Part shown: positions 1 through 64,000 of the stretch, piece after piece
Position numbering within the stretch: the first letter of the stretch is position 1
How the letters are laid out: every line of letters starts with the position of its first letter
Source of the DNA: Aurantiacibacter sp. D1-12
GTDB lineage: Bacteria; Pseudomonadota; Alphaproteobacteria; Sphingomonadales; Sphingomonadaceae
Reading direction: 5' to 3'
Assembly (NCBI RefSeq): GCF_028858515.1
Contig: NZ_JAPJZJ010000001.1
Span: forward strand, 310,001 to 374,000
Length of the DNA stretch: 64,000 nt
Made by a program: the position numbers and the translations under genes
Notes under the pieces: generated by a model
The model's database searches: none
What the model saw: the letters and a program-made list of their open reading frames with translations, nothing else
Told to the model about the DNA's origin: nothing

Positions 1-89
1 ATGCCGAAAAATACGGCATAGGCGCGCGCGTCCATACGGTGCCGGCGAAGAAGCTGAAAATTCAGGCCTACGCCGACAACTTCCGTTAA
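1..89 (+). CDS. C-terminal fragment of an unidentified protein
   Basis: The plus strand is open from base 3 to a TAA at 87-89 and encodes 28 residues ending in KIQAYADNFR. The start lies outside the window. I do not recognise the family from so short a tail. The stop overlaps the stop of the convergent lipoprotein gene by a few bases, which is the packing expected of two real convergent genes. Confidence 0.5.
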   Translation, partial: AEKYGIGARVHTVPAKKLKIQAYADNFR

Positions 90-619
90 TTCTCCATTGC
101 TTCCGCTTCTTCGAGCGTAATGCCGTATTCAGGCGTTGCGGTTGCGCCCTGCCAGCGCGCTTCACCTGATTCGACCGCTGCCCGGCAATCGCTTGCATCG
201 TGGCCGATGTCTTCATGCATATAGAAAAGATTGCTAGCATAGTCGCCGGTGAAGCGGATATCATCGCAGTCGCCATCGTTGGGGTAGTTCCCGGCATCAT
301 CGCCATAGACAATGGCGTCGGTGCTTGCCGGTTCTTCGAACAGCGGATTTAGCGTGATTGTGCCGGCGTCAAAAGCTGCGATGCAATCGGCGGCGTCCTG
401 CCCAATGTGATCTGTATTTCGTTCGTCGGCACCGGGCATCGCACTGCCTTCAAAACGAACATCATCACATTCGCCATCGTTGGCATACATGCTGGCGTTG
501 GTGCCGAAATCAATTCCGGAGGCTTCCGCCGCTCCACCGGCTGCAGGGCTGCCTTCGCCGCAGCCGGAAAGTGCCAGCGCCAAAGTAGCCGCGCCGAGTG
601 AAAGTGTCGAAATTTTCAT
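86..619 (-). CDS. Secreted lipoprotein with two Asp/Cys-rich repeats
   Basis: Predicted 177-residue exported protein of unknown function. The chosen ATG (617-619) follows a good ribosome site (AGGGGG) and begins MKISTLSLGAATLALALSGC, a lipoprotein signal peptide whose lipobox is LSGC; the upstream ATG at 692-694 would bury this signal. The mature part holds two diverged copies of one motif: first YANDGECDDVRF followed by DHIGQDAADC, then YPNDGDCDDIRF followed by EDIGHDASDC. Each copy has two cysteines and a dense set of aspartates, suggesting a disulfide-held, possibly calcium-binding fold. I recall similar NDGxCDDxRF units in exported alphaproteobacterial proteins, some beside trypsin-like domains, but here the repeats stand alone. 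It is convergent with the gene fragment at the left edge. Confidence 0.75.
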   Translation of the reverse strand: MKISTLSLGAATLALALSGCGEGSPAAGGAAEASGIDFGTNASMYANDGECDDVRFEGSAMPGADERNTDHIGQDAADCIAAFDAGTITLNPLFEEPASTDAIVYGDDAGNYPNDGDCDDIRFTGDYASNLFYMHEDIGHDASDCRAAVESGEARWQGATATPEYGITLEEAEAMEN

Positions 620-702
620 GGAGTTCCCCCTTGGTTGTTCGGCGCCGTTATGCGCGTTTCCGGAACACTTGCAATCCCATAATCCTGGCCCCATATGCGC
701 TG

Positions 703-793
703 CGGGAGTCGGGTGGACGTTCGCGTTTGCTCACCGGGTCAGGTCCGGAAGGAAGCAGCCCAGGTAAATGGCAGCGGGTCGCTCGGCTCCTTT
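703..793 (+). ncRNA. ffs: Signal recognition particle RNA (4.5S-type)
   Basis: The conserved domain IV core of bacterial SRP RNA, CAGGTCCGGAAGGAAGCAG, is at 740-758. The flanks close into one long stem: 705-716 (GGAGTCGGGTGG) pairs with 779-790 (TCGCTCGGCTCC), with a few G-U pairs. A TTTT run at 791-794 fits a 3' end. The RNA binds Ffh and with FtsY (encoded near 42 kb) targets membrane proteins. Its place just before dnaX is typical of alphaproteobacteria. Ends are accurate to a few bases. Confidence 0.93.
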
Positions 794-853
794 TCACAAC
801 ATCATCCGACATGTGCGATGACAATCGCGTGAGCAGCGCCTAGTCTCATTGCC

Positions 854-2689
854 ATGAGTGATTCCCCGGAGAATTCTGACACGCCACCTTGGGGTGATAA
901 CGCGCCTGAGCAGGAGGAGGAGAACCAGCCTTCCGCTGCCGAGCTGGAGGCTGCGGGTCAAAATTCGATGTTTGGCGGGGAGCCTGCAGAAGCCGCGCTG
1001 GAACCGACAGTGGAAGAAACACCAGTTACTCCTCCAGCGCCGGCTCCTGCACCTACAACTGACGATACGGCGCAGCCCTATCGCGTGCTCGCGCGGAAAT
1101 ACCGCCCGCAGACATTCAGCGGATTGATCGGGCAGGAGCCGATGGTGCGCACGCTCGGCAACGCGATAGAGCGCGACCGGTTGGCGCATGCCTTTCTGAT
1201 GACGGGCGTTCGCGGGGTCGGTAAGACGTCGACTGCGCGCCTGATCGCCAAGGCACTGAATTGCGTCGGGCCAGACGGGCAGGGCGGACCCACTATTGAT
1301 CCGTGCGGCGAGTGCGAGCCGTGCCAGGCGATTGCCGAGGGGCGTCATATCGACGTGATCGAGATGGACGCGGCAAGTCATACCGGTGTGGATGACGTGC
1401 GCGAGATTATCGAGGCGGTGCGCTATGCCGCCGTTTCGGCGCGCTACAAGATCTATATCATTGACGAAGTCCACATGCTGTCTCGCAATGCTTTCAATGC
1501 GTTGCTGAAGACACTTGAGGAACCGCCTGCGCATGTGAAGTTCCTCTTCGCCACCACCGAAGTCGACAAGCTGCCTGTCACGGTGCTCAGCCGGACACAG
1601 CGTTTTGACCTCCGACGCATCCCGTCCGACCTGCTGCAAAAGCATTTCGGCTGGGTGTGCGGTGAAGAAGGTGTCGAGGCCGAGGACGAGGCGCTGGCGA
1701 TGATTGCGGCGGCGGCGGAAGGTTCGGTGCGAGACGGGCTGTCGATCCTCGATCAGGCGATTGCCCATGCCGATATGGAAAGCGGCGATGCGGCGACTGT
1801 CGTGCGTGCGCAGAAGGTGCGCGACATGCTCGGCCTTGCCGATCGCGGTGCGCAGCGGCGGCTGTTCCAGCACGTGCTGGAAGGCGAGCCGCAAAAGCTG
1901 CTCGAGGCGATTGCCGAACAATATGCGCTGGGTGTCGAGCCGCTATCGCTCATGCGCGCGCTGATGGAGTTCACGCACCGCGTGGCTGTCGCGCAGATTG
2001 GCGAACCCGACGCACCTACCGAGGAAGAGCGCGCCGCTACCGCCGAGTGGGCGCAGCGCCTTTCGGCGGGGCAGGTCCATCGCCTGTGGCAGTTGCTGCT
2101 GAAGGGGCATGATGAGGTGCGCACCGCTCCCGATCCACTGGTGGCTGCACAAATGGCGCTGCTGCGCGTAATGCATGCCGCCGACATGCCCGATCCGGGC
2201 AAGCTGGCGAAGCAGCTCAAGGACTTTACGCTTACGGGCGCGGTATCTGGTGCGACCGGTAACGCTCCGGCAGGTGGTGGCGGTGGCAATCCGGCGGCGC
2301 ACTGGCGCGATATTGTCGACCAGATCGACCATTCGCATCTGCCCAACGCCATGTCGCTCGCCACCAAGTTGCGCATGCAGATCCGCGTCGTCTCGCTTGA
2401 ACCCGGCAAGCTGGAATACACCCAGCCGAAGAATTTCGACGAGGATATGGCGCCTGAGTTGCGGCAGGCATTCCAGCAGGTGTTCGGCACCAAGTGGGAG
2501 ATTGCAAAGGTCGATGGCGAAGGAGCGCCTACTCTGGTCGAGCAGGATGAGGCGCTGCGCAAGGCTGAGAAGGACCGCATTCGCAACCACCCGCTGGTGG
2601 AGGCTGCATTCGCCGCATTCCCCGACGCGCAACTGATCGAGGATCAGGAGCCCGCACGCGGGCGCGAGGACTGGAGCCGCAGCGCCTGA
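854..2689 (+). CDS. dnaX: DNA polymerase III subunit gamma/tau
   Basis: Clamp-loader ATPase of the replisome, 611 residues. After an acidic, Pro/Ala-rich N-terminal extension of about 75 residues comes the AAA+ core: RKYRPQTF at 81-88, P-loop GVRGVGKTS at 118-126, a zinc module with Cys137, Cys151, Cys154 and Cys157, Walker B DEVHM at 204-208 and sensor/arginine-finger segment SRTQRF at 246-251. The C-terminal third is the tau-type part that contacts the polymerase and helicase. No A-rich slippery heptamer of the E. coli type was noticed, so a short gamma form by frameshifting is not indicated. It lies in the common order ffs-dnaX-ybaB. Confidence 0.97.
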   Translation: MSDSPENSDTPPWGDNAPEQEEENQPSAAELEAAGQNSMFGGEPAEAALEPTVEETPVTPPAPAPAPTTDDTAQPYRVLARKYRPQTFSGLIGQEPMVRTLGNAIERDRLAHAFLMTGVRGVGKTSTARLIAKALNCVGPDGQGGPTIDPCGECEPCQAIAEGRHIDVIEMDAASHTGVDDVREIIEAVRYAAVSARYKIYIIDEVHMLSRNAFNALLKTLEEPPAHVKFLFATTEVDKLPVTVLSRTQRFDLRRIPSDLLQKHFGWVCGEEGVEAEDEALAMIAAAAEGSVRDGLSILDQAIAHADMESGDAATVVRAQKVRDMLGLADRGAQRRLFQHVLEGEPQKLLEAIAEQYALGVEPLSLMRALMEFTHRVAVAQIGEPDAPTEEERAATAEWAQRLSAGQVHRLWQLLLKGHDEVRTAPDPLVAAQMALLRVMHAADMPDPGKLAKQLKDFTLTGAVSGATGNAPAGGGGGNPAAHWRDIVDQIDHSHLPNAMSLATKLRMQIRVVSLEPGKLEYTQPKNFDEDMAPELRQAFQQVFGTKWEIAKVDGEGAPTLVEQDEALRKAEKDRIRNHPLVEAAFAAFPDAQLIEDQEPARGREDWSRSA

Positions 2690-2768
2690 ACGCAGCGCTT
2701 GAAATCTGCCTGATGCTCCCAAGGTAGGAGCAGGGATAAATTACGCATTCTTTGCCGAGGAACGACCT

Positions 2769-3110
2769 ATGCAGAACATGGAAGAAATGATGAAGGCCGC
2801 GCAGGAAGCGGCGAGCAAGATCCAGCAGCAGATGCAGGATGCGCAGGTCCAGCTCGACAATATCGAGGTGGAAGGCAGTGCCGGTGGCGGTCTTGTGAAA
2901 GTTCGCGCCAGTGCTCGCGGCCGCATCATCGGTGTCTCCATCGATGAAAGCCTGTTCAAGGAAGAGGAGAAGTCGATCCTCGAAGACCTCGTCACTGCAG
3001 CCTTCAACGACGCGCGCGACAAGGCCGACCGCAAGGCTGGTGAGCACATGGCGGAGATGCAGCAGGGGCTGGGACTGCCGCCGGGGTTCAACCTGCCCGG
3101 GATGGGGTGA
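2769..3110 (+). CDS. YbaB/EbfC family nucleoid-associated protein
   Basis: 113-residue DNA-binding protein of the YbaB/EbfC family. The N-terminal helix (MQNMEEMMKAAQEAASKIQQ) and the later segment GGGLVKVRASARG are typical, and the length matches the family. YbaB proteins are dimers that coat DNA and influence nucleoid structure. It sits about 80 bp after dnaX, as in many bacteria. The usual third member of the cluster, recR, is absent: the next gene encodes a TonB-domain protein. Confidence 0.93.
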   Translation: MQNMEEMMKAAQEAASKIQQQMQDAQVQLDNIEVEGSAGGGLVKVRASARGRIIGVSIDESLFKEEEKSILEDLVTAAFNDARDKADRKAGEHMAEMQQGLGLPPGFNLPGMG

Positions 3111-3172
3111 CAGTAACCTCCTTGATCGCGAGAACGGTTGACAGTGTCGCATGGCTGAGAGATTTTGCAGTA

Positions 3173-4084
3173 ATGGACTGTCTCGTTGAAAAAGCGGCGT
3201 TTTCACTTGCTGCGTTCGCTCTCGTTGTTTCTCCGGTGGCTGCACAGGATGACGATGCTTACCGGCTTGCGCCGGCATCGCATTGGCACCTTGATATGGC
3301 GGAAGAGAGCTGCGGTCTCCAACGGGTGTTCGGACAGGAAGGTAACCAGGTTTACCTGCAGCTCCGGCAATATGCGCCGGATGACAGCTTGACCGTCACG
3401 GTTGCCAGTGATGACGTGCGCCAGCGCTCGCGTCTCAGAAATTTCGCTGTCACATTTCTCCCCGACAGCGAAGCAAACGAATCTGTGCGGCCAATGGCGG
3501 TCAGTTCGGATGCATTTGGTGATGGCGTTCTGTTCTCGGCCTCTCTCCTTTCAGCGGAAGACCGGGCTCGACGGGACGAAGCTGACGAGAGCGACGAGCC
3601 TTTCACCGTGCCGGAAGATGCGCGCAATGCCAGAGAGCAGGCCATCGAGAGCGTTTCGATCCGCGGCCAGTTCATGCGTGAGGTCGTGCTTGAAACCGGC
3701 TCGCTGCACCCGGCAATGACAGCAATGCGCGCTTGTATGGATGATCTCGTGGAAAGCTGGGGGATCGATCTGGAAACGGACAGCACTCTCAGCCGCAGGG
3801 TACAGGCAGTCGATATGGATCGCTGGACGCGCCCCATCACCGCCACCTATCCTATCAGGTCAGTGCAGAGGGGGCAGCAGGGCTACATCCGTATCCGTCT
3901 CATGGTGTCCGACGAAGGCCGAGCCACTGATTGTGTTGTTCAATCGGCGTTCAACGATCGCGCGCTGGACGAAGCAGCGTGCGAAGGCTTGCTTCGGCAC
4001 AGCCGTTTTGAGCCTGCACTGGACGCGATGGGTTCTCCGGTCGCAAGCTATTGGACGACCGTGGTCATCTATACGTTAGGATAA
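3173..4084 (+). CDS. Exported protein with C-terminal TonB-like domain
   Basis: Predicted 303-residue exported protein. The ATG at 3173 is preferred over the GTG at 3107 because it places a signal peptide (KAAFSLAAFALVVSPVAAQ) at the N-terminus. The middle, about residues 25-215, is acidic and not recognised. The last 85 or so residues resemble a TonB C-terminal domain: a YP-containing start, then GYIRIRLMVSDEGRATDC and a FEPALD segment, as in proteins annotated 'energy transducer TonB'. There is no N-terminal membrane anchor and no Pro-rich linker, so it is probably not a functional TonB; such stand-alone domains are common in sphingomonads and have no clear role. Confidence 0.72.
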   Translation: MDCLVEKAAFSLAAFALVVSPVAAQDDDAYRLAPASHWHLDMAEESCGLQRVFGQEGNQVYLQLRQYAPDDSLTVTVASDDVRQRSRLRNFAVTFLPDSEANESVRPMAVSSDAFGDGVLFSASLLSAEDRARRDEADESDEPFTVPEDARNAREQAIESVSIRGQFMREVVLETGSLHPAMTAMRACMDDLVESWGIDLETDSTLSRRVQAVDMDRWTRPITATYPIRSVQRGQQGYIRIRLMVSDEGRATDCVVQSAFNDRALDEAACEGLLRHSRFEPALDAMGSPVASYWTTVVIYTLG

Positions 4085-4140
4085 CAACCCGCAGGAGCAT
4101 TACTGTTCCAGCGCCCATCCACACTTACTAATCCACACCC

Positions 4141-4170
4141 GTTGCACCTGCGGCGTGGCGCTCCCATATC
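4141..4170 (+). promoter_or_regulatory. Probable heat-shock (RpoH) promoter of lon
   Basis: GTTGCAC (4141-4147) is followed, after 15 bases, by CTCCCATAT (4161-4169). This resembles the alphaproteobacterial sigma-32 pattern, a CTTG-type -35 with a CCCATNT-type -10. It would start transcription about 45 bases before lon, a classical heat-shock gene. Judged by eye only. Confidence 0.6.
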
Positions 4171-4219
4171 TGGGGTCAAGTGAACGCGGCGCTATCAGGT
4201 GACCGCCAGACCAACGGAT

Positions 4220-6622
4220 ATGTACATGAACGCCTACCCCCTTCTTCCCCTGCGCGATATTGTCGTGTTTCCCGGCATGGTCGTCCCGCTGTTTGTCGGA
4301 CGCGACAAATCTGTGGCGGCGCTGGAAGCCGCTATGGAAGCCGATCGCGACATTTTCCTCGTTGCGCAGCTTGATCCCGCAACCGATGATCCGGTGCGCG
4401 AAGACCTGTATGACATCGGCACGGTCGCTCAGGTGCAGCAGATGCTCAAGCTGCCCGATGGCACCGTGCGCGTGCTGGTTGAGGGGAAGGTCCGCGCGAA
4501 GATGAGCGATATGCGGCTGGATGAGGATTTTTACCTCGCGCAAACGGCGGCTCTCGATGAAACCACCGCAAGCGGCACGGAAGTTGCTGCGATGATGCGT
4601 AGCGCGCTCGAGCAGTTTGCCGACTACGCGCGTACCAACAAGAAGCTGCCCGAGGATATCGAAGGCGATCTGGCCGAGATCGACGATGCCGGCCGTCTGG
4701 CAGACGGGATCGCAGCGGCGCTTGCGGCCAAGGTGGACACCAAGCAGCAGCTGCTCGCCGAAACCGATGCGCTGAAGCGCCTCGAAATGGTGTTTTCCGT
4801 GATGGAAGGCGAGATTTCGGTCCAGCAGGTAGAGCGCAAGATCCGTGGCCGCGTGAAGCGGCAGATGGAAAAGACGCAGCGCGAATACTACCTCAACGAA
4901 CAACTGAAAGCGATCCAGAGCGAGCTGGGCGGTGGCGGCGATGGTGAGGACGGTGACGAGATCGCCGAACTCACCAAGAAGATCGCCGAAACCAAGCTGT
5001 CCAAGGAAGCAAAGGCCAAGGCCGAGAGCGAGCTGAAGAAGCTCAAGTCCATGCAGCCGATGAGCGCCGAGGCGACCGTGGTGCGCAACTACCTCGACGT
5101 GCTGCTCGGTCTGCCATGGGGCAAGAAGAGCAAGCTCAAGAAGAACATCGCCAAGGCACAGGAAGTGCTCGATGCCGATCACTACGCTCTCGATAAGGTC
5201 AAGGATCGCATCATCGAATACCTCGCCGTGCAGGCGCGCACCAACAAGCTGAAGGGGCCGATCCTTTGCCTCGTCGGCCCTCCCGGTGTCGGCAAGACTT
5301 CGCTCGGCAAGAGCATCGCCAATGCGACGGGGCGTGAATTTATCCGCCAGTCACTAGGCGGCGTGCGGGACGAGGCCGAGATCCGTGGTCACCGGCGCAC
5401 CTACATCGGCTCTATGCCGGGCAAGATCGTGTCGAACCTGAAGAAGGCCGGCACGAGCAATCCGCTGTTCCTGCTCGACGAGATCGACAAGCTGGGGCAG
5501 GACTTCCGCGGCGATCCGGCATCGGCGCTCTTGGAAGTGCTGGACCCCGAACAGAACAACAAGTTCCAGGATCACTATCTGGAGCTCGATATCGACCTCA
5601 GCGACATCATGTTTGTGACGACTGCGAATAGCCTCAACCTGCCGCAGCCACTGCTCGATCGCATGGAGATCATCCGGCTCGAAGGGTACACAGAGGACGA
5701 AAAGGTCGAGATCGCGACCCGTCATCTTATCGCCAAGCAGGTTGAAGACCATGGCCTGAAGGAAGGCGAGTTTACGCTCACCGAAGAGGGGCTGCGAGAT
5801 CTGATCCGCTATTACACGCGCGAGGCGGGCGTGCGCACGCTGGAGCGCGAAATTGCCAACCTTGCGCGCAAGAGCCTGCGCAAGATCCTCGAAAAGGAAG
5901 TCGAAAGCGTCACCATAACCGCAGACAATCTCGGTGACTTCGCGGGCGTGCGGAAGTTCAAGCACGGCATGGGTGAGGAAGAAGCTCAGGTGGGTGCCGT
6001 TACCGGCCTCGCCTGGACGTCTGTCGGCGGTGAACTCCTCACCATCGAAAGCGTCACCACTCCCGGCAAGGGCGAAGTGAAGACGACGGGTAAGCTGGGT
6101 GAAGTGATGAACGAGTCCATCGCGGCGGCCTTCAGTTTCGTGAAGGCGCGTGCGCCTGCCTATGGCATCAAGCCGAGCATCTTCCAGCGCAAGAACGTGC
6201 ACATCCACCTGCCCGAAGGCGCGGTTCCGAAGGACGGGCCGAGCGCGGGTATCGGCATGGTGACCTCAATCGTTTCCACGTTGACCGGCGTATCGGTGCG
6301 CCCTGATGTCGCGATGACGGGCGAGGTCACGCTGCGTGGCCGCGTGCTGCCTATCGGCGGGCTCAAGGAAAAGCTGCTCGCGGCGCTTCGCGGCGGGATC
6401 AAGAAGGTCCTCATCCCCGAAGAGAACGAGAAAGACCTCGCCGAGATTCCGGACAATGTGAAGGAAGGGCTGGAAATCGTTCCGGTCAGCCATGTCGATC
6501 AGGTTCTGGAGCATGCGCTCACCGCCATTCCGGCGCCGATCGAGTGGACCGAAGCCGATGATTTGGCGAGCCAGCCGCAGGGTCAGGCAGGTGGAACGCC
6601 GCCGGCGACCACGGCTCACTGA
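4220..6622 (+). CDS. lon: ATP-dependent endopeptidase La
   Basis: Cytosolic AAA+ serine protease that degrades misfolded and regulatory proteins, about 800 residues. The N-terminal substrate-binding domain begins with [20 protein letters not shown]. The P-loop GPPGVGKTS is near residue 353. The C-terminal proteolytic domain has the catalytic Ser in PKDGPSAG (about 675) and the catalytic Lys in GGLKEKLL (about 716). Start choice is uncertain: ATG 4220 and ATG 4226 lie just before the conserved N-terminus, and a GTG at 4199 is also in frame; none has a clear ribosome site. An RpoH-like promoter lies upstream. HU follows, as in many proteobacteria. Confidence 0.97.
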
Positions 6623-6772
6623 TTCGCATTCTTGCGAGCCAGCCTGCGCGTCTCGCCCGGCATCACCATCGTGGAATTTCGGCAGAGGCGCGCTTCGTGC
6701 AACTTTCGACCAGTGGTGCGGTCGATTGCTTCATCTCGCCCCAAAAAAGACCCGCTTTGGTAAGGATTGCCT

Positions 6773-6801
6773 TTGACAGAGCGCAGTAAAATCGCTCAAT
6801 T
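6773..6801 (+). promoter_or_regulatory. Possible sigma-70 promoter of the HU gene
   Basis: A perfect TTGACA (6773-6778) is followed after 17 bases by a poor -10, TCAATT (6796-6801). A better TAAAAT (6787-6792) is too close to serve it. The rest of the lon-HU gap (6623-6864) holds no gene that I can support. Confidence 0.35.
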
Positions 6802-6864
6802 CGCGTCTTCGCGTTGCGAGTCCAGCGACATAAGAATTTCAAGGTTGAGGGGGTTCTCCAAAAA

Positions 6865-7137
6865 ATGAACAAGAACGAACTGATCGGCGCTGTTGCAGAT
6901 ACCAGCGGCCTCTCGCGTAATGATGCGACCAAGGCTGTTGAAGCGGTGTTTGAAACCATCACGGGAACGCTTTCCAAGGGTGATGAAGTGCGACTGGTTG
7001 GCTTCGGCACGTTTTCCGTGGCCAAGCGTAAGGCGTCCACGGGCCGTAATCCGCGCACGGGTGAGCCGATGAACATTCCGGCCTCCACGCAGCCGAAGTT
7101 CAAGGCCGGCAAGGGCCTGAAAGACGCGGTCAACTGA
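6865..7137 (+). CDS. HU family DNA-binding protein
   Basis: 90-residue histone-like protein that bends DNA and compacts the nucleoid. The ATG at 6865 begins MNKNELIGAVADTSGLSR, the usual HU N-terminus; the in-frame ATG at 6814 would add 17 residues that do not belong to the family. The beta-arm is complete, with VGFGTFSV followed by RKASTGRNPRTGEP and IPASTQPKFKAGKGLKDAVN at the end. A GAGGGGG sequence about 13 bases upstream could serve as ribosome site. It lies downstream of lon, and a strong terminator follows. Confidence 0.97.
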   Translation: MNKNELIGAVADTSGLSRNDATKAVEAVFETITGTLSKGDEVRLVGFGTFSVAKRKASTGRNPRTGEPMNIPASTQPKFKAGKGLKDAVN

Positions 7138-7183
7138 TCACAATGGGAGGGGCATCCGGCAGCGCATGGCGCGCCGGATGAAA

Positions 7184-7213
7184 GAAAGGGCTGCCCTTCG
7201 GGGTGGCCCTTTC
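7184..7213 (+). terminator. Rho-independent terminator after HU
   Basis: Stem GAAAGGGC (7184-7191) pairs with GCCCTTTC (7206-7213) across a GC-rich loop, followed by ATTTTGT. A second hairpin (CATCCGGC/GCCGGATG, 7153-7180) lies just before it. The pair may also end the convergent rlmB transcript, which stops at 7235. Confidence 0.8.
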
Positions 7214-7234
7214 ATTTTGTAGATTGATAGAAAT

Positions 7235-8026
7235 TCAGCTGCGCGTGGCGATAGCGTAGAGTGCGATGGCGCCAGCGTTGGATACGTTGAGGCTTTCCAT
7301 CGCATCGCTGATCGGCAGCTTGGCGAGCGCATCGCAGTGCTGCGCCACATTGTGCCGCATGCCTTCGCCTTCCGCACCCAATACCACAGCGACCGGACCG
7401 GCAGGCAGCGCTTCGGCAAAGCTTGCCTCGGCCTCACCCGCCATGCCGATACGCCAGTATCCTGCCTCTGCGATCTCCTCCAGCGCACGGGCGAGATTGA
7501 CCACGCGCACCCACGGCACGCTTTCCAGCGCGCCCGATGCGGACTTGGCGACCACGCCGCTTTCGGGCGGAGCATGGCGATCCTGCGTCACGATGGCTGC
7601 GGCATTGAAGGCCGCAGCTGATCGGAGCAGGGCGCCCACGTTATGAGGATCGGTGACTTGATCGAGTACAACGATGGGACGTGACGGGTCACCGCTCAGA
7701 ACGTCGGACAGGTGAAGATCATCGAGCGGTGCGCATTCGAGCACGAGGCCCTGATGCGGTGCGTCTTTGGCAACCAGACGACCAAGGTCGGCAACCTCGG
7801 CGCGTTCCAGTGGAAAATCGGGCGGCAGCTCTCCGTCGAGCGAATCGATCCCGTCCAGCGTAGCCCACAACTTGTGGTGCTGGCGGCGTGGGTTCTTCAG
7901 TGCAGCCTCGACAGCATGGCGGCCCCAAAGGCGCACGTTTCCCTTGCTCGCGCGGCCCGAACCGCGGCCGCCCTGCATACGCCCCGCGCGGCCCCGCAGT
8001 GCCTTCTTGCCTTTGCCTTTTGCCAT
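7235..8026 (-). CDS. rlmB: TrmH-family 23S rRNA (guanosine-2'-O)-methyltransferase RlmB
   Basis: SPOUT-class RNA methyltransferase of 263 residues. The start at 8024-8026 gives a basic Lys/Gly/Arg-rich tail (MAKGKGKKALRGRAGR) before the substrate-binding domain, which opens with LWGRHAVEAAL. The catalytic domain carries the TrmH motifs: LDQVTDPHNVGALLRSA, then VLGAEGEGM, then SLNVSNAGAIALY, which form the knotted SAM site. RlmB methylates G2251 in E. coli 23S rRNA; the exact target here is inferred from family. The open frame continues upstream to 8533 across the tRNA gene, but that part cannot be coding. A tRNA-Tyr gene lies divergently upstream. Confidence 0.92.
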   Translation of the reverse strand: MAKGKGKKALRGRAGRMQGGRGSGRASKGNVRLWGRHAVEAALKNPRRQHHKLWATLDGIDSLDGELPPDFPLERAEVADLGRLVAKDAPHQGLVLECAPLDDLHLSDVLSGDPSRPIVVLDQVTDPHNVGALLRSAAAFNAAAIVTQDRHAPPESGVVAKSASGALESVPWVRVVNLARALEEIAEAGYWRIGMAGEAEASFAEALPAGPVAVVLGAEGEGMRHNVAQHCDALAKLPISDAMESLNVSNAGAIALYAIATRS

Positions 8027-8181
8027 AAATACTCGCTCGCTGATCGGTTTATGCGTGCCTCCTGCCAGCCCCCCCATTGACAGGCAAGCGGTGCTTCGCC
8101 AAAGGGGCGCTTCTCGGCTGGAAGGCGTGCTTTGCTTGCGCCTCAGACCGCGGGAGAAATCTCGCAATCCGGCACCGGTGT

Positions 8182-8267
8182 GGACAGGTGGCCGAGTGGT
8201 TAAAGGCAGCAGACTGTAAATCTGCCCGCGCAAGCGTACGCTGGTTCGAATCCAGCCCTGTCCACCA
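8182..8267 (+). tRNA. tRNA-Tyr (GTA)
   Basis: Complete 86-nt class II tRNA. Acceptor GGACAGG (8182-8188) pairs with CCTGTCC (8257-8263), discriminator A, and CCA is encoded. The anticodon loop CTGTAAA reads GTA. A long variable arm and the T-loop GGTTCGAATCC are present. Confidence 0.97.
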
Positions 8268-8274
8268 CCGAGCC
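8250..8274 (+). repeat. Direct repeat, copy 1 (3' end of tRNA-Tyr)
   Basis: 25 bp running from the tRNA T-arm through its CCA and seven bases beyond. The same 25 bp recur at 8402-8426. Similarity continues weakly afterwards (AGCTTTCATC here, AGCTTCCACC there). Confidence 0.9.
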
Positions 8275-8401
8275 GCCAGCTTTCATCGCTGCCGATAGGT
8301 CCATCACATGGTGCGCTATGAACCAGCGTTTCGTGCGCAGCACGGATGCGCTGGGGCGGAATCGGAGCGAAGCGGAGATGGCCAGAGCGTAGCGGCGGCC
8401 C

Positions 8402-8426
8402 ATCCAGCCCTGTCCACCACCGAGCC
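8402..8426 (+). repeat. Direct repeat, copy 2 (displaced tRNA-Tyr 3' end)
   Basis: Exact second copy of 8250-8274, 152 bp downstream. It keeps the acceptor 3' strand CCTGTCC and ACCA but there is no tRNA body before it. The 127 bp between copies (8275-8401) hold no gene that I can support. This looks like the scar of an integration or of a tandem tRNA duplication. Confidence 0.85.
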
Positions 8427-8438
8427 TGTAGCTTCCAC

Positions 8439-10364
<1,926 letters not shown>

Positions 10365-10409
10365 GCCGGCAATCCTAAACCGATCCGCTGGGCGGACAAG
10401 GGGAGAGTG

Positions 10410-12563
10410 TCAACGCTCCGCTTTCGCCCGTGCCCGCGCGCAGTGAAGCACCGGCTCGGTATATCCCGACGGTTGCTCGGCACCGCTGATGATCAGCTCG
10501 CGTGCCGCGGCCACCGCAATGCTGGTGCGTATGTTGGGAGCCATCGGAACATAGGCCGGATCGCCAGCGTTCTGTGCATCCACCTTGGCAGCCATTTCGT
10601 GCAGTGCCTCGTCAATCATCAGGCGGTCGACAATGCCGTGCTGGAGCCAGTTGGCGATGTGCTGACTGGAAATGCGCAGCGTCGCGCGGTCTTCCATCAG
10701 GCCGACATCGTGAATGTCCGGCACCTTCGAGCAGCCGACGCCTTGGTCGATCCAGCGCACCATATAGCCGAGAATGCCCTGCACATTGTTGCGCAGTTCT
10801 TCGGCGATCTCTTCGCGCGTCCAGTTCGTGTGTTCGGCGAGCGGCACGGTCAGCAGTTTGCCCAGCGGCACAACGGTTTCCTCCTTACGCTCTCGCTGCC
10901 GCTCGCTCACATCGCAAGCATGGTAGTGCATCGCATGCAGCACGGCGGCGGTGGGTGAGGGGACCCACGCGGTGTTTGCCCCACTCGCAGGATGGCCGGA
11001 TTTCTCTGCCAGCATCTGGTGCATCCGGTCGGGTGCCGCCCACATGCCTTTGCCGATCTGCGCCTTGCCCGCGAACCCGCAAGCGAGGCCGATTTGCACG
11101 TTACGATCTTCGTAGGCGGCGATCCACTCGGCCTGCTTGATCTCCGCCTTGCGCGCCATCGGCCCCGCTTGCATCGATGTGTGGATTTCGTCTCCCGTAC
11201 GATCGAGAAAGCCGGTGTTGATGAAGAAAATGCGGTCCTTCACCGCATGTATGCACGCGGCGAGGTTGGCGCTCGTGCGCCGCTCCTCGTCCATCACGCC
11301 GACCTTCACGGTGTTGCGTGGAAGGTCGAGCATATCTTCGACCGCATCGAACAGGCCATTGGTGAAGGCGCATTCCTCTGGTCCGTGCATCTTCGGTTTG
11401 ACGATATAGATGCTGCCGGTCTGGCTGTTGCGACCCTTGTCATGCATGCCGATGAGCACTGTGATCGCTGCGTCGAGAATGCCCTCTGGCATCTCATTCC
11501 CGTCCGGAAGGAGTACGGCTGGCGTCGTCATCAGATGGCCGACATTGCGCACCAGCAGCAGGCTGCGCGTGCGCAACGGCTGGGTGTTGCCGAGCATATC
11601 GGTGTAGGTGCGATCCGCATTAGCGGTGCGCGTCTGCGTCTTGCCGCCCTTGATGAAAGTCGCTGAGAGATCACCGCGTATCGCGCCGAGCCAATTGCGG
11701 TAGGCAGCAACCTTGTCTTCAGCGTCGACGGCCGCGACAGAGTCCTCCAGATCGACAATCGTTGAGAGAGCCGCCTCGAGACGAATGTCGGCAATGCCTG
11801 CGTGGTCGGTCCTGCCGATAGGGTGGTCGGGATCGATCACCACCTCGATATGCAGGCCGTTGTTGCGCAGGATCAGGTTGTAGCCTGAGGTGCCGAGGAA
11901 CTGCGCAGGATCGGCAAGCGCAGGGATACCTCCCTTCCAATCTGCCCAGGACCCGAAGACCAGCGGAACCGCTTCATCAAGAAACGCCTTGGCCTTGGAG
12001 ATGACCTGCGCGCCGCGTGCTGTGTTGTACTCACCGGCCGAAGGTACTTCGCCATCCAGAGCATCGGTTCCGTAGAACGCGTCATATAGGCTGCCCCAAC
12101 GCGCATTGATCGCATTAAGCAGGAACCGCGCGTTGAGGGCCGGGACCACAAGTTGCGGCCCGGCGATACGAGCAATTTCATCGTCAACATTCGCGGTGCC
12201 GATGGAGAAGGGCTGCGGCTCTGGCGCGAGATAGCCGGTCTCGCGTAGAAAGTTCTCGGGAGTGCCGCGACCCGCATCGGGATTGTCGCGGTGCCAGCCA
12301 TCAATCGCTTCCTGCAAGTGCGCCCGCTTGGCGAGTAGATCGCGGTTACGCGGTGCAAATTTCGCCGCAATGTCGGCGAGGCCCTGCCAGAAGTTCGCAG
12401 CGTCGATGCCCGTACCCGGAAGCACCTCGTCCTCGACAAAAGCTGCAAGCTCGTCGGCGACCCGCAGGTAGGAGCGAAGGGCGCAGCCTTGCTCGCTACC
12501 CTTGTTTGGGGAGGGGCGCTCGATCTCTGCCAGGGCCGCCCGACAAGAACTCATTGGGCTCAT
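10410..12563 (-). CDS. glcB: Malate synthase G
   Basis: Condenses glyoxylate with acetyl-CoA to malate; 717 residues, near the 723 of E. coli GlcB. Family segments include [11 protein letters not shown] near the N-terminus, [25 protein letters not shown]-like KMHGPEE, and [19 protein letters not shown]. The start (12561-12563) overlaps the stop of the small upstream gene as ATGA, which supports it and suggests translational coupling. About 25 residues before [11 protein letters not shown] (including [17 protein letters not shown]) have no counterpart in E. coli GlcB and read like translated intergenic DNA. Expected to be controlled with aceA by the ScfR-type regulator. Confidence 0.96.
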
Positions 12564-12715
12564 CGGGCGAAACGCCCCAGGCGGTGGTGCAGGTTCACGA
12601 GCTTGCGTGTCTCTGCATTGTCCTCACCGTTGCGGATGGCGACGGCGATGGCGTTGCGGATCAATCCGAAGTCCTCGGTGGAGAACACGGGGCGGGCCAG
12701 GGTTGGTGTTGCCAT
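12560..12715 (-). CDS. Small conserved-looking protein between aceA and glcB
   Basis: 51-residue protein starting [20 protein letters not shown] and ending HHRLGRFAR; no signal peptide or membrane span. Its start lies 31 bp after the aceA stop and its TGA overlaps the glcB ATG, so it is placed inside the glyoxylate operon and probably coupled to glcB translation. I do not recognise a family or know a function. The position argues that it is a real gene and perhaps linked to isocitrate lyase or malate synthase. A longer start at 12757 would overlap aceA. Confidence 0.65.
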
Positions 12716-12746
12716 TGTACTTGCTCCTTCTTCGATACCGCGACGG

Positions 12747-14342
12747 TTAAGCCGCAAATTGGTTCATAGTGTTGTCTTTACCGCCTGCCTTGAGGGCAGC
12801 TTCACCGGCGAAGGCGTCCTTGTGATCATCGCCAATGTCCGAACCGGCCATGTTCTGGTGCTTTACGCAGGCAATGCCTTGGCGGATTTCCTCGCGCTGG
12901 ACTTGCTTGACGTAGCCGAGCATTCCGTCGTCACCGAAGTAGCGCTTGGCGAGGTTGTCCGTGCTCAGCGCAGCCGTGTGGTATGTCGGCAGCGTGATCA
13001 GGTGGTGGAAGATGCCCGCACGCTTGGCGGCATCGGCCTGGAAGGTACGGATCTTCTCGTCCGCTTCCTTCGCCAGATCGCTGTCATCATAGTGCTGGCT
13101 CATCAGACGATCGCGATCAAAGTCTGTCAGGTCGCGGCCTTCTTCAACCCACTTATCATAGACCTGCTGGCGGAAGTTCAATGTCCAGTTGAAGCTTGGC
13201 GAATTGTTGTACACCAGCTTCGCATGGGGCACGACAGCGCGGATGCGGTCCACCATTCCGGCGATCTGCTCGACATGCGGCTTCTCGGTTTCGATCCACA
13301 GCAGGTCTGCACCATTCTGCAGCGAAGTGATGCAATCGAGCACGCAGCGGTCCTCTCCTGTACCAGGACGGAACTGGTAAAGGTTCGAGGGCAAGCGCTT
13401 GGGGCGCAAGAGCTTGCCCTCGCGGCTGATCAGCACCTCTCCATTGCCGATCGCCTCAGGGGTGACTTCATCGCAATCGAGGAAGGCATTGTACTGGTCG
13501 CCCAGATCGCCCGGCTCTTTGCTGAAAGCGATTTGCTTGGTCAGGCCAGCGCCGAGCGAATCTGTTCGCGCGACGATGATGCCTTCGGGAACACCAAGCT
13601 CGAGGAAGGCGTACCGAATTGCGCGGATCTTCTGCAGGAAGTCCTCGTGCGGAACGGTAACCTTGCCGTCCTGGTGGCCGCACTGCTTCTCGTCCGACAC
13701 TTGGTTTTCGATCTGCAAGGCGCAGGCGCCCGCTTCGATCATCTTCTTGGCGAGCAGATATGTCGCTTCGGCATTGCCGAAGCCCGCGTCGATATCGGCA
13801 ATGATCGGCACAATGTGCGTCTGGTGGTTGTCGATGGCTTGCTGCGCAGTTGCCGCAGCGGTCTCGTCACCCGTTTCGCGGGCCTTGTCGAGATCGCGGA
13901 ACAGGCCGCCCAGTTCACGCGCATCGGCTTGGCGCAGGAAGGTGTAGAGCTCTTCGATCAGCGCAGGAACGCTTGTCTTCTCGTGCATCGACTGGTCGGG
14001 CAGAGGGCCGAATTCGCTGCGCAGCGCGGCAACCATCCAGCCCGACAGGTACAGGTACTTGCCCTTGGTTGTGCCGAAATGCTTCTTGATGCTGATCATC
14101 TTTTGCTGACCGATGAATCCGTGCCAGCAGCCGAGCGACTGGGTGTAGGCCGCCGGATCCTTGTCATAGGCATCCATATCGTCGCGCATGATCTTCGCGG
14201 TGTAACGCGCGATATCGAGCCCGGTCTGGAAACGGTTCTGCACCCGCAGGCGGGCGGCGAATTCGGGGTTAATCGCTTGCCAGTCCTTGCCGTTCTGCTG
14301 CTTGATGCCGGTCTGGCGGTGAATTTCTGCAAAATACGTCAT
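12747..14342 (-). CDS. aceA: Isocitrate lyase, long (about 530-residue) type
   Basis: Cleaves isocitrate to glyoxylate and succinate, first step of the glyoxylate shunt. The ATG at 14340-14342 gives 531 residues, longer than the 434 of E. coli AceA and like the long form of Pseudomonas aeruginosa. The catalytic loop reads KQCGH (219-223) rather than KKCGH, which is the variant of that subfamily; the catalytic Cys221 is present. DIDAGFGNAE supplies the metal-binding aspartates. A GATGGAG ribosome site precedes the start. The open frame runs on to 14852 but would overlap the divergent regulator. The regulator and a TGTAAAG palindrome lie upstream. Confidence 0.97.
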   Translation of the reverse strand: MTYFAEIHRQTGIKQQNGKDWQAINPEFAARLRVQNRFQTGLDIARYTAKIMRDDMDAYDKDPAAYTQSLGCWHGFIGQQKMISIKKHFGTTKGKYLYLSGWMVAALRSEFGPLPDQSMHEKTSVPALIEELYTFLRQADARELGGLFRDLDKARETGDETAAATAQQAIDNHQTHIVPIIADIDAGFGNAEATYLLAKKMIEAGACALQIENQVSDEKQCGHQDGKVTVPHEDFLQKIRAIRYAFLELGVPEGIIVARTDSLGAGLTKQIAFSKEPGDLGDQYNAFLDCDEVTPEAIGNGEVLISREGKLLRPKRLPSNLYQFRPGTGEDRCVLDCITSLQNGADLLWIETEKPHVEQIAGMVDRIRAVVPHAKLVYNNSPSFNWTLNFRQQVYDKWVEEGRDLTDFDRDRLMSQHYDDSDLAKEADEKIRTFQADAAKRAGIFHHLITLPTYHTAALSTDNLAKRYFGDDGMLGYVKQVQREEIRQGIACVKHQNMAGSDIGDDHKDAFAGEAALKAGGKDNTMNQFAA

Positions 14343-14432
14343 GTGGGCTCCATCCGGGAACTTTGTTTGTGATGGAGCTGGTTTTGCATTGCATTCATGC
14401 GCCGTCGTGCAATTCGGTGTAATGTTGTCAAA

Positions 14433-14463
14433 CTTTACAAGAAATGTGTGTAATGCTGTAAAG
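14433..14463. promoter_or_regulatory. Palindromic operator between aceA and the ScfR-type regulator
   Basis: Perfect 7-bp inverted repeat CTTTACA (14433-14439) and TGTAAAG (14457-14463), centres 24 bp apart, in the 144-bp divergent gap. TTTGCAAA-like half-sites are known for the related RamB regulator, so this is a natural binding site for the adjacent regulator. A lone TTTGTAAAG recurs right after the regulator gene (about 15896-15904). Confidence 0.55.
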
Positions 14464-14486
14464 GTGTGTCCGATACGGAGGGATAT

Positions 14487-15893
14487 ATGGCTGGTAAAGC
14501 GCTCTATCTGGGGCCGAGACTGAAGAAACTGCGTCGCGATCTGGGCCTCACCCAGGCGATAATGGCGGACGATCTGGACATCTCGCCCAGCTACATTGCG
14601 TTGATGGAGCGCAACCAGCGCCCTGTTACGGCAGAGATGCTGATCAAGCTCGCGACGACTTACCGCATCGACGTGGGAGAGTTGGCCGATGAGGATGCAG
14701 ACGAAACAGCGAAGCGCCTTCAAGGCGTGCTGAAGGATCCGATCTTTGCCGATATCGCTATCGAACCGCTCGATATCGAGGATATTGCAACGAGCTACCC
14801 CGGCATGGCCGAGGCACTTCTGCGATTGCATACTGCCTTTGGTGAAGAACAACTCGCACTGGCCGAGCGTCGCGAGAGCGCCTCGCCTTCGTCAACCGAT
14901 ACCGATGGCCCGAGCGATCCGGTGGGCGAGGCACGTGCCTTCCTCGCCGCACGCCGCAACTGCTTTCCCGAGCTCGATGACAGTGCTGCGCGGGCCGCAC
15001 GTCAGCTCGATTCCTACGAGGCAATGCGTGATCACCTGAAGGACAAGCACGGACTTGAATTGCGGCTGACCGACGATGGACTCCTGCGCGGTGCGCTGCG
15101 CTGGCACGATTATCACCGTCGCCGCATCTATATCGCTGAGCGGCTCGATCATGCCGGGCGGCGTTATCAGGCCGCTTTGCAGATCGCGATCCTCGAGCAG
15201 GAAGCTGCGATTACGGATTTGCTGGCCGACAGCCGGATCGCCAGCGACGACGGTAAGCGCCTCGTCCGGCGCGCCTTGCAGAGCTATTGGGCGGCTGCTG
15301 TGCTCATGCCTTATCGCGCGTTCTTGAGGGCGGCTGAGGACCTGCGGTACGATATCGAGGCGCTGTGCGCCCGCTTTTCTGTCAGCTTCGAACAGGTGGC
15401 GCATCGTCTCACGACATTGCAGAAGCCGGGCGAGGAGGGCGTGCCGTTCTTCTTCTTGCGAGTGGACAGGGCAGGCAATGTCTCCAAGCGGCTCGACGGA
15501 GCGGGCTTCCCTTTTGCGCGGCATGGTGGCGGGTGTCCGTTGTGGAATGTCCACCGCGTGTTTGACAGGCCTGCCGAAGTCGATGCGCAGCTGATCGAGT
15601 TGCCCGACGGTGAGCGCTACGTGTCCATTGCACGTATGGTCCGCGGCGGCGGCGGCAGCTTTGGGGCGGCCAGCGTCAATCGCGCAGTCGCAATTACCTG
15701 CTCGGCCAGTCACTTCGACCAGCTGGCCTATGCCGACGCGCTGAAGGATGCGGAGCCCACGCCCATCGGCGTGGCATGCCGGATGTGTCACCGCCCGCGT
15801 TGTGTCGCGCGGTCTGCGCCCCCGATGGGACGCGAAATCACACCCTCGCGCTTCCGTGAAAGTGGCGTGCCGTTTGACTTCTCGGTGGATTGA
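14487..15893 (+). CDS. ScfR/RamB-type transcriptional regulator of acetate metabolism
   Basis: 468-residue regulator. The ATG at 14487 follows an excellent ribosome site (GGAGGGA). Residues 8-62 form an XRE helix-turn-helix (LGLTQAIMADDLDISPSYIALMER region). Next comes an IrrE-like peptidase domain in which the expected HExxH is replaced by ALQIA, so it is probably non-catalytic. The C-terminal half is the domain of short-chain-fatty-acid regulators, with QVAHRLTTLQKPG, VPFFFLRVDRAGNVSKR and a final Cys group CRMCHRPRC. RamB of Corynebacterium and ScfR proteins control aceA and malate synthase; the divergent aceA supports the same job here. Confidence 0.88.
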   Translation: MAGKALYLGPRLKKLRRDLGLTQAIMADDLDISPSYIALMERNQRPVTAEMLIKLATTYRIDVGELADEDADETAKRLQGVLKDPIFADIAIEPLDIEDIATSYPGMAEALLRLHTAFGEEQLALAERRESASPSSTDTDGPSDPVGEARAFLAARRNCFPELDDSAARAARQLDSYEAMRDHLKDKHGLELRLTDDGLLRGALRWHDYHRRRIYIAERLDHAGRRYQAALQIAILEQEAAITDLLADSRIASDDGKRLVRRALQSYWAAAVLMPYRAFLRAAEDLRYDIEALCARFSVSFEQVAHRLTTLQKPGEEGVPFFFLRVDRAGNVSKRLDGAGFPFARHGGGCPLWNVHRVFDRPAEVDAQLIELPDGERYVSIARMVRGGGGSFGAASVNRAVAITCSASHFDQLAYADALKDAEPTPIGVACRMCHRPRCVARSAPPMGREITPSRFRESGVPFDFSVD

Positions 15894-15968
15894 AATTTGT
15901 AAAGCTGTCCCCCGCCGCCGATCAATATCGCCTTGTTAGGCTAGCCGCTTGAGCTTAGGTAATGCGCC

Positions 15969-16721
15969 ATGGCTGGTGAATTGAAAGACAACCGAGGGCG
16001 GGGTGATGCGGAGTGGGGATTTCCCGCTATCCACCCCGAAGGTCGCAAGTATGGCGTGATCGCGGTCGGCATATCGCTGATTTTTCTGGTCCTTCTCGAT
16101 TGGGAGATCATCGGATGGCCATTGTTGGCGCTTTCGGCAGGCGTTTTTGCCTTCTTCCGTGACCCTGAGCGCGTTGTGCCGCAGGGAGAGAAGGTGATCG
16201 TTTCGCCTGCCGACGGCCTGGTTTCGCTGATTTCGCAGGTCGAGCCGCCCAAGGAGCTGCAAGGACCCGACAGTGACGGGGGCGAAGGCCTCGGCAGCGG
16301 TCCGGTTACACGCATTTCCATTTTCATGTCGGTGTTTGACGTGCACATCAATCGCGCGCCGATTGCGGGAACGGTTAAGCGCATTTTCTATATCCCCGGC
16401 GCCTTCATGAACGCCGATCTCGACAAGGCGAGTGAGGAAAACGAGCGCCAGCACGTGATGATCGAGCGAGCCGACGGTGCGCGTATCGGGTTCACCCAGA
16501 TCGCCGGGCTCGTTGCGCGGCGGATCGTGCCATTCATCAAGCCAGGCGACATAGTGGCATCGGGCCAACGCGTTGGCCTGATCCGTTTTGGCAGCCGCGT
16601 GGACGTCTATCTCCCCGCTGGCACTGATCCGAAAGTCTTGCTCGGCCAGAAGGTGGTCGCGGGTGAGACAGTGCTCGCCGAAATGGGCACACAGGGCTTG
16701 CTCGAGGGCGTTAGCCAGTGA
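15969..16721 (+). CDS. psd: Phosphatidylserine decarboxylase proenzyme
   Basis: Makes phosphatidylethanolamine from phosphatidylserine at the inner membrane. 250 residues, the short type common in alphaproteobacteria. Two hydrophobic segments lie at about 28-60, then FFRDPER, SPADG and [13 protein letters not shown] motifs. The self-cleavage site is [11 protein letters not shown], with Gly208-Ser209; the serine becomes the pyruvoyl group. It overlaps pssA by four bases (GTGA), so substrate maker and user are cotranslated. Confidence 0.96.
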
Positions 16722-17650
16722 ACGGCGACAATCACGACGATCACGATTTCGATGAAGACGCAACCGCTACGCCCGGTCCGGCATGGCTGGGGCCCAAGGC
16801 CAGTGAGGGTGAACACGTAACGCGGTCGCGCGGGGGCAGGGGGCTTTCGGTCCGCGCCGTGGTTCCCAACGCCATTACTGCTGCTGCACTGTGCTCGGGT
16901 CTGACTAGCATCCTGTTTGCTGTCAGCGAGCAATGGGACAAGGCGGTGTTTGCGATGATCATCGCGGGCGTGCTCGATATGATGGACGGCCGCGTGGCGC
17001 GGTTGCTCAAGGCGCAGTCCCGTTTCGGCGCCGAGCTCGATAGCCTCGCAGATTCAGCAAGTTTCGGCATTGCGCCCGCTCTGGTGCTGTATCTGTGGTC
17101 ACTGGTGGACATGCCGCGCTTCGGTTGGCTGGCGGCTTTGGCCTACGCTCTGTGCTGTGCTCTGCGTCTGGCGCGGTTCAATGCCCAGATCGATGTCGAG
17201 GATCAGCCGCATAAATCCGCTGGTTTCCTCACCGGTGTTCCTGCGCCGATGGGGGCGGGCTTCGCCTTTATGCCGGTCTATCTCTGGCTGGCGACCGAGG
17301 AACCGATTTTCCGCGACCCGTTGCTGGTGGGGCCGTGGTTGATCCTCATCGCGTTACTGATGGTGTCCAATATCGCCACACCGAGCTGGAAGTCTCTGCG
17401 ACCGTCGGGTGACCTGAAGCTTGCCGTCATCGCAATGGCAGGCCTGCTTGTAGGTGGACTGATGTTCGAGACGTGGTGGACGCTGACCCTGATCGGTGTG
17501 ATCTATCTTAGCCTGATTGCCTGGACGATCCTGCGCTATCAAAAGGTCAAAAACGAGCGGAAGCTCAAGAACAAAGCGCCAGTGCCCGGACGAAAGCCTC
17601 TTGCGGTTGACGAGGTTGAACGGTCACTGTCCGAGGGGCGCGATCCATAG
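16718..17650 (+). CDS. pssA: CDP-diacylglycerol-serine O-phosphatidyltransferase
   Basis: Integral membrane enzyme making phosphatidylserine; 310 residues. It starts at a GTG that overlaps the psd stop. A hydrophilic, acidic N-terminus of about 45 residues precedes the CDP-alcohol phosphotransferase signature D90-G91, A94-R95, G104, D108 and D112 (in DGRVARLL and [10 protein letters not shown]). Several membrane spans and a basic C-terminal tail follow. The pair psd-pssA supplies the phosphatidylethanolamine branch; cdsA (23 kb) makes its CDP-DAG. Its last 86 bp overlap, antisense, the end of the small membrane-protein gene. Confidence 0.95.
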
Positions 17651-17774
17651 CGGCGAGTTCTGCCCGCACAGCGCGATACTGCCTCGCTGCCTTGCGCAGC
17701 GACGCATGACACACGGCAAACGACACTGCGGCCACCAGACCGAAGAACAGCGAAATTGCAATTGCGAGTGTCAT
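17565..17774 (-). CDS. Small single-span membrane protein, candidate SOS gene
   Basis: 69-residue protein. The ATG at 17772-17774 has a good ribosome site (AAGAGGAAA). Residues 3-23 (LAIAISLFFGLVAAVSFAVC) form one membrane span, followed by a basic, helical then Pro/Gln-containing cytoplasmic tail. I do not recognise the family. Upstream on the same strand lie two LexA boxes, one of them between plausible -35 and -10 elements, so the gene should be repressed by LexA and induced by DNA damage. Small SOS-induced membrane proteins that block division are known in Caulobacter (SidA), which makes this a reasonable hypothesis but not an assignment. The 3' end overlaps pssA antisense. Confidence 0.6.
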   Translation of the reverse strand: MTLAIAISLFFGLVAAVSFAVCHASLRKAARQYRAVRAELAAMDRAPRTVTVQPRQPQEAFVRALALCS

Positions 17775-17848
17775 ATCCGTATTTCCTCTTAGTGCCCCGA
17801 CAGCGCTGTTCGCGGTGATTCGTTCCCGTTGACCCTGCCGATGGGTGG

Positions 17849-17900
17849 TTTGTTCCATCTCTGTTCTCACCCGTCAAGAACTTTTGTTCCACTTGTGTTC
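17849..17900 (-). promoter_or_regulatory. SOS promoter with two LexA boxes
   Basis: Two matches to the alphaproteobacterial LexA site GTTC-N7-GTTC: GTTCCATCTCTGTTC at 17852-17866 and GTTCCACTTGTGTTC at 17886-17900. On the minus strand TTGACG (17872-17877) can serve as -35 and AACAAA (17849-17854) as a weak -10 with a 17-bp spacer; the first box lies between them and the second just upstream. Transcription would run into the small membrane-protein gene, giving a leader of about 70 bases. Confidence 0.7.
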
Positions 17901-18187
17901 TCATATCGGCAGGCCCCCAAGATATGGGGTTCAATGGGAGAACGTGCGGGGGCGAGCCTTTAATTCGTCGCCCGATAAGCGAATCACCGCACATCACGAT
18001 TTGGGGTGGATTTCTGCGTTGGGCTCCGCTAACTGCGCGCCCGTCGAGTGAAGACAGGGCGAATCATCGCCGCGTCCGATCCCGGCAAATTCACATGGAA
18101 GGCATACATACCGGTGCCATCCGCGGCTAACTTAAGCCGAGGACGGTTCCCCGCTTTCCAGAGGAACAACCGGAAAGGAATTTACCT
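17901..18187 (+). other. rpsB upstream region without a gene
   Basis: About 290 bp between the LexA boxes and rpsB. I find no supported gene. It must hold the rpsB promoter and leader; the sequence just before the start (GGAACAACCGGAAAGGAATTTACCT) is split here as GGAACAACC and GGAAAGGAA, the latter being the ribosome site. Autoregulatory leaders are known before rpsB in other bacteria, but I cannot show one here. Confidence 0.4.
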
Positions 18188-18955
18188 ATGGCGGCACCTA
18201 CCGTCACCATGCAGCAATTGATCGAGGCCGGCGCACACTTCGGCCACCAGACCCACCGCTGGAACCCGCGGATGAAGCCGTACATCTTCGGCGACCGCAA
18301 CGGCGTTCACATCATCGACCTGTCGCAGACCGTGCCGCTGTTCGCGCGCGCGCTCGACTTCGTGCAGCAGACTGCCCGCGCAGGCGGCAAGGTTCTGTTC
18401 GTCGGCACTAAGCGTCAGGCGCAGGAGCCGATCGCTCAGGCAGCCCGCGCATGTGGCCAGCACTTCGTCAACCACCGCTGGCTGGGCGGCATGCTCACCA
18501 ACTGGAAGACGATTTCGGGTTCGATCAAGGAGCTCAAGAACCTGGAAGAAACGCTTTCGGGCGACACCAGCCTTCTCACCAAGAAGGAAGTTCTTCAGCT
18601 GACGCGCAAGAAGGACAAGCTGGAACTGTCGCTGGGCGGCATCCGCGATATGGGCGGCGTTCCGGACGTGATGTTCGTGATCGATGCCAACAAGGAAGAT
18701 CTCGCGATCAAGGAAGCCAACGTGCTTGGCATTCCCGTGATTGCCGTGCTCGACACCAATGTCGATCCGGAAGGCATCGCTTTCCCGATCCCCGGTAATG
18801 ATGATGCCAGCCGCGCTGTGCGTCTCTACTGCGACGCCGTGGCTCAGGCCGCGACGAAGGGTTCGGGTGACGGCGTAGTGGACTCGGGTGCTGACATCGG
18901 CGCGATGGACACTCCTCCGGTAGAAGCTACTGCTGAAGAAGCTCCGGCTGCCTGA
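18188..18955 (+). CDS. rpsB: 30S ribosomal protein S2
   Basis: 255-residue ribosomal protein S2. The N-terminus [22 protein letters not shown] (positions 10-31, shown in part: [17 protein letters not shown]) and [13 protein letters not shown] are diagnostic, as is [13 protein letters not shown]. The C-terminal tail after about residue 225 is acidic and Ala-rich, a common extension. It heads the order rpsB-tsf and then, past a convergent gene, pyrH-frr, which is conserved in most bacteria. Confidence 0.98.
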
Positions 18956-18977
18956 TCTGGCTTACGCCTGATTTTTC

Positions 18978-19009
18978 TGACAGGCGGGCGATCCGTCGCC
19001 TGCCTGTCA
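18978..19009 (+). terminator. Strong hairpin between rpsB and tsf
   Basis: TGACAGGCGGGCGA (18978-18991) pairs with TCGCCTGCCTGTCA (18996-19009) with only one G-U, leaving a 4-base loop. No T-run follows, so it may be an attenuator or a barrier to RNA decay rather than a full terminator. It would separate rpsB and tsf output. Confidence 0.55.
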
Positions 19010-19084
19010 CAATTCCAATTCATGGCACCGGTCATCCCCCCCAGAGGGCCGGTGTCACGCATCATTTGAAAAGGATCACAGACA

Positions 19085-20020
19085 ATGGCTGCATTTTCCG
19101 CATCCGACGTGAAAGCCCTGCGCGAAAAGACCGGCGCGGGCATGATGGACGCCAAGAAGGCGCTTGAAGAAGCTGGTGGCGACATGGAAGCCGCAGTTGA
19201 CGCACTGCGCGCCAAGGGCCTCGCCACCGCCGCCAAGAAGTCCAGCCGCACCGCGGCTGAGGGCCTTATCGGCGTGGCTGTATCGGGCACCAAGGGTGTT
19301 GCCGTTGAAGTCAACTCGGAAACCGACTTCGTTGCCAAGAACGACCAGTTCCAGGACTTTGTCCGCAAAACCACCGAAGTGGCTCTGGGCGTTGACGGCG
19401 ACGATGTCGAAGCTCTCAAGGCTGCTGCCTACCCTGATGGTGGCACTGTAGCTGACAAGCTGACCGACAACGTCGCAACCATCGGCGAGAACCAGCAGGT
19501 TCGCCGCATGAAGACCGTTTCGGTCTCGCAGGGCGCTGTCGTGTCCTACATGCATAACGCCGTTTCGCCGGAAGCACAGGACCTCGGCAAGATAGGCGTT
19601 CTCGTTGCGCTTGAAGGCGATGCCAGCGAAGATGTCCTCGCGAGCCTGGGCCGCGATATCGCCCAGCACGCTGCCGCAATGGCTCCACTTTCTCTGGATG
19701 CAGACGGACTCGACGCCGAAGTAATCGAGCGTGAGCGTTCGATTGCACAGGTCAAGGCTGCCGAAAGCGGCAAGCCCGAGAACGTGCAGGAGAAGATGGT
19801 CGAAGGCGCAGTGAAGAAGTACGCCAAGGAAAACGCACTGCTGAGCCAGATCTTCGTGAAGGACGGCAAGGCGACCGTAGAAGAATACGTAGCCCGCGTT
19901 GCCAAGGAAGCCGGCGCATCGATCAAACTGGTCGATTATGTTCGCTACCACCTCGGCGAAGGCATCGAGAAGGAAGAAAGCGACTTCGCCGCAGAAGTGG
20001 CTGCTGCCGTTGGCGGCTAA
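19085..20020 (+). CDS. tsf: Translation elongation factor Ts
   Basis: Nucleotide exchange factor for EF-Tu; 311 residues. The N-terminal UBA-like part has [19 protein letters not shown], the family signature, and the core has [11 protein letters not shown], which contacts EF-Tu. A ribosome site (AAAGGAT) precedes the ATG. A terminator follows 23 bp after the stop. Confidence 0.98.
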
Positions 20021-20039
20021 TCGCTTCCTCGAAGCAAAT

Positions 20040-20933
20040 TTAGGAAAAGGCCGCTGGAGTTCGCGCTCCGGCGGCCTTTTCTGATTGGCCTTGCAACTCC
20101 ACGAGCCAGATTTCGCCGCGCGTGCCGAAACGGATGGGAAGCAAGCTCGTCCCAAGTCCAGCGCCAACGATTACCGTCTGGCCACCCTCAACGATCTCGC
20201 CACATGCGAACCGATCACCATATGCGGACATGTAGGCAGGTGCCCCGATGAAGGGCAGGCTGATCTGGCCGCAGTGGGTGTGCCCAGCGAGGATCAACGA
20301 GATATCGGCAGGCACCTGCGGCGTGATATCGGGACTATGGGTGAGGATTAGGCGGCCACCTTGAAGACCTTCCATACGCTGCAAGACGAGCGAGAGGTCG
20401 TCCCGCCGGGTGTAGGCATCGTCCACGCCGCCAATCGCCAGTGGCCCGATCTGGACCGCCTCATCCTGCAGTGTGACGATCCCGTGCGATTGCAGCTCGC
20501 TACGCAGGCCTTCCCAGTTGAACCAGTGATCGTGGTTGCCGGGAACCACCACGACGCCGAGCGGCGCGGTGAGGTCGGCGAGTGGTGCAACCACTTCTTG
20601 AGGCGTGTAGATATGCGATGCGGTGCGCTTTTCGCTCACGAGATCTCCGGCGATCAGCACGATATCCGGCTCCAGCGCGTTGATCTGCTCGACAATGCGC
20701 GCCAGCCGTTCGGGTGGCATATCCGGTCCCGCAACGTGCACGTCGGAAATCAGCGCGGCGGTGACGGGTTCTGCGCCTGCGGGGTAGCCGTTCAACCGGG
20801 CCTCTGTACGCAGGACCGAGGGATCGCCCATCGTGTCTGACCATGCTTTCCAGCCAAGGAAGAGCGCGATCAGAACCAACAGCGATGCGACTGTTTTCCA
20901 ACGCCTGCGAAGAGCGGAGATAATGCGGATCAT
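20040..20933 (-). CDS. Membrane-anchored metallophosphoesterase
   Basis: About 297 residues. One N-terminal membrane span (TVASLLVLIALFLGW) is followed by a calcineurin-like phosphoesterase domain with the full metal-binding set: DVHVAG, GDLV, GNHDHW, a histidine in LTHSP and GHTHCGQ. This arrangement resembles YkuE/YaeI-type enzymes; in that group substrates include lipid-linked or nucleotide phosphates, and none can be assigned here. Start is uncertain: 20933 places the basic RIISALRRRWK before the span; 20963 and 20969 are alternatives. The C-terminal residues after about VELQG are encoded by the tsf terminator. Confidence 0.85.
   Translation of the reverse strand: MIRIISALRRRWKTVASLLVLIALFLGWKAWSDTMGDPSVLRTEARLNGYPAGAEPVTAALISDVHVAGPDMPPERLARIVEQINALEPDIVLIAGDLVSEKRTASHIYTPQEVVAPLADLTAPLGVVVVPGNHDHWFNWEGLRSELQSHGIVTLQDEAVQIGPLAIGGVDDAYTRRDDLSLVLQRMEGLQGGRLILTHSPDITPQVPADISLILAGHTHCGQISLPFIGAPAYMSAYGDRFACGEIVEGGQTVIVGAGLGTSLLPIRFGTRGEIWLVELQGQSEKAAGARTPAAFS
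20044..20081 (+). terminator. Rho-independent terminator after tsf
   Basis: GAAAAGGCCGCTGGAG pairs with CTCCGGCGGCCTTTTC around a short TTCGCG loop. The A-run on one side and T-run on the other make it usable in both directions. It lies inside the last codons of the convergent metallophosphoesterase gene. Confidence 0.9.
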
Positions 20934-21061
20934 AACCCGTAAGACTACGCCGAGAGCTGCCATGCACAAGCGCTCACCGCAAAACCGCCGGGGAACACTT
21001 GGATTCGTCGCGCACTCATTCTACAGCCGCGCAAACCACGGTTGAGAGGACATTCCGGAAC

Positions 21062-21781
21062 ATGCTGCTACCCGACACCAAGCGTATCCTGCTGAAGCTT
21101 TCGGGCGAGGTGTTGATGGGGGAGCAGGAGTTCGGGATTGACCCGTCCTACGTCATGCGGCTGGCCGAAGAGGTGAAGGCGGCGAAGGAGACCGGGCTCG
21201 AAATCTGCCTTGTCATCGGTGGCGGTAATATCTTCCGCGGCATGGCGGGCGCGGCGCAGGGCATGGACCGGGCGCAGGCCGATTACATGGGGATGCTCGC
21301 CACAGTGATGAACGCGCTGGCAATGCAGAGCGCGCTTGAGCAGCTGGGCGTCGATACGCGGGTGCAGAGCGCCATCCAGATGGATCAGGTGTGCGAGCCG
21401 GTGATCCGTCGCCGTGCAGAGCGTCACCTCGAAAAGGGCCGTATCGTCATTTTCGCAGCGGGCGTGGGCGCGCCTTACTTCACCACCGATTCCGGCGCCG
21501 CGCTGCGTGCTGCCGAAATGCGCTGCGATGCGTTGCTGAAGGGAACCAGTGTGGACGGTGTCTATGACAGCGATCCCAAGGGAAATCCCGACGCAAAACG
21601 CTTTGACACCGTCAGCTATGACAAGGTGTTGGCAGACAATTTGAAGGTTATGGATGCTTCCGCCGTGGCGTTGTGCCGTGATAACGACATTCCGCTTGTG
21701 GTCTTCTCGATCCGCGAAAAGGGCAATGTCGCACGCGTGCTGGCGGGCGAGGGCGTGCAGACCATCGTACAGAAAGACTGA
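21062..21781 (+). CDS. pyrH: UMP kinase
   Basis: Phosphorylates UMP to UDP; 239 residues, hexameric amino-acid-kinase fold. The ATG at 21062 begins [20 protein letters not shown], a standard N-terminus; the frame extends upstream from a TTG at 20999 without family support. Motifs: [38 protein letters not shown]. First gene of a tight run pyrH-frr-uppS-cdsA-dxr-rseP. Confidence 0.97.
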
Positions 21782-21794
21782 GTGAGAGAGACAG

Positions 21795-22352
21795 ATGCCA
21801 AAGTATGACAAGAGCGATATCGAACGCCGCATGGATGGCGCGGTGGAAAGCCTGAAAGGTGATCTTTCCGGTCTGCGCACCGGGCGTGCGAACACTTCGC
21901 TGCTCGATCCGGTTGTGGCCGAGGTTTATGGTGCGATGATGCCGTTGAGCCAGGTGGCTACCGTCTCCGCGCCTGAGCCGCGCATGCTTAGTGTGCAGGT
22001 GTGGGACAAGGCCAATGTCAGTGCGGTGGAGAAGGGTATTACCAAGGCCAATCTCGGCCTCAATCCCATGACTGACGGCCAGACGATCCGTCTGCCAATG
22101 CCCGATCTCAACGAAGAGCGCCGCAAGGAGCTCGCCAAGCTTGCCGGTGAATATGGCGAGAAGGCCAAGATCGCTGTGCGCAATGTCCGCCGCGACGGGA
22201 TGGAAGCGCTGAAAGAAGACGAGAAGAAGAAGGAAATTTCCGAAGACGAGCGCAAGCGCCTGGAAGACGAAGTCCAGAAGGCTACTGACGCGCATGTCGC
22301 CAGCGTTGACGACGCCGTCGAGAAGAAGGTTCAGGAAATTCTGACGCAGTAA
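21795..22352 (+). CDS. frr: Ribosome recycling factor
   Basis: 185-residue factor that splits post-termination ribosomes with EF-G. Typical features are [14 protein letters not shown] near residue 27, [16 protein letters not shown] and the ending VQEIL. GAGAGAGA lies just before the ATG. It begins 13 bp after pyrH. Confidence 0.98.
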
Positions 22353-22371
22353 GCGCCAGAGGCTTTCTCCC

Positions 22372-23052
22372 GTGTCACAGGAAAACTACCCCCGCCATGT
22401 CGCCATTATCATGGACGGCAATGGCCGCTGGGCGAAGAAGCGCGGGCTGCCGCGCGCGCTGGGGCACAAGGCCGGCGGCGATGCGGTGAAGAAAGCGGTT
22501 CAGGCCGCCGAGACACTGGGTCTCGAATGCCTGACGCTCTACGCTTTCAGCAGCGAGAACTGGAAGCGCGAGGAAGAGGAAATTTCCGACCTAATGAACC
22601 TGATGCGCAGGTTTATCGAGGCGAACCTCAAGGATATGATTGAGCGCCGTGTGCGGCTCAGAATCATCGGCGATTACAGCGCCTTCGCCCCCGACATTGT
22701 CGAAAAACTTGAAGACGCGCTGGAGCGTACAAAAGACGGCGAGCGCACGCTTGCGGTGGCACTCAACTACGGCGCGCAGCACGAGATTGCCCGCGCAGCG
22801 GCTCTTGCGGCGGCTGAGGGAGCGGTGACGCCTGAGAGCATCGAAAAACATCTCTACACCGCCGACCTTCCACCGCTCGACCTGCTGATCAGGACCAGTG
22901 GCGAAGTCCGCCTTTCGAACTTCCTGCTGTGGCAGGCAGCCTATGCGGAAATGCTGTTCCTCGACCTGCTCTGGCCGGATTTTGACGAGGCCTGTCTGCG
23001 TGACGCTTGCGAGAACTTCGCGACACGGGAGCGACGCTTTGGTGGACGATGA
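22372..23052 (+). CDS. uppS: Isoprenyl transferase (undecaprenyl diphosphate synthase)
   Basis: Makes the C55 lipid carrier for peptidoglycan and polysaccharides; 226 residues, slightly shorter than E. coli UppS. It starts at GTG. The catalytic Asp15 is in IIMDGNGRW; YAFSSENWKR and the C-terminal LIRTSGEVRLSNFLLWQ are present, with GEVR in place of the more usual GExR variant, and WPDF. The stop overlaps the cdsA start by 11 bases. Confidence 0.96.
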   Translation: MSQENYPRHVAIIMDGNGRWAKKRGLPRALGHKAGGDAVKKAVQAAETLGLECLTLYAFSSENWKREEEEISDLMNLMRRFIEANLKDMIERRVRLRIIGDYSAFAPDIVEKLEDALERTKDGERTLAVALNYGAQHEIARAAALAAAEGAVTPESIEKHLYTADLPPLDLLIRTSGEVRLSNFLLWQAAYAEMLFLDLLWPDFDEACLRDACENFATRERRFGGR

Positions 23053-23794
23053 AGACTATGCGGCGATGCCGCCCGAACGCCGCCGCGACAAGATAAAGGC
23101 GTTGGCCAGGAAAGCGCTCCCGGTGCCACTGTGGGTGCGCACGAGCGACCTACCCAAGCGCCTCGCCAGCGCAATTGTCATGGTGGCGATTGCGGGTACC
23201 GCGTTGTGGCTGGGTGGGCTGTGGTGGAGTACCTTCATTGGCGCAGTGGCGGTCATTGGGATCTGGGAGCTGTTCCGGATATCGCGTCGCTTAAGCACGA
23301 ACTTCGCCCCACAGGCTGCGGTCTTTCTGATCGGCGCACTCTACATCGGCTATGCGGCCTATTGCCTTGCGAGCCTGCCGGCGGAAGTCATCTTGGGCGT
23401 TGTTGCCGTCGTGATCGCTACTGACACGGGTGCCTATTTCTCCGGCCGCGCCATTGGTGGTCCGAAGATCGCCCCAAGGGTCAGTCCTTCGAAAACCTGG
23501 GCGGGGCTTGCAGGCGGGGCGACGGCGGCCGCGCTGGTCTCTTTCGCGTTTTTCTATAGCAATATCGGCGAACGAAGCTTTTCCCTGATGGGTCTGGCTG
23601 CGCTCGGCATCGGCGCGGTGCTGGCGGTGGTCGCCCAAGCAGGTGATTTCCTTGAAAGCGGCCTGAAGCGCAAGGCGGCGGTGAAGGATTCGTCCAACCT
23701 CATCCCCGGCCATGGCGGCGTGCTGGACCGGGTGGACGGCCTTTTGCCCGTAGCCATTGTTGCCTCGCTATTGTGGTATAACGTGCATCCATGA
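23042..23794 (+). CDS. cdsA: Phosphatidate cytidylyltransferase
   Basis: Makes CDP-diacylglycerol, precursor for PssA and PgsA in this window. The start is a GTG at 23042 (TTG 23039 is possible) inside the end of uppS; 250 residues. Hydrophobic spans follow a basic N-terminus. The C-terminal signature is complete: SPSKTWAGLAGG, then KRKAAVKDSSNLIPGHGG and LDRVDG. The longer frame from 22898 is a shadow of uppS. The stop overlaps dxr as ATGA. Confidence 0.95.
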   Translation: MDDEDYAAMPPERRRDKIKALARKALPVPLWVRTSDLPKRLASAIVMVAIAGTALWLGGLWWSTFIGAVAVIGIWELFRISRRLSTNFAPQAAVFLIGALYIGYAAYCLASLPAEVILGVVAVVIATDTGAYFSGRAIGGPKIAPRVSPSKTWAGLAGGATAAALVSFAFFYSNIGERSFSLMGLAALGIGAVLAVVAQAGDFLESGLKRKAAVKDSSNLIPGHGGVLDRVDGLLPVAIVASLLWYNVHP

Positions 23795-24945
23795 CCCGCA
23801 GCATTTCGATCTTCGGAGCGACCGGCTCCATTGGCGATTCAACGCTCGACCTGATCCGTGATGATCGCGCGAATTGGGACGTGGTTGCGCTGAGTGCGAA
23901 TTGCTCGGCGGAGAAGCTGGCCCGGCTCGCCATCGAGTTCGATGCGCAGATCGCGGTTGTGGGTGATGAAAGCTGCCTTGCCGAACTGCGCGAACATCTG
24001 TCGGGAACGTCCATCGAAACAGCCGGCGGCGAACAGGCGCTTATCGAAGCCGCGCAACGTCCGGCGGACCTCACCGTTGCCGCAATCGTAGGCTGCGCGG
24101 GACTGGCACCCACGATGGCCGCGATAGAGCAGGGCAACACCGTCGCGCTCGCCAACAAGGAAGCGCTGGTCTCGGCAGGTGACGTCATGACTGCGAAAGT
24201 TGCCCGGCATGGTACCACGCTGCTGCCTGTCGACAGCGAGCACAATGCGATTTTCCAGTGCTTGCAGGGCAATGATATCAAAGATGTAAGCTGGATCACG
24301 CTGACCGCCAGCGGTGGTCCGCTACGAGCCAAGACCATGGCCGAACTTGAAGCGGTGACGCCTGCACAGGCCGTGGCCCATCCCAACTGGGATATGGGCG
24401 CGAAGATCAGCGTCGATAGTGCGACGATGTTCAACAAGGGCCTCGAATTCATCGAGGCGCACCACCTCTTCCCGGTCGGACTCGACCGACTGCGGATCAT
24501 CGTCCACCCGCAAAGCGTGATCCACTCGATGGTAGAATACCGTGACGGATCAACGCTCGCACAGCTTGGCCCGAGCGATATGCGTGTGCCCATAGCTTCC
24601 GCACTCGCTCATCCGCGGCGCATGGATACGCAGTGCAAGCCGCTCGATCTTGCATCGATCGGCGAGCTCACCTTTTTCGCACCAGATGAAAGGCGTTTCC
24701 CCTCGACAAAACTTGCGCGTGAAGCCGCCTATGCCGGGGGTGGGGCACCTGCGGTGCTCAATGCCGCGAACGAGGTGGCGGTGGCGGCATTTCTTGCCGG
24801 TCAGGTCAAGTTCACCGATATTTCGGCAATAGTGGCTAGAACTCTCGACAGCTATGCGCCCGAAGCGCCCGGGAACCTTGAGGCGGTTTTGGCCGTCGAT
24901 ACAGAGGCGCGGGTGCGCGCGAAAGAAATGATGGAGCACGCCTGA
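23791..24945 (+). CDS. dxr: 1-deoxy-D-xylulose 5-phosphate reductoisomerase
   Basis: Second step of the MEP pathway to isoprenoids; 384 residues. The NADPH site is FGATGSIGDSTLD (8-20). Substrate and metal motifs are ANKEALVSAG, PVDSEHNAIFQ, LTASGGPLR, HPNWDMGAKISVDSATM and NKGLE. It starts inside the cdsA stop. It feeds the isoprenoid supply used by uppS two genes upstream. Confidence 0.97.
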   Translation: MTRSISIFGATGSIGDSTLDLIRDDRANWDVVALSANCSAEKLARLAIEFDAQIAVVGDESCLAELREHLSGTSIETAGGEQALIEAAQRPADLTVAAIVGCAGLAPTMAAIEQGNTVALANKEALVSAGDVMTAKVARHGTTLLPVDSEHNAIFQCLQGNDIKDVSWITLTASGGPLRAKTMAELEAVTPAQAVAHPNWDMGAKISVDSATMFNKGLEFIEAHHLFPVGLDRLRIIVHPQSVIHSMVEYRDGSTLAQLGPSDMRVPIASALAHPRRMDTQCKPLDLASIGELTFFAPDERRFPSTKLAREAAYAGGGAPAVLNAANEVAVAAFLAGQVKFTDISAIVARTLDSYAPEAPGNLEAVLAVDTEARVRAKEMMEHA

Positions 24946-24946
24946 A

Positions 24947-26071
24947 TTGGATATCACGTCCCTGCCTTGGTGGATGTACATCGCTGGCTTCCTGCTGATG
25001 CTCGGCCCGCTCGTCGTCGTGCACGAGCTGGGGCACTACCTTGTCGGGCGCTTTTTCGGCGTCGGAGCAGAGGCATTTTCGGTCGGTTTCGGGAAGGAAA
25101 TCGCCGGATATACGGATAAGCGCGGGACACGCTGGAAGCTGTCGGCGCTCCCCTTTGGCGGCTATGTCCAGTTCAAGGGTGACATGAATCCGGCGAGCGT
25201 GCCTGACCCGAACAATCCGGGCGAGCCTGACCATTTCCAGAACAAGCCGCTATGGCAGAAATCGCTGATTGTTGCCGCTGGTCCGGTGACGAACATCCTT
25301 GTGGCGATTGCGATCTTTGCTGCTTTCTTCATGGCCTTCGGCAAGCCTCTTCCGGCGGACCCGACCCAGGAGAACTTCATCGCGGCGTTCGCTGAAGATT
25401 CAGCAGCGCAGGATGCAGGGCTGGAGATCGGTGACCGTGTGATCGCCATCGACGGTGAGGAAATGTCCGACTTCCGTCAGTTGCAACAAACCGTGATGCT
25501 CCATCCTTCGCGCACATGGGATGTGACCGTTGAGCGAGATGGTGCGCAGATCGATTTCGAGGTCACTTCACGCCCGTTCGAAATCGAAGACGAATTTGGC
25601 AACAAGTCGACCATTGGCCTGCTGGGCATCGAAACCAATCCGACCGAGCGGACCTATCAAGACGTTGGTGTGTTCAGCGCAGTTGGCTTGGCAACGCAGG
25701 AAACGGGCAAGATGTTCGAGCTCATCGTACTCGGCATCAAGCAGATTGTTATGGGTGAGCGTTCGGTCAAAGAGCTGGGCGGCCCGGTGACGATTGCCAA
25801 AGTCTCTGGTGAAAGGCTCTCTCTGGGGTGGCTGGAATTCACCAGTTTCGCCGCTCTCATCTCAATTAACTTGGCATTCATTAACCTCCTGCCAATCCCC
25901 GCACTCGACGGTGGGCACTTGGCATTTTACGCGGTTGAGGCAGTTCGCCGCAAACCGGCCAGTCCCCGCAGTCAGGAGCTTGCGTTCCGTGCCGGTATCG
26001 CCATTGTCTTGGCGCTGATGGTCTTCGTGACGTTTATTGATATTGCCAAACTGCCGATATTCGGCAGCTAG
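24947..26071 (+). CDS. rseP: Site-2 protease RseP
   Basis: Membrane zinc protease that completes cleavage of anti-sigma factors; 374 residues, the single-PDZ length usual in alphaproteobacteria. It starts with TTG one base after the dxr stop. The zinc site HELGH is at 26-30 in the first span; a PDZ domain occupies about 120-200 (GLEIGDRVIAIDGEEM); the third metal ligand is in NLLPIPALDGG near 320. A hairpin follows before bamA. Confidence 0.95.
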   Translation: MDITSLPWWMYIAGFLLMLGPLVVVHELGHYLVGRFFGVGAEAFSVGFGKEIAGYTDKRGTRWKLSALPFGGYVQFKGDMNPASVPDPNNPGEPDHFQNKPLWQKSLIVAAGPVTNILVAIAIFAAFFMAFGKPLPADPTQENFIAAFAEDSAAQDAGLEIGDRVIAIDGEEMSDFRQLQQTVMLHPSRTWDVTVERDGAQIDFEVTSRPFEIEDEFGNKSTIGLLGIETNPTERTYQDVGVFSAVGLATQETGKMFELIVLGIKQIVMGERSVKELGGPVTIAKVSGERLSLGWLEFTSFAALISINLAFINLLPIPALDGGHLAFYAVEAVRRKPASPRSQELAFRAGIAIVLALMVFVTFIDIAKLPIFGS

Positions 26072-26142
26072 GCGGGGAAAGGTGACGGTTTCAGCGTGAA
26101 TTCCCGGATGGTCGCTTGATTGCTATGCTGGCATCGGGCAAG

Positions 26143-26161
26143 GGCGCACTTTGCGCCTTTT
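26143..26161 (+). terminator. Short terminator-like hairpin after rseP
   Basis: GGCGCA (26143-26148) pairs with TGCGCC (26152-26157), loop CTT, followed by TTTT. It is small and may be leaky. The remaining 26072-26252 gap has no gene and should contain a bamA promoter. Confidence 0.5.
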
Positions 26162-26252
26162 GGCTAGAAGAGACGACCGGGTTTGTGCCCAAAGGGGTTG
26201 GGCTTTTCGGGCTGATCATTGGGGCGCTGTTGTCGACTAGAGTGGACGGATA

Positions 26253-28937
26253 ATGGGTTCCAAAACACGGACAATCACTGCATCGCATTACGCCGCGGCC
26301 CTGATGGGTTGCACCATGCTGGCCGGGCTGCCTGTTGCAGTTGCCGCGCAGGACGGCGCTCCGGCGCCGCAGGGTACGCAGGAACAGCCTGCTCCTGCGC
26401 CGGTACAGGCCGAGCCGAACATCATCCGTTCGATTGCCGTTTCGGGCGCCCAGCGCCTGGAGCCGGAAACCATCGTCAGCTACATCCAGCTGCGCCCGGG
26501 TATGGAATACTCGGCCGCCGCAGCCGACCAGGCGCTGATCGATCTGGCTGGAACAGAGCTGTTTGCCGACTTCGGGATCGACTTTAACGAGAATACCGGC
26601 ACGATGACGATCTCGGTGGTCGAGAACCCGATCATCAATCGCATCATTCTGGAAGGCAACAATCGCGTAGACGCGGAAGAATTGCTGCCGGAAATCAACC
26701 TCGCGCCGCGCCAGATCTTCACTCGCAGTCGTGTGCGTGCAGACGTTGCCCGCATTATCGAACTGTACAAGCGGCAGGGCCGCTTCGCCGCTACGGTCGA
26801 GCCGCAGATGGTCATGCTGGATCAGAACCGTGTGGACGTGATCTTCGAGATTACCGAAGGACCCAAGTCCAAGGTTCGCCAGATCAACATTATCGGCAAC
26901 GAGCAGTTCTCTGACGGTGAACTGCGCGGTGCCATGATCACGCGCGAAGACAGCCTGTTTGCGTTCTTTAGCTCCAACACGAGCTATGACCCGGACCGGA
27001 TGGCCTACGACCAGCAGCTTTTGCGCGAATTCTATCTGACCGAGGGTTATGCAGATTTCCGCATTGTTTCGGCAGTTGCCGAGCTGACGCCTGACCGCCG
27101 TGACTTCATCATCACTTACGTGGTGGAAGAGGGTGAGCGGTATCGCTGGGGCGACGTCGAAGTCGTTAGCCAGCTGCGCGACTTTTCCAGCGAGGCACTG
27201 ACTTCGCAGCTGACGATTGAATCCGGCGACTGGTTCAACTCTTCGCAGATTGACGACATCGAAGAAGGCCTGGCTGAAACTGCCGGTGCCTTTGGCTATG
27301 CCTTTGCCGACGTGCGTCCGCGTGTTTCGCGCAACCCTGAAGATCTGACGATGGACGTCACCTTCACGGTAGCCGATGCGCCGCGCGTCTACATCGAAGC
27401 GATCGAGGTCAACGGCAATACGCTGACGCAGGACAAGGTTATCCGCCGCGAATTCCGTATTGCAGAAGGTGATGCGTTTAGCAGCCTGCAGGTGCGCCGT
27501 TCGACCGCACGCATCAATTCGCTTGGTTACTTCCAGGAAAACTTCGAAGTCGAACAGGTAGAAGGGTCCTCGCCGGACCGGATCATTCTGCAGGCCAACG
27601 TGCAGGAAGAACCTACGGGTGAGCTTTCGCTTTCGGCAGGTTTCTCGAGCCTTGAAAGTTTCATCTTCAGCGGTTCGATCCGCCAGAACAACTTCCGTGG
27701 TCGTGGCCAGACGGTTGGCCTGTCGGTCAACTACTCGCGCTTCTCGCAGTCGGCCAACATTAGCTTCACCGAACCCAAGGTGTTTGATCGTGATATCGCG
27801 CTGGGCTTCGATATCTATCGCCAGGATTTCAACAACGGCTTCTTTGACCGTGATCAGGCGACTTACGAGCAGACCACGACCGGCATCGGCTTTCGCGTTG
27901 GTGTTCCGATCAGCGAGTACATCAGCCTTCTGGGCCGTTACACGCTGAACTATCAGGAAATCACTGTCGATGAGCGCCAGTTCTTCGCCGACTTTGACGG
28001 CGACGGCGTCAGCCAGTGTGAGCCGCTGCTTGCAGGCCGTTATCTTTGCGATGCTTTGGGTGATCGCCTGCAGTCGATCCTGGGGGCGACGCTCAGCTAC
28101 AACACACTCAACAGTCGCCTGCGTCCGACCAGCGGTACCGCCGCCAGCCTGACGGTCGATTTCGCCGGACTTGGCGGTGACACGCAATATCTGCGTGCCC
28201 GTGTGAATGCAGCACGTTACTGGAATCTGGGCAGCGGCTTTATCGGTTCGCTGACGCTCGAAGGTGGTTATATCTACGGCTATGGCGACGAGGGCGTGCT
28301 GCTGACAGAGCGCTTCTTCCTCGGCGAAGGCCAGATGCGAGGTTTCGACATTCGCGGCATCGGCCCGCGCGTGACCCGCCAGTTCTATGAGCCCGACGGC
28401 AATGGCGGCCAGGTCCTGATTCCACTCGACGATGACCGCACGCAGGACGACGCGCTGGGTGGCAATGCCTATTACCTTGCCCGTGCGGAAATCGAGATTC
28501 CGCTGGGCTCGGGCGCGCGTGAACTTGGCTTACGCCCGTCTGTTTTCCTGGACGTTGGCTCCGTTTTCGACGTGGATACACCGCAGCTGACGCAAAGCCC
28601 GTTGCCCGATGGTCTGTTCATCGCGCAGCGTGACGGTGATGGTAATCCGCTCTTCCTCCAGGCGGTCCGCGATTCTGACGGTGTGGCCATTGGTGGTGAG
28701 CTGGTAACCAATCCGATCGCGCCGGATGGGTCGAATAACACCCCTCAGGGAACTATTCTCCCGCCGTTCACCGAGACTTTCCTCGGCAATACACCCAGCC
28801 CCCGTGTCAGCGTGGGTTTCGGCGTAAACTGGAATTCACCCTTCGGTCCGTTCCGGATCGACGTAGCCACCACTCTGCTGAAAGAGCGTGGCGACGAAAC
28901 CAAACTCTTCTCCTTCAATGTAGGAACACAATTCTAA
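26253..28937 (+). CDS. bamA: Outer membrane protein assembly factor BamA
   Basis: Omp85 insertase that folds beta-barrel proteins into the outer membrane; 894 residues. A signal peptide runs to about residue 30 (VAVAAQDG), then a Pro/Gln-rich stretch, five POTRA domains from about 51 (IIRSIAVSGAQRL) to 430, and the C-terminal barrel from about 450. The barrel lid motif is present as QMRGFDIRG, and the last residue is Phe (NVGTQF), as expected of outer membrane barrels. The stop shares bases with the skp start (TAATG). Confidence 0.97.
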   Translation: MGSKTRTITASHYAAALMGCTMLAGLPVAVAAQDGAPAPQGTQEQPAPAPVQAEPNIIRSIAVSGAQRLEPETIVSYIQLRPGMEYSAAAADQALIDLAGTELFADFGIDFNENTGTMTISVVENPIINRIILEGNNRVDAEELLPEINLAPRQIFTRSRVRADVARIIELYKRQGRFAATVEPQMVMLDQNRVDVIFEITEGPKSKVRQINIIGNEQFSDGELRGAMITREDSLFAFFSSNTSYDPDRMAYDQQLLREFYLTEGYADFRIVSAVAELTPDRRDFIITYVVEEGERYRWGDVEVVSQLRDFSSEALTSQLTIESGDWFNSSQIDDIEEGLAETAGAFGYAFADVRPRVSRNPEDLTMDVTFTVADAPRVYIEAIEVNGNTLTQDKVIRREFRIAEGDAFSSLQVRRSTARINSLGYFQENFEVEQVEGSSPDRIILQANVQEEPTGELSLSAGFSSLESFIFSGSIRQNNFRGRGQTVGLSVNYSRFSQSANISFTEPKVFDRDIALGFDIYRQDFNNGFFDRDQATYEQTTTGIGFRVGVPISEYISLLGRYTLNYQEITVDERQFFADFDGDGVSQCEPLLAGRYLCDALGDRLQSILGATLSYNTLNSRLRPTSGTAASLTVDFAGLGGDTQYLRARVNAARYWNLGSGFIGSLTLEGGYIYGYGDEGVLLTERFFLGEGQMRGFDIRGIGPRVTRQFYEPDGNGGQVLIPLDDDRTQDDALGGNAYYLARAEIEIPLGSGARELGLRPSVFLDVGSVFDVDTPQLTQSPLPDGLFIAQRDGDGNPLFLQAVRDSDGVAIGGELVTNPIAPDGSNNTPQGTILPPFTETFLGNTPSPRVSVGFGVNWNSPFGPFRIDVATTLLKERGDETKLFSFNVGTQF

Positions 28938-29602
28938 TGAAGACCCTGATCAAACCGGCTCTTGCAGCCGTTCTCGCCGTGACTGCTGTCACCGCGCCCG
29001 CCATCGCTACGCCTGCAATGGCACAGAGCAATGAGCGTGTGGCCGTGGTAAACGTGCCCGCCATCATCGTTAACTCGAGCGCATACCAGACCGCTCAGAC
29101 ACAGCGCCAGACGACCTATGCTGCACAGCTGCAGCAGGCCGAAACGCGTCGTACGGCCCTGAATGCACAGCTTGAGCCGCTGGTTTCCGCTTTCAATGCC
29201 GCGCGTGCGCAACCCAATGCCGATCAGGCAGCTTTGCAGCAGCAGGCAGCGCAGATCCAGCAGTTGCAGCAGACGGGTCAGGCCGAACTGCAGCAGATTC
29301 TTGCTCCGGTTGCACTGAGTCAGGCCTATGTTGAAGAGCAGATCCAGGATCAGCTTTCGACCGCAATCGAAAACGCTGCACGGGCGCAGGGCTACACCCT
29401 TGTCGTTACGCCTGACGTGGTGCTTTTTGCCGAAGCGAGCCACAATATGAACCAGGCCGTGCTCGACCAGCTCAACGCGCTGATCCCGGCTGCTCAACTG
29501 GTGCCGCCGCAGGGCTGGTTGCCGCGCGAACTGCGCGAACAGCAGGCTGCAGCTGCTGCAGGTCAGCAGCCTGCCACGCAGCCCGCCACTTCGGGTCGCT
29601 AA
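28937..29602 (+). CDS. skp: OmpH/Skp family periplasmic chaperone
   Basis: 221-residue periplasmic holdase for outer membrane proteins. Signal peptide at 1-30 ([16 protein letters not shown]). The mature part is mostly helical and Gln/Ala-rich, as expected of the coiled-coil tentacles, with long runs of Q and A between residues 55 and 125. Family resemblance also in [13 protein letters not shown] at the N-terminus. It is translationally coupled to bamA. Confidence 0.88.
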
Positions 29603-29625
29603 GTCACAGGAAACGGGGCAGAGCC

Positions 29626-30075
29626 ATGAGCGAAACATACGACATCACGCGCGTGCTCAAGGCTCTGCCGCACCGCTATCCCATGCTGCTCGTCGACCGG
29701 GTCGAGGAGATTGTGAAAGGGGAGCGGATTACCGCTATCAAGGCTGTCAGCTTCAACGAGGACTTCTTTCAGGGTCACTTCCCAGGCCGCCCGATTATGC
29801 CGGGCGTCCTGCAGATTGAGGCTTTGGCCCAGGCTGCGGGCATCCTTGGCATCGAGACGATGGACCTCGCCGATAGCGGCAAGCTCGTCTATTTCATGGC
29901 GATCGAGAACGCGAAGTTCCGCGCGCCCGTGGAACCAGGCTGCCTCCTGCAACTCGATGTTGCCTTCACCCAGCAGCGCAGCAAGATCTGCAAGTTTGAA
30001 GGCAAGGCGAGCGTTGATGGCAAGGTAACGTGTGAAGTGAACTTCACCGCGATGATCGCTGATCCTCCATCTTGA
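29626..30075 (+). CDS. fabZ: 3-hydroxyacyl-ACP dehydratase FabZ
   Basis: Dehydrates beta-hydroxyacyl-ACP in fatty acid elongation; 149 residues, hot-dog fold. Catalytic His51 is in [11 protein letters not shown] and Glu65 in [10 protein letters not shown]-terminal [13 protein letters not shown] is diagnostic. In E. coli lpxD lies between skp and fabZ and lpxA follows; here skp is only 23 bp away and rpmE follows, so lipid A genes are missing from the cluster. Confidence 0.97.
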
Positions 30076-30080
30076 TTTGT

Positions 30081-30100
30081 GAAGCCGCCTCCGCGGCTTC
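30081..30100 (+). terminator. Hairpin after fabZ
   Basis: GAAGCCGC (30081-30088) pairs with GCGGCTTC (30093-30100), loop CTCC. No T-run follows, so its strength as a terminator is doubtful. The 30101-30270 gap beyond it is the rpmE upstream region and shows no gene. Confidence 0.45.
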
Positions 30101-30270
30101 ATCCTCGCTAGACATGCAGCAAGCTGCGCCGCTGCGGGCAGGCAGTCGCCTTGCGGACCAATTCGGTCCGTTTGGGCTTGCAAATAGGGAATAGCGCCGT
30201 TATCTGCGCGCGACTTCCCAACATTGGAGAGCCGGTCGGAACCGGTTCGCACCATAAAGGACATACCGCC

Positions 30271-30507
30271 ATGAAGGCCGATACGCATCCCGATTACCAC
30301 ATGATCACGGTCAAGATGACCGATGGCACCGAATTCCAGACCCGTACCACTTGGGGCAAGGAAGGCGACACCATGAACCTCGAAATCGATCCGACCAGCC
30401 ACCCGGCATGGACGGGCGGCCCTCAGCGCATTCAGGACGGTGGCCGTGTTGCCAAGTTCAACCAGCGTTTCGGTGGTATCAAGCTGGGCGGCAAGAAGGC
30501 CGACTAA
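30271..30507 (+). CDS. rpmE: 50S ribosomal protein L31
   Basis: 78-residue L31. The ATG at 30271 begins [20 protein letters not shown]; the upstream in-frame start at 30151 adds unrelated residues. No cysteines are present, so this is the zinc-free form. [13 protein letters not shown] near the end is typical. A ribosome site (AAAGGA) lies upstream and a strong terminator follows. Confidence 0.95.
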
Positions 30508-30524
30508 ACGCGCCTTCGCGATTG

Positions 30525-30561
30525 ATCAAAAGGGCGGTCCTGCGGGGCCGCCCTTTTTGAT
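30525..30561 (+). terminator. Rho-independent terminator, bidirectional
   Basis: ATCAAAAGGGCGG pairs with CCGCCCTTTTTGAT around TCCTGCGGGG. A- and T-runs flank the stem, so it can serve rpmE and the convergent GFA gene, whose stop is at 30562. Confidence 0.92.
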
Positions 30562-30975
30562 TTAGTCGATCAGTTTCTCGTACTTGAGAACGCCGTGATA
30601 GTAGTACTGCCCGGTATCAGCGGGATGGTTCTGCCCGTCGAAGACAAGACATTCCTTCAGATCATAGATCGAGCGCCCATCGATACAGGCATAACTCACC
30701 GCGACATTGTCCGGTTCGGAGCGCAGTTCCTGCAGCACGTGGATACCGCAATTCGAGCAGAAGTGGTGTTTCGCCACGCCCGACCCGAAGGTGTAGGTGG
30801 AGAGCATGTCCTGCCCCTCCGTCACCTCAACATCGGTCTTGGGAACGTCGAGCATCACGATGCCCTTCATCGCACAGATCGTGCAATTGCACCGCCGGAT
30901 CAGCGGTTCCTCCGGCATAGCAAAGGAAAATCGCACCGCGCCGCAATGGCATCCGCCTGCTTCTGCCTTGCTCAT
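30562..30975 (-). CDS. GFA/CENP-V domain zinc protein
   Basis: 137-residue protein of the glutathione-dependent formaldehyde-activating (GFA) superfamily. The zinc ligands are complete: Cys9 and Cys11 (CHCGAV), Cys29, Cys31 and Cys34 (CNCTIC), Cys73 and Cys76 (CSNCG). Members of this fold bind zinc and sometimes glutathione, but most have no known substrate, and formaldehyde activation should not be assumed. It follows the 2OG oxygenase gene by 4 bp on the same strand and is probably cotranscribed. Confidence 0.88.
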   Translation of the reverse strand: MSKAEAGGCHCGAVRFSFAMPEEPLIRRCNCTICAMKGIVMLDVPKTDVEVTEGQDMLSTYTFGSGVAKHHFCSNCGIHVLQELRSEPDNVAVSYACIDGRSIYDLKECLVFDGQNHPADTGQYYYHGVLKYEKLID

Positions 30976-30979
30976 CGCC

Positions 30980-31636
30980 TCACCCCCACGGCTTTTCCCG
31001 ATACCACTTCGTAATCACGTACTTCGTCCCCTTACGCACTTTCATCCCGTGGTGCAGCGTCGCAGGGTTGAGTGAGCCATCCTCGCGGCGGTTGTTCCAG
31101 CATACCAACTTGCCCACTTCGGGCTGGAACATCTTCTTGAGTACCTTGAACCGTGTCGCGCCGCCGGCTTCGACATGGTTGAGGTAGATCATGAAGGTCC
31201 ATGTCCGGTTGCCCGAGACCGAGCAGAATTTCTGGAAGTCCGCGCCGTTGGGCTCGAAATAATCCGTATGCGCCTTGAATTCCTGCCCGACGGCATAGCG
31301 CTGCCCTTGCACTGGCTCGCCGTGTGCCGGGTCAATCCCATTGAGCGCGAACAGCCGTGCTTCGAGATCCAGCACGGCGGGTTCATCCGCCTCCAGATCG
31401 CAGGTCTCGCTGGTTCGGAAGTAATTGTCGCCATTGGCGTCAGCGATGGTCGAAGGGCGGCGATCCTTGTCGATCAGACGGATAAGTTCGATACACAGAT
31501 CGGGTGGCAGGAATTGCGCGCAGTCCAGCACGATAGCGCGCGGGGAGGGCACGCGGCGCACTCCATGATGTTGCATCAGCAGCTCCGGACTCGTCTCGCC
31601 GGGGCCCAACGCCGGATTCGCAAGGTGACTCGCCAT
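30980..31636 (-). CDS. 2OG-Fe(II) oxygenase, prolyl 4-hydroxylase type
   Basis: 218-residue dioxygenase. The iron ligands are His123 and Asp125 (AHTDYF) and a histidine at 195 or 196 (LHHGM); a lysine at 202-205 in VRKGTKY would bind 2-oxoglutarate. YFRTSETCDL and WTFMIYLN are also features of bacterial P4H-like proteins. Substrate unknown; bacterial relatives hydroxylate proline in proteins such as EF-Tu. The tail KWYREKPW is usual for the group. Upstream to tRNA-His (31637-31830) nothing convincing is seen. Confidence 0.88.
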   Translation of the reverse strand: MASHLANPALGPGETSPELLMQHHGVRRVPSPRAIVLDCAQFLPPDLCIELIRLIDKDRRPSTIADANGDNYFRTSETCDLEADEPAVLDLEARLFALNGIDPAHGEPVQGQRYAVGQEFKAHTDYFEPNGADFQKFCSVSGNRTWTFMIYLNHVEAGGATRFKVLKKMFQPEVGKLVCWNNRREDGSLNPATLHHGMKVRKGTKYVITKWYREKPWG

Positions 31637-31830
31637 CCCGATGGCATAGTCGTGCAGGTGCCTTGCGGGAAGGGTGTGTAATTATCTTTCATTATCGCGG
31701 CTCAAACGCACTTTTTGCTTTGCTCGGGCGATGAGTTGTGCAACAGGCTCGCGCCCGCGCTCAATGCCGCTTGACCGGCGAGCGCAGGACCGTAAAGCCG
31801 CGTGCTTCGGCATGCGCTTGCGTATGATGT

Positions 31831-31908
31831 GGCGATCGTAGCTCAGTTGGTTAGAGCGCCGGTTTGTGGTACCGGAGGTCGGGGGTTCGAGACCCCTCGA
31901 TCGCCCCA
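31831..31908 (+). tRNA. tRNA-His (GTG)
   Basis: Acceptor GCGATCG (31832-31838) pairs with CGATCGC (31898-31904); the anticodon loop TTGTGGT reads GTG. The extra 5' G of tRNA-His (31831) faces C73 (31905), and CCA is encoded (31906-31908). Confidence 0.96.
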
Positions 31909-31953
31909 TTTTCCTCCCGCAGATGCCGAGAAACAGGTGATGAGGGAGCTTGT

Positions 31954-33018
31954 ATGCCAGCTTTGTGGAATGAAGCCGATTGGGACGAGCACGAGCGCGT
32001 CGAAATCATTCACGATCGCAACAGCGGGCTTACGGCGATTATCGCCTTGCATTCCACTCACCTTGGCCCGGGCGCGGGCGGCACCCGGTTCTGGCACTAT
32101 GCAGAGCCTGACATGGCGGTGCGCGATGCGCTGCGCCTGTCACGGGGCATGAGCTTCAAGAACGCGATGGCCGGTCTGCCCATGGGCGGCGGCAAGGCCG
32201 TGGTCGTGCTCGACAAGGACGGAACCAAGACTACCGAAATGCTCCATGCCTTTGGCGATGCTGTCGAAGCAATGGGCGGCCAGTATGTAACCGCGGAAGA
32301 CGTTGGTGCGAGCGTGGCCGACATGGTGGCTGTGGCAACGCGCACTTCGCACGTTTGCGGGCTGCCGGCCGACGAAGGCGATGCCGGTGGTGATCCGGGC
32401 CCGTTCACGGCTTACGGCATCTATCTCGGCATCACGGCCGCTGTTGCGCACAAGCTGGGCAAAGACTCTGTTGATGGGGTTCGCATTGCCGTACAGGGCT
32501 GCGGTTCGGTTGGCGGCGGCGTGGCTCGTCTGCTGGCGAAGGATGGCGCCAAGCTGATCCTCGCCGATATCAATGCAGATGCCGCACAGGCGCTTGCTGC
32601 AGAAACGGGCGGTGAAGTCGCTAGCGTGGATGAGATCATGGCTGTCGAATGCGATGTGCTCAGCCCCAATGCGCTTGGCGCGGTGCTTAATGACGAGACC
32701 ATTCCCGCGCTGAACTGCGCTATCGTCGCAGGCGGCGCGAACAACCAGTTGGCGCGCCCGCATCACGGGCAACAGCTGCACGATCGCGGCATCCTCTACG
32801 CCCCTGATTACGTCATCAACGCTGGCGGCATCATCAATGTCGGCTGGGAATACCTCTATGCCCAGAAGGGCGAGGATTGTGACGTATCGGCGGTGAACGC
32901 GCGCATCGCAGAAATCCCCGGACGCCTGCAGTCGATCTGGCAGAAGAGCGAAGCCGAAGGGCGTCCGTCGAATGAAGTTGCCGATGCGATGGCGCGAGAA
33001 CTGATCGGCCGCGGATAA
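31954..33018 (+). CDS. Leucine/phenylalanine/valine dehydrogenase family protein
   Basis: NAD-dependent oxidative deaminase of the Glu/Leu/Phe/Val dehydrogenase family, 354 residues. The ATG at 31954 has an AGGGAG ribosome site; the frame continues upstream through the tRNA but cannot be coding there. Catalytic lysines correspond to Lys69 (MSFKNAMAG) and Lys81 (PMGGGKAVV), as in leucine dehydrogenase. The Rossmann motif is VQGCGSVGGGVA. Length fits leucine dehydrogenase better than glutamate dehydrogenase; the exact amino acid is inferred. Confidence 0.9.
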   Translation: MPALWNEADWDEHERVEIIHDRNSGLTAIIALHSTHLGPGAGGTRFWHYAEPDMAVRDALRLSRGMSFKNAMAGLPMGGGKAVVVLDKDGTKTTEMLHAFGDAVEAMGGQYVTAEDVGASVADMVAVATRTSHVCGLPADEGDAGGDPGPFTAYGIYLGITAAVAHKLGKDSVDGVRIAVQGCGSVGGGVARLLAKDGAKLILADINADAAQALAAETGGEVASVDEIMAVECDVLSPNALGAVLNDETIPALNCAIVAGGANNQLARPHHGQQLHDRGILYAPDYVINAGGIINVGWEYLYAQKGEDCDVSAVNARIAEIPGRLQSIWQKSEAEGRPSNEVADAMARELIGRG

Positions 33019-33028
33019 GGCGTGAGTT

Positions 33029-33130
33029 CCCCCTCTTTTTTAAAGGAGGGGGTAATGGGTCCTGACCCTAAGCCTCGCCTTGGGCTGGGCAAGTCTCGTT
33101 GCCCCTCCTCTGAAGAAGAGGCGAATGGGC
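33029..33130. repeat. Intergenic palindromes before ccmC
   Basis: CCCCCTC (33029-33035) pairs with GAGGGGG (33046-33052) over an A/T loop. A second potential hairpin spans 33101-33130, with GCCC and GGGC at its ends and CCTC facing GAGG inside. The 181-bp gap 33019-33199 has no gene. The compact palindromic layout looks like a dispersed intergenic repeat, but no second copy was found in this window. Confidence 0.45.
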
Positions 33131-33199
33131 TTCGGTTTGGCTTGCCGCCACGCCCTGCAACTGCCAATGATGCGCCCGACTGATCGTAATTGACGAAGC

Positions 33200-33946
33200 A
33201 TGCATCTCTACGCCAATCCCGCCCGCTTTTTAAGGATCGCCAAGTGGCTGACGCCGCTGCTGCTGGTGTCCGGCCTGTTGCTGGCTGGTGGCGCGATGCT
33301 GTGGGGCTTTTTCAACACGCCGCCAGACCGGCTGATGGGAGACACGGTCAAGATCCTGTACATCCATGTGCCATCCGCATGGCTGGGCATGGGCGGGTGG
33401 ACAGCCATCGCGATTGCCAGCCTTGTGGAGCTTGTCTGGCGGCACCCGTTGGCCGCCATCGCCGCACGCGCGGCGGCGGTGCCAGGTGCGGTGTTCACGT
33501 TCATCTGCCTTGCCACCGGATCGATCTGGGGGCGCCCGACATGGGGCACCTGGTGGGTGTGGGACGGCCGCCTGACTTCGATGCTGGTGCTGCTGTTCCT
33601 GTACTTCGGCTATATCGCGTTGTCGGGCTCGCTGGCACGCGAAGGGCAGAGCTCTCGCATCGCGGCGATCTTCGGCCTTGTGGGTGCGATCAATGTACCG
33701 ATCATCAACCGCAGCGTCGTGTGGTGGAATTCGCTCCATCAGCCGCCCAGCATTACCACTGGTGGAAGCGCGATTGACGAGGTTTTCCTTGTGCCGTTGA
33801 TGGTTGCCGTGCTGGGCTTTTCGCTGCTGTTCGGCGGTGTGGTGCTGGCACGCATGCGGACCATTCTTGCAGACATCCAGGCAGAGGCTCGCCTACGCCG
33901 GATGGCGCAGAAAGCAGACCTGAAGACTTCGGAGGCTGCATCGTGA
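33200..33946 (+). CDS. ccmC: Haem exporter protein CcmC
   Basis: Membrane protein that attaches haem to CcmE in cytochrome c maturation; 248 residues with six membrane spans. The tryptophan-rich haem-handling motif WGTWWVWDGRLTS is present, with conserved histidines in YIHVPSAW and SLHQPPS. It opens a run of seven ccm genes with 4-base overlaps. The usual partners ccmA and ccmB do not precede it. Confidence 0.96.
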   Translation: MHLYANPARFLRIAKWLTPLLLVSGLLLAGGAMLWGFFNTPPDRLMGDTVKILYIHVPSAWLGMGGWTAIAIASLVELVWRHPLAAIAARAAAVPGAVFTFICLATGSIWGRPTWGTWWVWDGRLTSMLVLLFLYFGYIALSGSLAREGQSSRIAAIFGLVGAINVPIINRSVVWWNSLHQPPSITTGGSAIDEVFLVPLMVAVLGFSLLFGGVVLARMRTILADIQAEARLRRMAQKADLKTSEAAS

Positions 33947-34083
33947 GAGAAGCGCTCGACCAGATGATCTTCGTCTATGCTGCTTTTGCGGTGACGATCA
34001 TCTCCACACTGCTGCTGGTTGGCCAGAGCTGGCTCGCCATGCGTAAGGCAGAGGCGCGGCGGGACAAGGTGAAGGGCAAATGA
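33943..34083 (+). CDS. ccmD: Haem exporter accessory protein CcmD
   Basis: 46-residue single-span protein. It starts at a GTG inside the ccmC stop and ends overlapping the ccmE ATG. One membrane helix (VYAAFAVTIISTLLLVG) is followed by a basic tail (MRKAEARRDKVKGK), which is the usual CcmD plan. CcmD releases holo-CcmE from the CcmABC complex. Confidence 0.9.
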   Translation: MREALDQMIFVYAAFAVTIISTLLLVGQSWLAMRKAEARRDKVKGK

Positions 34084-34541
34084 CCTCTGCTCTCAAGCCC
34101 AAGCATCAGCGACTGGTGCTGATCGTGCTGGCGGTTGCCGCTCTGATCGGCGCGACGCTTCTGGCGATGGTCGCGCTGCGTGATCAGGCGAGCTATTTCT
34201 ACGTCCCTTCCGACATTGCCGAAAACCCGCCTGAGCCGGGGCAGGCCATCCGGCTTGGCGGAATGGTGGAAGAAGGCTCCATCGTCGAACTGCCGGACGG
34301 GGTGAGTGTGACCTTTGTCGTGCACGATGGCGTGGCGCGGGTGCCAGTGACTTTTACCGGAATCCTGCCTGACCTTTTCGTGGAAGGGTCTGGCGTTGTC
34401 GCCGATGGCAGCATGGATGTCAGCGGCACTTTCGTGGCCGAGAATGTACTCGCCAAGCATGACGAGAACTACATGCCGCGCGAGCTTGAGGATATGACAC
34501 CCGATCAGGTTCGCGAAACTATTGCGGAAACGACCGGGTGA
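34080..34541 (+). CDS. ccmE: Cytochrome c-type biogenesis haem chaperone CcmE
   Basis: 153-residue periplasmic haem carrier with an N-terminal anchor (LVLIVLAVAALIGATLLAM). The haem-binding histidine is His127 in AKHDENYMP, so this is the classical histidine form. The preceding beta-barrel shows FVVHDG and GILPDLFVEG. It overlaps ccmD and ccmF. Confidence 0.96.
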   Translation: MTSALKPKHQRLVLIVLAVAALIGATLLAMVALRDQASYFYVPSDIAENPPEPGQAIRLGGMVEEGSIVELPDGVSVTFVVHDGVARVPVTFTGILPDLFVEGSGVVADGSMDVSGTFVAENVLAKHDENYMPRELEDMTPDQVRETIAETTG

Positions 34542-36490
34542 TCCCCGAAATCGGCCTTGCCGCCCTGTGGCTTGCTGCGGCGCTGGCGGCGTTGCAATTG
34601 CTGGCGGGCTTTATTGGCGCGCGGCATGACAATGCAGAGATCGCGAGCCTCGCGCGTCCTGCTGCTTTGTTGCAGGCGATCCTGTGCGGCGTGGCCTTTC
34701 TTTGTCTGCTCTACGTCTTTGCCGTGACCGATCTCTCGGTAAAGCTGGTCGCCACCAATTCGCATTCGATGAAGCCGATGATCTTCAAGCTTTCTGGCGC
34801 CTGGGGGAACCACGAAGGCTCGATGCTGCTGTGGATCACCGTGATGGCTATAGCAGGCGGAGCGATTGCGCTGATCGAGCGACGCTTGCCCGAAAAGACG
34901 ATGATGGCGACGCTTTCCGCGCAAAGCTTCGTTGGCCTTGGCTTCTATGCCTTCCTGTTAATCGCCTCCAACCCGTTCGAGCGGCTAACGGAGATCCCGC
35001 CTGAAGGGAATGGCCTCAATCCGCTGTTGCAGGATGTGGGCTTGGCCTTTCATCCGCCCACGCTCTACATCGGCTATGTCGGTCTTTCGATTGCCTTCAG
35101 CTTCGCACTCGGCGCGCTGCTGACCCGCAATGTGACGCCCGACTTCGCGCGCGTAATGCGCCCCTGGGTGCTTGCGGCGTGGATATTCCTCACCATTGGT
35201 ATCACTGCGGGATCCTACTGGGCGTACTACGAGCTCGGCTGGGGAGGTTGGTGGTTCTGGGACCCCGTGGAGAATGCGTCGCTTATGCCGTGGCTCGCTG
35301 CGACGGCCTTGCTGCACTCAGCAAGCGTTCTGGCTGCGCGCGATGCCTTGCGGACGTGGACGATCATGCTGGGCGTGATCGCTTTCTCGATGAGCATGGT
35401 GGGCACATTCCTCGTTCGTTCGGGCATTCTGACGAGCGTCCACGCCTTCGCGGTCGATCCCCAACGCGGTAGCTTCATCCTCGCGCTGCTGGTGCTCTAC
35501 ATTGGCGGCGCGCTGGTGCTGTTCGCTCTGCGTGCCAGCACGATTGCCGAGGGTGAGCGGTTCAGCGTGATGAGCCGCGAGGGCGCACTAGTGGTCAACA
35601 ATGTCGGCCTGTCCGCCATTCTCGGCGTGGTGCTGATCGGCACGCTCTATCCGCTGTTTACGGAAGCCTTCGACGTGCGCGTTTCGGTCGGCCCGCCGTA
35701 CTTCAATCCGGTCAGCGCGATCTTCTTTCTGCCGATGATGCTGGTGCTGATGGTTGGTCCGCTGCTGCGCTGGAAAAGCGACAATGCCGGTCGCATCATG
35801 AAACCGCTCGCGCTGATCGGTGCAGTGATGCTGACGGTGCTGATCCGCTCGCTTTTCTACGAGGATATCGGTTTGCTGCCTTTCCTTGGCCTCGTGCTGG
35901 CTGCTGGTGTGGCCGTCGCAAGTGTCGCGCCGCTGTTCGGTCGCTCGCTGCGCCGTACGCCGCTGGCCATCTGGGGCATGTGTGTGGCGCATCTTGGCAT
36001 TGCGGTCGCCATGTTTGGCATGGCTGCAGACACGGCATTCCAGAAAGAACGGCTTGTGGCCGCGAATGTTGGCGACATTGTCGAGGTTGGTCCGTGGACC
36101 GGGCAGCTCGATACCGTGAACGCGGTTGCTGGCCCGAACTGGACCGCAATGCAGGCGAACCTCACCATGTCCTACGAGGGCGGTCCCGGCCAGGAAGCGC
36201 ATCCGCAATCGCGCAATTTTTGGACGCCGGTGATGGAGACGAGCGAGGTCGCACTGCTCACCCGGTGGAACGGGCAGCTCTATGTTGCGGTGGGCAACCA
36301 GGGGCAGGACGGGCGCTGGCAGTTGCGCCTGTGGTGGAAGCCGTTCGTGACTTTTATCTGGTACGGCGGCTTGCTCATTGCGCTTGGCGGTGCACTGGCC
36401 TTGGTCGGACGCGTGGCAAGTGACCTGCGCCGCCGCCGTCATGCGGACGAGGAAGACATGGAAGACGAGCTGGCAGAGGCGACCGCATGA
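34538..36490 (+). CDS. ccmF: Haem lyase CcmF
   Basis: 650-residue polytopic protein that ligates haem to apocytochrome c. GTG start overlapping ccmE. The WWD domain is present (GWGGWWFWDPVENASLMPW), together with WGNHEGSMLLW and many membrane spans. The periplasmic C-terminal loop ends in a final span and an acidic tail. Confidence 0.96.
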   Translation: MIPEIGLAALWLAAALAALQLLAGFIGARHDNAEIASLARPAALLQAILCGVAFLCLLYVFAVTDLSVKLVATNSHSMKPMIFKLSGAWGNHEGSMLLWITVMAIAGGAIALIERRLPEKTMMATLSAQSFVGLGFYAFLLIASNPFERLTEIPPEGNGLNPLLQDVGLAFHPPTLYIGYVGLSIAFSFALGALLTRNVTPDFARVMRPWVLAAWIFLTIGITAGSYWAYYELGWGGWWFWDPVENASLMPWLAATALLHSASVLAARDALRTWTIMLGVIAFSMSMVGTFLVRSGILTSVHAFAVDPQRGSFILALLVLYIGGALVLFALRASTIAEGERFSVMSREGALVVNNVGLSAILGVVLIGTLYPLFTEAFDVRVSVGPPYFNPVSAIFFLPMMLVLMVGPLLRWKSDNAGRIMKPLALIGAVMLTVLIRSLFYEDIGLLPFLGLVLAAGVAVASVAPLFGRSLRRTPLAIWGMCVAHLGIAVAMFGMAADTAFQKERLVAANVGDIVEVGPWTGQLDTVNAVAGPNWTAMQANLTMSYEGGPGQEAHPQSRNFWTPVMETSEVALLTRWNGQLYVAVGNQGQDGRWQLRLWWKPFVTFIWYGGLLIALGGALALVGRVASDLRRRRHADEEDMEDELAEATA

Positions 36491-37029
36491 AGCAGCTTCG
36501 CATCACGCTCTGGATCGTGGTGGCTATTGCGGCTGCGTTGTTCGCGCTGTTCGCCTACCAGCTCTCGCAACCCAAGGACGATTTCGTCCGGAGCGCGATG
36601 GTGGGCCAGCAACTCCCCGAATTCGATCTGGAACCCGCCTTTGCTGACCGCCCGGGGCTTTCCTCCGCCGATTTCGCCAATGGTGAACCTGCTCTACTCA
36701 ACCTGTTCGGCAGCTGGTGCATTCCTTGCCGTGTCGAGGCTCCGCAACTTGACGCGCTTGAGCGGCAGGGTGCGACAATTCACGCTGTCGCCCTGCGTGA
36801 CCGGGAGGAGGACGTAGCGCGCTTCCTCGAAATCTACGGCAACCCGTTCACCCGTATAGGGCGCGATGACATCTCCGAAACGCAGTTCGCGCTCGGCGCA
36901 TCGGGCGTGCCCGAAACCTTCGTGATCGATGGCTCTGGCCGCATTACGTACCAGCATATCGGCATTGTCACCGAAAGCGACGTTCCGCTGCTGCTCGAAG
37001 AATTGCGTAAGGCGGGAAGCGGGTCATGA
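36487..37029 (+). CDS. ccmG: Periplasmic thioredoxin CcmG/DsbE
   Basis: 180-residue membrane-anchored thioredoxin-like protein that reduces apocytochrome c. The redox pair is Cys78 and Cys81 in SWCIPCRVE. An N-terminal span lies at about 7-25. GVPETFVID, with the cis-proline, is diagnostic. It overlaps ccmF and ccmH by four bases each. Confidence 0.95.
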   Translation: MKQLRITLWIVVAIAAALFALFAYQLSQPKDDFVRSAMVGQQLPEFDLEPAFADRPGLSSADFANGEPALLNLFGSWCIPCRVEAPQLDALERQGATIHAVALRDREEDVARFLEIYGNPFTRIGRDDISETQFALGASGVPETFVIDGSGRITYQHIGIVTESDVPLLLEELRKAGSGS

Positions 37030-37442
37030 AACGGCTATTCGCTCTTTTCGCACTTTTGGCGGTGTCTTTGCCTACTGCGCTCACCGCCCAATCCAGCATG
37101 CCGCCCGCGCCCTATGCCTACACCCAGCTTGAAGACCCTGCACAGGAACAGATCGCGCGCGATCTGATGGAGACGCTGCGCTGTCTGCAATGCCAGAGCC
37201 AGTCGATCGCCGATAGCGATGCGCCGGTGGCAGGCGACATGCGGCATCAGGTCCGCACGCGCATTGCCGCCGGGGAAAGCCCGGAAGAAATTCGCGCTTA
37301 CCTGATCTCGCGTTATGGCGATTACATCAGTTACGAACCGGAGATCAGTGCAACGACCTGGCCGCTTTTCGTGCTGCCGGGTATCCTTGTGCTGCTCGCG
37401 CTCATCGTCCTGCTCCGCCGGGTGGGAAGGGTGCGCGAATGA
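37026..37442 (+). CDS. ccmH: Cytochrome c-type biogenesis protein CcmH (CcmL)
   Basis: 138-residue thiol oxidoreductase of the haem lyase complex. Signal sequence at 1-22, then the motif LRCLQCQ with Cys53 and Cys56, and a C-terminal membrane span (LFVLPGILVLLALIVLL). RYGDYISYEP is conserved. It is the short form without the TPR part, which is encoded separately by the next gene. Confidence 0.95.
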   Translation: MKRLFALFALLAVSLPTALTAQSSMPPAPYAYTQLEDPAQEQIARDLMETLRCLQCQSQSIADSDAPVAGDMRHQVRTRIAAGESPEEIRAYLISRYGDYISYEPEISATTWPLFVLPGILVLLALIVLLRRVGRVRE

Positions 37443-38104
37443 CCTGGATAATGGCCATCCTGCTCGCGCTTATCGCCTTTGGTATTGCGGTGCTGCTGTT
37501 CCGCATCGAGAAGGCTCTGTGGACCAGTCTTGGCGCGGCGCTGACCTTCGGGCTTGTCGGCTATGCGGTTCAGGCGAGTCCGGACCTGCCCTCCGCTCCC
37601 AAAGCGATGGGGGCAGCCAATACCGAAAATACCTTTGATATCGTTGCCGCGCGGCGCGAATTTATCGCCGACGACGAACGCAGCCGTGCCGACGCACTCC
37701 TGACCGCCGATGCCTATGCCCAGCGCGGCCGGTATATCGATGCGGCGACCATCCTGGCCGGCATTACCAGCGCCAATTCGGAGGATTTCGAGGCATGGAT
37801 CGCGCAGGGCAATGCACTTGCCGAGCACGCTGACGGAACGCTGACCGCACCCGCGCTCTACGCCTATCGGCAGGCATCAATCGTCAAGCCGGATCATCTT
37901 GCGCCAAACTACTTCCTTGGCGTTGCGCTGGTGAGACAGGGGCGTTTGATGGAAGCGCGGCAGATATGGCGAGAGGCGCTGGACAGCGCGCCTGAAGGTG
38001 CTGTTGGCAGGGCTGGGCTGGAAGAACGACTGTCACGGCTTGATACTATGCTTGGCGCAATGGGCGCGATGAATGCCGCGCCGCCGCAAGACAGTGCCGA
38101 ATAG
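37439..38104 (+). CDS. ccmI: Cytochrome c-type biogenesis protein CcmI (TPR)
   Basis: 221 residues: an N-terminal membrane hairpin (WIMAILLALIAFGIAVLLF and a second span) followed by tetratricopeptide repeats, with ALYAYRQASIVKPDHLAPNY being the clearest unit (about 139-158). CcmI presents apocytochrome c to the lyase. It lacks the large C-terminal extension of some family members. It closes the ccm run. Confidence 0.85.
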   Translation: MTWIMAILLALIAFGIAVLLFRIEKALWTSLGAALTFGLVGYAVQASPDLPSAPKAMGAANTENTFDIVAARREFIADDERSRADALLTADAYAQRGRYIDAATILAGITSANSEDFEAWIAQGNALAEHADGTLTAPALYAYRQASIVKPDHLAPNYFLGVALVRQGRLMEARQIWREALDSAPEGAVGRAGLEERLSRLDTMLGAMGAMNAAPPQDSAE

Positions 38105-38202
38105 CAACATTTGTGCACTGCAGCATTGCGGTGCCAGCCGCACACTGCTAGGGCGCGCGCTTCGCCGGACGGGGCGGAATAGCTAATGGGCCTTAAATCC
38201 AT

Positions 38203-40095
38203 ATGAGCGCAGCCACACAAGACCGCGATTCTGCAAAGCTGAAGCTTGCGGCCGGCGCAATCGGTATCGTTTTCGGCGATATCGGTACGAGTCCGCTGTA
38301 CGCGTTTCGTGAGACCTTCCGCGGTGCGCATGAAATGCCGATTGATCAGCTGCACGTCCTCGGCGTGGTCAGCCTGATTTTCTGGTCGATGTTCCTGATC
38401 GTGGCGATCCAGTACGTCACCATCCTGATGCGTGCAGATAACAACGGGCAGGGCGGCAGTCTTGCGCTCGTGGCGCTGCTTTCGCGCAGTATCGGCAAGA
38501 CCAGTTACGGCTGGTTGATCGTGCTGCTCGGCGTTTTTGCGACAGCGCTATTCTACGGCGACAGCATGATTACGCCTGCTATTTCAGTGCTTTCCGCGGT
38601 GGAAGGACTAACCGTGGTGGACCGGGGCCTGCAGCCCTACGTGATCCCCATCGCACTGGTCCTGCTGGTTGGCCTGTTCGTGCTCCAACAGCGCGGTACA
38701 GCCAAGGTGGGGGCCATGTTTGCCCCCGTGATGATCATCTACTTCTCGGTGATCGCCGTGCTCGGTGCGGGGCAGATATTCAACACGCCGGAAATCCTCT
38801 GGGCATTGAACCCGTGGTACGCGGTGCAATTCTTCCTTGAAGAGAAGGTGTTTGCCTTCCTTGCCCTCGGCTCGGTCGTGCTTGCAGTGACGGGTGCAGA
38901 GGCGCTCTATTCGGATATGGGACACTTCGGTCGCGGCCCGATGAAGCTCAGCTGGTTTGGTTTTGTTATGCCGTGTCTGCTGCTCAACTATTTCGGGCAG
39001 GGTGCGATGATCCTTGGCCTGCCTCCTGCAGCTGCCGAAGAAGCGATCATGAGCCCGTTCTTTTTCCTGGCGGACGAGGCTTACCGCCTGCCGCTGGTGA
39101 TCCTGGCGACCTGCGCGACCTTTATCGCAAGCCAGGCGGTGATCAGCGGCGCGTTCAGCATTACCCACCAGGCGATCCAGCTGGGCTTCGTGCCGCGCCT
39201 GTCGATCCGCCACACGTCAGACGAGCATTCGGGCCAGATCTACATTCCGGTGATCAACTGGGCGCTAATGTGCGCGGTGATCGTGCTGGTGCTGACTTTC
39301 CAGAACTCGTCCAACCTGGCCTCCGCCTATGGTATCGCCGTGACGGGGGCGGTGACAATCGACACGCTGCTGATGGCAGTGCTGTTTATCGGGGTGTGGA
39401 AGTGGCCGAAATGGATCGCCATCCCCGTGGTGCTGTTCTTCCTGATTATCGACGGCGCCTATTTCGCAGCGAACCTTTACAAGGTGCCTTCGGGCGGGTG
39501 GTTCCCGCTGGTTGTCGGCGCGATTGCCTTCGCCATTCTCACCACATGGGCGAAGGGGCGCAAGCTGATGCGCGAACGCATGACAGAGATGAGCTTACCG
39601 CTCGATATCTTTGCCAAGTCGGCCCGCTCAAGCTCGGCGCGCGTGCCGGGCACGGCGATCTTTATGAATTCCGGCTCCAGCGGAACGCCATCGGCGCTGC
39701 TCCACAATATCAAGCACAACAAGGTGTTGCACGAGCGCATTGTGGTACTGACAGTGCAGATCAGCGATGTGCCCTATGTCGACCCGTCCGAACGGTGCGA
39801 AATCATGGAGCTGGGCGACGGATTCTTCCGCGTGATCCTGCATTACGGCTTCATGGAAGAAACAGATGTGCCCAAGGCGCTCGCCAGCCGCGAGATGTGC
39901 GGCGGGCCGTTCGACATGATGCAAACCAGCTTCTTCCTCAGCCGCCAAACGCTGCTGACATCGGACAAGCCTGGGATGGCCATCTGGCGCGAAAAACTGT
40001 TCGCCTGGATGATGCGTAACGCCGCAACACCCATGGAATTCTTCCGGCTCCCGACCAACCGCGTGGTCGAGCTGGGGAGCCAGGTGGAGATTTAG
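38203..40095 (+). CDS. kup: Low-affinity potassium uptake protein Kup
   Basis: Proton-coupled potassium transporter of 630 residues. Begins with [22 protein letters not shown], the family signature, followed by about twelve spans to residue 450 and a hydrophilic cytoplasmic C-terminal domain ending [10 protein letters not shown]. No good ribosome site is visible before the ATG. It stands alone. Confidence 0.96.
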
Positions 40096-40104
40096 GTTTA
40101 GGCG

Positions 40105-40392
40105 TTAGTCAGCCGCGCGTCGGTCGACGTATTGCGTCATCTGCTTATGCGCTTCGTCGAACATCTCATATCGTGCATCGACGCGGCTTTTGAACCGATC
40201 ATACTGTTCTTGCAGGCGGGCCTTCATATCTTGAGTTCCGGCTTGGTCCGCGCGGTAGTCCAGCTTTTCAAGTCGGTCCTCGTAATCTCTTAGCCTGTCT
40301 CGAACGGCCTTTCGCTCTTCAAAATGCCAATCGTTCAGAACCTTATGCAACAGGCCACGCACGTCGCCGATGTGAATACCTGATTGGTCCAT
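40105..40392 (-). CDS. Small charged coiled-coil protein
   Basis: 95-residue hypothetical protein. The ATG at 40390-40392 has a strong ribosome site (AGGAGAG). The sequence is highly charged and helical, with a coiled-coil centre (DRLRDYEDRLEKLDYRADQA). No family recognised. A perfect minus-strand TATAAT (40411-40416) sits about 20 bases before the start, inside a near-palindrome. Base composition is lower in GC than in kup and yciB, which may mark recent acquisition. The upstream frame to 40476 is unlikely to be coding. Confidence 0.65.
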   Translation of the reverse strand: MDQSGIHIGDVRGLLHKVLNDWHFEERKAVRDRLRDYEDRLEKLDYRADQAGTQDMKARLQEQYDRFKSRVDARYEMFDEAHKQMTQYVDRRAAD

Positions 40393-40407
40393 AAGTTCTC
40401 TCCTGAG

Positions 40408-40426
40408 TGTATTATACATATAACAC
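40408..40426 (-). promoter_or_regulatory. Near-palindromic operator at the promoter of the coiled-coil gene
   Basis: GTATTATACATATAACAC (40409-40426) is an imperfect palindrome that includes TATAAT on the minus strand. The segment 40408-40425 also fits TGT-N12-ACA, the pattern of PpsR/CrtJ sites in phototrophic proteobacteria; that pattern is short and may be chance. Confidence 0.35.
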
Positions 40427-40484
40427 AGCTTAACAGGCGCGGCAAATGCCACGCCCTTGGAGGTGTTTCGCTGCATAGGTGAAT

Positions 40485-40534
40485 CAATACGGCGAGAAAG
40501 CGAGGCCGTGGCCCGAAACTCTCTCGCCGTATTG
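40485..40534. repeat. 13-bp perfect inverted repeat
   Basis: CAATACGGCGAGA (40485-40497) and TCTCGCCGTATTG (40522-40534) are exact reverse complements separated by 24 bp. It lies in the 179-bp gap between two minus-strand genes. It could be a hairpin terminator for yciB (no T-run seen), a regulator site or a miniature mobile element end pair. Confidence 0.7.
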
Positions 40535-40571
40535 TGCTTAGAATACAGTAATTTGGCGCAGTGTCAAAATG

Positions 40572-41219
40572 TCACCCCGGCGGAGGGGTGTCGTCGGCTT
40601 CGTTGTTTGCTTCCACATCGAGCCCGTGGCGCATCAGCATAGGCACCTGCGTAAAGGTGAAGACGAAGGTCAGCGGCAGGAACAGCCAAAGCTTCATGCC
40701 GAGCCACGTTTCGAAGCTCACCCCATAGATCAGCACGGTGTTCAGTGCCCCGAGGAAGATGAAGAACACGCCCCAGTTGCGTGAGAGCTTGAGCCAGCCT
40801 TCGTCGTTCAGGCCTTCAAACGCGGCTTCGAGCAGCACCTTGAGCAGTGATCTGCCGCGCGAATAACCAACCAGCAGAACAACCGCGAAGATCGCGTAGA
40901 CGATGGTTGGCTTCCACTGGATGAAGCGTTCATCCTGGAAATAGATCGTCAGTGCACCGAACCCGACGATCAGCGCGGTCGAGAGCCAGAGCATCGGGCT
41001 GACCTTGCCCAGCCGCACCTTGCTGACGATGAGCGCGACAATCGCAGCCACGATAAAGGCACCGGTGCCGCGGACGACCGCACCGATTTCCCCCACCATG
41101 TCCCCGCCATCTTCGGGCGAGAAGTACTTGTAGGTCAGGAAGAAAACGAGCAGCGGCCCGTAGTCGACCGCGACATTGAGCCAGCCGCTTTTGGGTTTCT
41201 GGGCATTTGTCTCAGTCAT
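40572..41219 (-). CDS. yciB: Inner membrane-spanning protein YciB (septation protein A)
   Basis: 215-residue membrane protein of the YciB/IspA family, involved in cell envelope maintenance and septation. DYGPLLVFFLTYKYF near the N-terminus and KPTIVYAIFAVVLL, NWGVFFIFLGALN, KLWLFLPLTFVFTFTQVP are typical. Five or six spans. It is the last gene of the overlapping set dapF-mtaB-ftsY-yciB, sharing ATGA with ftsY. Confidence 0.93.
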   Translation of the reverse strand: MTETNAQKPKSGWLNVAVDYGPLLVFFLTYKYFSPEDGGDMVGEIGAVVRGTGAFIVAAIVALIVSKVRLGKVSPMLWLSTALIVGFGALTIYFQDERFIQWKPTIVYAIFAVVLLVGYSRGRSLLKVLLEAAFEGLNDEGWLKLSRNWGVFFIFLGALNTVLIYGVSFETWLGMKLWLFLPLTFVFTFTQVPMLMRHGLDVEANNEADDTPPPG

Positions 41220-42343
41220 CAGGCCACTCCTGCAATCACGCGCGCGACAAGGTCCGGGTCGAAGGGGCGCAGATCGTCGAGCGTCTCGCCCACGCCAATC
41301 GCATGGATTGGCAAGCCATATTGCTCTGCCGCTGCCACCAGCACACCGCCGCGCGCGGTGCCATCGAGCTTGGTCATGATCAGGCCGGTGACGCCTGCGA
41401 CTTCCTTGAAGGTCTCGATCTGCGAGAGCGCATTCTGGCCGTTGGTCGCATCGAGCACCAGCAACACATCATGCGGCGCTTCGGGATTGAGGCGGCCGAG
41501 AACTTTGCGGATCTTGGCCAGCTCGTCCATCAGCTCGCGCTTGTTCTGCAGGCGTCCGGCGGTGTCGACGATCAGGGCATCGGTGCCGATGTTGGTCGCC
41601 TTCTTCACCCCATCGAACACGATAGCGGAAGGATCGCCGCCTTCAGGGCCCGTAATGATCGGTGCCCCGATACGTTCTGCCCAGATTTTGAGCTGGCCGA
41701 TAGCAGCCGCGCGGAAGGTGTCGCCGGCCGCCAGCATGACCTCGTAATCGTCCTCCATCAGCCAGTGGCCGAGCTTGGCGATGGTGGTGGTTTTGCCGCT
41801 GCCGTTGACGCCGATGACCAGGATCACCTGCGGGCGAGGGAAGGCGGTAATGTCGAGCGGCTTGGCCACCGGACGAAGAATTGCAGCAATTTCCTCGGCG
41901 ACCGCCTCTTTCAGTTCGCGTTCGGTGATGACCGATCCGAAGCGCTTTTCGGCCAGCTTGTCGCGAATGCGTGCGGCAGCGGAGGGGCCGAGGTCGGACA
42001 CGATCAGCGCGTCCTCGATCTCGTCCAGCGTCGCATCATCGAGCCGTGTCGAGCGCATAGTCGTGGCGACCTTGGAAACGATGGATGCAGGTTCTGGCTC
42101 TTGGGCGGGTGCTGGCGCGGGAGTCGGAGCGGGCTCAGGCTCCTGCACTGGCTCAGGTTCCGCGACTGGTTCGGGCGCAGGAGTAGGCTCCGGCTCTGGT
42201 TCTACTTCGGCCTCAGGCTCCGGCTCTGCCACTTCCTCGACAACGGGCTCAGCAGCCTCAACCGCGGCGGAGAGGTTCTCCGACAGGCGGTCAGACGTCT
42301 TGCGAAATCCACCGAAGAGCTTTTCGGTCCAGCTTTTGCTCAC
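41219..42343 (-). CDS. ftsY: Signal recognition particle receptor FtsY
   Basis: SRP receptor GTPase, 374 residues. It starts at GTG inside the mtaB stop. The N-terminal domain (about 20-100) is very acidic with many PEPE and EPEP units. The NG domain contains VNGSGKTTTIAKLG (G1), DTFRAAA, DTAGRLQNK (G3) and TKLDGTARGG (G4). Works with ffs RNA, also in this window. Confidence 0.97.
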   Translation of the reverse strand: MSKSWTEKLFGGFRKTSDRLSENLSAAVEAAEPVVEEVAEPEPEAEVEPEPEPTPAPEPVAEPEPVQEPEPAPTPAPAPAQEPEPASIVSKVATTMRSTRLDDATLDEIEDALIVSDLGPSAAARIRDKLAEKRFGSVITERELKEAVAEEIAAILRPVAKPLDITAFPRPQVILVIGVNGSGKTTTIAKLGHWLMEDDYEVMLAAGDTFRAAAIGQLKIWAERIGAPIITGPEGGDPSAIVFDGVKKATNIGTDALIVDTAGRLQNKRELMDELAKIRKVLGRLNPEAPHDVLLVLDATNGQNALSQIETFKEVAGVTGLIMTKLDGTARGGVLVAAAEQYGLPIHAIGVGETLDDLRPFDPDLVARVIAGVA

Positions 42344-43515
42344 TTGAGAAGGCCTTCCTCAATCGTAGTCGGGGTAATGGTCAAGATTGTACCTGCGGGT
42401 GTGCCGTCGGGCACATCGGCCCGTGCAAAGTTCTCCGCATAACCCGTACCGTCCTTTTCCGCGAGGACGCGCAATGGTGTTCCCACAAGGCTATTAAGCC
42501 AGTTCTGGCGGGTTTTGGCGACAGCAGCGCGCAATTCACTCGCCCGCACCTTGATCGTCGCTTTGTCCAACTGCGGCATGCGCGCAGCCGGTGTATTGGG
42601 GCGGGGCGAATAGGGAAATATGTGGCCGTGGACGACGGGTAACTCGCCGATGATCGAGATATTATCGGAATGGTGACCTTCGTCCTCGGTCGGGAAACCG
42701 GCGATGATATCTGCGCCGATGGCGAGGTCTGGTCGGCGCTCTCGAAGTGATTGTACCAGCTCGACCGCATCGTTGCGGCTGTGGCGGCGCTTCATGCGTT
42801 TGAGGATCAGGTCAGAACCGTGCTGCAAGGACAGGTGCAGATGCGGCATCATGCGCGGCTCGTCCGCAAAAAGCTCGAACAGCACGGGATCGACTTCCGC
42901 ACCGTCAATCGAGGACATGCGCAGGCGTTGCAATTCGGGAAAGGCATTTAGCACTGCGGCAACCAACTCGCCCAACGGAGGCTCACCGGCCAAATCATGG
43001 CCCCATGACGTCACATCGACACCGGTCAGCACCACTTCCGGCGCGCCTTGCTCCAGGTGACGCTCCACTTCGAGCAGTACAGCTGGAATGGTGAGTGAGC
43101 GGCTCCCGCCACGCCCTTGTGGAATGACGCAGAAGGTGCAGGCATGGTCGCAACCGTTCTGTACCGCGATAAAAGCTCGCGTGTGTTTGGGTAGGGCTTG
43201 CTCGGCGGGCTCGGGCACATTCCACGCGCGGGCATCGAGCTTTTGCGTGTTGGGCACCAGTCCATCGACTTCGGGCATGGCGGCAAGCTGGTCGCGCTCG
43301 ATATCGGCCGCGCATCCCGTCACCAGCAGCCTTGCATCAGGGCGCGCGCGCCGCGCCTTGCGGATAGCCTGACGGGTTTGCCGCACGGCTTCCATCGTAA
43401 CCGCGCAGCTGTTGACTACAACCACATCGGATTCGTCCGCCACGAGCGTCCGGATGCGCTCGCTCTCGGCGATGTTCAGACGGCAGCCGAGGGAAATGAC
43501 TTCAGCGCCGCTCAT
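42340..43515 (-). CDS. mtaB: tRNA t6A37 methylthiotransferase MtaB
   Basis: Radical-SAM enzyme that adds a methylthio group to t6A37 in tRNAs reading ANN codons; 391 residues. The N-terminal cluster ligands are Cys11, Cys37 and Cys68; the radical-SAM cysteines are 122, 126 and 129 (CDHACTFC). PQGRGGSRS and GADIIAGFPTE are family motifs, and a TRAM-like end closes the protein. The length and CDHACTFC favour MtaB over MiaB. It overlaps dapF and ftsY. Confidence 0.92.
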   Translation of the reverse strand: MSGAEVISLGCRLNIAESERIRTLVADESDVVVVNSCAVTMEAVRQTRQAIRKARRARPDARLLVTGCAADIERDQLAAMPEVDGLVPNTQKLDARAWNVPEPAEQALPKHTRAFIAVQNGCDHACTFCVIPQGRGGSRSLTIPAVLLEVERHLEQGAPEVVLTGVDVTSWGHDLAGEPPLGELVAAVLNAFPELQRLRMSSIDGAEVDPVLFELFADEPRMMPHLHLSLQHGSDLILKRMKRRHSRNDAVELVQSLRERRPDLAIGADIIAGFPTEDEGHHSDNISIIGELPVVHGHIFPYSPRPNTPAARMPQLDKATIKVRASELRAAVAKTRQNWLNSLVGTPLRVLAEKDGTGYAENFARADVPDGTPAGTILTITPTTIEEGLLK

Positions 43516-44321
43516 GCGTAGTCGCCCCAGTCAAACTCGCCGCGAAAGGCTTCGGTTGCCGGGCCGGTCATGGTGATGCGGTTGTCTTCACCCCATCCGA
43601 TCAGCAAGGGGCCGCCGGGAAGGTGCACTGTGACTTCGCGATCCACCAGTCCGCGACGCATGGCGGCGATGGCTGTGGCGCAGGCTCCGGTGCCGCATGC
43701 GCGGGTAAGGCCCGCCCCGCGTTCCCAAACACGCAGGCGGATCGTCTCACGGTCTTCCACACTGGCGACATTGACGTTGACGCGGGCGGGAAAGATCTCG
43801 TCGATTTCCACTTCAGGCCCGATGATATCGAGGGCAATCGCGTCCACATTGCCGACAAAGAATACCGCGTGCGGATTGCCGACATTGACGGCGACCGGCT
43901 GCTCCAGCGCGCCCCAGCCTAATGGCAAGCTCATCGTGTCCATTGCGTAGGCGAGCGGGATAGCGTCCCACTCGAAGCGCGGCTCTCCCATGTCGACAGC
44001 CACGCCGCTGTCGGATGGATGGGTTTCGATCACGCCGCCGGCAGTGCTGATTGTCGCAGGTTCGCCAAGCAGCATGCCCACGGCGCGCGAGGCGTTGCCG
44101 CAGGCTTCTACTTCGCCGCCATCCTGATTGAATATCCGCATGCGGCACGTTGCCGTCTCATCCGGCTCCAGCACGATCAGCTGATCGCAACCGATCCCTT
44201 CCCGCCGGTCCGCCAGTGCGCGCACGGTGGCGGTTGATAGCGCGGGCAGGGGCGTCTCTCGCGCATCAAGCACGATGAAGTCATTGCCTAACCCGTGCAT
44301 CTTTATGAAGGGAACGCGCAT
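43512..44321 (-). CDS. dapF: Diaminopimelate epimerase
   Basis: Converts LL- to meso-diaminopimelate for peptidoglycan and lysine; 269 residues. The ATG at 44321 gives MRVPFIKMHGLGNDF; a GTG at 44330 is possible. Catalytic pair Cys74 (EACGNASR) and Cys209 (RACGTGAC). First gene of the overlapping set; its TGA shares bases with the mtaB ATG. Confidence 0.96.
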   Translation of the reverse strand: MRVPFIKMHGLGNDFIVLDARETPLPALSTATVRALADRREGIGCDQLIVLEPDETATCRMRIFNQDGGEVEACGNASRAVGMLLGEPATISTAGGVIETHPSDSGVAVDMGEPRFEWDAIPLAYAMDTMSLPLGWGALEQPVAVNVGNPHAVFFVGNVDAIALDIIGPEVEIDEIFPARVNVNVASVEDRETIRLRVWERGAGLTRACGTGACATAIAAMRRGLVDREVTVHLPGGPLLIGWGEDNRITMTGPATEAFRGEFDWGDYA

Positions 44322-44378
44322 CACCGCCACCTAGGGCGCGTAGGGCGCTTCTGCAATGGCTGGTGGTCGTGAGCAGGC

Positions 44379-46016
44379 CTAGCCGGCGAGACGGTCCGCA
44401 TCTGCATCAAGCACGTCTGCGCCTGTTTCCGTGTCGCTGTTACCTTCGACCAGCAGACCAAGCTTGGCGAGGCGTTTGCGGGTCGCATCGGCATTTTCCG
44501 GGCGTCCGTAAAGATAGCCCTGACCCTTGATCTCGCCGAGGCCTGTGAGCGCATCAAGTACCTTGCCGTTCTCGATGCCTTCCGCAGTGACCGGAAGCGA
44601 CAGCCCCTTGCCGAGCGAGACAATCGCCCGCACCAGCTCGCAATTGGCGTTTTCGCCGGCAAGCTCGGTCACGAAGCTGCGATCGATCTTGAGGCGATCA
44701 AATGGCAGTGAGCGCAATTGCGAGAGGCTGGAGTATCCGGTGCCAAAATCGTCCAGACTGATGCGGATTCCCTGGTTCTTCAGGCTGGTGACAATTGAAC
44801 GGACCGCGCCGACATTCTCGTGCAGGCAGCTCTCTGTAATTTCGATCTCAAGCCGGTGCGGAGGAAAGCCGTTTTCGACAAGAATGTGCAGCAGCTTTTG
44901 CGCGAACCACGGGTCACGCAGCTGGATCGGCGAGATGTTGACTGACAGCGAGAGGTCGGGGGACCATCCCTTTGCATCGACCAATGCCTGACGGATCAGG
45001 CTTTCGGAAAGCGCGCCTATCACGTCGATCTCTTCGGCGATGGAAATGAAGACGTCGGGGTTCACCAACCCGTATTTGGGTGAACGCCAGCGGGCCAGCA
45101 TTTCAAAGCCAACCAGCTCGCCGGTCTCCAGATTGACCTGCTGTTCGTAGAAGGGGACGAATTCACCCGCCTGCAGGCCTTCACGGATGCCGGTTTCCAG
45201 CTCGTTGCGGTACCGAAGCTCGTCTTCCATTTGGCTTTCAAACCAGAAGTACCGGTTCCGACCGCGCTTTTTGGCATGATACATCGCGATATCGGCACGG
45301 TGGATGAGCTTGTCTGCGCTTGGTGGATCACCGGCTGTGGTGTGACTGTGCGCAACGCCAAGAGAAATGGTGGCCTCAATCAGAAGGCCTTCATGCTTGA
45401 TCGGTGCGGAAGCGATCTGGATCAGCTTGTCTGCAAGAGCATCAACACGGTCGCGTGCGCGATATTCGAACGGGATAGCGCAGGCGAACTCGTCACCGCC
45501 GATCCGGATCTGCAATCCGTCTGCCGGCAATTCCTTTGCGATGCGCTCGGCGATTGTGGTCAGCACCATGTCGCCGACCTGGTGTCCGTTATGATCGTTG
45601 ATCTGTTTGAAATTGTCGAGATCGAGCAAAAGGACGGCTACGTCCTCTTCACGCTTGGCCGCTTCAACGCGCATGACTTCGATGGCGATCGGGCCGCTGC
45701 GGCGGTTAAGGCAGCCGGTCATCGGATCGCGTTCTGCCAGCTCGCGTGCACGCTCTTCCGCACGGCGACGTACCTCGACTTCGCGATTCAGGTCTTTGTA
45801 CCGCCGCCAGCCGAACAGCAGAAGCGCCACGTTCAGCAACAGGGCATTGGTCAGCAGCATGTCAGGTGCGCTGCCCTGGCCCATCCATGATCGCACAATC
45901 TGCGGCATGACCGTGCCACCGGTTCCGATGAAAAGGATGATGGCGGCAATGGCGATGCCCAACGTGATGATGTCACGCTGCGCGGGCTTCAATGCCGCAT
46001 CAGCAGTTTTGTTCAT
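44379..46016 (-). CDS. Membrane GGDEF-EAL cyclic di-GMP protein
   Basis: 545 residues. Two N-terminal spans (ITLGIAIAAIILFIGTGG and LLLNVALLLFGW), then a GGDEF domain with intact RIGGDEF, then an EAL domain in which the first motif reads EML; the catalytic Glu is kept, and TESCL, DDFGTGYSSLSQL, KIDRSFV and AEGIEN are present. Both synthesis and hydrolysis of c-di-GMP are thus possible. No sensory domain beyond the two spans. The ATG at 46016 is preferred over 46052. Divergent from the EVE gene. Confidence 0.92.
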   Translation of the reverse strand: MNKTADAALKPAQRDIITLGIAIAAIILFIGTGGTVMPQIVRSWMGQGSAPDMLLTNALLLNVALLLFGWRRYKDLNREVEVRRRAEERARELAERDPMTGCLNRRSGPIAIEVMRVEAAKREEDVAVLLLDLDNFKQINDHNGHQVGDMVLTTIAERIAKELPADGLQIRIGGDEFACAIPFEYRARDRVDALADKLIQIASAPIKHEGLLIEATISLGVAHSHTTAGDPPSADKLIHRADIAMYHAKKRGRNRYFWFESQMEDELRYRNELETGIREGLQAGEFVPFYEQQVNLETGELVGFEMLARWRSPKYGLVNPDVFISIAEEIDVIGALSESLIRQALVDAKGWSPDLSLSVNISPIQLRDPWFAQKLLHILVENGFPPHRLEIEITESCLHENVGAVRSIVTSLKNQGIRISLDDFGTGYSSLSQLRSLPFDRLKIDRSFVTELAGENANCELVRAIVSLGKGLSLPVTAEGIENGKVLDALTGLGEIKGQGYLYGRPENADATRKRLAKLGLLVEGNSDTETGADVLDADADRLAG

Positions 46017-46151
46017 GGCTGTTCTGACAGTCAAAACGAGCATTGCCCCCAAGTTTCAATGCTTCCCTATGCAGCAACATGTTCAACAGTCCGTTAATTG
46101 CGACTTGTGGCAGGAATCGCTAGGCAAACGCTGACCAACAAGGAGGACGCA

Positions 46152-46562
46152 TTGCCCAATTACTGGCTGATCAAATCGGAACCATTCAAATACTCGTGGG
46201 ATGACCTCGTCCGCGACGGCGAGACTGTGTGGGACGGCGTGCGCAACCACCGAGCTGCGAACAATCTGAAAGCCATGAAAGAGGGCGACCAGCTATTCTT
46301 CTACCACTCCAACAAGGGGCTGGAGATCGTTGGTATTGCAGAGGTCAGCAAGGAAGGCCTGATCGATCCAACCGATCCTGAAGGCAAGTGGCCCACCGTG
46401 AATGTAAAGCCAGTCCGTGCTCTCGACAATTTTGTCACGCTGAAGGCGATCAAGGCCAATCCGGAGCTCGAAGGCATTGAGCTCGTGCGCCTCTCCCGCC
46501 TGTCCGTGGCGGAAATTACCGCGGACGAGTGGAAGAAGATTCTCAAGATGGCCGAAGGCTGA
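46152..46562 (+). CDS. EVE domain protein
   Basis: 136-residue single-domain EVE protein (PUA-like fold, thought to bind modified bases in nucleic acid). The start is a TTG at 46152: AAGGAGG lies 6 bases upstream and LPNYWLIKSEP is the usual N-terminus. Motifs WDGVRNHRAANNLK and GDQLFFYHSN are characteristic. The in-frame ATG at 46098 would add 18 residues without family support. Confidence 0.92.
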   Translation: MPNYWLIKSEPFKYSWDDLVRDGETVWDGVRNHRAANNLKAMKEGDQLFFYHSNKGLEIVGIAEVSKEGLIDPTDPEGKWPTVNVKPVRALDNFVTLKAIKANPELEGIELVRLSRLSVAEITADEWKKILKMAEG

Positions 46563-46579
46563 TGCCTATCGGCTGCGGC

Positions 46580-48247
46580 CTACCTATTACGTAGGCCGCT
46601 TACCGTCGCTCCGGCGGCGGAGAGCTGTTCGATATCGGTGATGCAGTGGATCAGGCGAATGCCCTTGCGGCTCGTCGCCTCTTCCAGCGCCTTATCGAAC
46701 TGCGCGTTGTTCTCGACGCGCGCACCCCATCCGCCATAGCTTTGTGCCATCATCGCGAAATCGGGGTTGGCGAGGTGGGTCGAGGCTTCACGGCCTGGAT
46801 ACTCGCGCTCCTGGTGCATGCGGATAGTGCCGTAGGTGGAATTGTCGAACAGGATCACAAGCAGATCGAGTCCGTATTGCGCGGCTGTCGCCAATTCCTG
46901 CGCGTTCATCATAAAATCACCGTCACCTGTAGCGGCAACAACGGTACGATCTGGGAAGCGCCGCGCAGCAGCTACGGCTGCGGGGACGCCATATCCCATC
47001 GCGCCTGCCGTCGGGGCTAGCTGCGAGGGGGAGCCCGCATAAGGCCAATAGCGGTGCCACCAGCCCGCAAAATTGCCTGCGCCGTTGCAAATGATGCTGT
47101 CTGCGGGGAGCAATTCGCGCGCTTTCTTCATGGCAAGTGCCAGGTCGAGGTCGAACTGCGCTTCGTCACGCGGAGTATTCCACTCCAACCATTCGTCATG
47201 CGCATGAGCACCGGCATCGAAGGGAATGGTCTCACCATCTTCCCAGAGTGCGGCGCTCTCGGCGAATTCGGCCATATCGGCACAGATCGGCAGGTCGGCA
47301 CGATAGACGCTGTTCAGCTCGTTCGCGTCGGGGTGAACGTGGATGACGACCTGATCCGGGTGATCGGGCGTCACCAGTTCGTAACCGTCGGTTGTCGCTT
47401 CGCCCATACGCGCGCCGACAATGAGCAGGACATCGGCCTCTTTGACGCGCTTGATGAGCTTCGGATTGGGACCGTAGCCCAGATTGCCTGCGTAGACGCT
47501 TGAGGACGGGGGCAGCGCATCTTGCCTGCGAAAAGCCGTCGCCACCGGAATACCGATCCGCTCGGCAAATTCGGTGAAGTAATGCCGCGTGCGCTCGTTC
47601 CAACCAGCGCCTCCCACAATCGCTACCGGAGCGGCGGCGTCGCCGATCATTCGCATCATCGTCGCCATCGCATCGGGGCAGGGCGCCTGGGCAGGCTTGG
47701 TGACAGCGGGGCGCACGGGTGCTGCGATGTTGTCCTCGTGCAGCATGTCCTCGGGCAGGGCGAGCACGACCGGGCCCGGGCGGCCTGACATGGCCGTTGC
47801 CCAAGCTCGGGCGACATATTCGGGGATCCGCTCTGCATGATCGATCTTGGCAGCCCACTTGGCGATCGGGCCGAAGAACGCGGGGAAGTCGACTTCCTGA
47901 AAGCCTTCGCGGTCTTTCATTCGGCGGTCCACATCGCCCACAAACAGGATCATCGGCTGCGAATCCTGCATGGCCACGTGCACGCCGATACTGGCATTGG
48001 TTGCGCCCGGACCACGGGTAACGAATGCCACCCCGGGCTTGCCGGTCATCGCTCCATCGGCGCAAGCCATGAAGGTAACGCCGCCTTCTTGCCGGCACGT
48101 CACCGTATCAATCGCCTCGCAATCAGCGAGAGCATCGAGCGCGGGAAGAAAGCTTTCCCCCGGCACGGTGAAGACACGGTCACAGCCCTGTTCGACAAGG
48201 CAATCGATCAGCAGGCGCGACGCGCTGCGAGAGGTGGTTGAGCTCAT
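46580..48247 (-). CDS. Thiamine-diphosphate enzyme, acetolactate synthase-like
   Basis: 555 residues from the ATG at 48247. Three-domain ThDP enzyme: the activating Glu is in VPGESFLPAL, a central Rossmann-like domain follows, and the cofactor motif GDGDFMMNAQELATA closes with NSTYGTIRMHQ. The family also covers benzoylformate decarboxylase, oxalyl-CoA decarboxylase and sulfoacetaldehyde acetyltransferase. No small regulatory subunit or other branched-chain gene is adjacent, so a biosynthetic acetolactate synthase is unlikely; substrate unknown. Confidence 0.85.
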   Translation of the reverse strand: MSSTTSRSASRLLIDCLVEQGCDRVFTVPGESFLPALDALADCEAIDTVTCRQEGGVTFMACADGAMTGKPGVAFVTRGPGATNASIGVHVAMQDSQPMILFVGDVDRRMKDREGFQEVDFPAFFGPIAKWAAKIDHAERIPEYVARAWATAMSGRPGPVVLALPEDMLHEDNIAAPVRPAVTKPAQAPCPDAMATMMRMIGDAAAPVAIVGGAGWNERTRHYFTEFAERIGIPVATAFRRQDALPPSSSVYAGNLGYGPNPKLIKRVKEADVLLIVGARMGEATTDGYELVTPDHPDQVVIHVHPDANELNSVYRADLPICADMAEFAESAALWEDGETIPFDAGAHAHDEWLEWNTPRDEAQFDLDLALAMKKARELLPADSIICNGAGNFAGWWHRYWPYAGSPSQLAPTAGAMGYGVPAAVAAARRFPDRTVVAATGDGDFMMNAQELATAAQYGLDLLVILFDNSTYGTIRMHQEREYPGREASTHLANPDFAMMAQSYGGWGARVENNAQFDKALEEATSRKGIRLIHCITDIEQLSAAGATVSGLRNR

Positions 48248-48390
48248 GGCTGAGGCACTAGCTTCGGCTGGTTGCAGCTGCAACCAAGTTTGCGGGGGAA
48301 ATTAACCGCGATTTTGCGCATTCGTCCCGTCTTTGGACAGCGCCACCATTGCGATACCCAACATGGTTAGCAAATAGTTAAAGCCGCATC

Positions 48391-48594
48391 ATGAGACGTT
48401 CACTTGTTCTTACCGATGAATCGGCCCGCCACCCGTTCCGCGCTTCGCTGCCGCCGCATGTGGTGCATCGCGCAAACGAGATTGAGCGGATGGTGCCCTG
48501 GCGCCTGAAGCTGGGTCTGACCCGTCGCGATGTGGAAACGGTTGCGGCCACCTACACGGCAGGCTTTGTCGCGACGCTGACCTTTTTCGGCTGA
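48391..48594 (+). CDS. Hypothetical small protein
   Basis: 67-residue frame, basic in the middle and ending VAATYTAGFVATLTFFG, a short hydrophobic tail. No ribosome site is visible before the ATG and no family is recognised. It fills an otherwise empty gap, and its composition looks protein-like. Competing minus-strand frames at 48400-48697 overlap the transporter gene and look like shadows. Confidence 0.42.
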   Translation: MRRSLVLTDESARHPFRASLPPHVVHRANEIERMVPWRLKLGLTRRDVETVAATYTAGFVATLTFFG

Positions 48595-48596
48595 TT

Positions 48597-49919
48597 TCAG
48601 TCCAGCTCTGATTCGCCGGTTTCTGCGCGGTAAAGCATACGGCCGAGCCAGGCGGATACCACGCACATGGCCGCGCTGAGCAGCAATTGTTCCGCAAGCG
48701 GAACGCCGATTGCGCCTAATGCAAGCGCGAGCAGTGCGCCGATCACCATAGCTCCTGAATTGACGATATTGTTGGCGGCCACGGCGCGGCTCGTCTGCGA
48801 CTTTGGCACCTTGGTTGTCAGGAAAGCATACAGTGGCACCACAAACATCCCACCGAAGATCGCCACGAGTAGAAGGCTGGAGAGGACGGCCCAGGCGAGC
48901 GGATAGGTGAGGAAGGTGGTGATATCCATCAACGTTTCATCCTGGACCATCACGTTCCACGCCCGGCACACGAAGTAGAACACGATCACCATGATGCCCA
49001 TCAGTGTGACAGAAATGGGCGAGTAGCGGGCTGATACCTTACCCTTCAGCAGCATGTTCACCGCGACCGAACCGATCGCCACGCCAATCGAAAAGAACAC
49101 GAGGAAGAGGCTCGCCACTTTCGGGTCCGCATACAGGACATTCTTTGCCAGCGGCGGGAACTGGATGAAAAGGACAGAGCCGATGGTCCAGAAAAAGCTG
49201 ATGGCGATAATCGCGAGGAAGACCTCGCGCCGTTCCCGGGCTTCCTTGATCAACCGCCATGACGAGGTGAACGGATTGAAATCGATGGCCTCGATCTCTC
49301 CTTGTGGCGGGGCCGGGGGCACTTGCCGGGCGACAATATAGCCGAGCAGTGCAAAACCGATGATGGCAAATGCTGCCAGTTCCACCTGCTCCGACATGAA
49401 GCCAGCCAGAATGACACCGCCCATAATGGCGATATAGGTGCCGGCCTCGACAAGTCCGGTGCCGGCAAGCACCTCATCCTTTTCAAGATGCTGTGGCAGG
49501 ATCGCGTATTTGATCGGTCCGAAAAACGCCGATTGGACGCCTGTCCCGAACAGTGTGAGCATAAGGAGCGGGATGGCAACTTCATCCACCGCAACGCCGT
49601 TCCATGCCATGAACAACCCGGCAGCACCCACGATCATCAGGAACACTTCGGCAGCCTTGATACGGCGGATCAACATTGCCTTGTCGCGCAGGTCTGCCAG
49701 TTGCCCGGCAATGGCCGAGAGCATGAAGAAGGGAAAGATAAAGACGCCCGAAGCCAGACTGGAAAAGATCAGTTCGGTCTCAGCCGATCTGTACACCGTA
49801 TAGACCACGAACAGGACCATCGTGGTCTTGTACAGGTTGTCGTTGAACGCATTCAGCAACTGGGTGACGAACAGCGGCAGGAAACGCCGGACTTTCAGCA
49901 GGTGTCGTGAATCGTACAA
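48597..49919 (-). CDS. MFS transporter, LplT-like
   Basis: About 440 residues with twelve spans. The N-terminal FLPLFVTQLLNAFNDNLYK is the hallmark of the LplT (lysophospholipid flippase) branch, which is sometimes fused to acyltransferase domains; here the transporter stands alone. I prefer a TTG start at 49917-49919, with AGAGG 7 bases upstream, because it leaves about 100 bp for divergent promoters with pgsA. The ATG at 50000 adds 27 residues, has no ribosome site and leaves only 23 bp. Confidence 0.85.
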   Translation of the reverse strand: MYDSRHLLKVRRFLPLFVTQLLNAFNDNLYKTTMVLFVVYTVYRSAETELIFSSLASGVFIFPFFMLSAIAGQLADLRDKAMLIRRIKAAEVFLMIVGAAGLFMAWNGVAVDEVAIPLLMLTLFGTGVQSAFFGPIKYAILPQHLEKDEVLAGTGLVEAGTYIAIMGGVILAGFMSEQVELAAFAIIGFALLGYIVARQVPPAPPQGEIEAIDFNPFTSSWRLIKEARERREVFLAIIAISFFWTIGSVLFIQFPPLAKNVLYADPKVASLFLVFFSIGVAIGSVAVNMLLKGKVSARYSPISVTLMGIMVIVFYFVCRAWNVMVQDETLMDITTFLTYPLAWAVLSSLLLVAIFGGMFVVPLYAFLTTKVPKSQTSRAVAANNIVNSGAMVIGALLALALGAIGVPLAEQLLLSAAMCVVSAWLGRMLYRAETGESELD

Positions 49920-50023
49920 GTGATCGCCTCTTTCCCGCTGCCCCAGCGTTTCCGGTTTATAACCGATCTTGTCGCTAGGCCATGCTTTTTCCGGCGGCAT
50001 TAACAGGCTAGGGCGAAAAAACC

Positions 50024-50617
50024 ATGTGGACCTTGCCCAATATTCTCACGATGTCGCGCATCCTAGCGCTGCCACTGCTCGGCTACCTGATGTGGTGGCC
50101 CGGATGGGAGCTGGGCTACTTGCTCGCTTTCGGGCTCTACGCGGCGATGGGTATCACCGACTATTTCGACGGTATGCTGGCGCGGGCCAGCGGCGCTGTG
50201 AGCAAGCTCGGCATTTTCCTCGATCCGATTGCGGACAAGATCATGGTGGCGACTGTGATCCTCGTCCTCACCGCAATGGGTGTTTTGCGCGGCCCCTACG
50301 TCGGCGACATGCACGTACTGGCCGGGCTGATAATTCTGGTGCGAGAGATTGCTGTATCTGGCCTGCGCGAATTTCTCGGCGGGCTGCAGGTGAGCGTGCC
50401 TGTAAGCAAACTCGCTAAGTGGAAGACGACTTTCCAGATCATTGCGCTCGGCGCGCTAATCCTGGGGCAAGGGCTACCGGATTGGAATGTGGTTGCCGGC
50501 GGCATCACGCACAATGTGCCGCACACGGTCGGCCTGGTGACGCTATGGGCTGCTGCCATTCTGACGGTGATTACCGGCTGGGATTACTTGCGCGTCGGCG
50601 TGAAGCATATGGATTGA
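50024..50617 (+). CDS. pgsA: Phosphatidylglycerophosphate synthase
   Basis: Joins CDP-diacylglycerol and glycerol 3-phosphate; 197 residues, multispan. N-terminus MWTLPNILTMSRILALP is typical. The CDP-alcohol phosphotransferase motif lies in DYFDGMLARASGAVSKLGIF and LDPIADK. It supplies the phosphatidylglycerol and cardiolipin branch, while psd-pssA supply the other. Confidence 0.96.
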   Translation: MWTLPNILTMSRILALPLLGYLMWWPGWELGYLLAFGLYAAMGITDYFDGMLARASGAVSKLGIFLDPIADKIMVATVILVLTAMGVLRGPYVGDMHVLAGLIILVREIAVSGLREFLGGLQVSVPVSKLAKWKTTFQIIALGALILGQGLPDWNVVAGGITHNVPHTVGLVTLWAAAILTVITGWDYLRVGVKHMD

Positions 50618-50648
50618 GGATAGATCCCCTGCGCAGCCAATAGCTTAG

Positions 50649-51545
50649 CTAGCCCGCCCGCAACTCTTCAGCCAGCAGCTTGAATTCTTCTGATCGCGGT
50701 GAATTCGTCCGCCACACCAGCGCGATCTGGCGGCTGGTCTTCGCGCCTTTTAGTGGGCGGGCGACCACATCGGTTTCGTGCAGGATCCCCGCATCGATCG
50801 CCATTTGCGGTAGCATCGTCAGGCCGAGGCCGTTGTCGACCATCTGCACCAAGGTGTGCAGGCTTGTGCCGATCATCGTCGCGCTGCCGCGTAGTTCGGG
50901 GCGGTTGCAGGCGGCGAGGGCGTGTTCTTTCAGGCAATGCCCGTCTTCAAGCAACAGCAGGCGGCCTTCGTCGATCATGCTGGCGGGGATTTCGGGCGGA
51001 GGATCGCGCGGATCATCCTTCGGGAAAGCAACGAACAGGTCATCCTCACCGATGATTTCGCTTTCCACATCGCCTGTGGCGAAGGGCAGGGCGAGCAGTA
51101 CGCAATCGGCGCGTCCGTGGTGCAGCGATTCAATAGCGTGGTCGGATGTTTCCTCCCGCAGGAACAGCTTGAGCTGCGGACGCTCCTTGCGCAACCGGGG
51201 TAGGATACGTGGCAGGAGGAACGGCGCGATTGTGGGAATAACGCTGAGGCGGACTTCGCCGGACAGAGGTTTGCCCGCAGCCTGAACCAGCTCGGCCAGC
51301 TCCTCCGTCTCGCGCAACACGCGGTGCGCCTTGTCGACCACGTTCTTGCCGAGTGGAGTGAAACGCACCACGCGTCGGCTGCGTTCAACCAGTGTGACGC
51401 CTAGCAGCGATTCCAGCTCGCGAATGCCTGCCGAAAGTGTGGACTGCGAAACGAACGATGCCTCCGCCGCGCGACCGAAATGCCCATGCTCGTGCAATGC
51501 GACGAGGTACTGGAGCTGTTTGATCGTGGGGAGGTATGTGCTCAT
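50649..51545 (-). CDS. oxyR: LysR-type peroxide regulator OxyR
   Basis: 298-residue LysR regulator. HTH at about 10-60 (FGRAAEASFVSQSTLSAGIR). The redox pair is kept: Cys204 and Cys213 in EDGHCLKEHALAACN, matching C199/C208 of E. coli OxyR, so it should sense hydrogen peroxide. No catalase or peroxiredoxin gene is beside it. It begins immediately after the rnd stop and is probably cotranscribed. Confidence 0.93.
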   Translation of the reverse strand: MSTYLPTIKQLQYLVALHEHGHFGRAAEASFVSQSTLSAGIRELESLLGVTLVERSRRVVRFTPLGKNVVDKAHRVLRETEELAELVQAAGKPLSGEVRLSVIPTIAPFLLPRILPRLRKERPQLKLFLREETSDHAIESLHHGRADCVLLALPFATGDVESEIIGEDDLFVAFPKDDPRDPPPEIPASMIDEGRLLLLEDGHCLKEHALAACNRPELRGSATMIGTSLHTLVQMVDNGLGLTMLPQMAIDAGILHETDVVARPLKGAKTSRQIALVWRTNSPRSEEFKLLAEELRAG

Positions 51546-52748
51546 CTATTCCGCTGCTGCAGCCTCTGCCATTTCGGCCTTGACGTCATCGATATGGGTC
51601 ATCTTCAGGCGACCCTTTTCTACGGCAAAGGCCAGTTTGCCTTCCACAAGTTCAAGGGCATCCTTGCCAAACACTTCGAAGCGCCAGCCTTCGAGGATCT
51701 GCAGCTTGCGAACGCCAGCAGCAAGGGCTTCCAGCTCGTCGGACTTGGTGAGCAGCCGGCTCGCCACTTCGATCTCGCGCGCGCGGATTTTCAGCAGCAG
51801 TTTGAGCAGGTCCGCCACCAGTGCCCCTTCCTTGCCTAGAGGCGCACCGCGCTTGGGCTTGCTGGGCATTTCTTCTGCTGGCAGAGGCTCAGCATTCTTG
51901 AGCACGCGCATCAGCCGCTTGCCGATATCGTTCTCTTTCCAAGCCTGTGAAAGTCCGCGCACCTTGGACAGATCCGATTGCTTCTTGGGCGGGTGGCTGG
52001 CGAGATCGGCCAGCGTTTCATCGCGAATGATCCGGCCGCGCGGGATGTTCTTGTCCTGCGCCTCTGTTTCACGCCATGCGGCGAGGTCTTTCAGGCGGCC
52101 CAAGACCTGCGGATTGCGGCCGGGCGCGCGGATGCGGCGCCATGCGACTTCCAGATCGTTGGCGTAGTTTTCCGGATCGGCGAGCTTCTCCATCTCCGCA
52201 TTCAGCCAATGGCCGCGGTCGGTCTTGATCAGCTTGTTCAGGATCTTGGGGAAGATCTGCGCCAGATAGGTTACGTCACCGATGGCATATTCGATCTGCC
52301 GGTCGGTCAGTGGGCGGCGGCTCCAGTCGGTAAAGCGCGCGCCCTTGTCCACTGTGGTGCCCAGCCAGCTTTCGACAAGATTGGCATAACCGATCTGTTC
52401 GCTCTGGCTGATTGCCATCATCGCGATTTGTGTATCGAAAATGGGGTAGGGGGTCTTGCCCGTGAAATTGTAGACGATCTCCACGTCCTGCCCGCCGGCG
52501 TGGAAGACTTTCAGGATCTCGTCATTCTCGGTCAGCAATTCCCACAGCGGATCGAGATCGATGTCGTCGGCCAGTGGATCAATCGCCGCAGCCTCTTCCT
52601 CGTTGCCGACCTGAACCAGGCACAGCAGCGGGTAATAGGTATTTTCGCGCATGAACTCCGTGTCCACGCAGACAAATTCGCCTTTCGCCAAGCGTTTGCA
52701 CAGCATGGCGAGGTCTTTGGAATCAGTAATTAGGGGATGTATTTTCAT
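51546..52748 (-). CDS. rnd: Ribonuclease D
   Basis: 3'-5' exoribonuclease for tRNA maturation; 400 residues. The ATG at 52748 begins MKIHPLITDSKDLAMLC; the longer frame to 52832 is unlikely. DEDD residues: Asp29 and Glu31 in CVDTEFM, a later Asp in FDTQIA, and the closing YAIGDVTYL. HRDC helices occupy the C-terminal half. It precedes oxyR directly and is divergent from aspS. Confidence 0.94.
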   Translation of the reverse strand: MKIHPLITDSKDLAMLCKRLAKGEFVCVDTEFMRENTYYPLLCLVQVGNEEEAAAIDPLADDIDLDPLWELLTENDEILKVFHAGGQDVEIVYNFTGKTPYPIFDTQIAMMAISQSEQIGYANLVESWLGTTVDKGARFTDWSRRPLTDRQIEYAIGDVTYLAQIFPKILNKLIKTDRGHWLNAEMEKLADPENYANDLEVAWRRIRAPGRNPQVLGRLKDLAAWRETEAQDKNIPRGRIIRDETLADLASHPPKKQSDLSKVRGLSQAWKENDIGKRLMRVLKNAEPLPAEEMPSKPKRGAPLGKEGALVADLLKLLLKIRAREIEVASRLLTKSDELEALAAGVRKLQILEGWRFEVFGKDALELVEGKLAFAVEKGRLKMTHIDDVKAEMAEAAAAE

Positions 52749-52921
52749 CACTCTTCGTTTCGTTTTGGCCGGTTCACCGTGCCTACCGCACTCAGCCTGT
52801 CGAGACGCGAATCTTGACAAAGCGTCGTGCATACCCTGTTAGCGCGCGCACAAAGCAAAGCCTTGAGCGCTGCAACGCCGCGCGCCCTTAGGTTATAGCC
52901 TCCGAAATGGAAAGAGTCCCG

Positions 52922-54706
52922 ATGCACGCCTATCGTACCCACAACTGCGCACAGCTCAACAAAGAGAATGTTGGCGATACAGTCCGCCTGTCCGGCTGGA
53001 TCCACCGCAAGCGTGACCACGGCGGTGTGCTGTTCGTCGACCTGCGCGACCATTACGGCATTACTCAGATCGTGGCGGACGAAGACTCTCCCGCGCTTAC
53101 GCTGCTGGATTCGCTGCGGCTGGAAAGTGTCATCACCATTGATGGCGATGTGAAGGCGCGCGATGCGGAAGCCGTAAATGCCAACCTGCCAACCGGTGAT
53201 ATCGAAGTCTTCGCCCGCTCGGTCACCGTGCAGAGCAATGCGGACGAGCTTCCGCTCATCGTGAACTCGGCAGAGGACTATCCCGAAGAAACGCGCCTCA
53301 AGTATCGCTTCGTCGATCTGCGTCGTGAGCGCGTGCACAACAACATCATGCTGCGTAATCAGGTGATCACGAGCCTGCGCCGCCGCATGACCGATCAGGG
53401 CTTTTCGGAATTCCAGACGCCGATCCTTGGCGCATCGTCGCCAGAGGGCGCGCGCGACTATCTGGTGCCAAGCCGTCTGCATCCGGGCAAGTTCTACGCG
53501 CTGCCGCAGGCACCGCAGATGTTCAAGCAGCTGCTGATGGTTGCCGGTTTCGATCGCTACTTCCAGATCGCACCGTGCTTCCGCGACGAAGACCTGCGCG
53601 CCGACCGCTCGCCGGAGTTCTACCAGCTCGACTTTGAGATGAGCTTCGTCACGCAGGAAGACGTGTTCCAGGCCATCGAGCCAGTGCTGGCTGGCGTGTT
53701 TGAGGAGTTTGCGAACGGCAAGGCTGTCACTCCTGCGGGCGAATTCCCACGCATTCCTTATGCCGAAACCATGCTGAAGTACGGCACGGACAAGCCGGAC
53801 CTGCGCAACCCGCTGATCATCAGCGACGTGACGCACCACTTCACCAGCTCGGGCTTCGGCATCTTTGAAAAGATCGTTGGCGGCGGCGGTGTAATCCGCG
53901 TGATCCCCGCGCCGAACACTAACGAGAAGAGCCGCAAGTTCTTCGACGAGATGAATGACTGGGCGAAGCGCGAAGGCTTTGCCGGCCTCGGCTACGTCAC
54001 CCGCAAGGGTGGTGAGTTCGGCGGGCCGATTGCCAAGAACCACGGCCCTGAGAACATGGCGAAGCTCTATGACGAGCTGGGCCTTGGCGAGAACGACGGC
54101 CTGTTCTTCGCTGCGGGCAAGGAAAAGGACGCCGCCCGCCTTGCCGGTGCTGCCCGCACCCGTGTCGGCGAAACGCTAGAGCTGATCGAGCAGGATTGCT
54201 TCAAGTTCTGCTGGATCGTCGACTTCCCGATGTTCGAGTACGATGAAGAACAGAAGAAGGTTGATTTCAGCCACAACCCGTTCTCGATGCCGCAGGGCGA
54301 GATGGAAGCGCTGGAGAATACCGATCCGCTCGAAATTCTGGCGTGGCAGTATGACATCGTCTGCAACGGCTATGAACTCAGCTCCGGCGCCATTCGTAAC
54401 CACCGCCCGGACATCATGTACAAGGCGTTCGAGATCGCCGGCTATTCGAAGCAGGATGTGGACGAGAACTTCTCCGGCATGATCGAGGCATTCAAGCTCG
54501 GCGCACCGCCGCACGGTGGCTCGGCCCCGGGTATCGACCGTATCGTGATGCTGCTGGCAGACGAGCCGAACATCCGCGAAGTCATCGCGTTTCCGCTAAA
54601 CCAGCGTGCACAGGACCTGATGATGGGCGCGCCCAATGCGGTTGAGCCGCGCGCGTTGCGCGACGTGCATGTGCGGACTGTAGAACCGCCGAAGCAGCCC
54701 GGTTGA
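52922..54706 (+). CDS. aspS: Aspartyl-tRNA synthetase
   Basis: 594 residues, class II. The ATG at 52922 is chosen because GGAAAGAG lies 7 bases upstream and [12 protein letters not shown] is the usual start; an ATG at 52907 is in frame. OB-fold anticodon domain at 1-105, motif 2 [19 protein letters not shown], the bacterial insertion domain, and motif 3 in [14 protein letters not shown]. Whether it is discriminating for tRNA-Asp cannot be read from sequence alone. Confidence 0.97.
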
Positions 54707-54779
54707 GGATAGCTTGTTCAGCTAAGGTTGAACTTTACTGAACAAAATGTCACTCCAATGTGCATTCATAGGGGGTGAC

Positions 54780-55754
54780 ATGAAGAAATATCTGTTCGCA
54801 CTGCTCGCTGTTGCGGCGATGGTTCCAGCTACAGCTGCGCATGCCGAGACCTTGCGTCTCTCCGGCATCTACCCGGCCGGGAGCGATGAAGCGGTCCTGG
54901 TCGAACGCATTGCGGTTGAGGAGTTTGGCGGCCCCGAAGGCGCACGTCTCTCTTTCATACTGGAAGATCGACTGCGCGATGTCACCATAGGCGGAGAACC
55001 GTGGTTCACGGTACTGCCGCCAAGCCTTGCGAATGAAGCTGATGGCATACTGCAAGGCTATGCCGAACCGCGTTTCTCCGAGAGTACATTCCGCGAGACG
55101 CGTGAAATCTGCACCGAGCGGGACGAGGATGGCGATTGCATTGCGACGCGTGAAGTCGAAGCGCGCTGCATCCAGGTGAATGTATCGCTTGCCCCCGAAA
55201 TGCGACTGGTCGGTTATCAGGGAGATGTCATCTGGGCTGGCGCGTTCGAGCGAAACACCAGCTCGCGGTATTGCCCACGCTTTGATGACAAGCCTGATTT
55301 CACCGGCACTCTCGAAAGCTGGCTGTCCGACATTGCCAACCAGGCACGGCACACACTTGCGCCGCGATACAGGGTGCAAGACCTTCGCATCATGGAAAGC
55401 CGCAACGGGCTGGACCGCGCTCTCCGCGATGATTTTCGTGCCGCTGTGCGCATGACCGACACCGATGAAGCCACTGCCTGCGACATGTTCGAAACGTTGT
55501 TTGTAGCCAGTCCCGAAACGCCTTCTCTGATCTTCAACACCGGTCTGTGCGCCGAACAACGCGGTGATTTTGCTCTGGCGGAAGCGAGATATAGCCTTGC
55601 ACTTGGCAATGATCGTTCGGATGATGAGGGGCAGGAGGGGCTGCAGAGGCTCGAGCAGCGTCGCCGTGCGGACAGGCAACTTGCTGACAGAGAAGCATTT
55701 TTAGCTCCTGATGACGCTCCAGAGCCTATGGTGGTCGACGAAGAGATCCGTTAG
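54780..55754 (+). CDS. Exported hypothetical protein
   Basis: 324-residue predicted periplasmic protein. The ATG at 54780 follows GGGGGTGA and starts a clear signal peptide (MKKYLFALLAVAAMVPATAAHA). The middle resembles proteins with a large beta-sheet and a lone CxE pair of cysteines (REICTERDEDGDC). The C-terminal 100 residues look like one or two TPR-type helical repeats (CDMFETLF, GLCAEQRGDFALAEARYSLAL). No family name is offered. Confidence 0.75.
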   Translation: MKKYLFALLAVAAMVPATAAHAETLRLSGIYPAGSDEAVLVERIAVEEFGGPEGARLSFILEDRLRDVTIGGEPWFTVLPPSLANEADGILQGYAEPRFSESTFRETREICTERDEDGDCIATREVEARCIQVNVSLAPEMRLVGYQGDVIWAGAFERNTSSRYCPRFDDKPDFTGTLESWLSDIANQARHTLAPRYRVQDLRIMESRNGLDRALRDDFRAAVRMTDTDEATACDMFETLFVASPETPSLIFNTGLCAEQRGDFALAEARYSLALGNDRSDDEGQEGLQRLEQRRRADRQLADREAFLAPDDAPEPMVVDEEIR

Positions 55755-55870
55755 TCGGCTTGTCAATCGCAACAATCGCACCCACATGATTGTCGCAGAC
55801 ACTTGCGCTTGCCGTGCCCGTTCATTAGGGCGAAAGGGAAGTTTCAAACCCCAATCTTGAGAGGGAATAC

Positions 55871-56107
55871 ATGAGCGATACCGCTGACCGCGTGAAGAAG
55901 ATCGTCGTCGAACATCTCGGCGTGGAAGAAGACAAGGTTTCTCCGGAAGCCAGCTTCATCGATGATCTGGGTGCAGACAGCCTCGACATCGTCGAGCTGG
56001 TGATGGCTTTCGAAGAAGAGTTCGGTGTGGAAATTCCGGACGACGCTGCCGAAAAGATCAACACCGTTGGCGATGCTAACAAGTACATCGAAGAAAACGC
56101 CGGCTAA
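55871..56107 (+). CDS. acpP: Acyl carrier protein
   Basis: 78-residue ACP. The phosphopantetheine serine is Ser37 in [18 protein letters not shown]. Acidic throughout, as expected. AGAGGGAA precedes the ATG. fabF follows about 125 bp downstream, separated by a terminator, the common fatty-acid order. Confidence 0.98.
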
Positions 56108-56183
56108 TCGCTGGCTGACGCTTTGAACTCACCCAAAACCGTGAAGGTGCCTGCAGGGCAGCTTTGACGCGGAAAGGGTATGG

Positions 56184-56213
56184 AAGGCTCAGCCGTGGTG
56201 GCTGGGCCTTTCT
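56184..56213 (+). terminator. Terminator between acpP and fabF
   Basis: AAGGCTCAGCC pairs with GGCTGGGCCTT across GTGGT, followed by TCTT. It probably ends most acpP transcripts and lowers fabF expression relative to acpP. Confidence 0.65.
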
Positions 56214-56231
56214 TGATTGCGGAGAGAGAAT

Positions 56232-57494
56232 ATGCGGCGCGTTGTCGTAACCGGCCTTGGCCTTGTGACCCCCTTGGGCGGGGATGTCGAAACCAGTTGG
56301 AAGAACCTGATCGCGGGTGAAAGCGGCATTGGCCCGATCACCAAGTTCGATGCTTCGGACCAGAAATGCACGATTGCGGGCGAAGTAAAGCCTGCCGATC
56401 ATGAATGGGGCTTCGATGCTGACAAGCGCGTGGACGGCAAAATCCAGCGTCAGGTCGATCCGTTTATCGTCTATGGCATCGATGCCGCTGGTCAGGCGCT
56501 GGAAGACGCAGGTCTGACCGAGATGACCGATGAGCAGAAGCTGCGTGCCGGCTGCTCCATCGGATCGGGGATCGGTGGTCTGCCGGGGATCGAGCTGGAA
56601 TCGCGCAATCTTTACGAACGCGGCCCCGGCCGTGTTTCCCCGCACTTCGTACACGGCCGCCTGATCAACCTGATTTCCGGTCAGGTGAGCATCAAGTACG
56701 GCTTGATGGGCCCCAACCACGCTGTGGTTACGGCTTGCTCGACCGGCGCGCACTCCATCGGTGATGCCGCGCGTATGATCCGTGACGATGATGCCGACAT
56801 CATGCTCGCAGGCGGCGCCGAGGCGACTGTTTGCCCCATCGGCATCGCGGGCTTCGCGCAGGCCCGCGCGCTCAACACCGGCTTCAACGATCGCCCGGCC
56901 GAGGCAAGCCGCCCTTACGACAAGGACCGCGAAGGCTTTGTGATGGGTGAGGGTGCCGGGGTTATCGTGCTTGAGGAGTATGAACACGCGAAGGCTCGCG
57001 GCGCGACGATTTACGCCGAAGTTGTGGGCTATGGCCTGTCGGGCGATGCCTATCACGTCACCGCTCCGCACCCGGAAGGTGCCGGTGCAGAGAACGCCAT
57101 GCGCATGGCGCTGAAGAAGGCCGGGTTGGAGCCTTCGGATATCGACTACGTCAACGCCCACGGCACCAGCACTATGGCCGATACCATTGAACTCGCTGCG
57201 GTGAAGCGCGTGCTGGGCGATGATCTCGGCGGCGCAAGCATGAGCTCTACCAAATCCGCCATCGGCCACTTGCTGGGCGGAGCAGGCGCGGTGGAGAGTA
57301 TCTTCTGCATCCTCGCCATGCGTGACCAGGTGGTTCCGCCAACGCTCAACCTGCACAACCCTGATGATGGTACCGAAGGTGTCGATCTGGTTCCGCTCGC
57401 CGCGAAAAAGCGCGAAGTCGGCGCAGTGCTCAACAACAGCTTCGGCTTTGGTGGCACCAATGCCTCGCTGGTGATGAAGCAGATAGAAGATTGA
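56232..57494 (+). CDS. fabF: Beta-ketoacyl-ACP synthase II
   Basis: 420-residue condensing enzyme of fatty-acid elongation. The ATG at 56232 has GGAGAGA upstream and begins MRRVVVTGLGLVTPLGGDV; ATG 56217 is less likely. Catalytic triad: Cys169 in TACSTGAHS, His in NAHGTST and His in KSAIGHLLGG. Followed 1 bp later by mltG. Confidence 0.97.
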   Translation: MRRVVVTGLGLVTPLGGDVETSWKNLIAGESGIGPITKFDASDQKCTIAGEVKPADHEWGFDADKRVDGKIQRQVDPFIVYGIDAAGQALEDAGLTEMTDEQKLRAGCSIGSGIGGLPGIELESRNLYERGPGRVSPHFVHGRLINLISGQVSIKYGLMGPNHAVVTACSTGAHSIGDAARMIRDDDADIMLAGGAEATVCPIGIAGFAQARALNTGFNDRPAEASRPYDKDREGFVMGEGAGVIVLEEYEHAKARGATIYAEVVGYGLSGDAYHVTAPHPEGAGAENAMRMALKKAGLEPSDIDYVNAHGTSTMADTIELAAVKRVLGDDLGGASMSSTKSAIGHLLGGAGAVESIFCILAMRDQVVPPTLNLHNPDDGTEGVDLVPLAAKKREVGAVLNNSFGFGGTNASLVMKQIED

Positions 57495-57495
57495 T

Positions 57496-58476
57496 ATGAA
57501 GAAACTGGGCTGCCTTATCGCGGCAGGCTTTGTTCTTTGGATGGTAGCCATGGCCTGGTTTAGCTGGGGCTGGTGGGGCACGTCTGAAGTCGAGGAAGAG
57601 GTGGCCTTCATCGTCCCCTCCGGCTCTTCGCTGACATCGGTGGCGGAAAAGCTGGAGGAGGAGGGGCACATCGCCTCTGCCGATGCCTTTCTGCTGCGCG
57701 CCAAAATCCTTGGCAGCTCGGACCCGATCAAGGCGGGCGAATTTGCGCTTGTGGCCGGGGCAAGTCCGGCGACTATCCTTGATACTTTCCAGCACGGCAC
57801 GGCCATTGCTTATCGGATCACCATCCCCGAAGGCACGCCCTCTGTCATCGTGCACGACATGCTGATGGCTGAAGACCTTTTGACGGGTGAGATTCCTGTG
57901 CCGGATGAAGGCTCTGTCCTGCCCAACACATATGATTTCCAGCGCGGGGAAGAACGCATTGCCGTGCTCGCGCGAATGCAGCGGGCGATGGATGAGACGC
58001 TCGCTGAGCTATGGCCGCAGCGCGGGGCGAACACGGTGGTAAGCTCGCCTGAAGAGGCTGTGATCCTTGCCAGCATTGTAGAGAAGGAAACCGGGGTTCC
58101 GAGCGAGCGCGAGATGGTCGCGGGTCTCTACTCCAACCGCATACGTCAGAACATCTGGCTGCAGGCCGATCCGACGATCATCTACCCGATCACGCGCGGT
58201 CGCCCGCTTGGTCGCCCAATCTATCAGTCGGAGATCGACGCGATCAACGATTACAACACCTACCAGATGCCCGGCCTGCCGCGCGGTCCGATTACCAATC
58301 CGGGGCGTGACAGTATCGCGGCCGTTCTAAACCCGGCGGAAACCGATGCGATTTTCATGGTCGCTGATGGCACTGGCGGGCACGAGTTCAATTCGACATA
58401 CGAGGCGCACGACGAAGCGGTCGATCGCTGGCGGGCCTTGCGTGCCGAGCGCGAGGCTGCGCAGGACGACAATTGA
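57496..58476 (+). CDS. mltG: Endolytic transglycosylase MltG
   Basis: 326-residue membrane-anchored murein lyase that ends glycan strands. One N-terminal span (LIAAGFVLWMVAMAWFSW), a LysM-like part, then the YceG domain with the catalytic Glu in ASIVEKETGVPSE, SNRIRQNIWLQADPT and GLPRGPITNPG. It overlaps the next gene by four bases (TTGA). Confidence 0.96.
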   Translation: MKKLGCLIAAGFVLWMVAMAWFSWGWWGTSEVEEEVAFIVPSGSSLTSVAEKLEEEGHIASADAFLLRAKILGSSDPIKAGEFALVAGASPATILDTFQHGTAIAYRITIPEGTPSVIVHDMLMAEDLLTGEIPVPDEGSVLPNTYDFQRGEERIAVLARMQRAMDETLAELWPQRGANTVVSSPEEAVILASIVEKETGVPSEREMVAGLYSNRIRQNIWLQADPTIIYPITRGRPLGRPIYQSEIDAINDYNTYQMPGLPRGPITNPGRDSIAAVLNPAETDAIFMVADGTGGHEFNSTYEAHDEAVDRWRALRAEREAAQDDN

Positions 58477-59003
58477 GCGGGCGCGACAACGCCCCGCTTA
58501 TCGTCACCGCGCAACTGCCGCCGGACTTGCAGGGCTGGGCCACAGGCCTTCGCCGCGCGCATTTCCCGCCCGAGCGCAACTACCTCGACGCGCATGTGAC
58601 GCTCTTCCACGCGCTGCCGCCGTTTTGCGAGGCAGAGGCGCGCGAATGCCTAGCCCTGATGGCGCGTGAGTATGCTCCGGTCCCTGCGGAACTCGTCGGT
58701 ATCATGAGCCTTGGCAGGGGCACTGCGCTCAAGCTGGAAAGCGAAGCCATGCAGCGCCTACGCGCCGAAATCGCCGATCGCTTTCACGGGCTGCTCACCA
58801 ACCAGGACCAGCACAAGCCCCGCCTGCACGTTACGGTGCAGAACAAGGTATCGAGCAAGCAGGCCAAAGCGCTTCAGGCTGAACTTGGGCCTCAAGTGCA
58901 CCCGCGCAGCTTCGCCTTTACCGGCTTGAATCTCTATGCTTACCTCGGCGGGCCTTGGGAGCAGCTCGGCAGCTTCGCCTTTCGCGGTCGCGCTGCTCCG
59001 TGA
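58473..59003 (+). CDS. 2'-5' RNA ligase family protein (LigT-like)
   Basis: 176-residue two-histidine phosphoesterase. It starts at TTG inside the mltG stop. The two HxT motifs are His41-Thr43 (HVTLF) and His119-Thr121 (HVTVQ). Members act as cyclic phosphodiesterases on RNA ends or nucleotides; the substrate here is unknown. Confidence 0.88.
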   Translation: MSGRDNAPLIVTAQLPPDLQGWATGLRRAHFPPERNYLDAHVTLFHALPPFCEAEARECLALMAREYAPVPAELVGIMSLGRGTALKLESEAMQRLRAEIADRFHGLLTNQDQHKPRLHVTVQNKVSSKQAKALQAELGPQVHPRSFAFTGLNLYAYLGGPWEQLGSFAFRGRAAP

Positions 59004-59033
59004 TATAGGCCGGGCGTGCAAGGGGGGTAAAGC

Positions 59034-59723
59034 ATGGCGTCGTTCCTCGAATTTATCGCAGACGGGGAAAACCTGTTCCTCACGATGGCAGCGCTTGTCC
59101 TGGCTTTAGCGCTGCTGATGGGCACGTTGCGCGATCTGCGCATCCTGGTGCTGGTCGCCGGCCTTTTTGCCATCGCGCATTACACCCTTAGGCAGGCAGA
59201 CAGCGTGGCGCTGATCTGGGTGATCCTTCTCACGCTAGCCAATGCTATTCCGCTTGTGCTGCTGCTCATGAGGTCACGCCGCGGGCTGATGCGCAATGAG
59301 GAGCGCGAACTGCTGGAAGAAGTGCTCAAGGTTGAGGACCCCTCGCACCAACGCCGCCTCCTCGATCTGGTCGAATGGCGCGACGTGAGGGAGGGAGAGA
59401 CGCTGGTGAGGCAGGGACAGGCCCGTCCGCCGCTCGTCTACATCGCCAGCGGAGAGGCTGCCGTTGAGTTTGACGGGGCGCAGGTCGGCGTTGCCGAGGC
59501 GGGTGATTTTCTGGGCGAGATGAGCCTTGTTTCGGGCGCCACCGCCTCTGCCAGCGTCGTCTCTCTCACCGCGATGCGCGTGGCCCGGATCGAGCGCGAC
59601 GGTGTGATCCGTTTGTCCGGTGCCATTCCCGAATTGAGCGGCGCTTTTGATCGCGCCATGAACCTTGGCATGGCCGCCAAAATCGCGCGCATGAACGAAG
59701 CTGTGGCAGAGGGCGAGAAATAG
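59034..59723 (+). CDS. Membrane protein with cyclic-nucleotide-binding-like domain
   Basis: 229 residues: three membrane spans in the first 80 (LFLTMAALVLALALLMGTL, ILVLVAGLFAIAHYTL, VALIWVILLTLANAIPLVLLL), a charged linker, then a cNMP-binding fold (GETLVRQGQARPPLVYIASG, GEMSLVSGATASASV). The phosphate-cassette arginine is missing, so canonical cAMP binding is doubtful. Three spans plus a cNMP domain recalls Popeye-domain proteins. Function unknown. Confidence 0.82.
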   Translation: MASFLEFIADGENLFLTMAALVLALALLMGTLRDLRILVLVAGLFAIAHYTLRQADSVALIWVILLTLANAIPLVLLLMRSRRGLMRNEERELLEEVLKVEDPSHQRRLLDLVEWRDVREGETLVRQGQARPPLVYIASGEAAVEFDGAQVGVAEAGDFLGEMSLVSGATASASVVSLTAMRVARIERDGVIRLSGAIPELSGAFDRAMNLGMAAKIARMNEAVAEGEK

Positions 59724-59801
59724 TCAATTCCGCAGTTGACCGGGCGCAAAAGCCCACCTAAATGCGCGCCCTGCCTTGCACGCGCAGGGCCATCCCTTTG
59801 G

Positions 59802-59878
59802 GGCGGAGTAGCTCAGGTGGTTAGAGCAGCGGAATCATAATCCGCGTGTCGGGGGTTCAAGTCCCTCCTCCGCTACCA
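59802..59878 (+). tRNA. tRNA-Met (CAT), elongator type
   Basis: Acceptor GGCGGAG (59802-59808) pairs with CTCCGCT (59868-59874), discriminator A, CCA encoded. Anticodon loop ATCATAA reads CAT. The anticodon stem GCGGA/TCCGC lacks the three consecutive G-C pairs of initiator tRNA. An Ile2 (lysidine) tRNA cannot be strictly excluded. Confidence 0.93.
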
Positions 59879-60282
59879 ATTCTCTGATATTGAAGAGCAA
59901 ACTGGTAACTTGGCCAATTTGTCCCGATCAGAAAATTCCGTTTCGAAGCCATCCACGTATGTCTCGGCACACGGGAATCCCGATTTTGAACTCCCCGAGT
60001 GGCGGTCGCAAAGCATCAGACATAGCCTATCGTGATAAGCCTTGGACAATGATGTCGATGGCTTCCTCCAAGGGTTTCGACAGGTGGCCTCTCTTTTTCG
60101 AAGCTGCCTATTGGTGCTTACAGGCGCCTGTTTCACGATCCAGCTACGGATGTGAACTTTATGGGGGAAATGGAGCGAAAATTGCTGCCCAGTGATTAAT
60201 ACTCTGCACCCCGAATAAATGTAAATTTCGCAAAATCAGGAACTTGTAGTACGCTTAGCATCCAATACTAAAGGGGGGTGTT
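59879..60282 (+). other. Gene-poor stretch after tRNA-Met
   Basis: 404 bp with a lower GC content than the left part of the window. No convincing gene. One plus-strand frame is open from the tRNA 3' end to a TGA near 60030 (ending EWRSQSIRHSLS) without a start codon, and could be the tail of a decayed gene. Frames at 59890-60195 and 59873-60136 lack ribosome sites and family features. The last bases AAGGGGGGTGTT are the ribosome site of the next gene. Confidence 0.55.
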
Positions 60283-63200
60283 ATGTCGAACTATTTGCTC
60301 TTCATGCAGAAGAGGCAGCCGCAGTTAGCAGATCTGGCTCAAACTCTGGCTCACAGTATTCCCCTTATTGATGATGAGTACTCCGAAAGTGCGTACTGTC
60401 GGGAATTGATAGCACTAGCGGAAAGTTGCAATGCGGAACGCGGCATTCATCTCGCTTATTCGCGAGCAGTAACAAACCTTGGGAAATTAGAGAATCTTGA
60501 GGCAGAAATTCGTCGGCTCGTAGAGGCCCGAAAAGCTAAAGCGCAGAGCGAATACGAGAAGAAAAAGGCGGAGATCGAAGCCAACATCGCAGCGGCGATC
60601 GAGTCCATAAACAAACTGAATGACAAGATTGATGCTCTTGATCCGAAAAAGGATCAAGCGGCCATTGACAAGTTGAAGGAGCAAATCGGCCTTAAGAAGT
60701 CTGAGGTTGCCTCTCTGCAATCAGATTTGGCTTCGCTGCAGCCGAAACTGCCACGCAAGACCCCGCAACACATACTTCTTTGCACTCTCAGGGATGTAAC
60801 TGAAGCAGCAACTTTCCTGTGTGATGTTTGTTCGAAAGCAGGAAAACGAAAAGCAAATCACTTCATCGAGAAAAAGATTACGCAACTAAAGGCTCTCAAA
60901 CGCAATCACTTACGTTCGGCATGGCGCTTTCTCGCTGACCTCCTGATCTCCTTGCGTGTGCTAAAGAAGTCGACCGACTCCCAGTTGCCGGATATCCGAT
61001 GTTATTTGAAAACTATCCGCGTTCTCGCCTCGGTTATTGAAGAATATGATGCGAACCCAGGTGCTGCGCTGAGCCTGAACGAGGCTTGTGAGATTGCTCG
61101 CCGTCCGATTACTTTCCCGGGCTGGGTTGCAAAACTCGACCCATGCTGTGGTTGCAAAGAGGGGCCTGCCGGCGGGGACGAGCGCCTTTCAGACGCTGGG
61201 CCGTTAAAGAAGATCGAGCAGCTCAAAGAGTACCGCAAAGGGCTGCAACGGGCGCAGCGATGCCGAGAACAGAATCCAGCTGCGACTTCCGGTTCCGAGT
61301 GCGATGGTCCATGCGAATGCTCGTGCGACGAAACTTGCATGCCTCAAAATCCGTGCTGCGCGAAAGTCGATACTTACGTGACTGATTTGATGACGGTTCG
61401 CCAGACGCTTGAGTGCTACGAAGCTGCCGAGCTTGCCCACATTCACAATACGATGGCAGGCGAAAGTTTGGTGAGCAAACATACCGTCATGAAAGAGATC
61501 GAAGCTTTCGAAGAGACGGAAGAGACCGTCGATCGTTCAGAAGAACAGGAATATGCTTCTACAGAGCAATTCGAACTCCAAAGTGCTGTCCAAGAGACAA
61601 CAGAAAAGGACTTTGCAGCGGACGCAGGCATCACGACGAGCGCAAAATATGGCATCCCGAATGGTGAGATGGCAGTCAGCGCATCGGCTAATGTTTCTTA
61701 CTCCAACAGCAAATCAAAATCGCGAAAAGAATCGGAGAGTTTCGCAAAAGACGTAACTGAGCGATCGGTTATGCGGCTGCAGCAGAAAACTCGTGAGCTA
61801 TCGAGGACGCGCCGCCTAACGCGGACCACTGACAAGAACATACACACAATCGAAGGCGGCGCGGATCATACCAACGCGCAGTTCTTTTGGACCAAGAAGG
61901 TATATCGGGCTGAAACGATAAATTGGGGCAAGCGCATGATGGTGCGCAAAGCAATTTTCCATCCCTCGAAGCCATACAAGGCACTTCTCAAGAAGCGCGA
62001 GGAAGCACAACCGCTCGACAAGCCTGTCGCGCCTGAAAAGCCAGAGGTGACTCCGGCGGAAATCACGCGCGACAATTACGATGATCTATGCCACACGCAC
62101 AATGCAGTTCCGATATCACCGCCGGTTGAGAAGAAGCACGGCTTCGCACAGTTCTCGAAGGTTGAAGACCAGAACAAAAAAGCTGCACCGGCAATAGCCG
62201 CAAAGGCATCGACGGCGATTGGCATACCTCCTGGGTACCATGCAACGAGCGTCAAATTTGGCGGTGCGACCTATTGGAGCAAATGGCAGAAGAACGACAC
62301 CGGTGACGTGTACCCCGATGATGCTGGGGCAGAGCCCAATATGGCTACTTTTTCTGCCGGTGGGCAGAATGTTGTCATCTACCGCAACGAAGCGGTGCCG
62401 ACACTCAATGTGACGATTCCGCTTAGCGATTTACGTTCGGATGAATCTGCCATCGAGATCACCATGATGAGTTTGGGGGTCAACGCATACAATATTAACG
62501 TCGCGGCGGAGTTTGTTGTCGATCAGGAAACTGAAGATGCCTGGCGGCATGAGATCTATGATGCGATTATGGCGAAGTATCGCGAAGAGCTTTCTGAATA
62601 CGAAGATGCTCTGGATGAATACGAAGCTGCACAGGATGACGGCAAGCTATTTGAAATCAAAGGAGAGAATCCCGCTCTGAATAGAGTGCGGGAAAGGGAG
62701 GAGCTGCAAAAGCAGATGATCTCCATACTCTCATGTCAGCACTTTGATGACTTCAAATCGGTTCTGTCGAAAGTTGAGCCTTGCGGATACCCGCAGATAG
62801 ATTTCCAGAAATCGGACCAGGAAGAAGAGATCGCCCTTTTCTACCAGCACGCATTTGAGTGGTCCCAGATGATGTACCTGTTCTCGCCGTACTACTGGGC
62901 TGACAAATGTGACTGGCCCACGAACATGAAGTTCGACACCGGTGATGCACTACATAACAAGTTCCTGGAGGCCGGAATGGCGCTCGTAGAGGTTCCGGTA
63001 ACGCCCGGCTACGAGGCCTTGGTGGCGCATTTGCTAGCGACAGGTGAGATATGGGGAGGCGAGGGGATGCCTGATCTCGATGACACCCAGCCACACTATA
63101 TCGCCATGCACGAGGAGTTCAAACGGCAGAACGGTACCTTCCAGGATGATCGCCCGGGACTGGTGGACATCGATTTTGAATATAACGACGCGAGCGGAAG

Positions 63201-63678
63201 TCCGCTTGCGGTTGATCCGTACACCATCGTGGTACACGGCACGGATTACTGGTGGGACTGGATGGGAACACCTTTACCCGGAGAGTTCGGCTCAGAGGAC
63301 AATACGGCTATCGGCGATGACGTGGACCGGGAGATCATTATCGATCGGACTTCATACCGGATCGTGGACATAGAACTCTATCGAGGCCTGGACGCTGGGC
63401 TGACAGATCCTGTCATTCCCACCTTGGCTGCGCAGCAAAATGATCCGGATTTCATTCGTGGAATGAAATGGATCATCACACTCGATAGGCCGGCTTCGCT
63501 CAAGCAGCGCCACCCGACAAATCCGCCCCCTCGCAAAAACTGGAAGTATGCGACCGGCGGCATCTACGTGGGCGCGGCCTTTACCGTTGAGGTCCCCGAA
63601 CCGAACCTGATCTGGCTCCGCCCCACCGAGGATGCCGAGCACCCGTATTGCCTGCCGTGCTATCCGATCGAGTGCTAA
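60283..63678 (+). CDS. Large multi-domain protein of unknown family
   Basis: 1131 residues; no signal peptide and no membrane span. Layout: helical start, a strong Lys/Glu coiled coil at about 66-153, helices to 270, a cysteine-rich part with Cys288, 289 and 291, then Cys340, 344, 346, 348, 352, 358 and 359; a Glu-rich then Ser/Lys-rich segment at 400-510 (EAFEETEETVDRSEEQEY; SASANVSYSNSKSKSRKE); a segment at 535-556 (FWTKKVYRAETINWGKRMM); beta-rich parts to the end; and a C-terminal CLPCYPIEC. I recall the 400-556 pattern from large uncharacterised proteins but cannot name the family. Base composition and codon use differ from the core genes. It is followed 3 bp later by another unknown gene, so it is the first gene of an operon entering the unseen region. 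Confidence 0.85.
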   Translation: MSNYLLFMQKRQPQLADLAQTLAHSIPLIDDEYSESAYCRELIALAESCNAERGIHLAYSRAVTNLGKLENLEAEIRRLVEARKAKAQSEYEKKKAEIEANIAAAIESINKLNDKIDALDPKKDQAAIDKLKEQIGLKKSEVASLQSDLASLQPKLPRKTPQHILLCTLRDVTEAATFLCDVCSKAGKRKANHFIEKKITQLKALKRNHLRSAWRFLADLLISLRVLKKSTDSQLPDIRCYLKTIRVLASVIEEYDANPGAALSLNEACEIARRPITFPGWVAKLDPCCGCKEGPAGGDERLSDAGPLKKIEQLKEYRKGLQRAQRCREQNPAATSGSECDGPCECSCDETCMPQNPCCAKVDTYVTDLMTVRQTLECYEAAELAHIHNTMAGESLVSKHTVMKEIEAFEETEETVDRSEEQEYASTEQFELQSAVQETTEKDFAADAGITTSAKYGIPNGEMAVSASANVSYSNSKSKSRKESESFAKDVTERSVMRLQQKTRELSRTRRLTRTTDKNIHTIEGGADHTNAQFFWTKKVYRAETINWGKRMMVRKAIFHPSKPYKALLKKREEAQPLDKPVAPEKPEVTPAEITRDNYDDLCHTHNAVPISPPVEKKHGFAQFSKVEDQNKKAAPAIAAKASTAIGIPPGYHATSVKFGGATYWSKWQKNDTGDVYPDDAGAEPNMATFSAGGQNVVIYRNEAVPTLNVTIPLSDLRSDESAIEITMMSLGVNAYNINVAAEFVVDQETEDAWRHEIYDAIMAKYREELSEYEDALDEYEAAQDDGKLFEIKGENPALNRVREREELQKQMISILSCQHFDDFKSVLSKVEPCGYPQIDFQKSDQEEEIALFYQHAFEWSQMMYLFSPYYWADKCDWPTNMKFDTGDALHNKFLEAGMALVEVPVTPGYEALVAHLLATGEIWGGEGMPDLDDTQPHYIAMHEEFKRQNGTFQDDRPGLVDIDFEYNDASGSPLAVDPYTIVVHGTDYWWDWMGTPLPGEFGSEDNTAIGDDVDREIIIDRTSYRIVDIELYRGLDAGLTDPVIPTLAAQQNDPDFIRGMKWIITLDRPASLKQRHPTNPPPRKNWKYATGGIYVGAAFTVEVPEPNLIWLRPTEDAEHPYCLPCYPIEC

Positions 63679-63681
63679 GGT

Positions 63682-64000
63682 ATGACCTATGGCGCTCTAA
63701 AGACGACCGGGGATCCTTTTGGTAAAAAGGCGCACCATACTGCAAAAAAGCAAACAGCAAGTCAGGGGAAAGCTGCGAAGGCGAATTCAACGCAGGATCA
63801 GAGCAAAGACGTTGGTTTCATTGTTCCAAGTGAGACCTATTACGGTTGGGTCTACGATGAGATCCAGTATTTCGCGACACATGACACCGAAATACCAATG
63901 GGCTTCGCGCTACGAAATGATCGGATCAAGCTCGTCCAGTACCATCCTGATTGGCGCTGGGCGCAAGTGCAGCTTTTCCCGACAACTGACGTTAGTGACG
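63682..64000 (+). CDS. Unknown protein, 3' end beyond the window
   Basis: Open frame from ATG 63682, 3 bp after the 1131-residue gene, with no stop for 106 codons to the edge. AAGG lies just before the start. The first 45 residues are Lys/Ala/Thr/Gln-rich and probably disordered (AKKQTASQGKAAKANSTQ); then an ordered part begins at VGFIVPSETYYGWVYDEIQY, rich in aromatics (HPDWRWAQVQLFP). No family recognised. It is presumably a functional partner of the upstream protein. Confidence 0.75.
   Translation, partial: MTYGALKTTGDPFGKKAHHTAKKQTASQGKAAKANSTQDQSKDVGFIVPSETYYGWVYDEIQYFATHDTEIPMGFALRNDRIKLVQYHPDWRWAQVQLFPTTDVSD

Follow-up and report, generated by a model that had tools for sequence, protein, structure and literature searches.

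We identified a gene for a small membrane protein, between pssA and rpsB of Sphingomonadaceae, that is very probably under SOS (LexA) control, judged by the conservation of its operator. The gene lies in a 64-kb stretch of Aurantiacibacter DNA (here called the window, meaning the whole stretch that was analysed), for which it had been proposed that SOS regulates a small single-span protein not described before. Conservation in relatives strongly supports that proposal. By analogy with SidA and YneA, we regard the product, at about even chances, as an SOS-induced, unstable inner-membrane effector that probably acts as a brake on division.

The small gene and its LexA boxes in the window

Features of the locus are collected in Table 1. 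The two flanking genes are, we presume from their sequence, pssA and rpsB; the PssA of the window is 75-84% identical to Aurantiacibacter PssA proteins among the top matches listed. The original prediction had described a 69-residue single-span protein with a ribosome-binding site, and this description was borne out by the ATG, the AGAGGA and a single 19-residue hydrophobic stretch that begins at residue 3 and has a mean hydropathy of 2.55. Behind the membrane helix come a basic helix, predicted to be cytoplasmic, and a short tail. The protein ends in -ALCS, without Ala-Ala, and the 3' 86 bp of its gene overlap the 3' end of pssA. Terminator-like sites numbered 5 in 1051 bp, both strands included, against 1.0 expected.

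Table 1. Positions of the features of the locus, numbered from the first nucleotide of the window.
Feature	Position	Strand	Remark
Small membrane-protein gene, 69 codons	17565..17774	-	ATG start; relatives at the equivalent place
Ribosome-binding site AGAGGA	17784..17789	-	9 nt 5' of the ATG of the 69-codon gene
pssA (CDP-diacylglycerol-serine O-phosphatidyltransferase)	16718..17650	+	Convergent to the 69-codon gene
rpsB	18188..18955	+	Divergent from the 69-codon gene
Weak terminator-like hairpin with T run	17554..17567	-	At the stop codon of the 69-codon gene
Inner LexA box GTTCCATCTCTGTTC	17852..17866	+	Between TTGACG and the presumed -10; position conserved
Outer LexA box GTTCCACTTGTGTTC	17886..17900	+	Just 5' of TTGACG on the gene strand
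-35 element TTGACG	17872..17877	-	Immediately 5' of the inner box, read along the gene
Presumed -10 AACAAA, 17-nt spacing, weak by consensus	17849..17854	-	Read by eye

Two GTTC-N7-GTTC boxes were found as claimed, with their starts 34 bp apart. The further claim that one of them sits between a -35 and a -10 element held in part: the TTGACG is in place, but the -10 is poor by consensus, and a sigma-70 consensus promoter scan found no promoter at the window locus. Support for this weak -10 comes from the conservation of the promoter in relatives. The number of boxes in the window is by itself not remarkable and could be given by chance, with 3 boxes against 1.67 expected in 64 kb and 24 of 100 shuffles reaching 3; the third box, at 3938, lies inside a 325-aa frame. 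When the window was resampled 300 times by a first-order model, two boxes on the same strand with starts within 40 bp arose once. We regard conservation in relatives, rather than these box statistics, as decisive for the reality of the boxes.

GTTC-N7-GTTC as the SOS operator of the genome

The exact pattern occurs at 59 places genome-wide, compared with 74 for a reversed control pattern, so most genome-wide matches are chance. We read the neighbouring ORFs in 20 stretches, chosen by eye and covering 22 of the other box places, and carried out a family scan on 10 proteins whose genes have a box in front of them. RecA, LexA, RadA, a PA0069 radical SAM protein and a ribonucleotide reductase alpha chain scored over the curated cut-offs. 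UvrA and a UvrD/PcrA helicase gave strong matches that were incomplete in the stretch and therefore under the full-length cut-off, while an RmuC-like protein and two DNA-polymerase-IV-like proteins were below cut-off. Several further box places had, by eye, no SOS-like neighbour. The presence of recA and lexA among its targets identifies the motif as this genome's SOS operator. The small gene has what is expected of a member of the alphaproteobacterial LexA regulon, namely a GTTC-N7-GTTC operator that overlaps its promoter and is the same as the operator at recA, lexA and uvrA.

Two of the box places drew attention on their own account. At one (L173, G000:C4:465888), the box stands directly 5' of a radical SAM gene of the PA0069 family, which would be an unusual target of SOS control. 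At the other (L177, G000:C5:451373), a box one base off the outer box of the window stands 5' of an nrdA-like gene for the ribonucleotide reductase alpha chain.

Conservation at loci chosen by pssA

Eighty loci, mostly from Erythrobacteraceae, were chosen by PssA alone and without regard to the small gene, as the best 80 of at least 489 confirmed. A gap of at most 1.5 kb between pssA and rpsB left 78 of the 80 testable (L102 and L114, with gaps over 1.5 kb, were dropped). Conservation of the boxes alongside the gene had been set beforehand as the first half of the refutation test, the other half being induction by DNA damage, and the prediction passed this first half: GTTC-N7-GTTC boxes lie between pssA and rpsB at every one of the 78 testable loci. 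The spacer was seven nucleotides in 127 boxes, with spacers of 4, 5, 6, 8, 9 and 10 found 1-7 times each, and the opposite box orientation occurred at one of the 78 loci. An iterated profile found the small ORF in 74 of them, and in the remaining four, all Croceicoccus, reading by eye shows an ORF that starts with a hydrophobic part and ends in AAA.

These four (L069, L073, L086, L091) form a variant in which the hydrophobic N-terminal part differs, an LLFDLLPVLR segment is common to all and the AAA end is kept. They were left out of the protein-feature, omega, leader and folding analyses because the profile chose the wrong frame.

On the strand of the small gene, 76 of the 78 loci have a TTGAC no more than 14 nt 5' of a box (43 of 44 loci with a single box, 33 of 34 with several), and the promoter consensus of the 44 single-box loci reads CTTGACag...gGAACAAAtaGgGAACAttg. 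In the direction of rpsB, a TTGAC beside a box was found at 0 of the 78 loci. This polarity bears on a reading in which the boxes would serve translation shut-down in SOS through rpsB-tsf, with the small ORF being incidental. The boxes are indeed close enough to rpsB to raise it, at about 290-340 bp 5' of the gene in the window and about 145-205 bp in many of the profile-negative genomes described below, but the promoter points the other way and the small ORF is itself under selection, and we find the rpsB-tsf reading hardly credible.

Distribution in Sphingomonadaceae

The number of family genomes with a match depended strongly on the query: a single sequence matched 7 of 199, a 6-sequence profile 43, and a 63-sequence profile (A3) 99. 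This rise shows that much of the apparent absence is divergence. Matches to rpsB came from 196 genomes, and their positions were listed for 150 of them. The position test covered 92 profile-positive genomes; the other seven of the 99 (G012, G057, G089, G110, G117, G134, G181), with weak matches, were left out, and in G183 the rpsB-adjacent match was used instead of the best match. In 88 of the 92, the profile match was on the strand opposite to rpsB and 215-1292 bp 5' of it, with two more lying elsewhere and two having no listed rpsB. Where boxes were checked in profile-positive genomes, they were present at 27 of 28 syntenic loci and at 30 of 30 loci, in two sets that overlap.

We read 61 loci directly, consisting of 60 with a listed rpsB but no kept match and one with a distant match. 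At 44 of them, a box precedes a short ORF whose N-terminal part contains a membrane stretch (41 with pssA within 900 bp, 3 without). Two had pssA but no exact box, and their one-mismatch near-boxes may be chance matches; three had a box but no ORF by script, and inspection by eye gave a candidate ORF in two of these three, L166 and L201. The other 12 had neither a nearby pssA nor a box nor the ORF, and these include L152 (732 bp) and L202 (363 bp), both ended by contig ends. Adding the two counts (88 + 44), about 132 of the 150 Sphingomonadaceae genomes with a listed rpsB have a gene of this type close to it, where the count for profile-negative genomes needs a box and judges the membrane stretch rather than homology. 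Box and gene are absent in 12 of the 16 profile-negative loci without pssA near rpsB, so the small gene can be lost or moved.

At four loci the gene lies 0.6-4 kb from rpsB, as a box and ORF in L207, L214 and L217 and as a profile match in L235 (G151), which suggests insertions between the small gene and rpsB. L234, L235, L236 and L238 were left out of the locus analysis. The double operator of the window recurs in eight profile-negative genomes (L158, L160, L164, L197, L199, L210, L220, L232), with two boxes 21-126 bp apart.

At class level, a profile (A4) run on 289 genomes gave five matches at E <=1e-3, four of them within the family. The fifth lies inside a 998-aa frame (E 8.7e-4) and was taken as chance. 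Absence of the gene outside the family is only suggested by this result, since the profile misses divergent members even within the family.

Coding, topology and family matches of the small protein

That the small ORF is truly coding is well supported by its pattern of substitution. In 13 of 14 close pairs, picked by eye, omega lay between 0.12 and 0.51, pointing to purifying selection; the one exception, at 1.16, was based on very few changes. Over the first 45 codons, which are mostly outside the pssA overlap, the summed pS was 0.37 and the summed pN 0.13.

The 75 proteins from the window and the PssA-chosen loci are 65-111 aa long, and all 75 have a hydrophobic 19-mer near the N-terminus. 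Lys and Arg are distributed asymmetrically around it, with 0 before the membrane stretch and 10.7 on average after it, and by the positive-inside rule the tail would be cytoplasmic. An orientation with the N-terminus out and the basic C-terminal part in the cytoplasm is thus likely. AlphaFold2 with A3 predicted a helix over residues 2-45 and a short helix over residues 58-68 (pTM 0.49), with a block of pLDDT 96-98 over residues 1-40. Mean column identity of A3 is 23%, and at this divergence no partner-binding surface is evident.

Family models did not recognise the protein. In Pfam, the best of five proteins reached 14.9 bits against a cut-off of 28, and 22 proteins gave a single, unconvincing match (E 0.034). 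NCBIfam gave none for five proteins and no convincing match for 63, the best (E 0.0033) being in 2 of the 63. LapA_dom and DUF1127 were considered as a Pfam identity and rejected, their matches being far below cut-off.

The C-terminal Ala-Ala and the overlap with pssA

Most of the proteins end in Ala-Ala: 61 of the 75 members (~81%), and 37 of 44 in profile-negative genomes. The same ending occurs in 26 of 518 ORFs of at least 150 codons from the PssA-chosen loci and box stretches (repeated orthologues included), and in 3 of 48 in the window. Fourteen of the 75 members lack it; the near relatives of the window protein end in -TA or -CPA.

The AA end is antisense to codons of PssA, most often V/I-K/R-R-Q-R, so that PssA could have caused it. 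Codon choice in the overlap disfavours PssA constraint as the sole cause. At 37 loci where PssA reads K/R-R-Q, we compared the arginine codons with 1246 Arg outside the overlap. The first Arg was AGG in 20 of 20 (70 of 1246 outside), and the second was CGG in 36 of 37 (346 of 1246 outside), counts that are not independent events because the loci share ancestry. In both cases the codon used is the one that preserves AAA-stop in the small gene. The AAA end is also retained where PssA reads RRP, RRL, RQQ or KQR. At several Aurantiacibacter-like loci, LAA or MAA persists although the PssA codons there are different. On the other side, AAA is not retained where PssA has KTQ, KSQ, KRE, RRD or RRA. 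We take this pattern to indicate that the AAA end of the small protein is under selection. The available part of a study of Caulobacter CdnL describes two terminal alanines as a ClpXP degron (PMC11034885), and by this analogy the terminal -AA probably acts as a ClpXP-like degron in the members that have it.

If the transcript rather than the protein were the active product, it would be LexA-controlled and antisense to pssA, and phospholipid synthesis would fall in SOS through repression of pssA, with the protein secondary. The small ORF and pssA are in fact convergent at 78 of 78 loci, where they overlap by 17-152 nt. An antisense role is nevertheless opposed by the purifying selection that acts on the protein, by a codon choice in the overlap that serves the protein, and by the weak terminator-like hairpin that the window has at the stop codon. 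It is also opposed by the loci that have box and ORF but no pssA within 900 bp of rpsB, namely L207 (999 bp), L217 (946 bp) and L214, where pssA was not found in the stretch. We consider antisense control of pssA very unlikely.

A selected C-terminus also bears on the comparison with membrane peptides of the TisB/DinQ type, which would alter membrane potential or slow metabolism in SOS without inhibiting the divisome. The single hydrophobic helix, the small size and the LexA-type operator would all suit such a peptide. TisB is controlled by antisense RNA, and neither TisB nor DinQ is known to have a long cytoplasmic tail, such as is predicted for the sphingomonad protein. DinQ is, in the available text of PMC3567139, an SOS-regulated single-span peptide under antisense RNA control, and SOS-type control and a small, hydrophobic product are what the sphingomonad gene has in common with TisB and DinQ as far as these sources describe them. 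In our judgement, a sizeable part after the membrane stretch with a predicted helix and a selected end exceeds what a pore peptide needs, and makes this reading unlikely.

A candidate SOS division inhibitor

SOS division inhibitors have been found lineage by lineage and are mostly unrelated to each other. Sphingomonadaceae, bacteria living in soil and water, are a large, environmentally important family in which SulA was not found and for which our literature search met no described inhibitor. The unstable SulA shares the role that we propose, that of an SOS division inhibitor; none of 99 Sphingomonadaceae genomes (that of the window and 98 others) gave a match to its family (PF03846) above the cut-off, with an E. 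coli control positive, and the one sub-threshold match reached 22.4 bits against a cut-off of 23.1. The Pfam scan of the small protein gave no SulA match above cut-off either. SulA is given as the FtsZ inhibitor of gamma-proteobacteria in the available part of PMC4211646.

By prediction, the protein follows the plan of the SOS membrane inhibitors SidA, YneA and SosA, being short, single-pass and under an SOS operator. Division inhibition, for which the analogy to SidA is plausible, is our leading reading, and we hold it with about half confidence. In this mechanism, LexA bound to the box between -35 and -10 would shut the promoter, and RecA-triggered cleavage of LexA would free it. The protein would then enter the inner membrane in the orientation predicted by the positive-inside rule, the N-terminus outside and the basic C-terminal part facing the cytoplasm, and would most likely bind a membrane divisome protein (FtsW/FtsI/FtsN-like), delaying septation. 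The C-terminal -Ala-Ala of most members would expose it to ClpXP or a similar protease, and the block would lift once induction ends, its action being limited in time by the proposed degradation after synthesis stops. A block of septal synthesis is the documented action that we met for small SOS-induced membrane proteins.

The same parts could also build a membrane-anchored adaptor or regulator of some other SOS-time process, such as a protease adaptor or a regulator of an envelope or phospholipid enzyme, for example PssA. A cytoplasmic tail with a terminal AA could pass a partner to ClpXP, and the psd-pssA neighbourhood is near-constant. No partner is known, however, and the small SOS-induced membrane proteins named in the available part of PMC4211646 are division inhibitors, which leaves the adaptor quite unlikely.

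Among known division inhibitors, SidA of Caulobacter crescentus is a LexA-controlled small inner-membrane protein of 29 aa that acts through FtsW, according to the same partial text (PMC4211646). The sphingomonad protein resembles it in LexA-type control, in being, by prediction, a small inner-membrane protein and in its alphaproteobacterial host, but differs in its length of 65-111 aa, its predicted cytoplasmic helix and its frequent C-terminal -AA. DidA is described there as SOS-independent, induced by DriD and acting through FtsN (PMC4211646). With 71 aa, one predicted membrane helix and an ORF that overlaps the C-terminus of an annotated neighbour ORF, DidA as described is similar in plan, whereas the sphingomonad gene is under a LexA-type operator. 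YneA and SosA have extracytoplasmic C-terminal parts, unlike the predicted cytoplasmic C-terminus with a ClpXP-type end of the sphingomonad protein. YneA is also said to be the substrate of the proteolysis that allows checkpoint recovery in Bacillus. In the portions of the literature available, YneA (Bacillus) and SosA (Staphylococcus) are SOS-induced membrane division inhibitors, and recovery from the Bacillus checkpoint is by proteolysis (PMC6051672).

Novelty of the small gene is provisional: no description of it was found in a search of the open literature, outside of which subscription papers mostly lay. The short length of the gene, its overlap with pssA and its rapid divergence may let it escape annotation. 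A LexA regulog that covers this order may exist in RegPrecise. In the nearest study met, on Sphingopyxis granuli, lexA, recA, radA, dinG and imuAB-dnaE2 rise in anoxia, and the small gene is absent from the selected-gene table in the available part of that study (PMC6472365), which counts against our reading. The finding supplies a locus, a conserved operator and a candidate degron in many culturable species.

Leader sites that resemble DnaA boxes

RNA structure was not supported as the cause of leader conservation: nine chosen leaders gave z from -3.4 to +0.9 against mononucleotide shuffles, with one below -2. Sites with at most one mismatch to the DnaA-box-like 9-mer TTATCCACA number 33 in 30 of 74 leaders, 11 of them exact, compared with 0.4 expected by mononucleotide shuffling, a figure not corrected for shared ancestry. 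In total, 62 such sites occur in 979 kb (both strands of the loci), the leader sites included. None was seen in the window leader.

A wider and doubtful extension of the division-inhibitor reading would see an SOS division checkpoint of the whole of Sphingomonadaceae, unrelated to SulA, SidA, DidA or YneA and self-limiting via a degron encoded in the pssA overlap, which in many Erythrobacteraceae would also be tied to replication by the DnaA-box-like 9-mers. If this were true, one small membrane protein would read both DNA damage and replication state. The leader sites themselves lie between the box and the start codon (L078, L083, L084, L085, L095, L103 and others), and in several loci they follow one another in 11-bp steps.
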